Below, one piece after another: positions 1 through 57,996 of a DNA stretch of 57,996 bases. Made by a program: the position numbers and the translations under genes. The notes beneath the pieces are model-generated. The model did no database searches. It was not told the DNA's origin and worked only from the letters and a program-made list of their open reading frames with translations. Numbering within the stretch: position 1 is the stretch's first letter; each line of letters starts with the position of its first letter. This DNA is from an uncultured Bacteroidia bacterium (GTDB taxonomy: Bacteria; Bacteroidota; Bacteroidia; J057; CALDDN01). Where the stretch lies: positions 1 to 57,996 of the forward strand of contig CALDDN010000024.1 in assembly GCA_937936615.1 (NCBI GenBank), given 5' to 3'.

Positions 1-162
1 TATTTTTTTATTACATCATATTATCTTAACATTTTTTTGTTAAAAAAATGTTAACAATTGAATGCTTGATGCGCCGGAATGGTGTTTGGCTTAATATGGC
101 ATTTGATTTGATATTAAAGATTTGTAATTTGTTGAAATGAAAAGAGGAAGGACGTGCTGAAA

Positions 163-873
163 ATGAAGACGCTCTCGCTGAACTGGTTTACCGAAGGCTT
201 GCTCGACCTGGAATACAAGCAGTACGTGCTGCTGGGCTACCTGCAGGAGGTGCGCCGACATTTTGGCCGGACAGAACTTTATCCGGCTTTTGCCGACTTG
301 ATCGAACATTACCGCAACCTGGAACGCTACCGGCAGGCCCAGCAGCGGCTGGCCGAGCAGTTCCCCAAGCGGCTGCTGGGCTTCTCGCTGCGCCCGCCCC
401 AGGTGCAGTACCAGACCCCCGATGCCAACGCCCTCGAGGACATCGATCAGATTGTCGACAGTGCCATCGAGCTGATGAGGCCTGCCGTCCACGAAGGCAA
501 AGACATCTACGAGGCTGTCGATCGCGAACTGTCGGTCGAGCCGGTGGGGCTGGTGCCGCTCTACAAGCAGGCGGGCTACCTGTTCGTGCGCAGCGGTACA
601 CCCCGCTGCACCCACATCTACCGCTTCGAGGCTACGGTCTTCGATACGGGGGGCGAGCGTTACGGCGGTATCCACCTGCAGGAACTGGAAACGCGTGAGC
701 ACGGCCGGCTCCACACCTACGAGCAGATCAAGCTGGAACTGATCCGCCAGCACCGCGAGCTGCCCAATCCTGCCGCCTACTCCGTCGAAACGGTGCGTGC
801 CCTGCCGCTCAACGAAACGGTGCTGCCGGTGGCCAAACGCCGCCTGATTCGCTATGTCATGACGGCGGGCTGA
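163..873 (+). CDS. conserved hypothetical protein, Bacteroidota type (unknown function)
   Basis: Open frame 154-873. 154 is a GTG; the ATG at 163 (MKTLSLNWFTEGLLDLEYKQYVLLGYLQ) follows a GGAAGGA-like stretch. Resembles from memory an uncharacterised family common in Bacteroidota. Confidence 0.75.
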   Translation: MKTLSLNWFTEGLLDLEYKQYVLLGYLQEVRRHFGRTELYPAFADLIEHYRNLERYRQAQQRLAEQFPKRLLGFSLRPPQVQYQTPDANALEDIDQIVDSAIELMRPAVHEGKDIYEAVDRELSVEPVGLVPLYKQAGYLFVRSGTPRCTHIYRFEATVFDTGGERYGGIHLQELETREHGRLHTYEQIKLELIRQHRELPNPAAYSVETVRALPLNETVLPVAKRRLIRYVMTAG

Positions 874-965
874 GGAGGCCCATGCCGCGCCGAGGGTTGA
901 TGCTTTTTTGCTAACTTGCAATAAAAGCCAGTTCTTTTTACAAATTTACCCCAAGCCCTTGGCGC

Positions 966-3900
966 ATGAAACTCTGTTCCGCTCTTAGCTTACTGCTCTT
1001 TTCACTGTTTATTGGCCCCTTGCAGGCGCAGGTGCTCAATGCCCCCAACCCGGGCACGGGTAATCCGGGCAGTCAGGCCAACATCAACCTAACGGGCACG
1101 GGAACAACGTTTGGCCCGGGCGTTCGGGTGTGGCTTTCGCTGGACCCTAATTCGACGGCCGGAGCCTTCGAAATGACGGAGGTTTTCGTAACGAGTGCCA
1201 CCGATCTGGACTTTCGGGTGGCCTGCGGCGTGCCCTTCAATACGTACTTTATTCTGGTAGAGGGGGGCGGCACCTGGAACGGCAACCCTTGGCCCGATCC
1301 CGTGCTCAACGGCGCACAGCTGACGGTGCAGGGGCCGCAGTTTCCGGCCTGTCTGTCCATCCCCATCGACTGCCAGAACACGGCCTACAGCCAGAACTTC
1401 GACAGCCTGCTGCCCACGACCAATGGCGTGTGTCCGGCCAATCCCGTGGACATGAATCCGGGCAACGTTACCTTTACCAATGGCGTAACGATACAGGGCT
1501 GGCATGTGGCGGGTTCGGGCATTCCGCGTTTCTACAGCGGCGACGGCAGCTGCGAGCTGCAGTCGACCTACCATTTCGGCACCAACGGGGTGCCCGAACG
1601 CGCCCTTGGTGCGTTGGGGGGGGCGGTCTCGCAGTCGCAGTTCGGAGTCAGCTTCGTCAACCGCGGCACGGCGGCCATCACCGAGGTGCAGGTGAGCTTC
1701 GTGCGCGAGCACTGGCGGCGGGCCACCACCAACACCGACCGCACAATCTGCGAGTACAGTACCGATGCGGGTCTCATCACGGGGGGCACGTGGACAGCCG
1801 TTCCGCAGCTCGACCTGGTGCCCAATTACACCGCGCCTGCCGGTGCGCTCAACGGCAACCTGCCCGCCAACCGCCAGAATGTAAGCTTTACGCTTACGGG
1901 CCTCAATGTTACGCCCGGTCAGGTGTTCTGGCTGCGCTGGACGGACGACGACACCCCGGGTGGTTTTGACGACGCGCTGGCCATCGACGATTTCCAGGCC
2001 ACTTTCACCTATTTCGGGGGTGCGGCGGTAGGTACGCTCACAGGGGCCAACACCGTCTGCGTGGGCAATGCCTCGGGTACGCTGACCTTGGGCGGCAGTG
2101 GCGGCACCATTGTCCGCTGGGAATCGGCCCCCGACCCGACGTTCGCAGCCGTTACGCCCATCGCCAACACCAACAACACCTACAGCCCGGGCATCCTGCC
2201 CGCAACCACGTGTTTCCGCGTCGTGGTCAACACGGGAGCCTGTGCCGAAGCCTTGTCGAATGTGGCCTGCACGGTGGTCGATCCCTGTACCGATGCCAAG
2301 CTGCTGACCATCAATCCGCCGGCAGTCGATCTGTGCAATCCGCAGCAGGTAACGGTTACGGGGCTGGCGACAACGTTTCTGGTATCGACCAATGTTTTTC
2401 TGTCGACCGATCCGGTGAATCTGGTAGGGGCCATTCCCACCCTCAACCTCACGCCCATCAGCGATACGGAACTGGCTTTCGACCTTGACCCGGCCACGCC
2501 AGCAGGAACGTACTACGTTTTTGTCGAGAATGGCGGCACGCAGACGACACCGCCCTCGCCCTATCCGGCCTCGATTGCGCTCGATGTTATGGGGGTGAGT
2601 GCCGTCGGGGGGGCACTCGATCCGGCAAGCCTGACGGTCTGCTCGGGGGCCAACGCCGGCATCCTGACGCTGCTCGGTTCCTCGGGGCCGATCCTTTACT
2701 GGGAGGCCTCGCCCGACAACTTCGCAACTCCGGCCCTGATCGTAACGCTGACCAACACGACCGCCACCGAGCTGTTTAACAACCTGGTGGCTGAAACATG
2801 GTTCCGTGTAGCTCTGGGCGATGCCAACTGCCCCGTCTATTCGGCTGCGGCCCACATCGAGATCGATCCTTCGTCGGTGGGCGGGCAGGTGTTTGCCGAT
2901 CAGGTGATCTGCGGCACCAGTGCGGGCGGTTCGCTGCTGCTGGTCGGTACGACGGGCAACGTGCTGCGCTGGGAGGAATCGACCGACGGCTTCGTAGCCG
3001 ACATCCGCCCCATCAACAACACCCTCTATGAATACACATACAGCGTTACGTCCACAACGCAGTATCGTGCGGTGCTGGGCAGTGCCTTCTGTACGGCAAC
3101 CTCTGATTTTGCGACTGTAACGGTGCAGCTGCCGCCCGACCCGGGCATCGTCGATCAGGATACGCTGGTGTGCCGCGGCACGAACACCGTCGAGTTGCGC
3201 CTGCGTGACTATACGGGCGATATCGTCCGCTGGGAGGAATCGACCGACGATTTCACGACCGACATCCGGCCCATTGCCAGCACCGCCGACCAGATTACGG
3301 TTACCGACGTGCCGGTACCGACAAAATTCCGGGCGGTGGTGGCAGCCAACGGCCTGTGCGAGGAATTCTCGATCCCCGCCTTTGTCGACATGGATTCACT
3401 GGGGGTGGCGGGCACGGTCGGGCCTGATGTAACGGTGTGCGGCATGTCGGCCTCGGGCCGGTTGGAGCTGTCGGGTCTGCGGGGTCCGGTGGTGCGCTGG
3501 GAGCGTGCGCTCGATCCCAATTTTCAGTTCAAGGACAACATTTTCACGACGACACGTACTTACGTCTACCGCAACATCATGCGGTCATTCTGTTTCCGAG
3601 CGGTGGTGCAGATTTCTCCCACTTGCCCCGAAACCTTTACCAATCCGACCTGTGTAACGATAATACGCACTGCGGGTGGAGGCCTGGCGGGGCCTAACAA
3701 GAACATCTGCAAAGGCGATCCGATCGATCATAATCTGATCCTCGCCAATCCGGGCGGTCCCGTTGTGCGCTGGGAATCGTCGACCGATTGCGATGGGTTC
3801 ACCAACCCGACCCCCATACCGGTCGCGGTTCCGCTGCTTAACATTACGCAGGCCGATACGACGACCTGCTACCGGGCCGTGATTCAGGATGCCACCTGCC

Positions 3901-5060
3901 CGACCCAAACGTATTCGTCGATTGCCCGCATCGGGGTCTCGCGCATCAGCTTCGCACCCGAAATCACCAAGCCCGAGGGCTGCGCCCAGCTGGGCCGCGT
4001 TGTGCCCAACGGGCGGGGAGGCATCACGCCCGTGCTTATGTACTCGGTCGATCCGCCGGTGGTGCCGCCGGTGTTCCAGAATCTGGTCGATGGCCTGCCG
4101 GCGGGCGACTACGTGCTGACGGCCTATGATGCGAACTCGCGCTGCAAAGCCGATACGGCTATCACTGTGCCCGTGTCCGACGACACGGCCAGCATCGACC
4201 TGATCCGCGACATCACCGCGACCACCGCTACCCTCGACCTTTCGGGGCCGCCCAGTGGGCCGCAACCGCGCTACAACCTGCGTTACCGCATCAAGGGCAA
4301 TCCCGTCTGGACGAATGTCTTCAACATCGCTCCGCCCAGTCGCGAGCTGACGGGCCTGCAAAACAACACCGAATACGAGGTGGAGGTACAATACGTCTGT
4401 CCCAACGGGAATATTTCAGCCTGGGGCGACCGTCAGGAATTCGCAACGCTCCCCGAGGGCGACTGCGCCACCGCACCCATTGCCCGTCCGGGTGGCATCT
4501 ATGTAACGCTCGATGATGCCTACACGGCGACTGTCCACTGGAACCGCGTGCCCAATGCCGTAGGCTATCTGGTGAATCTGGGGTTGGCTTCGGTCTCGCC
4601 CCGCACCTGGCCCACCTACATTACCTGCGACCCGACGCAGACGCTGACGGTCAGGGGCTTGGTGCCGGGCCGCACCTACCGCACGCGGGTGCGCACCAGC
4701 TGCGGCAACTGTACCACCAGCAGCAATCAGAACGTCTCGCCCTGGTCGGTGGTCGTGCAGTTCACGATGCCACTGGCTCGCGAACAGGCACCGGTGTTCA
4801 GCAGCGAGGTGGGCCGCCAGCTGGAAATTTACCCCAATCCTGCCCGCGATCGGGTGAGTCTGCGCCTCGAAGCGGGCGAACGGGCCGAGCTGGAGCTTTT
4901 CGATCTGGCGGGCCGTCGCCAGCTGGCGGTTCCGGTGGCATTCGATGCCGAAGGCCGCAGCCAGCTTGAGCTGCCGGCGGGTCTGGCCTCGGGCCTTTAC
5001 CTGCTGCGGCTGCGCACTTCGGGCGGCGGCCTGCACAGCACGCGCCTGCTGGTGGAATGA
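966..5060 (+). CDS. secreted multi-domain surface protein with RWE/Ig-like repeats, FnIII domains and C-terminal T9SS sorting domain
   Basis: Signal peptide MKLCSALSLLLFSLFIGPLQAQ; about six repeats of the form VCxGxxxGxLxLxGxxGxIxRWExSxDxF...FRAVV; FnIII-like segments near the C-terminus; C-terminus LEIYPNPARDRVSLRLEAG...LASGLYLLRLRTSGGGLHSTRLLVE is a T9SS type A domain. Confidence 0.9.
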   Translation: MKLCSALSLLLFSLFIGPLQAQVLNAPNPGTGNPGSQANINLTGTGTTFGPGVRVWLSLDPNSTAGAFEMTEVFVTSATDLDFRVACGVPFNTYFILVEGGGTWNGNPWPDPVLNGAQLTVQGPQFPACLSIPIDCQNTAYSQNFDSLLPTTNGVCPANPVDMNPGNVTFTNGVTIQGWHVAGSGIPRFYSGDGSCELQSTYHFGTNGVPERALGALGGAVSQSQFGVSFVNRGTAAITEVQVSFVREHWRRATTNTDRTICEYSTDAGLITGGTWTAVPQLDLVPNYTAPAGALNGNLPANRQNVSFTLTGLNVTPGQVFWLRWTDDDTPGGFDDALAIDDFQATFTYFGGAAVGTLTGANTVCVGNASGTLTLGGSGGTIVRWESAPDPTFAAVTPIANTNNTYSPGILPATTCFRVVVNTGACAEALSNVACTVVDPCTDAKLLTINPPAVDLCNPQQVTVTGLATTFLVSTNVFLSTDPVNLVGAIPTLNLTPISDTELAFDLDPATPAGTYYVFVENGGTQTTPPSPYPASIALDVMGVSAVGGALDPASLTVCSGANAGILTLLGSSGPILYWEASPDNFATPALIVTLTNTTATELFNNLVAETWFRVALGDANCPVYSAAAHIEIDPSSVGGQVFADQVICGTSAGGSLLLVGTTGNVLRWEESTDGFVADIRPINNTLYEYTYSVTSTTQYRAVLGSAFCTATSDFATVTVQLPPDPGIVDQDTLVCRGTNTVELRLRDYTGDIVRWEESTDDFTTDIRPIASTADQITVTDVPVPTKFRAVVAANGLCEEFSIPAFVDMDSLGVAGTVGPDVTVCGMSASGRLELSGLRGPVVRWERALDPNFQFKDNIFTTTRTYVYRNIMRSFCFRAVVQISPTCPETFTNPTCVTIIRTAGGGLAGPNKNICKGDPIDHNLILANPGGPVVRWESSTDCDGFTNPTPIPVAVPLLNITQADTTTCYRAVIQDATCPTQTYSSIARIGVSRISFAPEITKPEGCAQLGRVVPNGRGGITPVLMYSVDPPVVPPVFQNLVDGLPAGDYVLTAYDANSRCKADTAITVPVSDDTASIDLIRDITATTATLDLSGPPSGPQPRYNLRYRIKGNPVWTNVFNIAPPSRELTGLQNNTEYEVEVQYVCPNGNISAWGDRQEFATLPEGDCATAPIARPGGIYVTLDDAYTATVHWNRVPNAVGYLVNLGLASVSPRTWPTYITCDPTQTLTVRGLVPGRTYRTRVRTSCGNCTTSSNQNVSPWSVVVQFTMPLAREQAPVFSSEVGRQLEIYPNPARDRVSLRLEAGERAELELFDLAGRRQLAVPVAFDAEGRSQLELPAGLASGLYLLRLRTSGGGLHSTRLLVE
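2020..3960 (+). repeat. tandem protein-level RWE/Ig-like modules (about 6 units, ~85-90 codons each)
   Basis: Recurring cores: IVRWESAPD, ILYWEASPD, VLRWEESTD, IVRWEESTD, VVRWERALD, VVRWESSTD, each followed by (T/C)xFRAVV-like strands. Confidence 0.8.
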
Positions 5061-5090
5061 TCACAGACAAAAATGCACTGAAGAAGTTAC

Positions 5091-5120
5091 AGGGGCTGGC
5101 TTGGGTCAGCCCCTTTCTGT
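5091..5120 (+). terminator. possible intrinsic terminator after the 1364-aa gene
   Basis: AGGGGCTG (5091-5098) / CAGCCCCT (5107-5114) stem followed by a TTTCTGTTT tract. Confidence 0.5.
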
Positions 5121-5296
5121 TTCGGGGACATTGCCATGTGTCCGCATGCCGCCGCATGGGGGTATGTCATGCAGCAGGCTGTCGGCTTGTGCCGCGAGGT
5201 TCGTCCGGGCAATTTCAGGTACTGGTGAAAAAATTTTGAGAAAAATTCTGGCTTGGGTCTCCATTTTTTTGCAGGAGCTTCCAAAGGGTATAGTGT

Positions 5297-8200
5297 ATGT
5301 ATTCTAATTACCCTTTGTTCATGAGACATTTATCATGCTCGGGTGCCTTCAAGAGAGAGAGAAGGCCCTCCCAAAACTTGCTCGCTTGGTGTTTGGTCTG
5401 GCTGCTGCTGCCTGCGTGGGCGGCGGGACAGTCCAATTCTGTACGCGACTTCTTTAAAACGGAGATATCAGCCTGGCAGCTGATACCCAACGCGGGTAGT
5501 GATGCCCGTGTGGCTCACTACACTTTCAATCCCGACAGCCTGGGCAACTACACCAGCTTTTACTGGGACTGGATCAACAGAGAGCGGTCGGGTGCGGTGC
5601 GCATTCGAATACCGTTTCCGTCCGAATCACCCTGCAACTCTCAGGCCAGGGAACTGGTGATGGAACTGCGGGAAAGTCCGCTCATGCAGCAGCTGCGCAG
5701 ACAGGACAGACTCAATGGCCTGTATCTGCACGGCTGGCTGCTCGACGGCCAGATGCGTCCGGATTACGACCAGCCCGTTGCTTTGTCCTTATCTATCAAC
5801 CGCTGGGATGGTTTTGTGTTTTCAAAGACATGTTTATATCATTTTTATACTGGAACTAATACGGAAAATCAAAACATATTTTATGTGGTAGTCATCCCTG
5901 GCGGTTCAAGTATTTCAGATGATTTGGGCCGTAGATTCGATGTAGTGCGTCCCGAGCAGCGCGTCAGCTGCAAGGAAATCGATGTCCAATTTGTCATCGA
6001 TGCCTTTCATGACAATGATACAACTGGCGTATCGATGGTCTGTGAAAACTTTCATCCGGCATTCAATACCGTTCAAAATTTGTTCCTTCAATCTGGTGTT
6101 TTACTGAACTTGGTCTGGCACGTGCCACCAGTATACAACACTACCAATTCCGACTACTGTGGGGTTTTGCGTACCCCCTCGGGTGCCTATGTAGGTCTGA
6201 ATCGTCTTAACACCATAGCGGAACAGCTTAATCTGTTCAGTGCAGATTTGAGGCGAAACCTGCATGTCGGCTTGAGTCCTGATCGGATACCTTCCCTCAG
6301 TATTCTGCTCAGTAAAACCGGAGCTGGGGGTGTCGCGGAGGCTATGGCTTTTGAGGCGAATTCCCCCAGAAATGTTCTCAGCAATACTGAGAATCCCGAC
6401 CAAAGACGGAATATTGCGCTGTTTCTGAATCAAAAGATCAATGATGTATCGCACCTGAACGATGTGCTGCGTATTTCGCGGGCCATTGCCCGTTCAATGT
6501 ACTACGATTCAACCGATCCTCTGAATTTCGACCATCTAGAACCCAATACTACCAATCCGAGGGAACTGAATCTCTATCGCAGAGCCTTGAACGGGGCCTT
6601 CACGCCCGGAACCGTAACGCAGCTGCAGTTTGCAGTCAGCAACTTCGGCAAAGTTCCATTCAGCCCCGATTGCCGACGCCTGCCGCTTTCACTGCAGCTT
6701 TCAGACGATGACTACTGCGATAGCAAGCCCATTCGTGTGCAGACCAACCTCGAAGCCCGAAATCAGGGGTACCTATGGAGAATAGAGGGGCCCTATGGTC
6801 AGACAAGAGAGATAAATCGAGCAGATTCACTCGATGGCTACCAGCTGTGGATTACGTCCGAACTGGCAGAGGAGCTGGGCGGCTACCCCCTGACCGTAAC
6901 CGCTGTCGATCCCAACGACGAGCAGCAAACCGCCAGAATTAATGTTCAACCGAAACCAGCACCAAAGCTCCGCCGGCAGGCCACGCTGGGCGGGGTCGAG
7001 GCTTCAGGAGGTACGCTGCCCTATGTATTCACCGTGACGGATATCACAGTGTTTCCGTCATCGGAAAGGGTATTCGAGAATTACACTGCCATCGACCTGG
7101 TGCAGTTGGGCTTTCCGAAAGACCGCCTCTACCGAGTCTGCGTTGAAGATGCCAATGGCTGCTCAGACTGCCTTACGTTCGAACTGACAGACCGCAAATG
7201 CACCCAGTGCTGGCTCAAAGAATACGACTACGAACTGCAGCTCAACAACAACCTGCAGGTGAGCTGGACGGTAAATATTCCCGATACCGAACTGCCTCCG
7301 ACAGCTTTTTCGGTTCAGATTTTCGATTGCGATGGCCTGCTTTCCTCTTACCATCCGGAGTGGGTACCCTATCAGCCCGGACAGACGGCCTACTCGGTGA
7401 TCGTGCCCCAGTTGGAGCCTTACAGCCGTTTTCGCTTCAAAATTACGGTACATTGCCCAGCTGAGGTTTCTCATGACTGCCTGATTGGAGAATTTTCATC
7501 CGACAAACGCGGCTACAGCCCCTGCTTTCAAACCGACTGCACGACCGATGGGCCGGTTCTTGTCTACGCGGAGAATGCTTCCGCAACCTGCAGCACCATG
7601 ACGATTCCCTGGAAACATACCCACGGAATTGAAGCTTACCGCATCCGCTGGTACATCATCGATGGCAATGTGAACCCAAGTTGCGGTTCCAGTTCTATAG
7701 CTGGTCAAACCCTTGTGCTCAATCCCTCGTTGGTTTGTAGCGATGGCAACTGCGTTCATACGGTTAGTGGATTGAATCCAACTACCAATTACTGGTTTTG
7801 CGTTGAAGGTTTATGCGGTTTAGGGGTGCGTGATGCCCAAGGATTCGATTTCCCAACCCCCCGATGTCCCTGTGCTTCCGTTACGAATCTGGATGTTACC
7901 GATGTTGCCCGCGACAGAGCCACGTTCACTTGGGCAGGTGTAACAGAAGCTCGAAGCTACGTGTACACTTTATTGAAATTGAAAGAAGGGGTTAATGATT
8001 ACGATACGGTTCAAACTGGTCGTGTAGTGCATCCGGAGCAGCGTGTTGTCCTGACCGGTCTGGAACCCTGTGCTAATTACGAGTTTGAGCTTAAAGTCGC
8101 GTGCAGTGAGGGGGAATTTTCAGTCGTTTCTTCTGAATTTTTCTCCACCCCATGCCTCTGTCCTTGCCCGTCGAACATCAGGCAAACGAATGCCGGGCTG

Positions 8201-11200
8201 CGCTCGGTGGTAGTGAATTGGGATGCGGTACCGGGTTCCAGATACGAGTACAGCCGCAATCAGCAAACCTGGCTGCCAGCCTCTGCTCCCCTCAGGCTTG
8301 AGAACCTCCGAATCGGGGAAGAGTTTACGCTGTGGTTCCGCCACACGTGCCCAAATGCCGAGTCAGCCATCTGCTCGTTGGCAGTCAAGGCCCTCGACTG
8401 CCAGGCTCCGGACATCTTGGTGGCCAAAGCCACCGGCTGCACCGAGGCTCTCATCGAATGGACAGCGGTGGGCGATGCCGACGGCTACGAGCTGCAGTAT
8501 CAGCTCGTAGGTACGCAAATGTGGTTGCCGACCTCACCTTCGCTCATCGGCCCCTCGGATGAGAATACTTCATTCTCCTTGACTGGCCTCGAACCGAACA
8601 ATCAATACGTCGTACGAGTGAGAACGGTTTGTGAAGAGCTAATTCCAATTACTTTGTCGCCCTACGCTTCTGTGTCCTTCACGACTTGGGCAGAGGCCCC
8701 CAGACCGAGGGTAGAAGCCCTGTTCACCAATGCAGTTACCCTGAGCTGGGATAACCCCAGGCCTGGGCACAACCCTCGTTGCAGCTACCGGATCGAATAC
8801 CGCAGAGAGGGAAGCAGCGGCTGGATATCCAACGGTGCGAGTACGACGGCCAATCAGACCACAGTAACCGGCCTGCTCTCGGGTGTGGCCTACGAATTCC
8901 GACTCAGTGTCGAGACTTGCGATTCCACATTTTGTCCGAGCACGACACAAATCGTAACACCAGTTTCCGGTCAGTGCGTATGTCCTGACCAAATTTGGCT
9001 GACAGCCCCAATCGACGCTGATGCAGGTACGGCACCCATCAGATGGACACGGGTACCCAATGTGCAATCCTACTGCATCCAGCTGCAGCGTTACGAAGCC
9101 GATTCGACCGAGTCGGATGAGGAGAAAAAATGGAAGTCCGTGCTGGGTCCGGACAGCAGTGACTGCGTAGAGTCTGTTAATTCAAGCCCGAACCCAACAG
9201 CCATCCTGCGCAATCTGGATTCCGGAGTTCGCTACCGTGTACGTGTTCAGCCGCGCTGCACCGGAGGAGTCCGGCCCATTGACGATTGCCTGCCGTGGTT
9301 TGAGTTTAATGTACCGATCGTTTGCAAAGCACCAACCAATCTCAAAGCCAGCACCGAAATCGGCAATCAAATTGATCTGACGTGGAACTTGCCGCCGAGC
9401 CTGGCGCGAGAACTGCGGCTGGTCGTCGACGGCGATCCGATCCAGCAGCAGCTGAGTGCCAGTGCAACCCGCTGGACCCTCAGTGGCCTCGACTGCAACA
9501 GGGAGTACCGCATCGAGCTTCAGTACCGCTGCGATAGGTCGAAGCCTTATCAAACGGCTGAATCTATTACAGTCAAGCCGAGCTGCCCCTGCGATTCTCC
9601 TCGTGTTGTTGGGTCCGAGGTATTGGGCCTGAATAGCCTGAGGTTTAACTGGAAAGCTGACAATGTAACTGAGTATTGTTTGCGTCGAGCGCGTGAGTCG
9701 TGTAGAGATCAGGACTGGAGGCTGCCGTCAACTCAAACAGGGGATTCATTTGAAATTACATCCAACTGCTTAGACCCGGACACGGAATATACCATGGAGG
9801 TGCGCAGCCGCTGCGTTGGCAACAATACCGCGCCTAGAAGTGTATCTGTCACCCTTACTGCTCGTACCCCCCAGTGCTCGTTCAAAGCTTCCGAAAATTT
9901 GATAACTGCGAATTCAATCGGGGTCGAATGGTCAGAAACCGGCGAGCACCAGGTGAGCCAGGATGGAAACAGCTGGACCGATGCCACGGGACAGAGCCAT
10001 ACCTTTACGGAGCTGAACCCCTGCAAAGACTACACCTTCTACCTGCGGCGCAAATGCGATAATGACCAGTACACTAAGCCGTGCACCTTGCAGGCTCGCA
10101 CCCGTCCGGCCTGTCCGAAGTTTGCCGTTCAAGCCAGCGACACCTTGATAGTATGCCCAGAAAGCAGCAAGCTGACGCTTGAATTTGACTCCACGGGTGA
10201 CTGCACCCTCAAATCGGTCAAGCTGCAGTACGGTAGCGGGAAGGAGCTGAATCTGAATGTGAGTGGCAGAAAAATCACCCTCGATACAATAGACTTGCCG
10301 GCATCGGGCCAAAGCTATACCTATCGCTTGGTGGAAGTTGAATACGAGGGTGAAAGCCCGATCCCTTGCGATGAATCTGTGATCGTCAAGCGACTGAAAC
10401 CTCTAAGTGCCAGGCTGACAAACTGGCCCACAACGCTGTGTGCAAACGGTACAATTAACGCTGAGATAACAGTAACGGGGCTGGAGGGCGAGCCGCGAAA
10501 CCGGTGGCCTCTCATACTGAAGTACAAGTGGAATGAGGGATCAGAAGAAAATGATTCCATTCAACACCCCGACTCCGTGTTCAGCCTGACCAGTCGTACC
10601 ATTAGTGCTGGTGTCCAAGCTAAACTGGACCTTGTCTTGGTTGAGGATGGTTTCGGATGCATTCACAGTTTTGCCGGAGTGTCTTCCACTGTAACACCAG
10701 GCTCCAAAATCGATGCCAAGTTTGGGGCTATCGATCCCTCCTCTAATTCCGTTGCCATTACCGTTACAGACGAACCAAGCAATAACCCGTGGACACTTGA
10801 TTATGAATTGATATCGGGAGGATATACGACTACTGGTTCGGTTGAAATTAATTCGCTTACTCAAGGAACTATCTCCAACCTGGCTGGGTGCGGCACCTAT
10901 AAGCTCACCAAGCTGACAAACTCCCGCGGCTGTACGGCGAGCCTTAACGACTTGCTGGTGCGGGGAAAAGACTGGAAACTGAAGGTCAGCCCTGATAGCC
11001 TTCGCATCTGCCAAGGTACCGAGGTAACCCTCAAAGCGACTGCACCTGAAGGTGCTACCTACCGGTGGAGCACGGATGCAGACAAGGAGTCGATCACGGT
11101 TGAACCAAGTTTTCCTGATACACTTGACCCTAAGACATCTATTTATCTGATTAATTACACGGTAACGACCAGTTTCTGCGACATCACCCAAACGGGCACG

Positions 11201-13405
11201 GTTACCGTAATTCTGGTTCGGGTGGTCAAGCCTTTTGATGAGATGACGTACTTTTTCTGTCAAGGTGGTACCTTGGTCAAAGAGGACGTAACCCTGACAG
11301 CTGGGACAGCTGGGACAGCTCGCTACACCTATCGATTCTGGGATAGCGAAAATTCGACTCCCAGGCCAATCGAAGGTCCCAACGACCACACGCACACGCT
11401 AAAAAACATCACCACGCCGCAGCGGTTTTACTTCGAGATGTTGCCCGATAGCGTGGCCGATGTCAGCAAGTGCAAGGCCGAAACTCTCGAGGTGGCTGTC
11501 GAAGAGCGCAAGCGGCCTCGGGCAGAGCTGGCGGATATCGTTTGGGGTGCTGCCTGCTGTGGGGAAATCATCGTAATGGCAAGGGCTATGCATGCCAATG
11601 GCGATACCTGTACAAACTGCAAGTACTTCTGGTCGGATTATAAAGGCACGGGCAGCTCATCCGCGGTATTCCTGGAGGATAAATCTACGAGTCAGGTATC
11701 CTTAGCCCCGCGAGCCAATCTGGATAAGTTTGACGTGAAGGTTTACGTCGAAGATTCCTGGGGCTGCAGGTCTGATGCTCTGGAAATTCCTATACCCAAG
11801 GAAAAAATAGAACAGCTGAAATGCGACAATGCCACCGGTGATTATTACTTCCCCTTCTGCGACGAGACTTTGGATAGCAAAGGCTCTACTCCCGGAAGTC
11901 TGGCACCCGCCAACCCAGCCTTCACGAGGTACACCAACGGGGCTGCGGGAGGAGCACTCGACCTCCGGAATGGTGGACAGCAGGCCGTCCATACTTTGAG
12001 TGGCATCGACTGGCAGATCGAAAAAGGCCTGACCCTCTCCATCCTGGCCCGCGTCGACCGAGCTGGCACCATGGCTCGCATCAAACTCAACGGCCGCCAG
12101 GTGCCAGGCCGAGATCCGTTCAACAACGCCGGATCGAATGACTACCTGGAAGCCTTGATTGTCGGCTCAGACACCTCATTCGCCTGGTATACCTACCGCC
12201 TGATGCTGGATGACCCCGATAAGCCCACCATGTGGATTATCGAACGGTTCAAGAACGGCAGCTCAATCTATAAATTTAACGTTGACATCGAACGCCCCGA
12301 CCAGCAGCTTTGCGTCCGGCTTACAGAGCTGCTTTTGGGAGACGGCGACTTCAGGGGCATCATCGATGAAGTATGGCTGCTGCCCGAGCCGCTGGACGAC
12401 GCCGAGATCGCATCGCGTTTTGCTACCGTCCCGACACCGCCAGCCGTAACGTTCTCGGGTATCCGATCGACCCCGCCTTACGTTGGCGACCTGGACCCCC
12501 CGCAGGTACTGAAAGGCCGACCCGCTCCGGGCTATTTCAAGCGTTATTACTCTGGTGAATCACGCCCCATCGACCCTGACCCATCGTTTACCTCCGATGA
12601 TGACAGCCGATCGCGAGGAGAGGCCACTTTCGATCCCCAAAAGGCCGATAAAGGAAAATACCAAATGGTGTATGTTCATACCGACTCCTACGGATGCCCC
12701 CACGAATCGGAACCCTTTGCGTTCCAGGTGCTCCAGGTGGATACGGCCTGCAAGATCAAGCCCGGGTACAACTTAAACGGTGCCTGTCGAACAAGGGTTC
12801 AGTTCAATTTTGAAATAGATAAAGAAAAAGTATGTGGAATATTCTTTGATTTAAAGAGCGAAACAACCGATTCGATCGTCCACACAGTTTACTGGCAGAA
12901 GGCCGACCTCGACTCTTTAGGTAGCACCATATCCGCACGTTTCGAAGGCCTGGAACCCCCGGGTTATTCCGATGGCAAGTACACAGGCAGATATCTGCTC
13001 CGTTACCGAGTCATCTGTTGTGAAGACAATACCTTATCCCCATTAAAAATGCCGGATACAGAACAACAGCTACAGGATTGGTTCCAGCTGGTAACTGGGG
13101 GCAATAAATGCGATAATTCTCCCCGCCTGGCTTCTGCCGCTGCCCTCGCTACGGGTCTGCGGGTTTACCCCAACCCCAGCACGGGCCGCCTGACCGTCCA
13201 GTTCGAGCAGGCCCCCGACCAGCCGCTCATCTTTACCGCGTACGACCCTGCCGGTCGGCAGGTGGCCCGCCACCAGCTCCAGCCCTTGCTCGGCCAGACC
13301 GAATTCCCCCTCGATCTCAGTTCGCTGGCCGAGGGCATCTACCTGCTCCATATCCAAAGCACCGAGCGGCAGTATCCGATCGTGCGCCTGATCCTCGGCT
13401 TCTGA
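5297..13405 (+). CDS. giant secreted protein with cysteine-rich FnIII modules, a LamG/ConA-like domain and T9SS sorting domain
   Basis: Hydrophobic leader LLAWCLVWLLLPAWAAGQ; multiple FnIII-like segments (e.g. YEFELKVAC, YVVRVRTVC, YRVRVQPRC); C-terminus LRVYPNPSTGRLTVQFEQ...LAEGIYLLHIQSTERQYPIVRLILGF is a T9SS type A domain. Confidence 0.9.
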   Translation: MYSNYPLFMRHLSCSGAFKRERRPSQNLLAWCLVWLLLPAWAAGQSNSVRDFFKTEISAWQLIPNAGSDARVAHYTFNPDSLGNYTSFYWDWINRERSGAVRIRIPFPSESPCNSQARELVMELRESPLMQQLRRQDRLNGLYLHGWLLDGQMRPDYDQPVALSLSINRWDGFVFSKTCLYHFYTGTNTENQNIFYVVVIPGGSSISDDLGRRFDVVRPEQRVSCKEIDVQFVIDAFHDNDTTGVSMVCENFHPAFNTVQNLFLQSGVLLNLVWHVPPVYNTTNSDYCGVLRTPSGAYVGLNRLNTIAEQLNLFSADLRRNLHVGLSPDRIPSLSILLSKTGAGGVAEAMAFEANSPRNVLSNTENPDQRRNIALFLNQKINDVSHLNDVLRISRAIARSMYYDSTDPLNFDHLEPNTTNPRELNLYRRALNGAFTPGTVTQLQFAVSNFGKVPFSPDCRRLPLSLQLSDDDYCDSKPIRVQTNLEARNQGYLWRIEGPYGQTREINRADSLDGYQLWITSELAEELGGYPLTVTAVDPNDEQQTARINVQPKPAPKLRRQATLGGVEASGGTLPYVFTVTDITVFPSSERVFENYTAIDLVQLGFPKDRLYRVCVEDANGCSDCLTFELTDRKCTQCWLKEYDYELQLNNNLQVSWTVNIPDTELPPTAFSVQIFDCDGLLSSYHPEWVPYQPGQTAYSVIVPQLEPYSRFRFKITVHCPAEVSHDCLIGEFSSDKRGYSPCFQTDCTTDGPVLVYAENASATCSTMTIPWKHTHGIEAYRIRWYIIDGNVNPSCGSSSIAGQTLVLNPSLVCSDGNCVHTVSGLNPTTNYWFCVEGLCGLGVRDAQGFDFPTPRCPCASVTNLDVTDVARDRATFTWAGVTEARSYVYTLLKLKEGVNDYDTVQTGRVVHPEQRVVLTGLEPCANYEFELKVACSEGEFSVVSSEFFSTPCLCPCPSNIRQTNAGLRSVVVNWDAVPGSRYEYSRNQQTWLPASAPLRLENLRIGEEFTLWFRHTCPNAESAICSLAVKALDCQAPDILVAKATGCTEALIEWTAVGDADGYELQYQLVGTQMWLPTSPSLIGPSDENTSFSLTGLEPNNQYVVRVRTVCEELIPITLSPYASVSFTTWAEAPRPRVEALFTNAVTLSWDNPRPGHNPRCSYRIEYRREGSSGWISNGASTTANQTTVTGLLSGVAYEFRLSVETCDSTFCPSTTQIVTPVSGQCVCPDQIWLTAPIDADAGTAPIRWTRVPNVQSYCIQLQRYEADSTESDEEKKWKSVLGPDSSDCVESVNSSPNPTAILRNLDSGVRYRVRVQPRCTGGVRPIDDCLPWFEFNVPIVCKAPTNLKASTEIGNQIDLTWNLPPSLARELRLVVDGDPIQQQLSASATRWTLSGLDCNREYRIELQYRCDRSKPYQTAESITVKPSCPCDSPRVVGSEVLGLNSLRFNWKADNVTEYCLRRARESCRDQDWRLPSTQTGDSFEITSNCLDPDTEYTMEVRSRCVGNNTAPRSVSVTLTARTPQCSFKASENLITANSIGVEWSETGEHQVSQDGNSWTDATGQSHTFTELNPCKDYTFYLRRKCDNDQYTKPCTLQARTRPACPKFAVQASDTLIVCPESSKLTLEFDSTGDCTLKSVKLQYGSGKELNLNVSGRKITLDTIDLPASGQSYTYRLVEVEYEGESPIPCDESVIVKRLKPLSARLTNWPTTLCANGTINAEITVTGLEGEPRNRWPLILKYKWNEGSEENDSIQHPDSVFSLTSRTISAGVQAKLDLVLVEDGFGCIHSFAGVSSTVTPGSKIDAKFGAIDPSSNSVAITVTDEPSNNPWTLDYELISGGYTTTGSVEINSLTQGTISNLAGCGTYKLTKLTNSRGCTASLNDLLVRGKDWKLKVSPDSLRICQGTEVTLKATAPEGATYRWSTDADKESITVEPSFPDTLDPKTSIYLINYTVTTSFCDITQTGTVTVILVRVVKPFDEMTYFFCQGGTLVKEDVTLTAGTAGTARYTYRFWDSENSTPRPIEGPNDHTHTLKNITTPQRFYFEMLPDSVADVSKCKAETLEVAVEERKRPRAELADIVWGAACCGEIIVMARAMHANGDTCTNCKYFWSDYKGTGSSSAVFLEDKSTSQVSLAPRANLDKFDVKVYVEDSWGCRSDALEIPIPKEKIEQLKCDNATGDYYFPFCDETLDSKGSTPGSLAPANPAFTRYTNGAAGGALDLRNGGQQAVHTLSGIDWQIEKGLTLSILARVDRAGTMARIKLNGRQVPGRDPFNNAGSNDYLEALIVGSDTSFAWYTYRLMLDDPDKPTMWIIERFKNGSSIYKFNVDIERPDQQLCVRLTELLLGDGDFRGIIDEVWLLPEPLDDAEIASRFATVPTPPAVTFSGIRSTPPYVGDLDPPQVLKGRPAPGYFKRYYSGESRPIDPDPSFTSDDDSRSRGEATFDPQKADKGKYQMVYVHTDSYGCPHESEPFAFQVLQVDTACKIKPGYNLNGACRTRVQFNFEIDKEKVCGIFFDLKSETTDSIVHTVYWQKADLDSLGSTISARFEGLEPPGYSDGKYTGRYLLRYRVICCEDNTLSPLKMPDTEQQLQDWFQLVTGGNKCDNSPRLASAAALATGLRVYPNPSTGRLTVQFEQAPDQPLIFTAYDPAGRQVARHQLQPLLGQTEFPLDLSSLAEGIYLLHIQSTERQYPIVRLILGF
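11830..12430 (+). other. LamG/concanavalin-like domain within the 2702-aa protein
   Basis: Residues GGALDLRNGGQQAVHTLSGIDWQIEKGLTLSILARVDRAG...LTELLLGDGDFRGIIDEVWLLPEPLDDAEIASRF match the LamG-like pattern (ending in IDEVxLxxxxLxxxEI). Confidence 0.65.
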
Positions 13406-13444
13406 GCCGACTCCTGAACCGTTTCCGCTTTCTCTCTCTCTTGG

Positions 13445-13479
13445 CGCAGCCCTTCGCGGGGCTGCGTTTTTTTTTTTTT
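13445..13479 (+). terminator. intrinsic terminator after the 2702-aa gene
   Basis: CGCAGCCC (13445-13452) / GGGCTGCG (13459-13466) stem followed by 13 consecutive T. Confidence 0.85.
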
Positions 13480-13576
13480 GTGGGGTGCTGATCAGGGGCC
13501 AGTAAACCGTATTTTCGGTATCTGCCTGAAAATTCAGGTAAAACCCCAAGCCCGATTGCTGCCGTATCTTTGAAGC

Positions 13577-14065
13577 ATGTACCGCAGTGAAAGCAAAATC
13601 CTGACCGACGACGTCGAGATCGGCCACCGCATCGCCTACTGGCGGTTCAAGGGCCAGCGCGTCGTCATGACCAACGGCTGCTTCGACCTCCTGCACCTGG
13701 GCCACGTCGATTACCTGGAACGGGCCAGAGCCTTGGGCGACGTTCTGGTGGTGGCCGTCAACAGCGACGCCTCGGTGCAGCGGCTCAAGGGGCCGGGCCG
13801 TCCCATCGTGTCCGAAACTGCCCGCTACCGCCTGCTGGCCGCCCTCGAAGCGGTCGATACCGTACTGCCTTTTGATGCCGATGCACCCCTCGAACTCATC
13901 CGGCGCGTGCAGCCCGCCGTTCTGGTCAAAGGAGCCGACTACACCCCCGAGCAAGTGGTAGGTGCCGACGAGCTGCCCCAGTGGGGCGGCCGGCTCGAAC
14001 TGCTCGCGCTCGTGCCCGGCTTCAGTACCAGCGAACTCATCGCCCGAATCCGTCGGCTCGACTGA
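13577..14065 (+). CDS. rfaE2: D-glycero-beta-D-manno-heptose 1-phosphate adenylyltransferase (RfaE2/HldE C-terminal type)
   Basis: TNGCFDLLHLGHVDYLERARALGD...NSDASVQRLKGPGRPI...LVKGADYTPEQVVGA: cytidylyltransferase HxGH motif and RfaE2-specific stretches. Confidence 0.9.
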   Translation: MYRSESKILTDDVEIGHRIAYWRFKGQRVVMTNGCFDLLHLGHVDYLERARALGDVLVVAVNSDASVQRLKGPGRPIVSETARYRLLAALEAVDTVLPFDADAPLELIRRVQPAVLVKGADYTPEQVVGADELPQWGGRLELLALVPGFSTSELIARIRRLD

Positions 14066-14086
14066 TGCGCCATGCCGTTTTTATTC

Positions 14087-14094
14087 TAAATTTG
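14087..14094 (+). promoter_or_regulatory. Bacteroidota -7 element TAAATTTG upstream of acpP
   Basis: Exact TAnnTTTG match 25 bp before the acpP ATG, followed by a small hairpin TTGGGGTTTGAACCCAA. Confidence 0.5.
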
Positions 14095-14119
14095 GGGTTT
14101 GAACCCAAGTGCTCTACCC

Positions 14120-14368
14120 ATGTCGGAGATTGCAGAAAAAGTAAAAAGCATTATCGTGGACAAGCTGGGCGTCGATCCCAAAGATGTAACGCCTGAAGCC
14201 AGCTTCACCAACGATCTGGGCGCCGATTCGCTCGATACGGTGGAATTGATTATGGAATTCGAGAAAGAATTCAAAATCAGCATCCCCGACGAGCACGCCG
14301 AGAAAATCATGACCGTCGGCGATGCCGTGCAGTACCTGAGCGAACACGCCAAGGCCGAAAGCAACTAA
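14120..14368 (+). CDS. acpP: acyl carrier protein
   Basis: [54 protein letters not shown] phosphopantetheine site. ATG at 14120 preferred over the TTG at 14099. Confidence 0.98.
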
Positions 14369-14466
14369 AGCTCTGGCGGTCGGCAGACCCGTAGGCCTGT
14401 CCGTTCGGGAGGGGCTGCGCCTGCGTGCAAATCTTTCCCGAATCACCGCGTATGTTTGATGGATCA

Positions 14467-15714
14467 ATGGATGCACGCAGCGTTGTCGTAACGGGAATGG
14501 GGGCCCTAACGGCCATCGGCAACAACCTCCCCGCCTATTGGGAAGGTCTGAAAGCTGGGGTCAGCGGGGCTGGTCCCATTACGCGCTTCGATGCCAGCCG
14601 CTTTCGCACGCGCTTTGCCTGCGAACTCAAAGGCTTCGATATCGGCCAGCACATGAACGTGAAGGAGGCCCGCCGCATGGACCCCTTCAGCCATTATGCC
14701 ATTGTGGCGGCCGACGAAGCCATTGCCGATGCCGGTCTCAACTTCGACCGCCTCGACCGCAACCGCGTGGGCGTGGTTGTCGGTTCGGGCATTGGCGGGC
14801 TGCTCACCTTTCAGGAAGAAATCGGCGGCTATTTCAAAGGCGACGGTACCCCCCGCTTCAGCCCTTTCTTCATCCCCAAGATGATCATCGACATTGCCCC
14901 TGGGCACATCTCGATGAAGTACGGTCTGCACGGACCCAACTACTCCTGTGTCTCGGCCTGCGCTACTTCCTCCAACTGCATCATCGATGCCTTCCTGCTC
15001 ATCCAGAATGGGCTGGCTGATGTCGTCATCTGCGGAGGAGCCGAAGCCGCCATCACCGAGGGTGGCGTAGGGGGCTTCAACGCCGCCAAAGCCCTGTCCG
15101 AACGCAACGACAGCCCCCAAACAGCCAGCCGGCCTTTCGATGCCGACCGCGACGGTTTTGTCCTGGGCGAGGGCGCGGGCATCCTCGTGCTCGAAGCCTA
15201 CGAGCACGCCCAGCGGCGCGGGGCCAGGCTCTACGCCCAGCTCAAAGGCATCGGCATGTCGGCCGACGCGCACCACATCACCGCCCCGCACCCCGAAGGC
15301 CTGGGTGCCTCGCTGGTCATGCAGAACGTGCTGCAGCATGCGGGCCTGCCGCCCGAAGCCGTCGACTACATCAACGTGCACGGCACCTCGACCCCCCTGG
15401 GCGACATCGCCGAAACCAAAGCCATCAAGCAGGTTTTCGGCGACCACGCCTACCGGCTCAGCATCAGTTCCACCAAATCGATGATCGGGCACCTGCTCGG
15501 TGCCGCCGGTGCCGTCGAAGCCATCGCCTGCATCCTGGCCCTGCAGCACCAGACCATCCCTCCCACCATCAACCACTTCACCGCTGACCCCGAGTGCGAT
15601 CTCGACTACACCTTCAACCAGGCAGTGGAGCGGCCCGTGCGGGCAGCCATCAGCAATACTTTCGGATTTGGCGGACACAACACCAGCCTATTGTTCCAGC
15701 AAATCGATGCCTGA
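14467..15714 (+). CDS. fabF: beta-ketoacyl-ACP synthase II
   Basis: VVVTGMGALTAIGN...VSACATSSNCI...NVHGTSTPLGD...STKSMIGHLLGAAGAVE: Cys-His-His KAS motifs; follows acpP. Confidence 0.97.
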   Translation: MDARSVVVTGMGALTAIGNNLPAYWEGLKAGVSGAGPITRFDASRFRTRFACELKGFDIGQHMNVKEARRMDPFSHYAIVAADEAIADAGLNFDRLDRNRVGVVVGSGIGGLLTFQEEIGGYFKGDGTPRFSPFFIPKMIIDIAPGHISMKYGLHGPNYSCVSACATSSNCIIDAFLLIQNGLADVVICGGAEAAITEGGVGGFNAAKALSERNDSPQTASRPFDADRDGFVLGEGAGILVLEAYEHAQRRGARLYAQLKGIGMSADAHHITAPHPEGLGASLVMQNVLQHAGLPPEAVDYINVHGTSTPLGDIAETKAIKQVFGDHAYRLSISSTKSMIGHLLGAAGAVEAIACILALQHQTIPPTINHFTADPECDLDYTFNQAVERPVRAAISNTFGFGGHNTSLLFQQIDA

Positions 15715-16470
15715 ATGCTTGCTCTGCTCAGTGGCTACTACCTCATTTACTTTTCCCCGCAGCGGGCCTTTGCCCGTACGATCTATCAGCTGACGGGGCT
15801 GCGCCCGCGCAGCCTGTCCATCTACCGGCAGGCCTTCCGGCACGTGAGCGCCAGCGGCACGGACGGTGAAAGCAACGAACGCCTCGAATTTCTGGGCGAC
15901 GCCGTGCTGGGGGCAGTCGTGGCCGATTTTCTGTTCCGGGCCTTTCCCCGCCGCAGCGAGGGCTATCTTACCGAAATGCGGTCGCGCATGGTCTCGCGTC
16001 TGGCCCTCAACGACCTGGGGCGGCGCATGGGCCTGCGCGAGCTGCTCGAATACCGCCGCGAAAACGGCCACCTCAACGGCTCGGCCGCCGGCAACGCCCT
16101 CGAAGCCTTCATCGGAGCCGTCTACATCGATCAAGGTTACGACCGCTGCCGCCGCTTCATCATCCGCCAGCTCGTGCAGCCCTATTTCGACCTCGAAGCC
16201 CTCGAGCAGAACGACCCCAATTACAAAAGTCAGCTCCTGCGCTGGATTCAGGCACGGCGGCTGCCCCAGCCGCAGTTTGTCGTGCTGGAGCACCGCTACG
16301 AACCCCAACCCTGTTTCGTGGTCGCCTGCCAGCTCAACGGCGAAGTCGTGGGTACCGGCTCCGATCGCAGCAAAAAGTCCGCCGAGCAAAAGGCCGCCCA
16401 CGATGCCTTCATCCGCCTGACCGCAGCCCAAAGCCTGCCCCAGCCAGTCGACCTCGAAACCCAAGCCTGA
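15715..16470 (+). CDS. rnc: ribonuclease III
   Basis: NERLEFLGDAVLGAVVADFLF signature, C-terminal dsRBD (GTGSDRSKKSAEQKAAHDAF); ATG directly abuts the fabF TGA. Confidence 0.95.
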   Translation: MLALLSGYYLIYFSPQRAFARTIYQLTGLRPRSLSIYRQAFRHVSASGTDGESNERLEFLGDAVLGAVVADFLFRAFPRRSEGYLTEMRSRMVSRLALNDLGRRMGLRELLEYRRENGHLNGSAAGNALEAFIGAVYIDQGYDRCRRFIIRQLVQPYFDLEALEQNDPNYKSQLLRWIQARRLPQPQFVVLEHRYEPQPCFVVACQLNGEVVGTGSDRSKKSAEQKAAHDAFIRLTAAQSLPQPVDLETQA

Positions 16471-16612
16471 ACACAGGTGCCGGGTCTGCGCCCCGTTGCT
16501 TCCGCGCATTGTTTCCCAAAGCACATACCTGCCCCAAAATTTTTGCTCTCGATCCGGCTTGAGACGGGGCATCGACTTTTGTAAGCCCCATTTATAGTCT
16601 TTTTTTAGATAA

Positions 16613-16642
16613 AAAAGCTATTGATTTAGCTTTTATTTTTTT
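16613..16642 (+). terminator. possible AT-rich hairpin terminator downstream of rnc
   Basis: AAAAGCTA (16613-16620) / TAGCTTTT (16627-16634) stem followed by a T7 run. Confidence 0.4.
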
Positions 16643-16805
16643 ATTCAATTTTTACTGGTGCAATTAAGCAAAAACAGATGGAGCAGCTGCTCGGGTATGG
16701 TCCTTCGCTCATGGCGTCGGATGGGCGACTGTGTGGCGGCGTGCCCTGCATGGACCCCTAGCATGGGGCTTTCCTAGCATCTTTGTAACACCAGAAAAAG
16801 CTGCC

Positions 16806-17543
16806 ATGTCCGAACTCGACATTCTGGCCGCCTTCGAGGCGGCCGGTGCCCAACTCAATCTGCCGCCACCTGAATTCATCGCCAAAGCCCGCCAGACCGA
16901 AGGCCTGCTCCTCGACTGGGACGGGGTTTTCAACCGCGGCACCAAAGGTGGCAAAACGGCCAGCGAGTTTGCCGAACCCGATTCGATGGGCCTCAACCTG
17001 CTGCGCTTTGGCTTCTACCTGCTCACGGGCCGACTGCTGCCCGTGGCCATCATTACGGGACAGGATAACCCCGTAGCTACCGATTTTGCCCGCCGCGAGC
17101 ATTTCGATGCCCTTTACATCAAGGTCAAGGACAAAGCCCTGGCCGCCGAGCATTTCTCCGAACGGCTGGGCCTCGAACCCGCCCACCTGGCCTGCCTCTT
17201 CGACGACGTGAACGACCTGCCCATGGCTCAGGTCTGCGGCTTGCGACTCATGGTGCGGCGCCCTGCCACTCCCTTGCTGCACCGCTACGCCCTGGCGCAG
17301 GGGCTGGCCGACTACCTGACGGCCTCGCCCTCGGGCGAATATCCCATCCGCGAATGTTGCGAGCTGCTGCTGGGCCTCTGGAAAGTCTTCGACCGGGCCT
17401 GCAGCGAGCGCATGCAGAGCAGTACCCGCTACCAGAGCTACTGGGCCGACCGCCAGCGTCTGCCCATCCGCCGCTACGAGTACCGCGACGACCGGCTCCT
17501 CGAACTCGAAGGGGGCGAGTCCGATCTCGGCTCCGTGTTCTAG
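16806..17543 (+). CDS. HAD-family phosphatase (KdsC-like)
   Basis: HAD motifs LLLDWDGVFNRG, AIITGQ, KDKALAAEHF, CLFDDVNDLPMA. ATG at 16806 chosen over an upstream alternative start. Confidence 0.8.
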   Translation: MSELDILAAFEAAGAQLNLPPPEFIAKARQTEGLLLDWDGVFNRGTKGGKTASEFAEPDSMGLNLLRFGFYLLTGRLLPVAIITGQDNPVATDFARREHFDALYIKVKDKALAAEHFSERLGLEPAHLACLFDDVNDLPMAQVCGLRLMVRRPATPLLHRYALAQGLADYLTASPSGEYPIRECCELLLGLWKVFDRACSERMQSSTRYQSYWADRQRLPIRRYEYRDDRLLELEGGESDLGSVF

Positions 17544-17655
17544 TGCCGGCGGGTATTGCGCTGGCCCCGGAGTCGGGCTAGAACGTTGCTTACCTGAACT
17601 CCAGGCCCGAAGCCCTGAGACCAGCCCGCCGCCCCGTGCCGAGAGCCGCTTCTCT

Positions 17656-18396
17656 TCAATTGATGCGGAGCCATTCGCGCACCCGCGAGGTCTCGGGCCG
17701 CAGCTGCATCCGCAGGCTGCCGTCGGGCAGGCTGAAGGTGCGGAATTCCTTGTAGCGGTCGTAGCGGTAGACCAGACCGCGTCCGGGGGCGTAAACCGAG
17801 CGCGTCAGGATGTTGTAGTTGATCGAATTCTCGACACGCCGCTCGCGGACTACGACGACCGAATCCCAGCGGCGGTCGTCGGCCTGCCAGACCGTGTCGC
17901 GGGCCTGGCAGACAAAACGGGCTTCGCCCCAGGGCTGCGGCGGCAGGTAGTTGAACGGAAAGGGTGCCCAGCCGTAGCCCGGCACCAGCGGCTGGGCCAG
18001 TCGGCGCGTTACGACGATGCCTTCCTCTTCGAGGAATTCGTCGGGCGTCCAGAGCCGGTAGAGCCGTCCGATGAAGCGGCGGCTGCCGCCCTCGGGCAGG
18101 CTGTCGATGCGGTAGCGGCTCCAGCGGCGGCCCTGGGGGTCGGTCAGCAGGCTGTCGCAGGTTTCGGTGCGCAGCCAGCTGACCGTCGACGAGTCGCCAT
18201 CGGCAAAGAAACGGGTGTCGCGGATGCGGAAACGCAGTTCCTGCCCCAGGCTGCTGCCGCCGTAGCGGGTGATGGGTGGGCCTACCGGTGGCGGGGGCGG
18301 CCCCGGCGGAGCTTCTTCGAAGCGGGTGCAGCCTGCCAGCACGAAAAACGTGCATCCGAGTGTAAAAAGCTTAATTTTGCAGGTTCGTGCAGTCAT
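17656..18396 (-). CDS. hypothetical lipoprotein
   Basis: MTARTCKIKLFTLGCTFFVLAGCTRFEEAPPGPPPPP: signal peptide with lipobox LAGC. ORF extends upstream but the ATG at 18396 gives the signal peptide. Confidence 0.75.
   Translation of the reverse strand: MTARTCKIKLFTLGCTFFVLAGCTRFEEAPPGPPPPPVGPPITRYGGSSLGQELRFRIRDTRFFADGDSSTVSWLRTETCDSLLTDPQGRRWSRYRIDSLPEGGSRRFIGRLYRLWTPDEFLEEEGIVVTRRLAQPLVPGYGWAPFPFNYLPPQPWGEARFVCQARDTVWQADDRRWDSVVVVRERRVENSINYNILTRSVYAPGRGLVYRYDRYKEFRTFSLPDGSLRMQLRPETSRVREWLRIN
18372..18379 (+). promoter_or_regulatory. possible Bacteroidota -7 element TAATTTTG upstream of rpsT
   Basis: TAnnTTTG match 66 bp before the rpsT ATG. Confidence 0.35.
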
Positions 18397-18445
18397 GCGG
18401 TACGGGGAGGTGCCCGTGGCTGGCGTGAAGTTCTGAAACCATCTT

Positions 18446-18700
18446 ATGCCCAACAAAAAATCTGCCCTTAAACGCACGCGGCAGAGCGAAAAACGCCGCC
18501 TGCGTAACCGTTCGCGCCTCGTTTCGGCCCGCAATCAGGTCAAGCGGCTCATCAAGATGACCGACAAAGCCGAAGCCGAAAAGCTGCTGCCCGATGTGGT
18601 GTCCCGCCTCGACAAGCTGGCCCAGAAGAATATCATTCATAAAAACACGGCCGCCAACCAGAAGTCGCGTCTCGTCAAGTTTGTCAACGCCCTGAGCTGA
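18446..18700 (+). CDS. rpsT: 30S ribosomal protein S20
   Basis: MPNKKSALKRTRQSEKRRLRNRSRLVSARNQVKRL...IHKNTAANQKSRLVKFVNAL. Confidence 0.97.
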   Translation: MPNKKSALKRTRQSEKRRLRNRSRLVSARNQVKRLIKMTDKAEAEKLLPDVVSRLDKLAQKNIIHKNTAANQKSRLVKFVNALS

Positions 18701-18710
18701 GGGCTGCCCC

Positions 18711-19412
18711 ATGAACGCCCTCGGGTCGATCAAAGCCTGGAACGCGCAGGACCGCCCCCGCGAGAAACTTCTCGAACGGGGTCCGTCGGCTCTGACCGAT
18801 GCCGAGTTGATAGCCCTGCTCATCGGCTCGGGCACGCGCGAGCACACTGCCGTGCAGGTGGGGCAGGAACTGATCCGCCAGTTTGGCGGCCTGCGCACAC
18901 TGGCGGTGGCTGCGGTGCCCGAACTGACACGCGTGCGTGGCATCGGCGAAGCCAAGGCCATTACCCTCGTAGCGGCTTTTGAGCTGGCCCGCCGCAAGGA
19001 ACGCGACCAGCTGCGCGATCAGCCCCTCGAAAGCCCCGCCGCGGTTGCCGACTACGTGCGGCCCCGCATCGGCGAGCTGCCCCACGAGGTGTTTTACGTG
19101 CTTTTCCTCAACCGGCGGCATCGCGTGCTGGCCGAAAAACTCATGTTTTCGGGCGGCATCAGCGTCTCGGTGGTCGATGTGCGGATGGTCTTCCGCGAAG
19201 CTCTCAATCATCTGGCCTCGGCACTAGTGGTGTGCCACAACCACCCTTCGGGTTCGACCCAGCCCAGCCCGCAGGATCACGACATCACCCGCCGCCTCGA
19301 AGCCGCGGGGCGTACCCTCGACATCCCCCTGCTCGACCACGTCATCGTAACGGCCACGGGGTTTTATTCCTTTGCCGACGCGGGTTTGATTCAACAGCCG
19401 GCTTCCCGATGA
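18711..19412 (+). CDS. radC: DNA repair protein RadC (JAB domain)
   Basis: RPREKLLERGPSALTDAELIALLIGSGT...VCHNHPSGSTQPSPQDHDITRRL.. LLDHVIV: JAMM-like motif. Confidence 0.95.
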   Translation: MNALGSIKAWNAQDRPREKLLERGPSALTDAELIALLIGSGTREHTAVQVGQELIRQFGGLRTLAVAAVPELTRVRGIGEAKAITLVAAFELARRKERDQLRDQPLESPAAVADYVRPRIGELPHEVFYVLFLNRRHRVLAEKLMFSGGISVSVVDVRMVFREALNHLASALVVCHNHPSGSTQPSPQDHDITRRLEAAGRTLDIPLLDHVIVTATGFYSFADAGLIQQPASR

Positions 19413-19822
19413 AACGCACCATTGGCATCGACTACGGCGCGAAACGCTGCGGCCTGGCCCGAACCGATGCCCTGGGCCTCATGGCCCATTACCTGGAACC
19501 CTGCGCGACGGCCGAGCTGCTGGACCGCCTCGATGCTCTGGCCCTCGAAACGCCCTTCGACCGGCTGGTGCTGGGTCTGCCCCAGCGTTTTGACCTTCGG
19601 CCCACCCACAGCACCGAGGCCGTTCTGACGCTGGCCCAGCAGCTGCGCGAACGCTATCCCGAAGCCGAAGTCGTGCTTTGGGACGAACGGCTGACCAGCA
19701 AACTGGCCCGCCAGGTGCTGCACGCCAGCGGGCTGCCCCGCCGCCGCCGCGAGCGCAAAGACGAAATCAACAGCGTAAGTGCCACGCTCATTTTACAGAA
19801 TTACCTCGACAGCCGGTCATGA
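19409..19822 (+). CDS. ruvX: Holliday junction resolvase-like RuvX (YqgF)
   Basis: MKRTIGIDYGAKRCGLARTD...LVLGLPQ...VVLWDERLTSKLA...RKDEINSVSATLILQNYL; ATGA overlap with radC. Confidence 0.93.
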   Translation: MKRTIGIDYGAKRCGLARTDALGLMAHYLEPCATAELLDRLDALALETPFDRLVLGLPQRFDLRPTHSTEAVLTLAQQLRERYPEAEVVLWDERLTSKLARQVLHASGLPRRRRERKDEINSVSATLILQNYLDSRS

Positions 19823-20400
19823 TCCTGCCCATCATCGCCTACGGCAACGCCGTTTTGCGGCAAAAAAATCAGGAGGTCGGCCCCAACACCCCTGACCTCG
19901 AAACTTTTATCGGAGATCTTTTTGAGACGATGGACAATGCCTCAGGGGTGGGGCTGGCTGCCCCGCAGGTGGGGCGTTCGCTGCGGCTCTTCGTCGTCGA
20001 CGGGGGGCCAATGGCCGAACGTTACCCCGGCGAGCCGGAGCTGCTTACTTTCCGTCAGGTTTTTCTCAACCCGCAGATTCTGCAGCAGGAGGGCGAGCCT
20101 TGGGCCTTTGAGGAAGGTTGCCTGAGCATCCCGGGCATCCGGGAAAGCGTTTCGCGCAAGCCCCAGCTCACCATCCGCTACTGCGACGCGCAGTTCAACG
20201 AGCGCACCGAAACCTACAGCGGTATCCGTGCCCGCATTATCCAGCACGAGTACGACCACCTGGAGGGGGTGTTGTTCATCGATTACCTGAGTCCGCTCAA
20301 AAAGCAGCTGCTGCAGCCCAAGCTCCAGCGTATTGCCCGCGGGGCCATGCAGGAGGATTACCCCATGAGCTACACGCGTCGCACGCGTGCCCGCCGCTGA
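19819..20400 (+). CDS. def: peptide deformylase
   Basis: GVGLAAPQVG, EEGCLSIPGI, IIQHEYDHLEGVLFIDYL motifs; ATGA overlap with ruvX. Confidence 0.96.
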   Translation: MILPIIAYGNAVLRQKNQEVGPNTPDLETFIGDLFETMDNASGVGLAAPQVGRSLRLFVVDGGPMAERYPGEPELLTFRQVFLNPQILQQEGEPWAFEEGCLSIPGIRESVSRKPQLTIRYCDAQFNERTETYSGIRARIIQHEYDHLEGVLFIDYLSPLKKQLLQPKLQRIARGAMQEDYPMSYTRRTRARR

Positions 20401-20430
20401 TCAGGGCGATGGGGTTTGGGGGGGCTTGAG

Positions 20431-22674
20431 TCAGACGACCATTGGGCGGGGGGGAGCGGCCTCTGGGTATTTGATGCGGCTGTGGTGGATGCTCTGGAGC
20501 AGGGCCACCAGCTCGCGTTTGATGATGCTCAGGTCGTGGAAGGTGAGCTGGGCCTCGTCGAGCTGGTGGTCGTTGATCTTGGCGGTGATGATGTTGTGCA
20601 CCAGGCGGCTGATGTCTTCGGCGGTGGGGTTATCGAGGCTGCGGGCGGCTGCTTCGACCGAGTCGGCCAGCATGACGATGGCCAGTTCCTTGGTCGAGGG
20701 CAGGGGACCCGGATAGCGGAACTGCTGTTCGTCGGTGGACTTGGGGGGCAGGGGCAGTTCCAGATGCTTGCGGTAGAAGAACTCGACGCGGGAGGTGCCG
20801 TGGTGGGTGAGGATGAACTCGACGATTTCCTCGGGCAGGCGTTTCTCGCGGGCCAGCTCGGCTCCGTGGACGACGTGGTCGATGATGATGCGGGCACTTT
20901 CGAGTGGGCTGAGACCTTCGTGGGGGCTGGTATCCGATTTCTGGTTTTCGGTAAAAAACTCGGCTCTGGCCATCTTGCCGATGTCGTGAAAGAGGCCCCC
21001 CACGTGCACGAGTACGGGATTGGCACCGATGCGCTTGGCCACTTCCTCGGCGATGTTGGCCACCTGCAGGCTGTGCTGGTAGGTGCCCGGGGCTTTGCGG
21101 GCCAGCTCTTTGAGCACCGGATGGTCGGTGTCGAGCAGTTCCATGAACGTGAGGTCGGAGGTCAGCCCGAAAAAGCGTTCGATGAAGTAGATGAGTGGAT
21201 AGGTGCCCAGCGTGAAAGCGACGTTGACGACAAAGAGGATCAGGTTGGCATAGGGAATGTCAATCAGGCTGCCTTTCTGGTAGAGCTGGTAGGCGATGAA
21301 GGTGGCGCAGTAGGCCAGCAGGGCGATACCGGCCGTCTGAAAGAACTGCGCCCGCCGCTTGAGCCGCGTGAGGTTGAAGACGACCATCGAGCCGGCCACC
21401 ATCTGCACCAGAAAAACCTCGAAGTTACTTTGGCAGATCAGCCCGGCCAGAATCGAGAGGATGGTATTACTGAAATAAGCTACGCGGTCGTCGAAAAAGA
21501 CGGTGATCATCAGGGGGGCCATGCACAGGGGCACGATGAAAACCAGGTTGAGTTCGAGGGATGAACCGTTTTGCAGTGCGATATTCTGCACGGCGGTCAG
21601 CAGCGCGAGCATCAGCAGGTAGATGCTGAAGAGCAGCAGGAAGCCCCGTCGCCGGTAGTAGATGCGGCGGCGGTTGAGCCGCAGGAAGAAGGCCACCATC
21701 GTTACGAGCAGCACCACCAGCACCAGCTGGCCTACAAAGCGCAGGCTCTCGGCCGTGCGGTCGCTGCCGGCCTGGAAGAGCTCGAAGCTCAAGGCCCGCA
21801 GTTGCCGGGCCCGCTCGGCGGTGATGGGTTCGCCCGGGCGGATGATTACCTCGCCCTGCTTGACAACGCCGTAGTGGGGCAGCACCATGGCCAGGGCGGC
21901 TTGCCGCTCGGCTTCGTTAAGCTCCTCGCTATAGGCGTAGTTGGGCTTGACAAAGTAAAAAATAGTTTGCTGAACCATGCGGGCCTCTTCGCCCTCCAAA
22001 TCCTTGAGTTTATCCTGGGTGTAGGTGAGCAGGCGGCTGCGGTCGAAGACCTGGCTCACTTCGCGCCGCCGTTTTTCGAGGCCCGGTTTGCTGCGCAGCG
22101 AGAGGTAGGGACTGTTCAGCTCGCTGACCTGCCGGTCGATGTAACCTATCCGATAGATCTGTTCCATCAGCTGGGAAGCCCGCTCGGCATTGCGCCGCAG
22201 CAGATCGGGCCGTTCGACGTAGTGGCGGAACAGCTCGGGGGGCAGTGTCGGGCGCAGTTCACTGGTCCGGAGTTCGCCGCCGGTGCGCCGCTGCTGCTGC
22301 ACCAGTTCCTGCAGCTGCTCGAACCAGTCGGCCAGCTTCTGCTGCTGGGTTTCGGCTACGCCCGCCTGCTCGAGAAAGACGGCGGGCAGGCTGGCCGCTA
22401 CCTGGGCTTTTTCCTCGCGGTAGGCGGCCTCGTCCTTGCGGATCGGGAAATCGAAGGGGGCCACTACCTCGCTCTGCTGCCACACCTGGCCTACTTCGTA
22501 GGTGGCAAACTGCCCCGAACGGCCGGGCAGCAGCAGGGCCGTAGCCAGAGCAAAGCCTGAAAGTACGGCCAGGCGGAAATACGAGCGGTTGTAGATCAGG
22601 TGCGCGAAGAGGCTGAACCGCCCCAAGCCCTTGGCCCGCTCCATCCAGGGCGGTAGCTGCTCTTTCGAGATCAT
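20431..22674 (-). CDS. 7TM-7TMR-HD membrane protein (PgpH-like HD phosphohydrolase, probable cyclic-di-nucleotide phosphodiesterase)
   Basis: N-terminal extracytoplasmic region, multiple TM helices, cytoplasmic HD domain HVGGLFHDIGKMARAEFFTENQ...ADSVEAAARSL. Confidence 0.88.
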   Translation of the reverse strand: MISKEQLPPWMERAKGLGRFSLFAHLIYNRSYFRLAVLSGFALATALLLPGRSGQFATYEVGQVWQQSEVVAPFDFPIRKDEAAYREEKAQVAASLPAVFLEQAGVAETQQQKLADWFEQLQELVQQQRRTGGELRTSELRPTLPPELFRHYVERPDLLRRNAERASQLMEQIYRIGYIDRQVSELNSPYLSLRSKPGLEKRRREVSQVFDRSRLLTYTQDKLKDLEGEEARMVQQTIFYFVKPNYAYSEELNEAERQAALAMVLPHYGVVKQGEVIIRPGEPITAERARQLRALSFELFQAGSDRTAESLRFVGQLVLVVLLVTMVAFFLRLNRRRIYYRRRGFLLLFSIYLLMLALLTAVQNIALQNGSSLELNLVFIVPLCMAPLMITVFFDDRVAYFSNTILSILAGLICQSNFEVFLVQMVAGSMVVFNLTRLKRRAQFFQTAGIALLAYCATFIAYQLYQKGSLIDIPYANLILFVVNVAFTLGTYPLIYFIERFFGLTSDLTFMELLDTDHPVLKELARKAPGTYQHSLQVANIAEEVAKRIGANPVLVHVGGLFHDIGKMARAEFFTENQKSDTSPHEGLSPLESARIIIDHVVHGAELAREKRLPEEIVEFILTHHGTSRVEFFYRKHLELPLPPKSTDEQQFRYPGPLPSTKELAIVMLADSVEAAARSLDNPTAEDISRLVHNIITAKINDHQLDEAQLTFHDLSIIKRELVALLQSIHHSRIKYPEAAPPRPMVV

Positions 22675-22809
22675 AAACTAAGTTAAGGAATTAACGGCCC
22701 GCAGCCGCGGTAGACCCGCAAAAAGGCACTCGAGGGCGGCCCTTTTGGTGGGTCTGAGGCTTGACGGACGGGGACCTCTGCCGGCGGCCGGCCTGCCGAC
22801 CGCCGAGGG

Positions 22810-22959
22810 CTAGCCGCGCAGCCAGCTCAGCAGCGCATCGGCCCCGAAATAGAATACGACGAGCCAGCCGATGCCTTTCAGAAAAAAGAACAGGAAAGCC
22901 GCCAGGCCCATGCGCTTGAGCCATCGCGGAAGTTGAAAGAAGCCGGCTGACGATTTCAT
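22810..22959 (-). CDS. 49-aa single-pass membrane protein, not in the supplied ORF track
   Basis: Translation of the reverse strand: MKSSAGFFQLPRWLKRMGLAAFLFFFLKGIGWLVVFYFGADALLSWLRG*; ATG at 22959-22957, TAG at 22812-22810; sits just upstream of the PgpH-like gene on the same strand. Confidence 0.6.
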   Translation of the reverse strand: MKSSAGFFQLPRWLKRMGLAAFLFFFLKGIGWLVVFYFGADALLSWLRG

Positions 22960-23037
22960 GAATGCAAAGTTCTAGACTAATTTCTCTTTATACCAATTCT
23001 AAACAAAAAAAACTCGTCCCTCGTTCAGTCGGTCCGA

Positions 23038-25686
23038 TCAGGCTAGCAGGTTGCGGTAGGCCGCCTCATTGCCCGAGAGGGCTGCCGATTCGAGGGCGGC
23101 CTTCCAGCTGGCGACGCCGGCTTCGGCTTCGGGCAGGTTATCCAGCACATCGAGCACTTCGGAAATCGAATAGAGCGGCAGGGCCTGCAGTCGCTTCAAA
23201 GCGTCCGTGTGCGCGGCACGGTAGGCCGCCGAAAGCGTGGCCGGCTCGGGTTCAAGCTGTTTGACCGTACTTATGTTTGCATTTTCTTCCATAAGCCAAA
23301 CGTTTGGCAGGTTAAAACTAAAAATCGTATACCGCCCCACCTCCGACTCCACGCCGATTTGCCCGCCGTGGGCTTCGACGGTCAGGCGGCAGAACGTCAG
23401 GCCCAGGCCCGTACTGCGCAGTTTGCCCGACGCCTGCCCGCCATCCACCTGCGAAAACTTGTCGAAGATCCGTTCGAGCTGGTCGGGCGGAATGCCCCGT
23501 CCGTGATCGGTTACGCGGAATACCGCGCCGCGCTCCTGATGCGCAACCGCTTCAATTTCGATGCGATCGCCGGTGGGGGCGTATTTGATGGCGTTGGTCA
23601 GCAGGTTGACCAGCACCCGAACGATGAGTTCGCCGTCGGCCTCGACGGTCAGGCGGGGGTCGGCTTTCAGCTCGAAGCCGATCTGCTTCTGTACGGCCAG
23701 GAAGTCGGTCTGATCGACGGCCTGCACGATGAGGGCGGCGGCCGGTTGGGGGGCGGGTTTGAGTACGAAGGCGGCCTCTTCGTACTTCTGGATGTCGAGC
23801 AGGTTGAGCACCAGCTGGCTCATCTGCTGGCCCGCCCCGCGGATGACGTTCAGACGGCTGGCTTCGGGGGGCAGGGCGGCCATGGCCAGCACGGCGTTGA
23901 GGGGATTCTTGAGGTCGTGGACGATCATCCCCGTCAGCTGCTCTTTCATGCGGTCGAGTTCGACGAGGCGGTCGTTGGTGCTGTTGAGCTGGTCGCGCTG
24001 GGCGATAATCTCGCTGTTCTGGGCTTCGATCTCGGCTTTCTGTTGGCTGATGTGCTCGTTGAGCAGGCGCAAATCGGCATTGGCCTGCAGTTCCTTGAGG
24101 CGCGAGCGGTAGAGGATGTAGGCGATGGCCAACAGCAGCAGCAGGCCCACGGCGGCCGAGATCAGGAGGAATTGCTGGCTTTCCAGCTCGGCCTCTTTGG
24201 CGATGCGCTCGCGTTCCAGCCGCTCGAAGATGGCCAGGTTGGCCAGACTGTCGCGCTCGCGCTGGCGGTCGCGCTCTGCGATCTGCTGCGAGAGGCGCAG
24301 GCTTCTGGCTTCGAGCAGGGCCTGCTGCTGCGCATTGGCCAGACTGTCCTGAATGAATTTAGTTCGTTGTTCTTTGAGGATCACGTCTTTGCGCAGCCGA
24401 TCGGCATCGAGGCGCGAAATTTTGAGGTCCCGTTTGGTCAGTTCTTTTTCGGCTTCGAACTGGGCTTCGAGGCGGCCCAGGGCGCGGGCCTGCTCGTTGC
24501 TGCGCGTCGAATCGACGTAGCGTAGAAACAGCTGGTGGGCTGCAAAGGCTGCCTCCCACTTGCCCCGCGCGGAGTCCGCCTGGTAGAGGGCTTTGGCCGC
24601 CTCCCGCTTGTATTCGAGGTTGTCGACGGCCTGAGCCAGGGTCAGAGCCTGTTGCGCATACCAGTGGGCCGAATCGGTGGCTCCCAGCAGCAGGTGCAGC
24701 GTCGATAGTTTGGCCTGATCGATGGCCATGCGCGGCCGGTCGCCCAGGGCCTGCCCCATCAGGTAGCTGCGGCGAAAGAACGAAAGTGCCGATTCCAGCT
24801 GGCCCCGGTTCATGTGGATCGAACCGATGTTGCTCAGGCAGTTGGCCGCACTTGCCCGATTGCCCAGCTTCATGTAGAGGGCCAGGCTGGCTTGTAACTG
24901 CGCGAGGGCTGCGTCGTAATCGCCCTTGCGGGCCTCGAGCATGCCGATGTTGTTGAGTACCGAGGCGATCCCCGAGGGGTGGCCTGCCACTTCAAACATT
25001 GCCAGGCTGCGCTTGAAATATTCCAGAGCCAGATCGTCCTGTCCCTGTTTTTCGTAGACCCCTCCAATGTTTTTGAGGCAGGCAGCCACGCGGTCGGGCC
25101 TGCCCAGCTTCTCCGTAAGCTGCAAGGTGGCCAGAAATTGCTGCAGGGCCTCGGCGTATTCCCCGCGGTGCAGGTGAACGAGGCCGATGTTCGAGCGCGT
25201 GCGGCTTTCGCTCTCGCGGTTGCCTGCCTGCTGGCTCAGGGCCACGGCTTGGTAATAATGCTCCAGGGCCTCGACAAAGCGGCCCTGCTGATAGTACAGA
25301 TTTCCGATGTTGGACCGCGTTGACGACTCGCCCTCGAGGTCGCCCACTTCTTTCCGGATGGGCAGGCTTTGCTGATAACAGGACAGGGCCTTGTCGTATT
25401 CCCCCAAAAAGAAATGGCCATTGCCCAGGTTGTTGAGGCACATCGCTTCCCCTTTGCGGTCGCCGTGTTTCCGGCAGATGTCCAGCCCCCGGGTACCCGC
25501 TTCGAAGCTTTCGGCCATCTGGCCCGCTTTGCGCAGTTCGACACCCAACCAGCATAGGCTGCGTCCCCGCGTCGTATCGATCCGCGTCGTTTCGATCACG
25601 CGCCGCAGTGAGTCGATTTTTGCTGGCTGGGCCACCAATGCAACCCAGTCCAGCAACAGCCACAGGAGGACAGCCCCAAGCCTCAT
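23038..25686 (-). CDS. TPR-containing sensor histidine kinase
   Basis: N-terminal leader, about 8 TPRs (e.g. NNLGNGHFFLGEYDKALSCYQQSL), TM segment FLLISAAVGLLLLLAIAYILY, HisKA MIVHDLKNPLNAVL, HATPase NLLTNAIKYAP / DHGRGIPPDQLERIFDKF / STGLGLTFCRLTVEAHGG. Confidence 0.92.
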   Translation of the reverse strand: MRLGAVLLWLLLDWVALVAQPAKIDSLRRVIETTRIDTTRGRSLCWLGVELRKAGQMAESFEAGTRGLDICRKHGDRKGEAMCLNNLGNGHFFLGEYDKALSCYQQSLPIRKEVGDLEGESSTRSNIGNLYYQQGRFVEALEHYYQAVALSQQAGNRESESRTRSNIGLVHLHRGEYAEALQQFLATLQLTEKLGRPDRVAACLKNIGGVYEKQGQDDLALEYFKRSLAMFEVAGHPSGIASVLNNIGMLEARKGDYDAALAQLQASLALYMKLGNRASAANCLSNIGSIHMNRGQLESALSFFRRSYLMGQALGDRPRMAIDQAKLSTLHLLLGATDSAHWYAQQALTLAQAVDNLEYKREAAKALYQADSARGKWEAAFAAHQLFLRYVDSTRSNEQARALGRLEAQFEAEKELTKRDLKISRLDADRLRKDVILKEQRTKFIQDSLANAQQQALLEARSLRLSQQIAERDRQRERDSLANLAIFERLERERIAKEAELESQQFLLISAAVGLLLLLAIAYILYRSRLKELQANADLRLLNEHISQQKAEIEAQNSEIIAQRDQLNSTNDRLVELDRMKEQLTGMIVHDLKNPLNAVLAMAALPPEASRLNVIRGAGQQMSQLVLNLLDIQKYEEAAFVLKPAPQPAAALIVQAVDQTDFLAVQKQIGFELKADPRLTVEADGELIVRVLVNLLTNAIKYAPTGDRIEIEAVAHQERGAVFRVTDHGRGIPPDQLERIFDKFSQVDGGQASGKLRSTGLGLTFCRLTVEAHGGQIGVESEVGRYTIFSFNLPNVWLMEENANISTVKQLEPEPATLSAAYRAAHTDALKRLQALPLYSISEVLDVLDNLPEAEAGVASWKAALESAALSGNEAAYRNLLA

Positions 25687-25812
25687 TATTTTGTAATGGC
25701 TTAAACTTAAGCAGGACCGGCGAAAATTCCAAAAATCAATCTGTCATCCGGGCGTGGTGTTCCACCTATCCGGTACCGCAACTCAAGCCAGTTTAGCCGA
25801 ATCGGAATTGAC

Positions 25813-28020
25813 TCAGAAACGGAATCGGACGTAGGCCGCAAAGCTGCGTCCGTCCGAGGGCCAGATGCCCGGTCCGGGATAGAACGTAGGCCGCTTCGTG
25901 AAATAGGCGCGGTTCAGAACATTGTTGGCAGTCAGCTGCAGGCTCAGCCGCGGCCAGGGACTCCAGCTCACATTGAGGTCAAGCAGCGTGTAGTCCGGAA
26001 CCCAGCCTACGGTTCCGCTGGCATTGGCCACGCGGGTGTTGAAGGGGTCGGCGTAGTGGCCGCTGACGGTACTCAGCAGCACGCTGGCCGAGAGCTGCCG
26101 CCAGCGCAGGCGTGCACCGTTGCGGCTGCTCCAGTTCGAAACGCCTTCCAGTCGTCGCCCCTTCAGGCCGGCGTTTTCGCCAGAGGCCTGCCGCAGCTCG
26201 CCCCCCGTGTACCGCCCATCCATCCACGCGGTAGCCGTAAAAAGATTGACAGTCAGGTAAGGCAAAAGCCTGAACTGCCGTTCGAGGTAGAGTTCGAGGC
26301 CATAGGTGCGGCTGTTGCCCGTGTTGGTGCGCAGCAGTTCAAAGCTTCCCCCGTCAGGGGCAACGAGCGTACCGATGCGGTTGCGGTATTCAATCCAGAA
26401 GGCGTTCACATCCCACTGCCAGTCAGCCCATTGGCCCCGCCAGCCCAGTTCGGCGTTGCTGCCGCGGCCGTCGCGCAGGTTGGGATCGATGCGCTCGAAG
26501 ACGCTGCCGGGCACCCATTCCTTGAGCAGCACCGGCCGGTACGACTGGGCCCAACCCGCGTACAGCTCGCTTGCAGCGTTGATCCGGAAATCGAGGGCCA
26601 AGCCCCCCAGCAGGAAATTCCGGTCAAAGCCATCGGGCAGGCTCTCGGCGGGGTAATTGCGCAGTTGCCACGCCAAGTTCGAACGGCCCCGTTCATAGCG
26701 CAGCCCCGGGGTCAGGCCCAGCCGTGCCCCTACCGGAAAGCGGTTTTGTACGAAAACCGCCCCATGCCCCGTCCGCATTTCGATCCACCGGCCCCAGCCC
26801 GGTTCCACGAGTTGCAGGTCGTAGTCGCTGCCTGTTGTTCCGCGTCCCTGCTGCCAGCGCGTCATGCGGTTGTTCAGGTATTGAATGCCGCAAGCGAGCG
26901 TGGCACTGTCGCCCAGCAGGGCGTAGCGATGCGTCAGTCGAACCTCAAACGTCCGGCTCTGGTAACGGTCGATGTCGACCTGGCGCGGTGCGAAGCTGCC
27001 CGTTTGCCGGTCGATGGTGTCGGCCACGGTGGCCGGTCGGTCGAAAAGTACGCTGTTGCGATCGCCGACCAGCGTCGAGGCCAGCACCTGCAGGCGCGTA
27101 GTGGATCGCAGCTGCCAGCCCAGGCGCAGGCCCACGAGGTGGATGTCGGGGCTGTAGTAGTTGCGGGCGCGGGTGGCCTGCCGCGGATCAGCCGCAAACT
27201 GGGCATCGGTCAGCGGGCCGGGCAGCTGGTACAAATAGTAGGAGTGGTGCCAGCTCAAATCCACGCTCACACCCGCCCCCAGATCGACACCTAGGTTCAG
27301 ACCCTGGCCCTCGGTTTGCGAGCGGCTGTTCTGGCGGTAGCCCGTGCTGCTGCGTCGGCTCAGGTAGCCCCCGTACCGCCACCGCCCCTGCCGACCGCCC
27401 GCCGAGAGGTACGTACTGACCAAACCAAACGACCCCAGCCCGCTGACCGATTCCACCGCCAGAGCCTGCCCCACTGGCGGCTGCCGCGTGTGATACTGCA
27501 AGAGGCCACCCAGCTGCGAGCCGTACTGCAGCGCAGCCGTCCCCCGTACCAGCTCGATGCGCTCCACCGCCTCCCACGGCAGACTCAAATGGCTGGCCGG
27601 ATAGCCGAAGAGGTCGGAATTGGCCAGCAGTCCATCGACCCGCTGGTTGAATTCCCACCCGCGGTGGGGGTCAAGCCCTCGTACGGCGATGTTGACCTGA
27701 TTGCCGGTGCCGTCCATATCGTAGACCATCAGGCCCGGAACTTTGGCCAGAACCTGACGGGCCAGCTTGTCGGCCAGCACCGATTCGGTCGAATCGAGCG
27801 TAACCGTCTCGCTTTTGATGCCGGAAAGCAGAAAAACCCCGCCACGGGCCGGCAGGGGGCTGAACCCTCCAAAACTGCCACGGGCGTGTATTTCGATCGG
27901 TTCGAGCTGGCGTTCCCGCAGGCTGTCGGGATTTTGGGCATCGAGCTGAACCGAGGCCAGCAGACCGCACAGCAACAAACCTGCCCGACCGCATCTCTCC
28001 ATTACTTTTAATACACTCAT
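25813..28020 (-). CDS. TonB-dependent outer-membrane receptor (FecA-like)
   Basis: Plug motifs VNIAVRGLDPHRGWEFNQRVDG, WEAVERIELVRGTAALQYGSQLGGLLQYHTR; C-terminal TANNVLNRAYF...SFAAYVRFRF. Confidence 0.92.
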   Translation of the reverse strand: MSVLKVMERCGRAGLLLCGLLASVQLDAQNPDSLRERQLEPIEIHARGSFGGFSPLPARGGVFLLSGIKSETVTLDSTESVLADKLARQVLAKVPGLMVYDMDGTGNQVNIAVRGLDPHRGWEFNQRVDGLLANSDLFGYPASHLSLPWEAVERIELVRGTAALQYGSQLGGLLQYHTRQPPVGQALAVESVSGLGSFGLVSTYLSAGGRQGRWRYGGYLSRRSSTGYRQNSRSQTEGQGLNLGVDLGAGVSVDLSWHHSYYLYQLPGPLTDAQFAADPRQATRARNYYSPDIHLVGLRLGWQLRSTTRLQVLASTLVGDRNSVLFDRPATVADTIDRQTGSFAPRQVDIDRYQSRTFEVRLTHRYALLGDSATLACGIQYLNNRMTRWQQGRGTTGSDYDLQLVEPGWGRWIEMRTGHGAVFVQNRFPVGARLGLTPGLRYERGRSNLAWQLRNYPAESLPDGFDRNFLLGGLALDFRINAASELYAGWAQSYRPVLLKEWVPGSVFERIDPNLRDGRGSNAELGWRGQWADWQWDVNAFWIEYRNRIGTLVAPDGGSFELLRTNTGNSRTYGLELYLERQFRLLPYLTVNLFTATAWMDGRYTGGELRQASGENAGLKGRRLEGVSNWSSRNGARLRWRQLSASVLLSTVSGHYADPFNTRVANASGTVGWVPDYTLLDLNVSWSPWPRLSLQLTANNVLNRAYFTKRPTFYPGPGIWPSDGRSFAAYVRFRF

Positions 28021-28149
28021 GGCTAAAGAACTATTTTTTTAAATTTTAAATTTATTTTTCAAAAATTAAACGTTTACTATAAAATATAAACAAGATTCCA
28101 GATACCACGAGATATGGCCCGTGCGCGTTGGCAAGCCCCGCGGCCAAGG

Positions 28150-29352
28150 TCAAATTCGCGTTCGAATCAGCGCATCGAGGTCGGCGGCGCGGTGGTCGAA
28201 GGTATGGTCGCGCAGGGTGCGCCGCTGGCCGGCCTCGGCGATGCGCTTCCGTTCCGCCGGATGATCGAGCAGCCAGCGGGCTTTTTCGATGCATTCGGCG
28301 GGGCTGCGGAAGGTTACCACTTCGCTGTCCTCGGCAAAATAATCGCCCAGATTGGGTTTCCAGTCCGTAAGCAGGCAGGTGCCTACCCCTGTCGTTTCGT
28401 AGAGGCGCATGTTGCTGGCCATGGCCTGGTCGTCGCGGTGGGTGTTGAGCACGATCGATGCATCGGCCAGCAGCTGGAGCATCTCGTTGCCGAAAACGGG
28501 CGGTCGCAGGTGGGGCAGCAGCTTCGGATTGACGGGCAGCCGCGGAAAGTCAGGCAGGTCGAGCACGTGCTCCAGGTAGCGGAAGCGGCTGAGCAGTCGC
28601 CGCAAAGGCGGCAGCTGCTGGATGAACCATACCGCCGGATAGATCAGCTGCTTGGCGTGTGTCTTCCAGCGGTGCCAGTCCGTGGCATAGCGCAGGGCCG
28701 TGCTGTAGATTTCGATGGGCATGCCCCGATCCACCAGCTCGGCCAGCAGGCGGTCGCGTCCGTAGTGGTAGTTGGCCCGCCGGATGATGCTGCCCGCAAA
28801 TATGAAGCGGTTGGCATCGGGAGCTTTGCGGAACTGCTCGATGAGTGGCGGATGAAAGGCGTGCGCCACCAGAGCATGAGGCACCCCGTGCGCCCGGTAC
28901 TGGGCCAGCGTGTCGGGCGAACTCGAGACCATCAACTCGGCCCAGCGGTAGAGTTCCGTATCGATGACGCTCACCCCGATCATCACCAGGGCCAGCCGGA
29001 TCGAGGGGTTGTTCTCGCGCATGGCCCGCAGCAGCCGCGAGAGGTGATGATGAAAGATCACCACATCGGGCGCAAACCGCCGCACCAGTTCCAGGGCCAG
29101 GGCCTCGGTCGAGGCGGGGGGCACACCGTTTTCCCGTGCCCAGGTCTCGAGCAGATCGGCCGTGCCAAAAGGCACAAGCAGCACCTCGTAGCCTCGGCGT
29201 GTCAGGGCTTCGGCCCAGCCCCGCTGCCAGTAGTTGTAATGCAGCTGGGCTTCGAGGCGGGCCGCGAAATCGAGGCTCTCGTAATGCGGAAAGTCCCGCA
29301 ACAGCACCGCCCGCTCGACCGGTGCAAAAAGGCTGAAGAGTACCAGTTTCAT
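28150..29352 (-). CDS. glycosyltransferase, CgeB/family-1-like
   Basis: C-terminal SNMRLYETTGVGTCLLTDWKPNLGDYFAEDSEVVTFRSPAECIEKARWLLDHPAERKRIAEAGQRRTLRDHTFDHR is typical of the Glyco_trans_1_2 family. Confidence 0.83.
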   Translation of the reverse strand: MKLVLFSLFAPVERAVLLRDFPHYESLDFAARLEAQLHYNYWQRGWAEALTRRGYEVLLVPFGTADLLETWARENGVPPASTEALALELVRRFAPDVVIFHHHLSRLLRAMRENNPSIRLALVMIGVSVIDTELYRWAELMVSSSPDTLAQYRAHGVPHALVAHAFHPPLIEQFRKAPDANRFIFAGSIIRRANYHYGRDRLLAELVDRGMPIEIYSTALRYATDWHRWKTHAKQLIYPAVWFIQQLPPLRRLLSRFRYLEHVLDLPDFPRLPVNPKLLPHLRPPVFGNEMLQLLADASIVLNTHRDDQAMASNMRLYETTGVGTCLLTDWKPNLGDYFAEDSEVVTFRSPAECIEKARWLLDHPAERKRIAEAGQRRTLRDHTFDHRAADLDALIRTRI

Positions 29353-29404
29353 GATCTATGGCCGCAAGTTCGCACACGAGGGCATTTTTCGGATGCAAAG
29401 AGCC

Positions 29405-29412
29405 TATTTTTG
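29405..29412 (+). promoter_or_regulatory. Bacteroidota -7 element TATTTTTG immediately before the FkbM gene
   Basis: TAnnTTTG match ending 5 bp before the ATG at 29418. Confidence 0.4.
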
Positions 29413-29417
29413 AGGCG

Positions 29418-30152
29418 ATGAATGCCCCGAAGCGGATCATCCAGAAGCTGCTGCGGGCAGCAGGCCTCGAGGTGCGGGCCTACAACTGCGCCACCTCACC
29501 CACGCTGCGCCTGCAGCGGCAGCTGGCTCACCACGGCATCGGCCTGGTGCTCGATGTCGGTGCCAACGATGGCGGTTTTGGCCGCAGCCTCTACGGCAGC
29601 GGCTACCGTGGCCAGCTGCTCTCCTTCGAGCCGCAGGCCGCCGAGCACGAACGCCTCTGCCGCCATGCCGCCCGCCAGCCCGGCTGGGACGTTGCCCCCC
29701 GCGTGGCAGCAGGTGCACACGCCGACCAGCTGACCCTCCACGTGGCAGGCAACAGCCTCAGCAGTTCGCTCTTGCCGATGCTCGAAGCGCACCGCGCCGC
29801 TGCACCCGACTCGGCCTACGTTCGCACCGAAGAGGTACCCGTACAGCGGCTCGATGTGCTCGTGCCCCGCGAGCGCGTGGCCCGCCAGCCGACCCTCCTC
29901 AAGATCGACACCCAGGGCTACGAAGGTCCCGTGCTCGATGGAGCGGCCGACTTGCTGCCCCTGCTGCGCGGGGTCTATCTGGAACTGTCGCTCGAACCGG
30001 TCTACGCCGGTCAGCAACTCTTCGATGCGCTGCATGCCCGCCTGCTCGCACTTGGTTTTGCCTGCTGGGGCCTGAGTGCCAGTTTTTGCGACGAGCGCAC
30101 GGGCCGTGTCCTGCAGCTCGACGGGGCCTACTTTCGCCCTTTCAAAACCTGA
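29418..30152 (+). CDS. FkbM family methyltransferase
   Basis: LVLDVGANDGGFGRSLYGSGYRGQLLSFEPQAAEHERL...LLKIDTQGYEGPVLDGA: FkbM SAM-binding motifs. ATG at 29418 preferred. Confidence 0.92.
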   Translation: MNAPKRIIQKLLRAAGLEVRAYNCATSPTLRLQRQLAHHGIGLVLDVGANDGGFGRSLYGSGYRGQLLSFEPQAAEHERLCRHAARQPGWDVAPRVAAGAHADQLTLHVAGNSLSSSLLPMLEAHRAAAPDSAYVRTEEVPVQRLDVLVPRERVARQPTLLKIDTQGYEGPVLDGAADLLPLLRGVYLELSLEPVYAGQQLFDALHARLLALGFACWGLSASFCDERTGRVLQLDGAYFRPFKT

Positions 30153-30376
30153 GGGCTGCCGAAAATGGAAGCTAAATTTGATTGATTTCTATTCAGCTAG
30201 AATAAGATTGTTTTTGGAAATAAAAATAAAAAATAAATTAATTATTTTTAGTGTTGTATTAAATATTTCAATCGTTTGGCGCGATTTATTTCGGAATAAT
30301 TATAGTTAATTTTTACTTTTTGCAAATATTTTAATAAAATTCTATTCTGGTTTTTGAGTTGGGAAGCTGGGTCGAT

Positions 30377-31291
30377 TTACTCCGGTCGCATTTGTGTCTG
30401 CAGCAGCTGCGCAGCCCGCAGCCGGAAGAGGCTGTCGGTTGCCACGCCAAACCAGGTAGTGCTGTCGCGCCAGATGCTGCGCGGATAAATGGTGTTGAGG
30501 GTGAGGCCGCGGTGGGGCAGGCTGTCGGACCAGAAGGACAGCCGTGTTTCGAGCTGCTCGGCCTTGCGGGGGCCGATCAGGTTGGCCTGCGCCACAAAGA
30601 GGGGTTTGCCCCAGGCCGCGCACAGGGAATCGGCCTGCCGGTGCTGGCGGCGCAGTTCGGTGGGGGGGCGGCTTTCCTGCGGCGGGTAGATGAAACCGAT
30701 TTCGTCGAAGCTGGCCCAGATCGAGACGCGGCCCAGGCGGCGGGCATCGGCTCCGTAGGTCAGGGCTATGGGCTGGTTCCAGCGGGTGGCCAGCTCGCGG
30801 CGCAGCCGGTCGGTCAGCCGCTGCCACGGTCGGTCGTAGGGTTCGAGGGGCCGCCAGTCGAGGCCCAGTACCAGCCGTTCGAGGGGAAGACCCTCCAGCT
30901 GGGGCAGCAGCCGCTCGGTCAGTTCCTGGCCCAGGTGGTCGAGCCAGCGGTCGGGGGAGACCGGCTGCCTGAAGAGCGGTCGGGTGGGGCTGGTGTAGAG
31001 GGCGAGGCTGACCCGCCAGCCGCTGTCCGCAAGGCAGCGGCCCAGGGCCTGCCAGGCCGATGCGTCGGGCAGCATCAGTACGGGTAAGCCGTCGGTCGTG
31101 GCGGCCACGCCCAGTTCGATGAGCAGGTGGCGGGCACCGAGGGCCTGCAGCCCGGCCAGCTCGGCCGAATCGGGGCGGCTATCCGCTTCCCAGCGCAGCC
31201 CCCATACCAGGGGGATGTCGGTTCGGATGGCGGGGCGGTAGGGCGTGCAGGCGGCGAGTGTCAGCAGGAGCAGCAGGGCAGCACGGCCCAT
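30377..31291 (-). CDS. lipoprotein with putative TIM-barrel glycosidase-like fold (GH113-like, uncertain)
   Basis: MGRAALLLLLTLAACTPY lipobox; ...WNQPIALTYGADARRLGRVSIWASFDEIGFIYPP...GKPLFVAQANLIGPR pattern. Start overlaps the upstream stop as TGATG. Confidence 0.7.
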   Translation of the reverse strand: MGRAALLLLLTLAACTPYRPAIRTDIPLVWGLRWEADSRPDSAELAGLQALGARHLLIELGVAATTDGLPVLMLPDASAWQALGRCLADSGWRVSLALYTSPTRPLFRQPVSPDRWLDHLGQELTERLLPQLEGLPLERLVLGLDWRPLEPYDRPWQRLTDRLRRELATRWNQPIALTYGADARRLGRVSIWASFDEIGFIYPPQESRPPTELRRQHRQADSLCAAWGKPLFVAQANLIGPRKAEQLETRLSFWSDSLPHRGLTLNTIYPRSIWRDSTTWFGVATDSLFRLRAAQLLQTQMRPE

Positions 31292-32295
31292 CACCAGCAG
31301 GCGGCGAAGTCGCGGACCTCGTCGAATTGGCAGGAGATGGCCTGGCGGCCGTACCGGTCGATGAAGCCGTATTTACCGCCCCGCTGCACGGCGGCTAGCC
31401 CGTGGCAGAAGCCTGCCGAGAAGACGGGCACGCCGTCGAAGAGGAAGGGAATGGCAGGCTTGCCGAACTTGTCGATGAAGCCGTAGCGGTCGTTGCGCAG
31501 CACGGGAGCCAGCCCATTGTGGAAGCGGCCTGCCCAGTCGAATTCATTGGAGATGAGGTAGTTGCCTTTGATGCCGATGAAGCCCCATTTGCCGTTTTCG
31601 TGCACGGGAGCGAGGCCCTCGGCGAAAATCCAGCCGTCGAGGAAGCGACAGGGTATCACCGGTTCGCCCTGGTTGTTGATGTAGCCCCACTTGCCGGCCT
31701 GTTCGACCATGGCCAGGCCCTCGTTGAACTCGTGCGTCCAGTCGTACTCGGGTTCAATAACCACGTTACCCTGCCGGTCGATGTAGCCGTACTTGCCGTC
31801 GATCTGTACCGAGGCCAGTCCGCCCGAAAAGTTACGGGCATCGGTATAGATGCACGGGATTACGGCTTCGCCGTTGGGATCGATGTAGCCCCAGCGGTTG
31901 TTGAGGCGCACGCGGGCCAGCCTCTCGCAGAACCACGAGGCGTTTTCATACTGAAAAGGGATGCGCAGTTGGTTCTGCTGATCGATGTAGCCCCAGCGGC
32001 CGTTTTTTTTGACGGCGGCCAGCCCTTCGCTGAAGGACCAGCCTGCCTCGTATTCAAAAGGAATGATCACCTGACCCTGCGGGTCGATGTAGCCGCGTTC
32101 GCGGCCGCGCTGCACCTTGGCCAGCCCCCCGGAAAAGTTTTCCGCACCGTCGAAGACGTCAGGAATCGACCAGTGCCCCTTTGAGTTGATAAATCCCCAG
32201 CGGGAACCTTTGCGAACAGCACTAAGGAGACGGGGCCGTACGGAGGGCTTGAAAACTTTCTTCAGGAGTTGAGTCCAAGTGGTAGAACTAGCCAT
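31291..32295 (-). CDS. WG-repeat-containing protein
   Basis: About 8 repeats of xGxWGYIDxxGxxVIPxxYDxxxxFSEGLAxVxxx. ATG (MASSTTW) at 32295 preferred. Confidence 0.9.
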   Translation of the reverse strand: MASSTTWTQLLKKVFKPSVRPRLLSAVRKGSRWGFINSKGHWSIPDVFDGAENFSGGLAKVQRGRERGYIDPQGQVIIPFEYEAGWSFSEGLAAVKKNGRWGYIDQQNQLRIPFQYENASWFCERLARVRLNNRWGYIDPNGEAVIPCIYTDARNFSGGLASVQIDGKYGYIDRQGNVVIEPEYDWTHEFNEGLAMVEQAGKWGYINNQGEPVIPCRFLDGWIFAEGLAPVHENGKWGFIGIKGNYLISNEFDWAGRFHNGLAPVLRNDRYGFIDKFGKPAIPFLFDGVPVFSAGFCHGLAAVQRGGKYGFIDRYGRQAISCQFDEVRDFAACW

Positions 32296-32455
32296 GACGT
32301 AGAAGCAGGTTGGCAGATTCAGCAACAATTTAGGCTCCCAAAGAAAGCAAAATTATTGGTACGCTGGCCGAACTTGGATCGATTGGGCTGAAAATCAATC
32401 GGTATTTCGAATGATTTTTGATTTTAAGTTTTTTTATTTATTTAAAAGTTTTAGC

Positions 32456-33148
32456 TTACTTTTTCAAGGTAAAAGGCTGAGGGCGGATTAGGGTGTCGTA
32501 TCGCCAGAGTTCGACGATGTCGGCCTTGGCGACGGGGTAGGGCGGGTGCTGGCTGTTGTCGCTCACGAGCAGGAAGTGATCGGCATCGGGGCCGATTTCG
32601 ATGCGCTTGACTACCGGGGCACGGTTGTGGCAAACCACGACGTAGATTTCGCCATACTGCACGTAATCCAAATGGGGCACGAGCTGGCAAATGATCCAGT
32701 CGCCGCCATTGAGGGTATTTTGCATCGATTCGCCCCAGACCTGCAGGCCGATATACTGGCCCTGACGGTATTTGGGGTCGGGCAGGGCGATCTCGGGCTG
32801 CTGTTCCCAGAACTGGGGGTCGGCCCGTTCCTGAAGGTAGCCCGCCTGGGCCGCTTGGTTGAGCAGCTTGATGACGGGCTGGTTGGCTCGGTCGACGACG
32901 ACGGGCAGGAGTCCGCCACCCGAGCTGGCCGGAGGAGCCGAGGGGGGCGGCTCGGTCCCGAAGAGCAGGGCATCGGCCGAGACCCCAAAAAGCATCACCA
33001 GCGATATGAGGTGAGGCACTGTCAAATCAGATTTGCCCAATTCGATGGACGAGATGGAGGCGCGGGTCAGTCCCAGGTGGTCTGCCAGCTGTTGCTGGGT
33101 CATGGACCGACTTTCCCGCAGGCGGCGGATGCGTTGACCGATGGACAT
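32456..33148 (-). CDS. XRE-family HTH regulator with S24/LexA-like peptidase domain
   Basis: MSIGQRIRRLRESRSMTQQQLADHLGLTRASISSIELGKSDL (HTH); AQAGYL, VWGESM (Ser) and APVVKRI (Lys) of S24. ATG at 33148 chosen. Confidence 0.92.
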   Translation of the reverse strand: MSIGQRIRRLRESRSMTQQQLADHLGLTRASISSIELGKSDLTVPHLISLVMLFGVSADALLFGTEPPPSAPPASSGGGLLPVVVDRANQPVIKLLNQAAQAGYLQERADPQFWEQQPEIALPDPKYRQGQYIGLQVWGESMQNTLNGGDWIICQLVPHLDYVQYGEIYVVVCHNRAPVVKRIEIGPDADHFLLVSDNSQHPPYPVAKADIVELWRYDTLIRPQPFTLKK

Positions 33149-33180
33149 GTGGACAGAATTTTTGAAAAGTTTGCGTATAA

Positions 33181-33215
33181 AATTTGACAAATTGATTTGA
33201 TGTAAATTAGATTTG
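33181..33215 (+). promoter_or_regulatory. candidate promoter plus operator for the 93-aa ORF
   Basis: TTTG (33183-33186) -N21- TAGATTTG (33208-33215) fits the Bacteroidota TTG/TAnnTTTG pattern; palindrome AATTTG-A-CAAATT (33181-33193) and overlapping CAAAT-TG-ATTTG (33188-33199) cover the -33 box. Confidence 0.55.
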
Positions 33216-33259
33216 CTGTCGAATTCAAAGTTACGCCAAAAAAGAAAATAAAACCAGTC

Positions 33260-33541
33260 ATGCTTTATACGTATATGAAATCCACATCGTCGGCACGCAA
33301 ATCCAATGCGCACGCTCAGGTCGTTCATGCGTGGCTTGGCCCAAGTCACGAAGACCTCTACATCCTCACGCGCAACGAAGACCGCTTCTGTATGCCCGAA
33401 GTCGGCCCTTTCGACATCGCCTGCTGGACCATCTCGCAGGGCGAGCAGGTCTACGTCGAGGACGGCACCATCGCCCTGTCCAACGACCAGATCCGCGCCT
33501 ATGCGCAGGAGCACAGCCGCTACTGGGAGCCGATGCCCTGA
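33260..33541 (+). CDS. hypothetical protein, 93 aa
   Basis: Open frame divergent from the XRE-S24 gene; GC-rich coding bias (GDGTIALSNDQIRAYAQEHSRYWEPMP-like tail) contrasts with the AT-rich upstream region. Confidence 0.65.
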   Translation: MLYTYMKSTSSARKSNAHAQVVHAWLGPSHEDLYILTRNEDRFCMPEVGPFDIACWTISQGEQVYVEDGTIALSNDQIRAYAQEHSRYWEPMP

Positions 33542-33606
33542 TACATTCCCAAGTCGGCGGCCAGCTTATAGCTGCAGCTTTCCGTCTGCCTTCCTGCTCT
33601 TTCTTG

Positions 33607-33614
33607 TACCTTTG
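33607..33614 (+). promoter_or_regulatory. Bacteroidota -7 element TACCTTTG upstream of the DinB gene
   Basis: TAnnTTTG match 40 bp before the ATG at 33655. Confidence 0.45.
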
Positions 33615-33654
33615 TTCAAAGATTTTGACTCCAACTCTCCTGATCCCCAGTCCG

Positions 33655-34173
33655 ATGTCCCTGGCACCTGCCTTCTTAGGCGAACTCCAACACGAAATCG
33701 AAAACACCCGCAAAGTTTTCGCCGCCATTCCCGACGGCCAGTACGGCTGGAAACCGCACGACAAGTCGGCGAGCCTTGGCGAACTGGCCGCCCATGTCTG
33801 CGAAACCATCGGCTGGGTAGCCGATACGATCAACAGCAACGGCTTCGACGCCGCCGTTACACCCTGGCAACCTGCCCTGGCCCACAGCCGCGAGGAATTG
33901 ATGGCCCTGCTCGAGAAGAAAGCTACTGCTGCCATCGAGGCCCTGACCAACTGCCCCGCCGATCTCGACTGGAACGAGCCGTGGGTCATGCGCGAGGGCG
34001 AGCAGATTTTGTTGTCTTTGCCCCGCCTCATTACCCTGCGTAGCATGGTAATCAACCACATGATCCACCACCGCGGCCAGCTGACGGTCTACCTGCGGCT
34101 GCTCAACGCCCACGTGCCCGGTCTCTACGGCCCCAGTGCCGACGACAAAGAACAGATGGCGCAGACCGCCTGA
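33655..34173 (+). CDS. DinB family protein
   Basis: FLGELQHEIENTRKVFAAIPDGQYGWKPHDKSASLGELAAHVCETIGW...VINHMIHHRGQLTVYLRLL: DinB metal-binding His residues. Confidence 0.92.
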   Translation: MSLAPAFLGELQHEIENTRKVFAAIPDGQYGWKPHDKSASLGELAAHVCETIGWVADTINSNGFDAAVTPWQPALAHSREELMALLEKKATAAIEALTNCPADLDWNEPWVMREGEQILLSLPRLITLRSMVINHMIHHRGQLTVYLRLLNAHVPGLYGPSADDKEQMAQTA

Positions 34174-34223
34174 ACCGACTCGATGCGGCAGCCGCCGGAT
34201 GCAAGTCGGTTTTGCGGTTCTCG

Positions 34224-34934
34224 TCAATCGGGAATCTGCCAGTCGATGGGTTCTTTACCCTGCTGAGCAAGCAGCCGGTTGGTCTGCGAGAAGTGCTTGC
34301 AGCCAAAGAAGCCGTTTCGGGCGGCCAGCGGCGAGGGGTGGGCCGCCTTGAGCAGGTGATGCCGGCTGGCATCGATGCAGCGGGCCTTGGCCTGTGCAAA
34401 CTTGCCCCATAACAGAAAAACGAGGCCCTCGTGGCGGTCGTTGAGGCACTCCATGACCGCATCGGTGAAGGTTTCCCAGCCTTTGCCCTGGTGCGAGCCG
34501 GCCTGTCCCGCGCGAACGGTCAGGGTGGCGTTGAGCAGGAGTACCCCCTGGCGTGCCCAGTGTTCGAGATTGCCGTGGCGGGGTGCGGGAATGTGCAGGT
34601 CGTTGTACAGTTCCTGAAAGATGTTGACCAGCGAAGGGGGAGGCGGTAGGCCCCGCTGCACCGAAAAGCACAGCCCGTGGGCCTGACCGGGGCCGTGGTA
34701 GGGGTCCTGACCGAGAATGACGACCCGCACCCGATCGATAGGGGTCAGGGTGAAGGCATTGAAAATCAGGGGTCCGGGTGGGTAGATCACCTGCCCGTTC
34801 TGTTTTTCGGCTTTGAGGAACTGAACCAGGGCGTGAAAGTAGGGCTTGCTGAACTCGGCCTCGAGGGCCTGCTCCCACGACGGCTCGATCTGAACGGGAA
34901 CCCGGGGAGGCGGTGCATCGAAGAGCTGGCTCAT
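34224..34934 (-). CDS. ung: uracil-DNA glycosylase
   Basis: [22 protein letters not shown]...[23 protein letters not shown]...[19 protein letters not shown]: family-1 UDG motifs. Confidence 0.97.
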
Positions 34935-35048
34935 GGCCGAATTTCGTAAAAAGTGCTGCCTGGCGGTGCTTGGGCAGCCGATGTGGCTGATGAACCAGGA
35001 GCCGGAGGCTTGTCCGATTGGCCGGCAGCCGAATAAACTCCGAATAAA

Positions 35049-36620
35049 CTAAGGCTCGTGTGCCGAAAGTGCGAGCTGAACGCGCAGCAGGCCGGCTCGC
35101 GCTTTCTGTTCGATGCTGCTCTGGTAGCTGTAATTGCTGTAATCAAATACCTGGGTGTAATACTTTTTGGCCGATCGATATTGGCTGAGCTGTTCATGGA
35201 TTATGCCTTCGTGCAGCAACGAAGCAACCTGCATCCAGGTATTGGTTTTCGCGGGATATTTTCTGCTTTCCCGATAACAGGTCAGAGCTTGATCGATCCG
35301 GCCCAGTTTGTGTTCCAGTCGGGCTTTTCGGTAGTTCCATTCCGTGCGTTCGTCGGCATTCAACTGAAACTTTTGCAGCTGGCTCAAAGTGGCTCGGGCC
35401 GATTCGGCCCAGCCGCCATCCAGTGCCATTTTCAGTTGAAGCCATAGCTGGTGCTGCGGAGACTGTGCAGCCCTTTCCCATGCCTTGACCTCTTTCAGAG
35501 CGTTCCGGTCTTCGTCGATCAGAGGCTCGGGCAAGCCCAGTGTTTGCTTGACTTGCTGTTGAAAACCCTGCCGATCGCCCTTCAGGCGGGCAAGGGCTGC
35601 CCGTCTCATGCCGCAGTCGTGCTGGTAGAGCCGGCCGCCGTAATGCTTTTCGAAGCGGGCCAATGCCTCCTCGGCGGCGGCGAAATCGGATCGACCCATC
35701 GAAATGCGGGCCGAAAGCCACCAGATGAACGGCAACCGGTGTGCTTCGCCCTCTATTTCGCGGATCAGCTTTTGTGCTGCCGCGCCGTTCAGGTTTTCGA
35801 TTTCGAGCTGGGCGAGTAGGTAGTTCCAGAGAATTGGCGAACGACCGGCCTGCTGTTCTTTCTGGGCCTGTTCCCAGGCCCGGGTGGGCTTGGCGTGCAG
35901 ATGACGGTAGGTGTAGAGCAGCAGCACCTTACTCTGCTGGCTGAAGAACGTATTGGCCTGAGCCGAGCGGATGAGTTCCGCCGTTCCCCGGGTCAGGCTG
36001 CCGCTCAGCCCCAAGAAATCGAGTACCCACTGGTAACGGTCGGGTACGGCAGCGAGGCAGACTTCGAACAGGCCCCGCAAGCGGGCCGGTGCGGGGTGTT
36101 TCGAGGATTTGAGGGCCTGAACGTGGTTCCAGCACCGCCTGATTTGCCAGGCGGCCAACCACGTTTCGCCTTCGAGCAGGCCTAGCACGGCGGCTTGCAG
36201 GGCCAGTTCCGCCTGTATAAGGTGTTTGAATTCGGATTGAGGGCTAGATTCCAGCAGCCGGTGGGCCGAATCGGCTGTCCGTGTGTAAGCGGCGGCATGC
36301 ACGCAACTTGGCCCGACCAGTTGCTGCAGAAACCGGGCATGTGTTTGGTAGAGCAGGCGCACCTGCGCGTTGGGGTGGGCCGCAGCAAGGGAGTAGGCCT
36401 CTGCCAGCTCGAAGCGGTAAAGGGCTGTTTCGATGGCTTCGACGGGCTGCGGCCATTGGCCCCCCAGTGGCCCGGCTGCGGCGATGAACGGCAGCAGGGC
36501 CAGGGCGATCAGGCCAGCTGCTCGTCGGGCTGGGCGACCGGCTCGAAGAGGTCTTCGGCTACGAGGATTCGACCGCAGTTTTCGCAGACAATCAGTTTGC
36601 GGCTTTGGCGAATTTCGCAT
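35049..36620 (-). CDS. hypothetical secreted TPR-like protein
   Basis: Hydrophobic segment GLIALALLPFIAAAGPLGG followed by helical repeat-rich sequence. The start is uncertain because the long ORF overlaps the zinc-ribbon gene by about 110 bp. Confidence 0.7.
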   Translation of the reverse strand: MRNSPKPQTDCLRKLRSNPRSRRPLRAGRPARRAAGLIALALLPFIAAAGPLGGQWPQPVEAIETALYRFELAEAYSLAAAHPNAQVRLLYQTHARFLQQLVGPSCVHAAAYTRTADSAHRLLESSPQSEFKHLIQAELALQAAVLGLLEGETWLAAWQIRRCWNHVQALKSSKHPAPARLRGLFEVCLAAVPDRYQWVLDFLGLSGSLTRGTAELIRSAQANTFFSQQSKVLLLYTYRHLHAKPTRAWEQAQKEQQAGRSPILWNYLLAQLEIENLNGAAAQKLIREIEGEAHRLPFIWWLSARISMGRSDFAAAEEALARFEKHYGGRLYQHDCGMRRAALARLKGDRQGFQQQVKQTLGLPEPLIDEDRNALKEVKAWERAAQSPQHQLWLQLKMALDGGWAESARATLSQLQKFQLNADERTEWNYRKARLEHKLGRIDQALTCYRESRKYPAKTNTWMQVASLLHEGIIHEQLSQYRSAKKYYTQVFDYSNYSYQSSIEQKARAGLLRVQLALSAHEP

Positions 36621-37264
36621 TGCCGTTGGGGGGGGATGATGGCAAAGCAGCCGCCACAGGCCCCGCGATCGACCGTTACGACGGCCAGCCCGTTGCGCAT
36701 GTTGTTGCGGATGCGGGTATAGGCCCGGAACAGGCGGTCGTCGTCGATTTTGGCTTTGGCTTCCTCGGCCAGCTTGGCCAGTTCGTCTTCTTCTTTACGG
36801 GTTTCTTCGATCAGCTGGTCGAGCTCGTTTTTCTTTTCTTCGAGGTCTTTGGTGCGCTCGGCCAGCATACGGTTTACTTCCTCCATGCGGGCCATGCGTT
36901 CGCCAATCGATTCGCTGAACTGGCGGATTTTTCGTTCGCTGGTCTGAATGTCAAGCTGTGCCAGTTCGATTTCCTTGTTGATGGCCTCGTACTCCCGGTT
37001 GTTTTTCACCTCCATGAGCTGGCTCTCGTAGCGGGCAATGGCGATGCGTGCTTCTTCCATGACGGTCTCGCGTTTGCGGATTTCGTCCTGAAAGGAGTCG
37101 ATCTCCTGTTGCAGGCGGTCGCGGCGGGTGCGCAGGCCCTCGAGTTCATCCTCCAGGTCGTTGACCTCTTCGGGCAGCCCCCCCCGGATGCTGCGCAGGC
37201 GGTCGAGCCGCGTATCGATGCGTTGCAGTTTGGCTAATGCTCTGAGTTTTTGGACTAGTTCCAT
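36509..37264 (-). CDS. coiled-coil zinc-ribbon protein (zf-RING_7/C4 type)
   Basis: Long charged coiled coil followed by GACGGCFAIIPPQRQCEIRQSRKLIVCENCGRIL (CxxC...CxxC). Confidence 0.9.
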   Translation of the reverse strand: MELVQKLRALAKLQRIDTRLDRLRSIRGGLPEEVNDLEDELEGLRTRRDRLQQEIDSFQDEIRKRETVMEEARIAIARYESQLMEVKNNREYEAINKEIELAQLDIQTSERKIRQFSESIGERMARMEEVNRMLAERTKDLEEKKNELDQLIEETRKEEDELAKLAEEAKAKIDDDRLFRAYTRIRNNMRNGLAVVTVDRGACGGCFAIIPPQRQCEIRQSRKLIVCENCGRILVAEDLFEPVAQPDEQLA

Positions 37265-37321
37265 ATCCCGTTGGGTGTATTGGCTGTATTGAGGGGTAAA
37301 ATGGGGGTTTTGGGCTTTGAA

Positions 37322-38173
37322 TCAGCTGGATCGTTCTGGGCTTGAATCGACTGCTCCCCAGTCGAGCTGCACGGGGTTGGTCGAACGGCTGGACAGATGC
37401 AGGCGGTTTTGGGCCACAAGCTGGGGAAATTGGGCGCAAAGGTACTCAAAAATCAGTTCCGCGGTAAACTGTTCGGTTTCGTAGTGTCCGGCATCGACGA
37501 GCAGCATACGGCCTTGGGGTTCAAAGAAATAATGGTGCGTCAGGTCGCCCGTTACGAAGGCGTCGGCTCCTGCCTGCAGGGCGGCCTCGATCAGAAAGCT
37601 GCCCGAGCCGCCACAAACGGCCACCCGCTCGATGACCGGTGGCCCGGGCGCGTAGCGCAGGAGCCGTGTTTGCAGCTGCTGGCGCACGTGCTGCCGGAAC
37701 TGGGCCTCGCTCAGGGGCGCGGGCAGGCGTCCGATGAGGCCCGCACCCGTCTGCCCCGTGCTGTCGCGGGGCTGCAGGATGCGTGTTTCGACCAGGCCGA
37801 GCCGCCGGCCGATGCGGCTGTTCACGCCGGTGGACACGTTGTCCAGATTGGTATGCAGGGCAAAGAGGGCGATTCTGCGTTCGAGGGCCAGCAGCAGGCA
37901 GCGGCTCACGAAGTCATCGCCCCGCAGGTGCTTGCGGGGGCGAAACCACAGCGGGTGGTGGGTGATGACGAGGTTGGCTCCCAGCTCGTGGGCTTCATCG
38001 AGGACGGTTTCGGTGATTTCGAGGGCCACGAGTGCCGATGTGAGCGTGGCAGTCGGCTGGCCGGTGTGCAGGCCCACGTTATCGTACGATTCGGCCAGGT
38101 TCGGGGGTGCCCAGCGGTCGAAGGCGGCGATCAGGTCGGCTATAGCGGTCATGGGCTGGCAATCTTCGAGCAA
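37322..38173 (-). CDS. Nif3-like dinuclear metal centre hexameric protein
   Basis: WAPPNLAESYDNVGLHTGQ, NLVITHHPLWFRP, ALHTNLDNVSTGVN, FVTGDLTHHYFFE, LLVDAGHYETE. Confidence 0.94.
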   Translation of the reverse strand: MLEDCQPMTAIADLIAAFDRWAPPNLAESYDNVGLHTGQPTATLTSALVALEITETVLDEAHELGANLVITHHPLWFRPRKHLRGDDFVSRCLLLALERRIALFALHTNLDNVSTGVNSRIGRRLGLVETRILQPRDSTGQTGAGLIGRLPAPLSEAQFRQHVRQQLQTRLLRYAPGPPVIERVAVCGGSGSFLIEAALQAGADAFVTGDLTHHYFFEPQGRMLLVDAGHYETEQFTAELIFEYLCAQFPQLVAQNRLHLSSRSTNPVQLDWGAVDSSPERSS

Positions 38174-38737
38174 ACAGCTATTCTTTTGATTTTTTGATTT
38201 ATATTTGGCTTTTTTTACTTGATTTTATTTTTTTTGTTTTGAAAGTATGTGTGATTTTGTCTGGATCCAGCCCAATTGGCCGCCGTTGGTGGTTGGTGAA
38301 CGCACAAGGTCTTGCGAAATGCTTGCGGGCTGATTGCCTGCGACCGGCACCGCAATTATGAAATTAATTATGAAAATGAAATAAAGTAGGGTATCTTTTT
38401 TGAAGGGCTTTCGAATTCGATTTCAAGATTCAACTTAGGCAAACTCAGGTCAACTCTTCAGCAGAAGTTAACGTAAAAGTAAACCGATGATCGATCCGCA
38501 AAAATTGTGTCTCTCGACCATCGGTCGGTTCCAAACCTAGATTCATCGAAAAAAAGACAAAAGCACATCCCATGTAATGATACATTTGAATCGATCTTGT
38601 TTCGGGTCTCGCTCTCATTGAGCAGCCTAATTCAGGATGAGGCAAATGCCTGATCGAATCAGACGCCCAGTAATTCAATCTGTTGAGCTAGACTAAAGCT
38701 AAAGTTATTGTCATAACCTAAAACCCAAATTCACATT

Positions 38738-41700
38738 ATGCAGCTTTGTTACAACCAAATTGCCCGCTTGCTTCGTAGATCGTTGGTCGCTTTGGGATGC
38801 CTTTTAGTGGTTTCCCACAGCGCACTGGCGCAAAAGTCCGGTGGCGATGCCCGCTGGGCCAATGGCCCCGTGGCGGGCAACAACTCCTCGGAAGGCCTGC
38901 GCATCGTCCACGACGCCCAGCTCAACAGCTATGTTGTCGGCATTTTTCAAGGTACCATCACGCTGGGTTCGGTAACCATGACCTCGAAAGGGGAGCGCGA
39001 CGGCTACCTGGCTAAGTACGACCCCAATGGCCAGTTGGTCTGGGTCCGTCAGATGGGCAGTACCGAGGCCGACATCCCCCTCGGGCTGGCCATTCACCCG
39101 CCCACGGGCGATCTCTTCGTAACGGGGATCTTCCACAACGGCATGGAAATCATCACCCCCAACCAGACCTTGACCCTGAACACGGACTTTGTCGGTCCGC
39201 CCAACAACCAGGACATTTTCATCGCTAAGTTCGACAACAACGGTCAGGCCCTGTGGGCCACCAAAATCGGTAATGCGGTCGACAATGTCTTCGAGCAAGC
39301 CGAAGATATCGCCGTGGACAATGCCGGCAATTGCTACGCCGTCGGGGTAATCTACACCGACGCCCGCTTCCACAGCTCGCCCCTGAGTGCTAAGCCTTTT
39401 CAGGTGGTTAATCCCGCGCAGCCGGGTTTCGCAAAGGAGGGTTTTCTGGCCAAATACCTGGGCGGCAACGGCGAACTCGACTGGGTGCGTACGATGGGCG
39501 GCTCGAACAGCGACGAGGCTAACTGCGTCGTTATCAATCGGGCAGGTAACGTAATTGTAGCCGGTTCGTTCGACAACACCGCCAACAATGCAAGTATCGA
39601 TGGCCAGGCTGTTGCCTCGCTGATTACGCCCGGGCCGTCCGACGAAAAGGGCATGTTCGTGGCCGCCTGGGATTTGAATGGCAACCGAATCTGGGTTCGG
39701 GCCTATGCCTCACGCAGTGGTGGCGAGGCTTTCCCTCGGCGCATGGCCATCGATCCAAATGGTTACTTTTCCATTATCGGCGACTACACAGGCTCCCTGC
39801 ATGTAACCGGACCGTTTACCAATGCTCCAGCCACACTAAACAGTGTCGGGTCGGTCGACAATTTCTTCCTGAAACTGGGCGGCTTTGGCATCCAACAATG
39901 GGTGCGCAGCGGCGGCGGTCCCAATCCTGAATCGGCCACCTCTGTAACGGTGGACGACGCGGGCAACAGCTACTTCATCGGGTACTATCGACCGGGTTCG
40001 ACCTTCGGCCCCTTCAACATGACCGGTCCGAACTACCCCAACCAGTGCCACTATTTCATCAAAATCGATCCGCTGGGCAATTATGTGTGGGCCGATGCCT
40101 ACACGCCCTTCCTGACTGACCACAGCGTAACGGGCGATGGCTGCCGGTTCTTTGGAACGGGGCGTATTTTTCAGCCCCCGCCCACCAATCGAATCGGTAA
40201 TGTTACCATTCCTTACAATCTGACGGGCGGCAACCGTGGCGACCTCGTCTACCGCTTCGATCTAGTCAAAGGGGGTCAGATTGCGCCCATCTCGACCATT
40301 CCCACGGGGCCGATTTGCCGCGGCTCGAACGCCAACCAGACCGGCGGTACCATCCACCTGGCTAATGTGGTGGGCAGCATCATCCGGTGGGAATCTTCGA
40401 CCGACTGCCCGGCCTTCACCAATCCGCAGGCCATCAACCAGACGGTTCCCAGCCTGCCGTGGGCCAATCTGGCACAGACTACCTGCTTCCGCGCCGTGGT
40501 GCGCAACGGCAACTGCGAGGATTTCTCCGAAGTGGCCCAAATCAACATTCTGCCCGACCCCGTGGTGAGCATCAACCCGCCCGGGCCGCTGCAGGTGTGT
40601 TTCCTCGAATCGAAACTCATCGAAGCGCAGGGAGCCGACTTCTACAGCTGGACTGCCCTGCCCATGTTTGCACCCAACCTGCAAAGCCCCAGTACAGCCA
40701 ACCCCAGCTTCTTTGGCTCCTCGCCTGGCTCAGCGATCTACACGGTAACGGGTGTCGATGCCAACGGCTGCAGCAGTCAGGCGACCATCAGTATCGAAGT
40801 GCTGGTAACGCCCCGGCCCAACGCCCTGGGCATCAACCCGCCCGGCCCGCTGACCCTCTGTGCCGATCAAGTCCAGAGGCTGGATGCTGCTCCGCCTACC
40901 CTCAGTTTCTACAGCTGGGCACCGGCAAACAACCTGTCCGCCACCAGCACGCCTTCGACCCAGTTTGCCAGCTCCACGGCGGGTACCTACACCTACACCC
41001 TGACCGCCGGAACCAACCCCGTCTGCACCAGTACGGCGGAGATTCAGATCACGGTGGTCGGCCTGCCGGTCATTGACATCAACCCGCCCAGCCCGCTGCA
41101 GGTCTGCCTCGGCGAGTCGGTCAACCTGACGGCCTCGGGGGCCACAACTTACAACTGGGCACCGGCCACCGACCTGAGCAGCACCAATGCGGCCAACCCC
41201 ACGCTGATAGCAAGTACGCTCGGCACGCGAACTTATACCGTTACCGGTATCGATGCCAATGGCTGCGCCAACACCGCGCAGGTCGATGTCGTCGTTACGC
41301 CGGGAACAGCCATGAGCATCACGCCTGCCGGTCCGCTGACCCTCTGCGTCAACCAGAGCCAGCTCCTGACGGCGACGGGTGCCGACAGCTACAGCTGGGC
41401 ACCGGCCACCAACCTGACCAGTGCAACGTCCCCCAGTACGCTCTTCAGCGCAGCCGCTCCCGGAACCTACACCTACGTAGTATCGGGCACTAAACTCAAT
41501 GGCTGCACCGGCAGTGCCGAGGTTACGATTACCGTTGTGGCCGCTCAGACGGTTACCGCAACCGGCCCCGCCGACGTTTGTGCGGGCCAGAGTGCCACGC
41601 TGACGGGGCTGGCGGTGAGTGGCAGCCCGCAATGGCAACGCGCTTCGGGACCGGGCTGCGTTACGCCCTGGGTCAATATTCCGGCCGCCAATGCCTTCTC

Positions 41701-44700
41701 GTATACAACCCCCGCACTCAATCCGGGGGATGTCAACTGCTTCCGACTGGTGGTTACCGATCCGCTGTGCGGCACGGTCGAATCGGCACCCGTGCTCATT
41801 AACATCAATCCGGCTTCCATTGGGGGCCTAACTTCGGCAACTACGATGGTGGTCTGCACCCCGCCCAACACAGGTACTGTGGTGGTCAATGGCCAAAGCG
41901 GCCAGGTAGTCCGCTGGGAAAGTTCGACCAATCAGGTTGCCTGGACTCCCATCAACGTTACGGCGACGACCTATACGTTCGTTGATCTGCTCCAGACGAC
42001 CTGGTTCCGCGCCGTGGTACAGAATCCGGGTTGTGCGGAAGCCCCCTCGCTGCCGGTTCGCATAGAGGTGATCAGCGGCCCCGTGGGGGGCAGCATCGGC
42101 CCCGACCAGACGCTCTGCGCCGGCAGCCGCCACACCTTCGACCTGACCGGCTCAACGGGCCAGCTGCTGCGCTGGGAGTTCTCTTTCGACAACTTTGCCT
42201 CGGTAGCCGGTTCGGTTCCGCCTTCGACCCAAACCCCGCTGCAGCTCACGACCCCCATCCTCAACCAGACGGTGAGCTACCGCGCGGTGGTGGGTGCAGC
42301 CGGATGCCCCGAAGTCTATTCCAATGTGGCGACCCTGACCGTAACGACGGGCAGCGGCGTAGTCGCTCCGCCCATTTCTGAATTCTGCGGGGCGGCCCCC
42401 AGCCGCTTCTTCTCGCTGACGGCTTTCTCGGGCAACATCATCCGTTGGGAACGCTCGACCGATTGCGCCAACTTCAGCAACCCCGTACCGGTAGCGGCTA
42501 CGACGCCGACCCTGTCGGTGCAAGCCGGCATCACGCAGACGACCTGCTTCCGTGCCGTTACCGACAACCCGGCATGCCCTTATTCGACCCCAGCCGAGGT
42601 GCGCATCAGCCCCAACACGGCTGGTGGTACGATCAGCGGTGCCCCCGCCGGTCCGGTCTGTGCCCCCGCTGGTCCCTTCAACCTGACGCTGACCAATCAG
42701 GTGGGCGATGTGCTCCGCTGGGAACGCTCGACCGACAACGGCCTAACCTGGCAGGCCATCGGCAACGCCGGCAATACGGTACTCGCTGTCAATCAACTGA
42801 CGCAGAACACGCTCTTCCGTGTTCGGGTGCAAAGCGGCCTCTGCCCGCCCCAGTACTCGCAGCCGGCCCGCGTGGACATCGCGCCCTCGCCCGTTGCCGC
42901 ACCGATCACCAGCAGCGGCCCGGCCACCGTCTGCGCCGGTGCCAGTGGCGTGCTGACCCTTAGCCCGGCGGCCAACGGCATCGTACAACGCTGGGAGGTT
43001 TCGACCGACAACTTCGCCACCGCACCGACGGTCTTCAATACGTCGAACCGGTTCTTTACTTACAGCAACGTGAGCCAGACGACGCAGTACCGCGCCGTGC
43101 TGGCTACCAACACCTGCCCGCCGGTAACGACGCCGGTCTTTACCCTGACGGTAACTCCCCAAACCGTTCCGGGAACGATCAATGGCCCGGCCACCGTCTG
43201 CAGCGGCACCAACAGCGGCTCGCTGGTGCTGACCGGCCACACGGGTGCCATCCTGCGCTGGGAAGTTTCGACCAATAATTTTCTGACTGTAACGACTTTG
43301 CCTGCGGTCGCCAACTTCCTCAACTACAGCAACCTGACGGCCACGACGCGCTACCGCGCGGTCGTACGCAGCGGCAGCTGTGCCCAGCGCACGACCCAGC
43401 CCGTCGAGGTAACGGTACTTCCCGCTCCGGTGGGCGGCACGCTGCTGGGGCCGCCTTCGGTTTGCGGCAGCCCCAACACCGCTCAGCTCGATCTGCGCAG
43501 CTTTGTCGGACCGATTGTTCGCTGGGAAAAGAGTACGAACAACTTCACGACCGCTCCGACGGTCATCAACCACACGCAGCCCAGCTACACAGCCAGCAAC
43601 CTGGCGGTAACGACCCAGTTCCGGGCCGTGGTGGGCGATCCGCAGTGCGGCTTCGCAACCTCCACCGTCTGGGAAGTGAAGGTCAATCCTGCTTCGGTCG
43701 GCGGCAATGCAGTTGCCTCTACGCCCAGCCTGTGCACCAGCGGTGCAGCCAGCGTGAGCCTCCTCAACAGTGTAGGTAACCTTGAACGCTGGGAGAAATC
43801 GGTTGGCGCGTGCAACGGCCCGTGGCAGCCCATCGCCAGCTCGGCCAACCTCTTTACGTTCAACGACCCGCAGCCCGTGCAGCAGACGACCTGCTACCGC
43901 GCCATTGTTCGTAACGGCACCTGTGCGCCGGTTGCTTCGGCACCGGCTGAAATCAAGGTCTACCGCAACCCGATCGCCGGTTTCAATGCAACGCCGGTGC
44001 GCTGCAAAGGCGAAAGCAACGGCGCGATCACGCTCAGGGCGACTTCATTCAATTTCGAGTTTTCGATCGATGGGGGCGCGACCTACCAGCCTGCAACTCC
44101 TCCGGCCATCCAGTTTACGGGCTTGGCTGCGGGCAGCTACCCTGTACGTGCCCGTAACCTGAGCCAGACCTGCGTCTTCAGCGGCCCGACGGTCGTCGTG
44201 AGCGAACCGGCGGTTGCGCTGGCGGTTGCCAACCTGCAAACCCGTGCTCCGCGCTGCAACCAGCCGAATACGGGTCTGGTCGATCTGACAGTAACGGGCG
44301 GCACGGCCCCCTATGCCTTCCGCTGGTCGAACGGTGCCCAAACCGAAGACCTAGTCAACGTGGCTTCCGGAACCTACACCGTAACGATTACCGACCGCAA
44401 CGGCTGCGAGCAGGTAACTTCGGCTGTCGTACCGGCGGCGAGCAGCGTATCGGTTTCAGCTGCGGTTAATGATGTGAGCTGCTTCGGCAGCCGCGACGGT
44501 GCAATCAGCGCAACGGCTACGGGCGGTACGCCTCCCTATGCCTACAACTGGAGCATTGGCGGCCCGACCAACCTGTCCTCGCGCAGCAACCTGGCTGCTG
44601 GCCAGTATACCCTTGTGGTGGTGGATGCTGCAGGCTGTTCGAGCACGCAGACCTATATCATCGTGGAGCCGCCCCGCCTGACCACCCAGATCAGTACAAC

Positions 44701-47700
44701 GCCGACGACCTGCCCCACGGCGGCAGTCGGTTCGGCTTCGGTAACGGCTGCAGGGGGTACGCCTCCCTACAGCTACCTGTGGAGCAATAACCAGACGGGT
44801 AGCCTGATCCAGAACCTGCGGGCGGGTACCTATGCGGTAAGCGTAGCCGACAGCCGCGGCTGCCAGATTGCCGATCAGGCCGTAGTAACGGCTTCGCAGA
44901 CGGCACCCACGGTCTCGTTGCCAGCAGCGACCCCCAATGCCCTCTGTGGCTCGGGGAGCACCACGCTGAGCGTTGCCGCCAATGCCAACGAAGTTTACAC
45001 CTGGTACCGCGATTCTACGCTGACTCAGGCAGCCGGTAACGGGCCGGTGCTGGTGGTTCCGGTAACGGCAACGACGACTTTCTACGTAACGGCTGCCAAT
45101 GTATTGAATCCGACTTGTATTTCGGCTCCATCGTCGATTACGGTGCGGGTTTCGGCACCGACGGTCGGCGGAACGGCTGGGCCTTCGGCCACCGTTTGCC
45201 CCAACAGCAACTCGGGTACAGTCAGTCTGACGGGCTTTACCGGATCGGTGCTGCGCTGGGAGGAATCGACCGACAATTTTGCAACTAATGTTGTTGCGGT
45301 CAACAACACCCTGCCTTCGCTGAGCTACGCAGCCCTGACGCAAACCAAGAGCTTCCGCGCGGTTGTGGCCAGCCCGGGCTGCCCGCAGGCATTCTCGACA
45401 CCGGCAACGATTACGGTGGCGGCTAACTGTGGCCAGATTTCCGCCAGCCCCTCGGTACTGGCCTTCCCGACGATCGCATCGGGATGCGGCTCGCCTGTGC
45501 TGGAGGTCAACGTCTCGGCTACGGGCCTGACGGCTCCGCTGGTCATCACGGCACCGGCCGATTTCGAGATTGCCCTCACGCCAGCCGGACCGTTTGGCCC
45601 TTCGTTGACGATCAACCCGACGGCCAGCAACGTGGCCCCGCGGTTCATCAGCGTGCGGGTTCGTCCCAATGCCCCAGTGGGCAGCTACAGCGGTACGCTC
45701 GTCCTGAGCAGCACCAATGTAACCAGCCAGAATGTCAACCTGAGTGCAGTTGTTGCGGCCTCGCCTGCATCGGTCGTAAACCTGGTGCCCGCCAGCCTCA
45801 ATCTGGGCACGGTGCCCTTGGGCGACTACTCCGGAGTGCAGAGTTACCGCCTGCAGGTACTCAATCCGGCGGCTGGCGGTGTTCTGGTGCAGGCTCCGGC
45901 ACCCTTCCAGGTGTCGCTCTCGGCCAACGGGCCGTTTACTTCGGTACTGGTTGTTCCCACGGTGCCCTGCCAGAATGTCAATACGCTGGTTTACGTCCGG
46001 TTCCTGGGGACTGCGCCCGGTCCGTTGAGCGGTAACATCGCGCACAGCAACGGTAGTGCGGCGGCCAGTCTGCCCGTTACGGGCAATGTGCTGGCCACGT
46101 CTGCCCGTCCGGTTGTAGTTACCAATCCGAACTGGAATTCACAGGCCGATGTGGACAACACGCTGGGGCCGAACCAGTTTACCTGGCAGGTGGATGCGTT
46201 CAATGACCTGCAGACGGCAATCGACGCCGTGTTGAGCGGTGGCCGGGTTCTCCTCAACGGTCCGATCCACTTTGGCGACAACGTGCGCGTGCCGCGCCCC
46301 ATGACCATCCAAGGCAGCGGCCCGACGCAGACGACGGTGCGCCCGATGTCCAACCGGCGCAATACGTACCCGACGGGAGATCCCCGCGAAGCCCTCGACC
46401 CGGCATACGATCACAAGCACGGCTTCATCATCGCCAGCAGCGACGTTACGATCCGCGACCTGACGATTTCGGGTGATCCGAGCCTCGACTGCTCTGAACG
46501 TTTTGGCGTCGGTATCCTCAACGACGACCGCAGTAATGTGCGTTACGACAACCTTATCGTTGACAACGTACGCGTCGAGTTCACGTATTCGAAGGGCATT
46601 CAGTTCTACAATACGGGGGTCAAGCACCAGATTCGCAACAGTGCGATCGATGATGTGTGCCTGCGTTTCGACAGCGATCCGCAAATCTATCCGACGGCCA
46701 CCGGTATTTTTGTCAACGATCCGGCCGATATCGAGAACAACCTCGTGAGCCGGTCCGGTACGGGTATCCGGGTGGAAGGCAACTTCGGGGCTTCGGCCGG
46801 CCTGTCGACCATCCGGGGCAATGTGATCCTCGAACAGGAAGCGACGGGCATCGATGCGGATTTGCGTCCGGCCAGTACGCCTAACTTCGTGCAGGTGGCC
46901 GGTAATACCATCACGGGTGTAGGAGCTTTCGGTATCGATGCGCGGGGCTTTGACGAAAATGCGATAATTGGCGGGCCAGCCCCAGCCCATCGCAACGTCA
47001 TCACGCCCAGCACCCGTCCGAACCGTGGACCGGCTGTCGGTGCCCGCGTGTCGAACTCGCTGGGTGTGCTGGTGCAGAACATCGAAGTGAACGCCGCTGG
47101 CCTCGAATCGGGCCTCTGGATTTTGCAGAACACCGACCGCAACCGTCCTGTGCGTGTTACGGAAGCCGACCTGCGCCGTGTAGGGGCCTTTGCCAGCAAT
47201 CCGGCCAATGGCCAGTCGGCGGGTCTCTTCATGAGCGAGCTGGGTCAGTACCTCGATGGCAATGTGGGCGAAAGCTTCGCGCACATCTGGAACTCGACCA
47301 TCAGTGGCTTCAACGTCGGTATTTTCACCAACGAGAACGCCCAGCGCGATATTGAGATTCTGGTCGGGGGTAATAATGTAGCCCAGCCCTCGGTAACGAT
47401 CCATAGTTGCGATTACGGCATGATCATCAATGGCCGCTCGCAAGGAACGGTGGGACGCAACCTGCGCACCATCCGCGACAACCGCGTGGGCATCTGGGTC
47501 TATGGCGGGGAGCTGATCATGGAAGGCAGCCGCATGGCCAACAACCAGACGGCCATCCAAGTGGATGACAAGCCGCTCTTCAATACCGTTTTCGAGTCGA
47601 TTGTAACGATGACCAACAACCTCTTCGAGGGCAACGGCATCAACATCGACAACCGCAGCAGCCGCCCCGTGCAGGCCTCGTTCAACTACTGGGGCAGCAA

Positions 47701-49519
47701 CAACGCGGCCCTGGTCAACGCCTCGATGCGCCAGACGGGCTCGGGCATCGACTTCAGCCCCTGGCTCGACAGCGGCATCGATACCGACAACAATTCGCAG
47801 AATGGCTTCGATGGCGATTACAGCTTCGTACACATCGATGCCCGCAGCTTCCAGATCGGGGGCCTGAGCCACCTGCAGGAAGCGGTCAACGAACCGCGGG
47901 TGCAGCGCGTTTTCGTCCACGACGGTGCCTACGCCGGCAACACCAACGTAACGCGCAGCCTGACCCTGACCAACGACGGCCTGGCTCCGCTGCCGCAGCT
48001 GGCCAGCCTTTCGATCAACGGGGGTGGCAGCCGCCTGACGCTGGAGCGCGGCTTTGAAATAACGTCGAGCCTGACCCTGACCAACGGTCTGGTGGAGCTG
48101 CTCAACAACAGCACCCTGCAGCTCAACCTGACCAGCGTACTGACGGGAGGCAACGATTTCAGCTATGTCATCGGTCGTCTGGCCCGCCAGTCGGCCGCCG
48201 TTTCGGCTACCGATCTGTTCTTCCCCATTGGCTCGGCGACGGCTTACCGCCCCGCCACGCTGAACGTGGCCCAGCAGTCGAATGCCACCAATACATACAC
48301 CGGTCGCGTGGTGGAACCCAACCTGCTGGTACGCAGCCTGCCAGCCGGTGTGCTCAGTGCCTCGACTGTGCGTCAGTGGGCGTTTGAGCAGAGCGGCCCT
48401 GCGGCCGTTTCGGGCTTCCAGTTCGATGGGGCTTTCGGTGCCGATGATCCGCACAGCAACACGCCTGCCGAGCTGGCCCTGCTCAAGGATAACGGCCCCA
48501 GCAGCACCGCCTGGCTCAACCTCGACGGTACAGCGGGCAACGGCAGCATCCGCTCGACGGCTCCCTTCACCAGCTTGGGTAACTTTGTGCTGGGTCGCCG
48601 CTCGTCGGCGGGTCCAGTAACACCGGGTACGCTCAACCTCACGGCGGTGCTCAACGTTTCGACCAACTCGGCCCTGCCTACCTGGACGAGCCTCAACTGC
48701 CCCGCCGCTCAGTACGAAGTCCGCTACCGCGTCAAAGGCTCGGTAGGCAACTACAGCACGGCCACGGTAACGACGACCTTTGCCCTGCTCAACGGCCTGC
48801 AGCACAACACCACCTACGAGGTGAGTGTACGCGGCCGCTGCGGCAGCCAGCCCTTCAGCCCCTGGTCAACGGGTACCGTAACCGAGTTCACGACCCAGTC
48901 GCTGGGCGATTGCAACGTGGCCGGCACGCCGCCCGTACCGGGTAACCTGCACATCAGCCAGGTAACGGCCCGCACGGCACTGGTCAACTGGCGGCGTGTA
49001 ACCAACACCTCGACGCAAGGCTACATCGTGTCCTTCGGCGATGCCGCCCTTAATCCCAACAGCTGGCCGCAGTTTGTGGTCTGCAACCCCGCTACCTCGT
49101 TCCTGATTTCGGGTCTGACGCCGGGCCGTACCTATGGCGTGCGTGTGCGTACCAACTGCTCGAACTGCACCACAGCCCTGAGCAGCAACGACCGCCGCTC
49201 GAACTGGAGCCAGGTCGAGAACTTTACGACCCTCAACAGCCGCGAGAGTGATCCTCAAACCTCTGCCAGCTCGTCGGTCAGCGTCTACCCCAACCCGACT
49301 ACGGGCCAGTTTACGCTGCGTTTCGATGCCACAGCAGCCGGCGAGGCGCAGGTAGTTCTTACCGATCTGACGGGCCGTGTCCTTGTTGAACGTGCCTGGA
49401 CGGTTGGCGATGGCCGCAACGAACTGAGCGTATCGCTCGAAGGCTATGCAGCCGGTCTCTACCTGCTGCGGGTTCGTCAGGCCGACCGCGAACACCAGGT
49501 CAAGGTCATCCTCGACTAA
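38738..49519 (+). CDS. giant (3593 aa) T9SS-sorted surface protein: SBBP-like N-terminus, PKD-like and RWE/Ig-like repeats, SprB repeats, beta-helix, FnIII
   Basis: Leader [22 protein letters not shown]; SBBP-like [31 protein letters not shown]; SprB-like [39 protein letters not shown]; C-terminus [18 protein letters not shown]...[24 protein letters not shown]. Confidence 0.93.
   Translation: [3593 protein letters not shown]
40300..43960 (+). repeat. RWE/Ig-like module array (about 9-10 units) with four interspersed PKD-like units (~40560-41540)
   Basis: Cores [81 protein letters not shown] plus a variant PQWQRAS; PKD-like units contain (Y/F)(S/N)WAPA...GTYTYTxTG. A further RWE unit (VLRWEESTD) lies near 45250. 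Confidence 0.8.
43960..44900 (+). repeat. SprB repeats (about 4 units)
   Basis: [15 protein letters not shown]..., [29 protein letters not shown]..., [29 protein letters not shown]..., [30 protein letters not shown].... Confidence 0.82.
46130..47830 (+). other. right-handed parallel beta-helix region of the 3593-aa protein
   Basis: [37 protein letters not shown]...[17 protein letters not shown]...[18 protein letters not shown]...[30 protein letters not shown]. Confidence 0.75.
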
Positions 49520-49560
49520 TTCCGCATCGCTTCAGCCCCCGCGGGCTGACTCAACCCTAA

Positions 49561-49593
49561 AAAGCTGCCGGAGCTCATCCGGCAGCTTTTTTT
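49561..49593 (+). terminator. intrinsic terminator after the 3593-aa gene
   Basis: 12-bp perfect stem AAAGCTGCCGGA / TCCGGCAGCTTT with a 5-nt loop followed by T residues. Confidence 0.9.
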
Positions 49594-49703
49594 GTGTCCT
49601 GCCGTTTGTTTGGTCAGACTGGCTTCGGCCCGGGACGCAGCCTTTTTCTAAGTTCAGTTTGGGCACTGGCGGCCCGTCAGAACACACGTATGGTTTTTTC
49701 CTT

Positions 49704-49711
49704 TAACTTTG
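49704..49711 (+). promoter_or_regulatory. Bacteroidota -7 element TAACTTTG upstream of the DUF177 gene
   Basis: TAnnTTTG match ending 24 bp before the ATG at 49736. Confidence 0.45.
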
Positions 49712-49735
49712 GCGTTCTTTGGCGCACGGTGCATC

Positions 49736-50278
49736 ATGCAGAACTCGCGGGCATATGGAATCGACCTGCCGAAACTGGCCCTGGGTGAACATCGCTTTGA
49801 TTTTGCCGTGCGTGACGCGTTCTTTGCCAACTGGCCCGACAGCCCGCTGACTGAAGCCGCGGTAGACATCGTGGCTCGTGTAGACAAAACGGCCCGCCAC
49901 GTCGAGGTACGCTTCAGCCTTACGGGCTGGCTGATCCTTGAATGCGACCGCTGCCTGCGCAGCTACTCGCAGCCCGTGCAGGCTGAGTTCCGCGTTGTCT
50001 ATACCTATGAGCGGAACCTGCGTGAAACTCAAGATGAGGAAGTGATCTGGATCGACCGTAACACCCCTTTCCTCGACTTCATGCACGAGTTTTATGAGTT
50101 TATCGTGCTGCAGATGCCCTTGCGGCGCATTCCACCCGACTGCCCGACCGAGGCCTGTGCCGCCGTTCTCAACTACATTGCCAATGCTTCGACCGACGAC
50201 GATGCCCCCGAACGGCCATCGACCGCAAGTCCCTGGCAGGCACTCGACGACTTGCGGGCGAAGTTCACAGACAATTAA
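49736..50278 (+). CDS. DUF177 (YceD-like) protein
   Basis: LECDRCLRSYSQPVQAEFRVVY...FLDFMHEFYEFIVLQMPLRRIPP; directly upstream of rpmF. Confidence 0.88.
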   Translation: MQNSRAYGIDLPKLALGEHRFDFAVRDAFFANWPDSPLTEAAVDIVARVDKTARHVEVRFSLTGWLILECDRCLRSYSQPVQAEFRVVYTYERNLRETQDEEVIWIDRNTPFLDFMHEFYEFIVLQMPLRRIPPDCPTEACAAVLNYIANASTDDDAPERPSTASPWQALDDLRAKFTDN

Positions 50279-50413
50279 CCGGCTCCTTGGGCAATTCTAC
50301 TGCATTGGACTTGGACAAATTTTTGCTCTAAAAAATATTCGAAACAAAAACAGGCAGATTGGCTAAAGTAAAGTTTACGCAATCGATACCGGAGCGCAGC
50401 TCTACCCTACGAT

Positions 50414-50605
50414 ATGGCACACCCCAAACGGAAAATCTCGAAAACACGCCGCGACAAGCGGCGCACGCACGACGCACTGACCACCAAGCCCTACACCCTC
50501 GACCCGAATACGGGCCAGGCCGTGCAGTACCACCGGGTCTGCCTCGACACCGGCTTTTACAAGGGTCGTCAGGTCATGAAGGGCCGTCTGGAAGACTTTG
50601 CCTAA
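50414..50605 (+). CDS. rpmF: 50S ribosomal protein L32
   Basis: MAHPKRKISKTRRDKRRTHDALTTKPYTLDPNTGQAVQYHRVCLDTGFYKGRQV. Confidence 0.95.
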   Translation: MAHPKRKISKTRRDKRRTHDALTTKPYTLDPNTGQAVQYHRVCLDTGFYKGRQVMKGRLEDFA

Positions 50606-50691
50606 GACACGGCTGCTGCTGACGTTTTTTAACGTATCTTGAGCCGCGGCAAAGGCTCGTAACTGAAAACCCATTTTCTGGAGGCACCCGT

Positions 50692-51630
50692 ATGCGCATC
50701 GGACTCGACATCATGGGCGGTGATAACTACCCGCAGGCACCGGTAGCCGGAGCCGTGCGCTACGCTCAACAGACCGATTCCGAGGCCGTACTGGTGCTCA
50801 TCGGCGATCTGGACCTCATCCACCGCGAGCTGCACCAGCACGGGGCCTCTGCCTCGGATTTTGTCCTCGTATCTGCTCCCGAACCCATCGGCATGGACGA
50901 GCATCCGTCCAAAGCTGTACTCTCCAAGCCGCAGTCCTCGATCAACGTGGGCTTGCGGATGCTGCGCGAGAAGCAGCTCGACGCTTTTGTAAGTGCAGGC
51001 CATACAGGGGCCATGCTGGCGGGGTCGGTGCTGATGCTTGGCTGCATCGGCTCGGTGCAGCGGCCTACGGTGGGTACCCTCGTGCCGGCCAACGGCAAGT
51101 TCTCGTTCCTTTGCGACGTAGGGGCCAATACCGACTGCAAGCCCGATCACCTGCTGCAGTTCGCCCAGCTTGGTTCCATGTTCATGCGCGAGGTCATGCA
51201 GGTGCAGCAGCCCCGCGTGGCCCTGCTCAATGTGGGCGAGGAGCGCAAAAAAGGCAACCAGCAAGCCCAGCAGGCCTATGACCTGCTCGAACAGCAGCCG
51301 GGCCTGCATTTTATCGGCAATGCCCAAGGCTGGGACCTGCTCCGCCACACGGCCGATGTCTACGTCGTCGATGGCTTCGTGGGCAACATCATCCTCAAGT
51401 ACAGCGAATCGCTTTACGACTACCTGAAGCCACGCCTGCCCGACGACCCCGAAATCGAGAAATTCAACTTTGAACTGGTGGGCGGGCTGCCCTTCCTCGG
51501 TGTGGCGGGTAACGTCATCATCGGCCACGGCATCAGCGGCCCGAGGGCCTTTCATAATATGATCCAGCGGGCGGTAGACCTGTGCCGCTCGCAGCTGCTG
51601 CAGACCTTTGAACGGGCTTTTGCCCACTAA
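50692..51630 (+). CDS. plsX: phosphate acyltransferase PlsX
   Basis: MRIGLDIMGGDNYPQAPVAGAV...SAGHTGAMLAGSVLMLGCI...LLNVGEERKKGN...VVDGFVGNIILKYSES. Confidence 0.96.
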   Translation: MRIGLDIMGGDNYPQAPVAGAVRYAQQTDSEAVLVLIGDLDLIHRELHQHGASASDFVLVSAPEPIGMDEHPSKAVLSKPQSSINVGLRMLREKQLDAFVSAGHTGAMLAGSVLMLGCIGSVQRPTVGTLVPANGKFSFLCDVGANTDCKPDHLLQFAQLGSMFMREVMQVQQPRVALLNVGEERKKGNQQAQQAYDLLEQQPGLHFIGNAQGWDLLRHTADVYVVDGFVGNIILKYSESLYDYLKPRLPDDPEIEKFNFELVGGLPFLGVAGNVIIGHGISGPRAFHNMIQRAVDLCRSQLLQTFERAFAH

Positions 51631-51638
51631 GCCTCGCC

Positions 51639-52631
51639 ATGCCCCGCGCCCAGATTACCGCCCTAGGCCACTACCTGCCCGACTATGTGCTGACCAACCA
51701 GGAACTGGAGCAGCTCGTCGATACGAGCGATGCATGGATTCGCGAGCGTACGGGGGTCTGCGAGCGACGCATCCTCACAGGCGAGCGCGGCTCTTCCTAC
51801 ATGGGCGTGCGGGCCGTTCAGGAACTGCTGGCCAAAAAAGGCCTCGATGCCTCCGAAATCGAGCTGCTGATCTGCTGCACCGTAACGCCCGACATGGTCT
51901 TTCCGGCTACGGCCAACATCATCACCGACGAGCTGGGAGCCAGTCGCGCCTGGGGCTTCGACCTGGGGGCCGCCTGCAGCGGCTTCCTTTACGGCGTGTG
52001 CGTGGCCTCGCAGTTCATCGAAACAGGACGCTACAGCAAAATCGTAGTCGTGGGGGTGGACAAAATGTCGAGCATCATCGACTACCAGGACCGCAACACC
52101 TGCATCATTTTTGGCGACGGGGCCGGTGCCGTTCTGCTGGAACCCGATACCGCCAACACCGGCTACGGCATTCAGGACTTTGTCCTCTACAGCGACGGCA
52201 GCGGCATGAAGCACCTGCACATGAAATCGGGCGGCAGCCGCCGACCGCCTAGCCTCGACACCGTGCGCAACCGCGAGCACTACGTCTATCAGGAGGGACA
52301 GGCCGTCTTCAAGCGGGCCGTGGTGGGCATGGCCGAAGCCGCCGCCGAAATCATGGAACGCAACGGCCTGACCGGTGCCGATGTCCACTGGCTGGTACCT
52401 CACCAAGCCAACCTGCGCATCATCGATGCTACTGCTCAGCGCATGGGCCTGACCCCGGACAAGGTCATGGTCAACATCGACCGCTACGGTAACACCACTT
52501 CGGGCACGCTGCCCCTCTGCCTCTCGGACTGGGAAGACCGCCTGCGCCCGGGCGACCGCATCGTTCTGGCCAGCTTCGGGGGCGGCTTCACTTGGGGTGC
52601 GGTCTACTTGACCTGGGCTTATGGCAAGTGA
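51639..52631 (+). CDS. fabH: beta-ketoacyl-ACP synthase III
   Basis: WIRERTGVCERRI...GAACSGFLYG...VPHQANLRIIDATAQRMGL...NIDRYGNTTSGTLPL: Cys-His-Asn triad. Confidence 0.97.
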   Translation: MPRAQITALGHYLPDYVLTNQELEQLVDTSDAWIRERTGVCERRILTGERGSSYMGVRAVQELLAKKGLDASEIELLICCTVTPDMVFPATANIITDELGASRAWGFDLGAACSGFLYGVCVASQFIETGRYSKIVVVGVDKMSSIIDYQDRNTCIIFGDGAGAVLLEPDTANTGYGIQDFVLYSDGSGMKHLHMKSGGSRRPPSLDTVRNREHYVYQEGQAVFKRAVVGMAEAAAEIMERNGLTGADVHWLVPHQANLRIIDATAQRMGLTPDKVMVNIDRYGNTTSGTLPLCLSDWEDRLRPGDRIVLASFGGGFTWGAVYLTWAYGK

Positions 52632-52673
52632 ATACCGACTTGTTCTCCAAAGATAAAATTGTAGATTGGCCGC

Positions 52674-53045
52674 ATGAAAATATTGCTAAGCTTTCTGGTC
52701 TGGGCTTTGATGGCCCTTGCAGCCTACGGTCAGGCTCCTGTCCGTTACGAGTACATGCAGATTTCCGCCATCGAATCGGTGGTGCCCGGCGGTCTGGGCC
52801 GCTCGCGCCTGATCTCTACCTCGAAAGAAGGCCAAATGATGGAGAAGGAACTGCTCAACTTCTTCAGTCTGGTGGGTATCAACTTCGGTAACGTGCAGAA
52901 TAACGACCGCGTCATCGCCACCCGCCTCAACGAACTGTCCGAGGAAGGCTGGGAGCTTTTCACCGTCAACAGCGGGGTTTATGGCCCCGGTGACAAGACG
53001 GGCATTTTCATCACGCGCTACGTCTTCCGCCGACCGGCGAAATAA
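52674..53045 (+). CDS. small secreted hypothetical protein
   Basis: MKILLSFLVWALMALAAYGQAPVRYEYMQISAIES...LNELSEEGWELFTVNSGVYGPGDKTGIFITRYVFRRP; DUF4177-like 'EGWELxxV' pattern. Confidence 0.8.
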   Translation: MKILLSFLVWALMALAAYGQAPVRYEYMQISAIESVVPGGLGRSRLISTSKEGQMMEKELLNFFSLVGINFGNVQNNDRVIATRLNELSEEGWELFTVNSGVYGPGDKTGIFITRYVFRRPAK

Positions 53046-53167
53046 ACCCGCAGCCGCAACCAATCGAATTTCGTAGAGGCCGAGGTGAGTTGGCCCTTGG
53101 CCTTTTTGGTCGGAAAAGGGCGAGCAATGATACAGCAGCCAACGCCTGCCGCAGCTCCGACCGGCCC

Positions 53168-56104
53168 CTAGAGCACAGGCAGGGGGCCGAACTTGTCGAG
53201 CCACCGCTGGCGGGCCGCGTAGAAGACCTCCATCACCTTGACCCGAACCGAGTTGAGGACAAAAACTTGATTGCTGCGGTCGGGAAACGTGCGGTTCGAA
53301 AGCAGGACATAAACCAGCTCGTGTGCCGGATCGACCCAGACGGCCGTACCCGTAAAGCCGAGGTGGCCATAGGTCTGGGGCGAGGCAGCAGCTGCCGTGG
53401 GCTGGGGTAGTCCGGGGCGGGTTTCGGCCTTGTCCCAGCCAAGACCGCGCCGGCTCAGGTCGCTGGCTTTCTGGGTGAAACGGGCGATGGTTTCGGGTTT
53501 GAGGAACTGCCGCCCGCCATAGCGTCCGCCGTTGCGGAGCATGAAGAGCAGTTTGGCCAGGTCGCCGGCACTGGCAAACAGCCCCGCATGCCCCGAGTAG
53601 CCCCCCAGCAGGGCCGCCGCCTCGTCGTTGACATAGCCCTGCACCCGTCCGAACCGGAAATGGTTGTCGATTTCGGAGGGTACAACCTCGATGCCTTTTT
53701 GTGCGGGCAGAAAACACGTGTAGTTCATGCCCAAGGGTTCATAAAATTGCTCTACGAGGTAACCTTCCAGCCGGCGGCCTGTAACTTTCTCGATCAGGCG
53801 GGCCAGAATGATGAGGTTGATGTCGCTGTAGACGTATTCGATCTTGGTTTTGGGTTCGAGTTTGACAATCTGCCGCCAGATTTCCTCGGGGTAGCGTTCG
53901 TGCAGGAACAGGTCGGGAGCCAGCGGGATATTGAAGTATTCGCCCTTGACTTTGGCGTAGATTTCGGGGTCGTGTTTTTTGCGCTTTAAAGTTTTGAGGT
54001 AGAAGGGGATGTGGGCTGGGTAGCCCGAGCGGTGCTCCAGCAGCATGCGCACCGTAACGGCGGCTCCTTTCTCGAGGTCGGGCAAGTACTTGGTGATGGG
54101 GGCCTCGAGGTTGAGGCTGTCGTTCTCGAAGAGGCGCATGAGAGCCAGCGTGGTGGCGCAGACCTTGGTTACCGAGGCCAGGTCGTAGATCGTGCGCAGG
54201 GGGTCGACGGGCTTGCCGCCCTCGTATTCGGTGCTGCCATAGCCTTTGGCAAAAACTACATGCTGGCCCCGCAGGGCCACGACGGCGCAGCCGGGCATGG
54301 CCCGCACCTGGCGGTAATACTGGGCGATGGTGTCGATGCGTCCATAGGCTGTGCTGTCAAGCTCGCCCTCATGGGGCGGGCCAAAGGACAGGCGGTCGGC
54401 CCGGAAATCGTAAGGGGCGGCTTTTTCGTAACGTGTTGCCACGCTGACCGGCAGGCGGCCCCGGGGTTCGAGGGCACCGTAGATGATTTCGGCGGCGGCC
54501 TCCTGCGTTTCGAGCCGCTCTTCGTAGGCGACGACCGTAGCCATTTCGCCGCCCAGATACTCCAGCGCATAAGGATTGCCGAAGTGCACGAGCACCGTCG
54601 GCAGGCGGGCGATGGCTGTTTCCTGCAGCAGCTTGACTACGTTGCTGCTCAGGCCATAGCCTCGGCTGCGCTTCTGGTTGAGGTTCATGGTCGAAACGAC
54701 AACGGTCGTGTACTTGTTTTTCCAGGTTTCGACCTGCTCGCGGATCCAGTTTTCATCGGCCTCGGGAGGCAAGTGCTGGTAATCGACGGGGCCGTAGCGG
54801 CTCAGGTAGTCGTAAAAAGGAGCCGCCCTGGCGTAACCGGTCTGCACATAGAGCACGCGCCGCGCCGCTGCGCACGACAGGGGCAGCAGCTGACCCTCGT
54901 TGCGGCAGACGGTCAGGGCGGCGCGGTAGATGCGCCGGCGCAGGGCAAAGACTTCGGGCCGGTACAGCTCGGCCTGTACGCGGGCGGGGTCGGGCACCGG
55001 GAAGGGCAGCACCAGCTGGGCTTTCCAGCGCAGAACCCGCAACACCCGATCGTTGAGCTGGGCCTCGGTCAGCCGTCCGGCATCGAGGGCCGCCTTGATG
55101 GCTTTGATCGCGCGGGGCACGTTGTCGACGTAGAGCAGCAGGTCGTTGCCGGCCAGCAGGGCCTGCACTTCGATCTCGCCGCCTTCCAGGTGCTTGCGGG
55201 CACCTTCCATGTTGAGGGCATCGGTAAAAATAAGTCCCTGAAAACCAATCGAATCGCGCAGGACTCGTTGCACAATCCGCGGCGATAGCGTGGCGGGTCG
55301 CCGCGGGGTCGGGTCCAGGGCCGGCACCTGCAGGTGGGCTACCATCATCGAGGCCACTCCCGCCCGACTCAGTTCCACAAAGGGATAGAGTTCGAGGTCG
55401 TCGAGGCGTGTCCGGTTCTGGCGCATGACCGGCAGGTCGAAGTGCGAGTCGGTATCGGTATCGCCGTGGCCGGGAAAGTGTTTGGCGCAGGCCATGATGC
55501 CCCCATCCTGCAGCCCTCGCATCAGGGCCAGCCCTCGGCGCGTTACGGCCTCGCGTTCCTCGCCGAACGACCGGAAGTTGATCACAGGGTTGCTCGCGTT
55601 GTTGTTGATGTCGACCACGGGGCCGAAATTGACGTGCGTGCCCACCGCACGGCACTGGCGGGCCATCTCGCGGCCCAGCTCGTAGAGCAGGCTTTCGTCT
55701 TCGACAGCTCCCAGCGTCATGGCGCGGGGCAGTTCGGGCACGCTGTCCAGGCGCATGGCCAGCCCCCACTCGGCATCGGCGGAAATGAGCAGGGGGATGC
55801 GGCTCAGCCGCTGGTAGCGGTTGGTCAGGGCGGCTTGCCGGCCGGGGCTGCCCTGCATGAAGATCAGCCCCCCAATCTGATGCTCGCGGATCAGGCGTTC
55901 GACCTGCGCGTCGTTGAGGCTGCCGTATTTGGTCGTGGCCGAGTAGGCAGGCACCATGATGAGCTGGGCAATCTTTTCCTCGGTGCTCAGGCTGCGGAGC
56001 ACGGTCTGTGCCCAGCGGTCGGCGGCGCGTCCGGGTGGGGCCAAGGGCTGGGCTGTTACCTGCTTCCCTAAAAACAGTCCTAAAAGAATCGCAAGTCGAA
56101 GCAC
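53168..56104 (-). CDS. fusion of NagZ-like GH3 beta-N-acetylglucosaminidase and serine hydrolase (beta-lactamase fold)
   Basis: KHFPGHGDTDTDSHFDLPVM (NagZ His/Asp loop), GLIFTDALNMEG (nucleophile region); C-terminal YDLASVTKVCATT (SxxK), YVYSDINLIIL (YxN-like), HLGFTGTAVWVDP (HxG). Confidence 0.93.
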   Translation of the reverse strand: MLRLAILLGLFLGKQVTAQPLAPPGRAADRWAQTVLRSLSTEEKIAQLIMVPAYSATTKYGSLNDAQVERLIREHQIGGLIFMQGSPGRQAALTNRYQRLSRIPLLISADAEWGLAMRLDSVPELPRAMTLGAVEDESLLYELGREMARQCRAVGTHVNFGPVVDINNNASNPVINFRSFGEEREAVTRRGLALMRGLQDGGIMACAKHFPGHGDTDTDSHFDLPVMRQNRTRLDDLELYPFVELSRAGVASMMVAHLQVPALDPTPRRPATLSPRIVQRVLRDSIGFQGLIFTDALNMEGARKHLEGGEIEVQALLAGNDLLLYVDNVPRAIKAIKAALDAGRLTEAQLNDRVLRVLRWKAQLVLPFPVPDPARVQAELYRPEVFALRRRIYRAALTVCRNEGQLLPLSCAAARRVLYVQTGYARAAPFYDYLSRYGPVDYQHLPPEADENWIREQVETWKNKYTTVVVSTMNLNQKRSRGYGLSSNVVKLLQETAIARLPTVLVHFGNPYALEYLGGEMATVVAYEERLETQEAAAEIIYGALEPRGRLPVSVATRYEKAAPYDFRADRLSFGPPHEGELDSTAYGRIDTIAQYYRQVRAMPGCAVVALRGQHVVFAKGYGSTEYEGGKPVDPLRTIYDLASVTKVCATTLALMRLFENDSLNLEAPITKYLPDLEKGAAVTVRMLLEHRSGYPAHIPFYLKTLKRKKHDPEIYAKVKGEYFNIPLAPDLFLHERYPEEIWRQIVKLEPKTKIEYVYSDINLIILARLIEKVTGRRLEGYLVEQFYEPLGMNYTCFLPAQKGIEVVPSEIDNHFRFGRVQGYVNDEAAALLGGYSGHAGLFASAGDLAKLLFMLRNGGRYGGRQFLKPETIARFTQKASDLSRRGLGWDKAETRPGLPQPTAAAASPQTYGHLGFTGTAVWVDPAHELVYVLLSNRTFPDRSNQVFVLNSVRVKVMEVFYAARQRWLDKFGPLPVL

Positions 56105-56465
56105 GGGTCAAAAATAGGCAGGCTTCGCGCTCGGGTGGTTGGCCGATGCCCGCGCATCCTCGATCGGGATGTTTGGTCCTGCTTCTGATCCTTCAAATTG
56201 CCTGAAGTGGGCCTTTAAACTTTTTGTTTTTTCATATATTTATTCAACATGGATGATATATACCCTGATAAAAAACCAAGCGTACAGCTAAGGCATCCAA
56301 ATGGGCGGCTCGAGTCTGTTTGAGCAAAGCCAGGCCGATTGCTGGCATGATGGGCTGCTGCTTGCGCCTGTGCAATTTACCGCCTCCGATTCCCAGCCGG
56401 CGCAGAGCTCCAGAAACAAAATACGGCGTTCTGTTGGGTTTCATTCCGCCGTATTTTGCCGTTCT

Positions 56466-57623
56466 ATGCCCTTTCCCCGTCTTTACCTCAAACCCGGGCG
56501 CGACCGCTCGGTACGCCAGCGGCATCCCTGGCTCTTCAGCGGTGGCGTGGCCCGCTGCGAGACCGACCAGCCGGGTGCCGTGGTGGCCATCCATGCCCAT
56601 ACGGGGGAGCCCCTTGCCTGGGGCCATCTTGAACCCGGGGCTACGCTGCGCTGCCGCCTCTTCGACTTCGGGCCTGAGCCGCCTGCCTGCGATGCTGCCT
56701 ACTGGCAGACCCGCTTCGCGGCTGCCGCCCGCTGGCGCAGCATCTGCATCGACTGCACCCGCACCAATGCCTACCGCCTGATCAACGCCGAGGGCGATGC
56801 CCTGCCCGGGCTGGTGGTTGACGTCTACGGCCCGCTGGCGGTGGTGCAGCTGCGCACGGCGGGCATGCAGGTCCTGGCCCCTCTGCTTGTAGACTGGCTG
56901 CTTGGTCAGGGCTTCGCCCACCTCTACCGCAAGGACGACACCGACGGGAGCAGCTGCTGGCTGGCAGGTGGCCTCGAGGAGGCGGTTTGCCGTGAGGACG
57001 ACTTTACCTTGTTCGTGCGTGCGGAAAGCGGACAGAAAACCGGCTATTACCTCGATCAGCGGGAGAATCGGCGATCTTTGGCCCCTTGGCTGCGGGGGCG
57101 TCGGGTGCTCAATGCCTTTAGCTACACGGGGGGCTTTGCCTTGCACGCCCTGCGGGCCGGTGCGGCGGAGGTGGTATCGGTCGATGCGTCGGCGGCCTTG
57201 GGGCCCCTGGTCGAACGGCAGCTGGCAGCCAATTTCGCCGGCCCCCAGCCTCACCGCTTCGAGGTGGCCGACTGCTTCGACTACCTGCGCAACTGTCCGG
57301 CAGGTGCCTTCGATGCGATCATTCTCGATCCGCCCGCCTTTACGAAGCACATTTCAACGGTCGAACGGGCGGCCCGCGGCTACAAAGACTTGAACCTGCG
57401 GGCTTTGAAACTACTGCCCGCGGGCGGCCTGCTGGCGACGTTTTCGTGCTCGCAGCATGTGGGCTCGGTGTTGTTTCGCCAGATTTTGTTTGCTGCCGCC
57501 GCCGATGCAGGCCGACAGGTCCGTTTGGTGGGTGCCTTCGGACATGGCCCCGACCACCCCGTCGACATTTTTCACCCCGAAGGTGAATACCTCAAGGGCT
57601 GGCTGCTGCAGGTCATGGAGTAA
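56466..57623 (+). CDS. class I SAM-dependent rRNA methyltransferase (RlmI-like, PUA domain)
   Basis: LKPGRDRSVRQRHPWLFSGGV...GYYLDQRENRRSL...VLNAFSYTGGFALHAL...IILDPPAFTK. ATG at 56466 preferred. Confidence 0.92.
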   Translation: MPFPRLYLKPGRDRSVRQRHPWLFSGGVARCETDQPGAVVAIHAHTGEPLAWGHLEPGATLRCRLFDFGPEPPACDAAYWQTRFAAAARWRSICIDCTRTNAYRLINAEGDALPGLVVDVYGPLAVVQLRTAGMQVLAPLLVDWLLGQGFAHLYRKDDTDGSSCWLAGGLEEAVCREDDFTLFVRAESGQKTGYYLDQRENRRSLAPWLRGRRVLNAFSYTGGFALHALRAGAAEVVSVDASAALGPLVERQLAANFAGPQPHRFEVADCFDYLRNCPAGAFDAIILDPPAFTKHISTVERAARGYKDLNLRALKLLPAGGLLATFSCSQHVGSVLFRQILFAAAADAGRQVRLVGAFGHGPDHPVDIFHPEGEYLKGWLLQVME

Positions 57624-57755
57624 AACCACGCCTGCAACTCGGGCTGCAGGCCGAATCGATTGGATTAAATCGAAAAAAATTAATTACTATAAAGCAAGTT
57701 TTTTATCTTATTTTTGAATGATTTTTTTAAAATTTTAAAAAAACAAATCAAATGC

Positions 57756-57786
57756 TTGCTTTTGGGTTAAACCTTTGTTATATTTG
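57756..57786 (+). promoter_or_regulatory. candidate Bacteroidota promoter for the truncated secreted-protein gene
   Basis: TTG (57756-57758) -N20- TATATTTG (57779-57786), 33 bp before the ATG at 57820. Confidence 0.55.
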
Positions 57787-57819
57787 AATTGGAAAACCAT
57801 AAAGTTAAAAGTTAGTGGT

Positions 57820-57996
57820 ATGAAAAAATTGTTACTTAACCTGTCTGTTCTGGTAATCGGAGCCTGGCTGGCAGCCCTCACCGCTTTGGCGCAGGTCGCC
57901 CCCTGCGGCGATGGCACAGCCCGTCCCGAATGCGCAGGCAACCAGCCCAGCAAAGGCGATGCTGCCCAGACCATGGGCGGCTGCCCAGCTTTAACC
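57820..57996 (+). CDS. secreted protein, truncated by window end
   Basis: MKKLLLNLSVLVIGAWLAALTALAQVAPCGDGTARPECAGNQPSKGDAAQTMGGCPALT...: signal peptide, no stop before the end. Confidence 0.75.
   Translation, partial: MKKLLLNLSVLVIGAWLAALTALAQVAPCGDGTARPECAGNQPSKGDAAQTMGGCPALT

Follow-up and report, generated by a model that had tools for sequence, protein, structure and literature searches.

For a long time, a LexA-type SOS response was believed to be missing from Bacteroidota. S24 repressors that control DNA-damage responses are already known from this phylum, where the group closest to the locus described here comprises the non-canonical LexA proteins of Bacteroidetes, COG2932-type XRE-S24 SOS repressors; those exemplars that have been tested are induced by damage and recognize short palindromes of fixed spacing (PMC8565304). 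Members of this family have been shown experimentally to be DNA-damage regulators, and they combine a CI-type HTH with an S24 domain, an Ala-Gly site and a Ser-Lys dyad (PMC8565304). Some are divergent from a damage gene, and their palindromic operators lie near the start, with a 4-N5-4 geometry in one group and with diverged motifs such as TTAC-AAATT-GTAA also on record (PMC8565304). Elsewhere, the phage-type S24 repressor FddR of Francisella is divergent from a gene without known function and forms a self-contained damage-response module with it, while a paralogue at another site faces dinB (PMC13148647). In Acinetobacter, the S24 repressor UmuDAb is divergent from the lineage-restricted small protein DdrR and shares a promoter region with it (PMC7273328, PMC11332147); both -35 elements overlap the operator, and joint repression of the two genes is thought likely (PMC7273328).

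The pair considered here, an XRE-S24 repressor gene facing a gene for a 93-aa protein, lies in a stretch of 57,996 nucleotides from an uncultured Bacteroidia bacterium (the window; Table 1) and is probably a small damage-inducible switch. In its sequence, the regulator resembles the published non-canonical LexA repressors, sharing their two domains, Ala-Gly site and Ser-Lys dyad, but it appears to belong to a separate long-branch clade, has a shorter C-terminus, is preceded by a spacer that lacks the published motifs, and faces an orphan rather than a repair gene. The layout also likens it to UmuDAb-DdrR, although UmuDAb is UmuD-derived with an unusual DNA-binding domain, and DdrR is an established co-repressor whereas the role of the 93-aa protein is putative. 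Like FddR, the repressor is divergent from a gene without known function; FddR, however, comes from another phylum, recognizes GTG-N11-CAC, and has a partner conserved throughout the genus, whereas the 93-aa partner was present in no other searched genome.

Table 1. Features of the divergent unit and of related small genes (window coordinates unless a locus is named)
Feature	Coordinates	Strand	Basis and remarks
XRE/CI-type HTH plus Peptidase_S24 repressor, 230 aa	33148-32456	minus	Pfam, translation, alignments, AlphaFold model
Candidate operator 1, AATT-TGACA-AATT, 13-bp palindrome over -33 box	33181-33193		Sequence, comparison with relatives
Predicted promoter toward 93-aa ORF, TTGAC-N19-TAGATTTG	33184-33215	plus	Pattern scans, layout in relatives; predicted TSS ~33220
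Candidate operator 2, ATTT-GATGT-AAAT, 4-N5-4 dyad	33195-33207		Sequence, relative L115
TAACTTTG, predicted -7 box for regulator	33226-33233	minus	Sequence; octamer recurs upstream of S24 genes L125 and L263; predicted TSS ~33221
Orphan ORF, 93 aa	33260-33541	plus	Coding statistics, properties, searches without match
DinB-superfamily (not Pol IV) protein	33655-34173	plus	Pfam DinB, E 6e-14; 113 nt downstream of orphan ORF
Small divergent proteins of family f44	L125:5387-5677; L258:296-565; L260:3518-3865; L262:3416-3634; L263:3418-3669		

The regulator has Pfam matches above the cut-off to HTH_19 (E 5e-13), HTH_3 (E 2e-12) and Peptidase_S24 (E 4e-15), with the HTH at residues 4-64 and the S24 domain at residues 98-210; the winged-helix LexA DNA-binding domain (PF01726) is absent among these matches, an XRE-type HTH standing in its place. 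In the translation, AQAGYL supplies Gly103, GESM supplies Ser141 38 residues further on, and VVKRI supplies Lys181 after another 40 residues, so that coordinates, residues and spacings all agree with the preliminary description, which had recognized an HTH-S24 protein with an Ala-Gly site, Ser and Lys. Ala102-Gly103 is the candidate scissile bond and Ser141/Lys181 the candidate dyad. Wherever its sequence extends over them, each aligned relative, cellular or viral, keeps all four residues (A102, G103, S141, K181); the sole exception is L142, which carries MGY for AGY. The AlphaFold model, made with relatives from viral contigs, has a pLDDT of 80; its predicted C-domain matches lambda CI, LexA and LexA-RecA complexes, and its predicted HTH matches P22 c2 and 434. 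These features give no sign of derivation from UmuD, the HTH being of the XRE type and the best structural matches being CI and LexA.

Sequence matches to the regulator are present in 52 of 60 relatives, and a clade profile search places its family in 297 of the 395 genomes sampled from the class; related S24 genes also occur on viral contigs. Among the genes divergent from or adjacent to the relatives' S24 genes, most of them Pfam-confirmed and the rest read from sequence, are those for RecT (L114, L115), Pol IV (L127, L133, L134, L137, L142), DnaE2 (L123, L127, L133, L142) and SRAP (L123). The RecT-family genes (L114:3-803, L115:6022-7077) are divergent from S24 repressors in two genomes of the same order, and the RecT/S24 spacer of L115 contains a perfect ATTAGCATTGCTAAT palindrome between its promoter boxes. 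In two trees, from which the published reference proteins were left out, the regulator groups with S24 proteins linked to RecT and to the small genes of f44, another family of the class, beside the main clade that carries the Pol IV and SRAP neighbours; with 2.3-2.7 changes per site, its branch is so long that its place is unsure. Several main-clade relatives have a site of the published CTAA-N5-TTAG type near the S24 start, which supports self-regulation in the family. The damage-responsive S24 repressor originally proposed is thus well supported at the level of its family, by the kept AGY, Ser and Lys residues, the repair-gene neighbours and the experimentally characterized related proteins.

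The spacer between regulator and ORF is 111 bp long and has a GC content of 29%, against 60% for the window. It contains an exact TTTG-N21-TAGATTTG at 33183-33215, as claimed for the promoter toward the 93-aa ORF, and the pattern is rare by chance: 0.31 copies would be expected in the window, where there are two, and 0.8% of the spacer's dinucleotide shuffles contain it. The sequence proposed as the reverse-strand -7 box of the regulator, CAAAGTTA, is likewise present at 33226-33233; no -33 box for the regulator's own promoter is recognizable in the spacer. Start sites predicted from the position of the -7 box, at -12 to -5 (PMC9723704), fall at nearly the same base pair on the two strands, and thus one bound dimer could affect both transcripts.

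Six of nine clade relatives share the window's divergent promoter, TTGAC-N18/19-TAnnTTTG, for which the shuffle frequency per spacer is 0.0005-0.004. Its first base is exactly 35 nt away from the regulator start codon at four loci: the window, and L258, L260 and L263, which come from another family of the class. The divergent gene in the clade relatives encodes either a different small protein without known function or RecT. Because promoter layout and 35-nt offset recur beside other divergent genes, the layout is held in common and the product varies; on this comparison, what is conserved is the arrangement, namely an S24 repressor, a conserved divergent promoter and a changing divergent gene, rather than the 93-aa protein.

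Less can be said for the operator that had been placed over this promoter. The AATTTGACAAATT palindrome is exact and overlaps the -33 box, but it is not significant alone, since 10.6% of shuffled spacers have a perfect 6-1-6 palindrome and 48% have one with 6-bp arms and a loop of any length from 0 to 8. The TTGAC half of the palindrome coincides with the conserved -33 box of the promoter, and is kept in relatives that have no palindrome. The second candidate dyad lies between the -33 and -7 boxes, just upstream of the latter, at the position matching that of the perfect palindrome in L115; two or more 4-N5-4 dyads appear in 15% of shuffles. LexA-like sites published for Bacteroidetes have the same 4-N5-4 geometry as the two candidates (PMC8565304). 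Neither of the published motifs, CTAA-N5-TTAG and GGA-N5-TCC, occurs in the spacer, which contains only AATT-N5-AATT and ATTT-N5-AAAT. With two neighbouring candidate dyads, neither significant by itself, an operator over the promoter is plausible but unproven.

By its codon usage, the 93-aa ORF (88 aa if the alternative in-frame ATG at 33275 is used) is very probably a gene. Its coding score, calculated with the window's own codon usage, is 20.9 bits, whereas shuffles score -33 +/- 11.6, the highest of 1000 reaching 2.1; its GC3 of 0.78 is like that of neighbouring genes. Its description as an orphan holds in every collection searched: homologues were found neither in Pfam, NCBIfam, PHROGs and PDB, nor in 60 relatives, 22 same-order genomes, 395 genomes of the class and 396 of the phylum, nor among viral contigs, plasmids and phages, and a pattern scan of 84,980 species, which detects close relatives only, gave no match. 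Weak matches in the phylum search (metallophosphoesterase-like, sugar-nucleotidyltransferase-like, and two stop-containing frames) were rejected, their number being that expected by chance. Co-conservation of the pair, which had been put forward as a check, consequently fails, and the exact pair was found in no other searched genome. An AlphaFold model from the single sequence is unusable (pLDDT 45). Since the protein is soluble and acidic, with a pI of 5.2 and without transmembrane segments, it is most likely a small modulator or checkpoint-type SOS product; analogous units allow the guess of a DdrR-like co-repressor, an FddR-type partner or a checkpoint-type product.

The S24 genes of family f44 face a small protein family of their own, 72-115 aa in length with a PVRxxxRVPxxxS motif region, of which a held-out member was recovered (E 5e-8); the two members tested have no Pfam match, and no homology with the 93-aa ORF was found. 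A second small protein, 60-69 aa and MNVYVTQLKRSIADKLQYIDDAEYLSSLDAILTYE-like, is encoded directly downstream from the S24 gene in L125, L259, L260, L261 and L262 (e.g. L259:3434-3616). It looks antitoxin-like, and the one tested example has no Pfam match.

Downstream of the orphan ORF, the gene for the DinB-fold protein could be co-transcribed with it or could use a possible TAnnTTTG box of its own, TACCTTTG, at 33607-33614; a scan found no terminator between the two genes. A sequence search of the DinB-fold protein against the relatives' neighbour genes gave no match. The idea that a DinB-family gene marks a damage operon was rejected: DinB-fold proteins are abundant, and only one other S24 locus (L146) apparently has such a neighbour, as read from sequence. 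Convergent to this gene, beside the regulator/ORF unit, is a uracil-DNA glycosylase gene (34224-34934). In Bacteroidetes, such glycosylases are reported to be among the targets of the SOS response (PMC8565304); at the promoter of this one there is no copy of the palindrome with two or fewer mismatches.

We consider it fairly probable that the regulator and the 93-aa gene form a self-contained, divergently transcribed S24-repressor unit that is derepressed by RecA-stimulated self-cleavage after DNA damage. Self-cleavage, RecA dependence, operator binding and damage induction are here carried over from characterized relatives. As long as the cell is undamaged, the XRE-S24 protein would sit as a dimer on one or both AT-rich dyads (33181-33207) in the -33/spacer region and block the promoter of the 93-aa gene; because the divergent predicted starts nearly coincide, the dimer would also limit the regulator's own expression. 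Upon DNA damage, RecA filaments would prompt the Ser141/Lys181 dyad to cut the protein at Ala102-Gly103, whereupon the dimer would release the DNA and the 93-aa protein, possibly together with the downstream DinB-fold protein, would be made.

It is possible, but doubtful, that the S24 protein is instead a non-canonical LexA with a large set of targets, serving the organism as its global SOS repressor, and that the 93-aa gene is only the nearest of these targets. Family members run large regulons in several Bacteroidetes families (PMC8565304), and the assembly contains no S24 match besides the regulator; however, this assembly, which has no recA, Y-family or replicative polymerase genes, is 57% complete and may lack further S24 genes. 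At seven further places in the genome there is a near-match to the palindrome with at most one mismatch. One of these, some 70 nt ahead of a gyrB-like gene (L158), is what a wider regulon would predict, but it is the only one clearly upstream of a DNA-metabolism gene, the near-matches being few and mostly away from repair genes. Palindromes at the recA promoters of same-order genomes share no common motif, and the clade in which the trees place the regulator, if unsurely, is not the main clade with Pol IV and SRAP neighbours.

A further reading, which we regard as unlikely, makes the 93-aa protein a DdrR-like co-repressor or anti-repressor, that is, a small acidic protein, restricted to its lineage, that would attach to the S24 protein and modulate its cleavage or its binding to DNA. 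The architecture of UmuDAb-DdrR matches, with its S24 repressor, divergent genus-restricted small gene and jointly controlled overlapping promoters (PMC7273328, PMC11332147), as do the charge and solubility of the 93-aa protein and the unrelated small proteins that other clade members face; on the other hand, neither sequence nor the low-confidence fold offers evidence of such a role, and no homologue was found. More improbable still is that the repressor is the remnant of a decayed prophage and the 93-aa ORF an unrelated leftover. The regulator does have a CI-type HTH, it matches PHROG transcriptional repressors, related S24 genes occur on viral contigs, and a phage origin has been suggested for its family (PMC8565304), but the catalytic residues and the promoter layout are intact, as is the coding bias, and the regulator does not lie among phage genes. 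By their Pfam matches, which agree with the initial remark that no phage genes are nearby, the neighbouring genes are ordinary chromosomal ones (TonB receptor, glycosyltransferase, FkbM methyltransferase, WG-repeat, DinB-fold, uracil-DNA glycosylase and NIF3 proteins). Further along the window, a single ORF of 3593 aa (38738-49519), which has numerous repeats and a C-terminus of T9SS-like type, probably encodes a giant surface protein. That the small ORF is not a gene, and that the promoter drives the DinB-fold gene through a long leader, would accord with the lack of homologues and of a terminator but is very improbable, given how strongly codon usage and GC3 favour coding in this frame and given the DinB-fold gene's own TAnnTTTG box.

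A self-contained, damage-derepressed unit is therefore the reading that we favour for the regulator and its orphan partner, and it touches on the question of how phage-type S24 repressors build an SOS response in Bacteroidota. Conceivably, though this is rather unlikely, the clade consists of exchangeable damage-switch modules in which the repressor type and a fixed promoter layout are kept while the output is swapped (the 93-aa orphan, the 72-115 aa family, RecT), and in which the small proteins would be new SOS effectors or co-repressors. A fixed promoter layout with changing output genes is what the stepwise model from Francisella predicts, in which self-contained divergent units are recruited and later merged, and the small partner proteins are candidates for as yet undescribed damage-response effectors.
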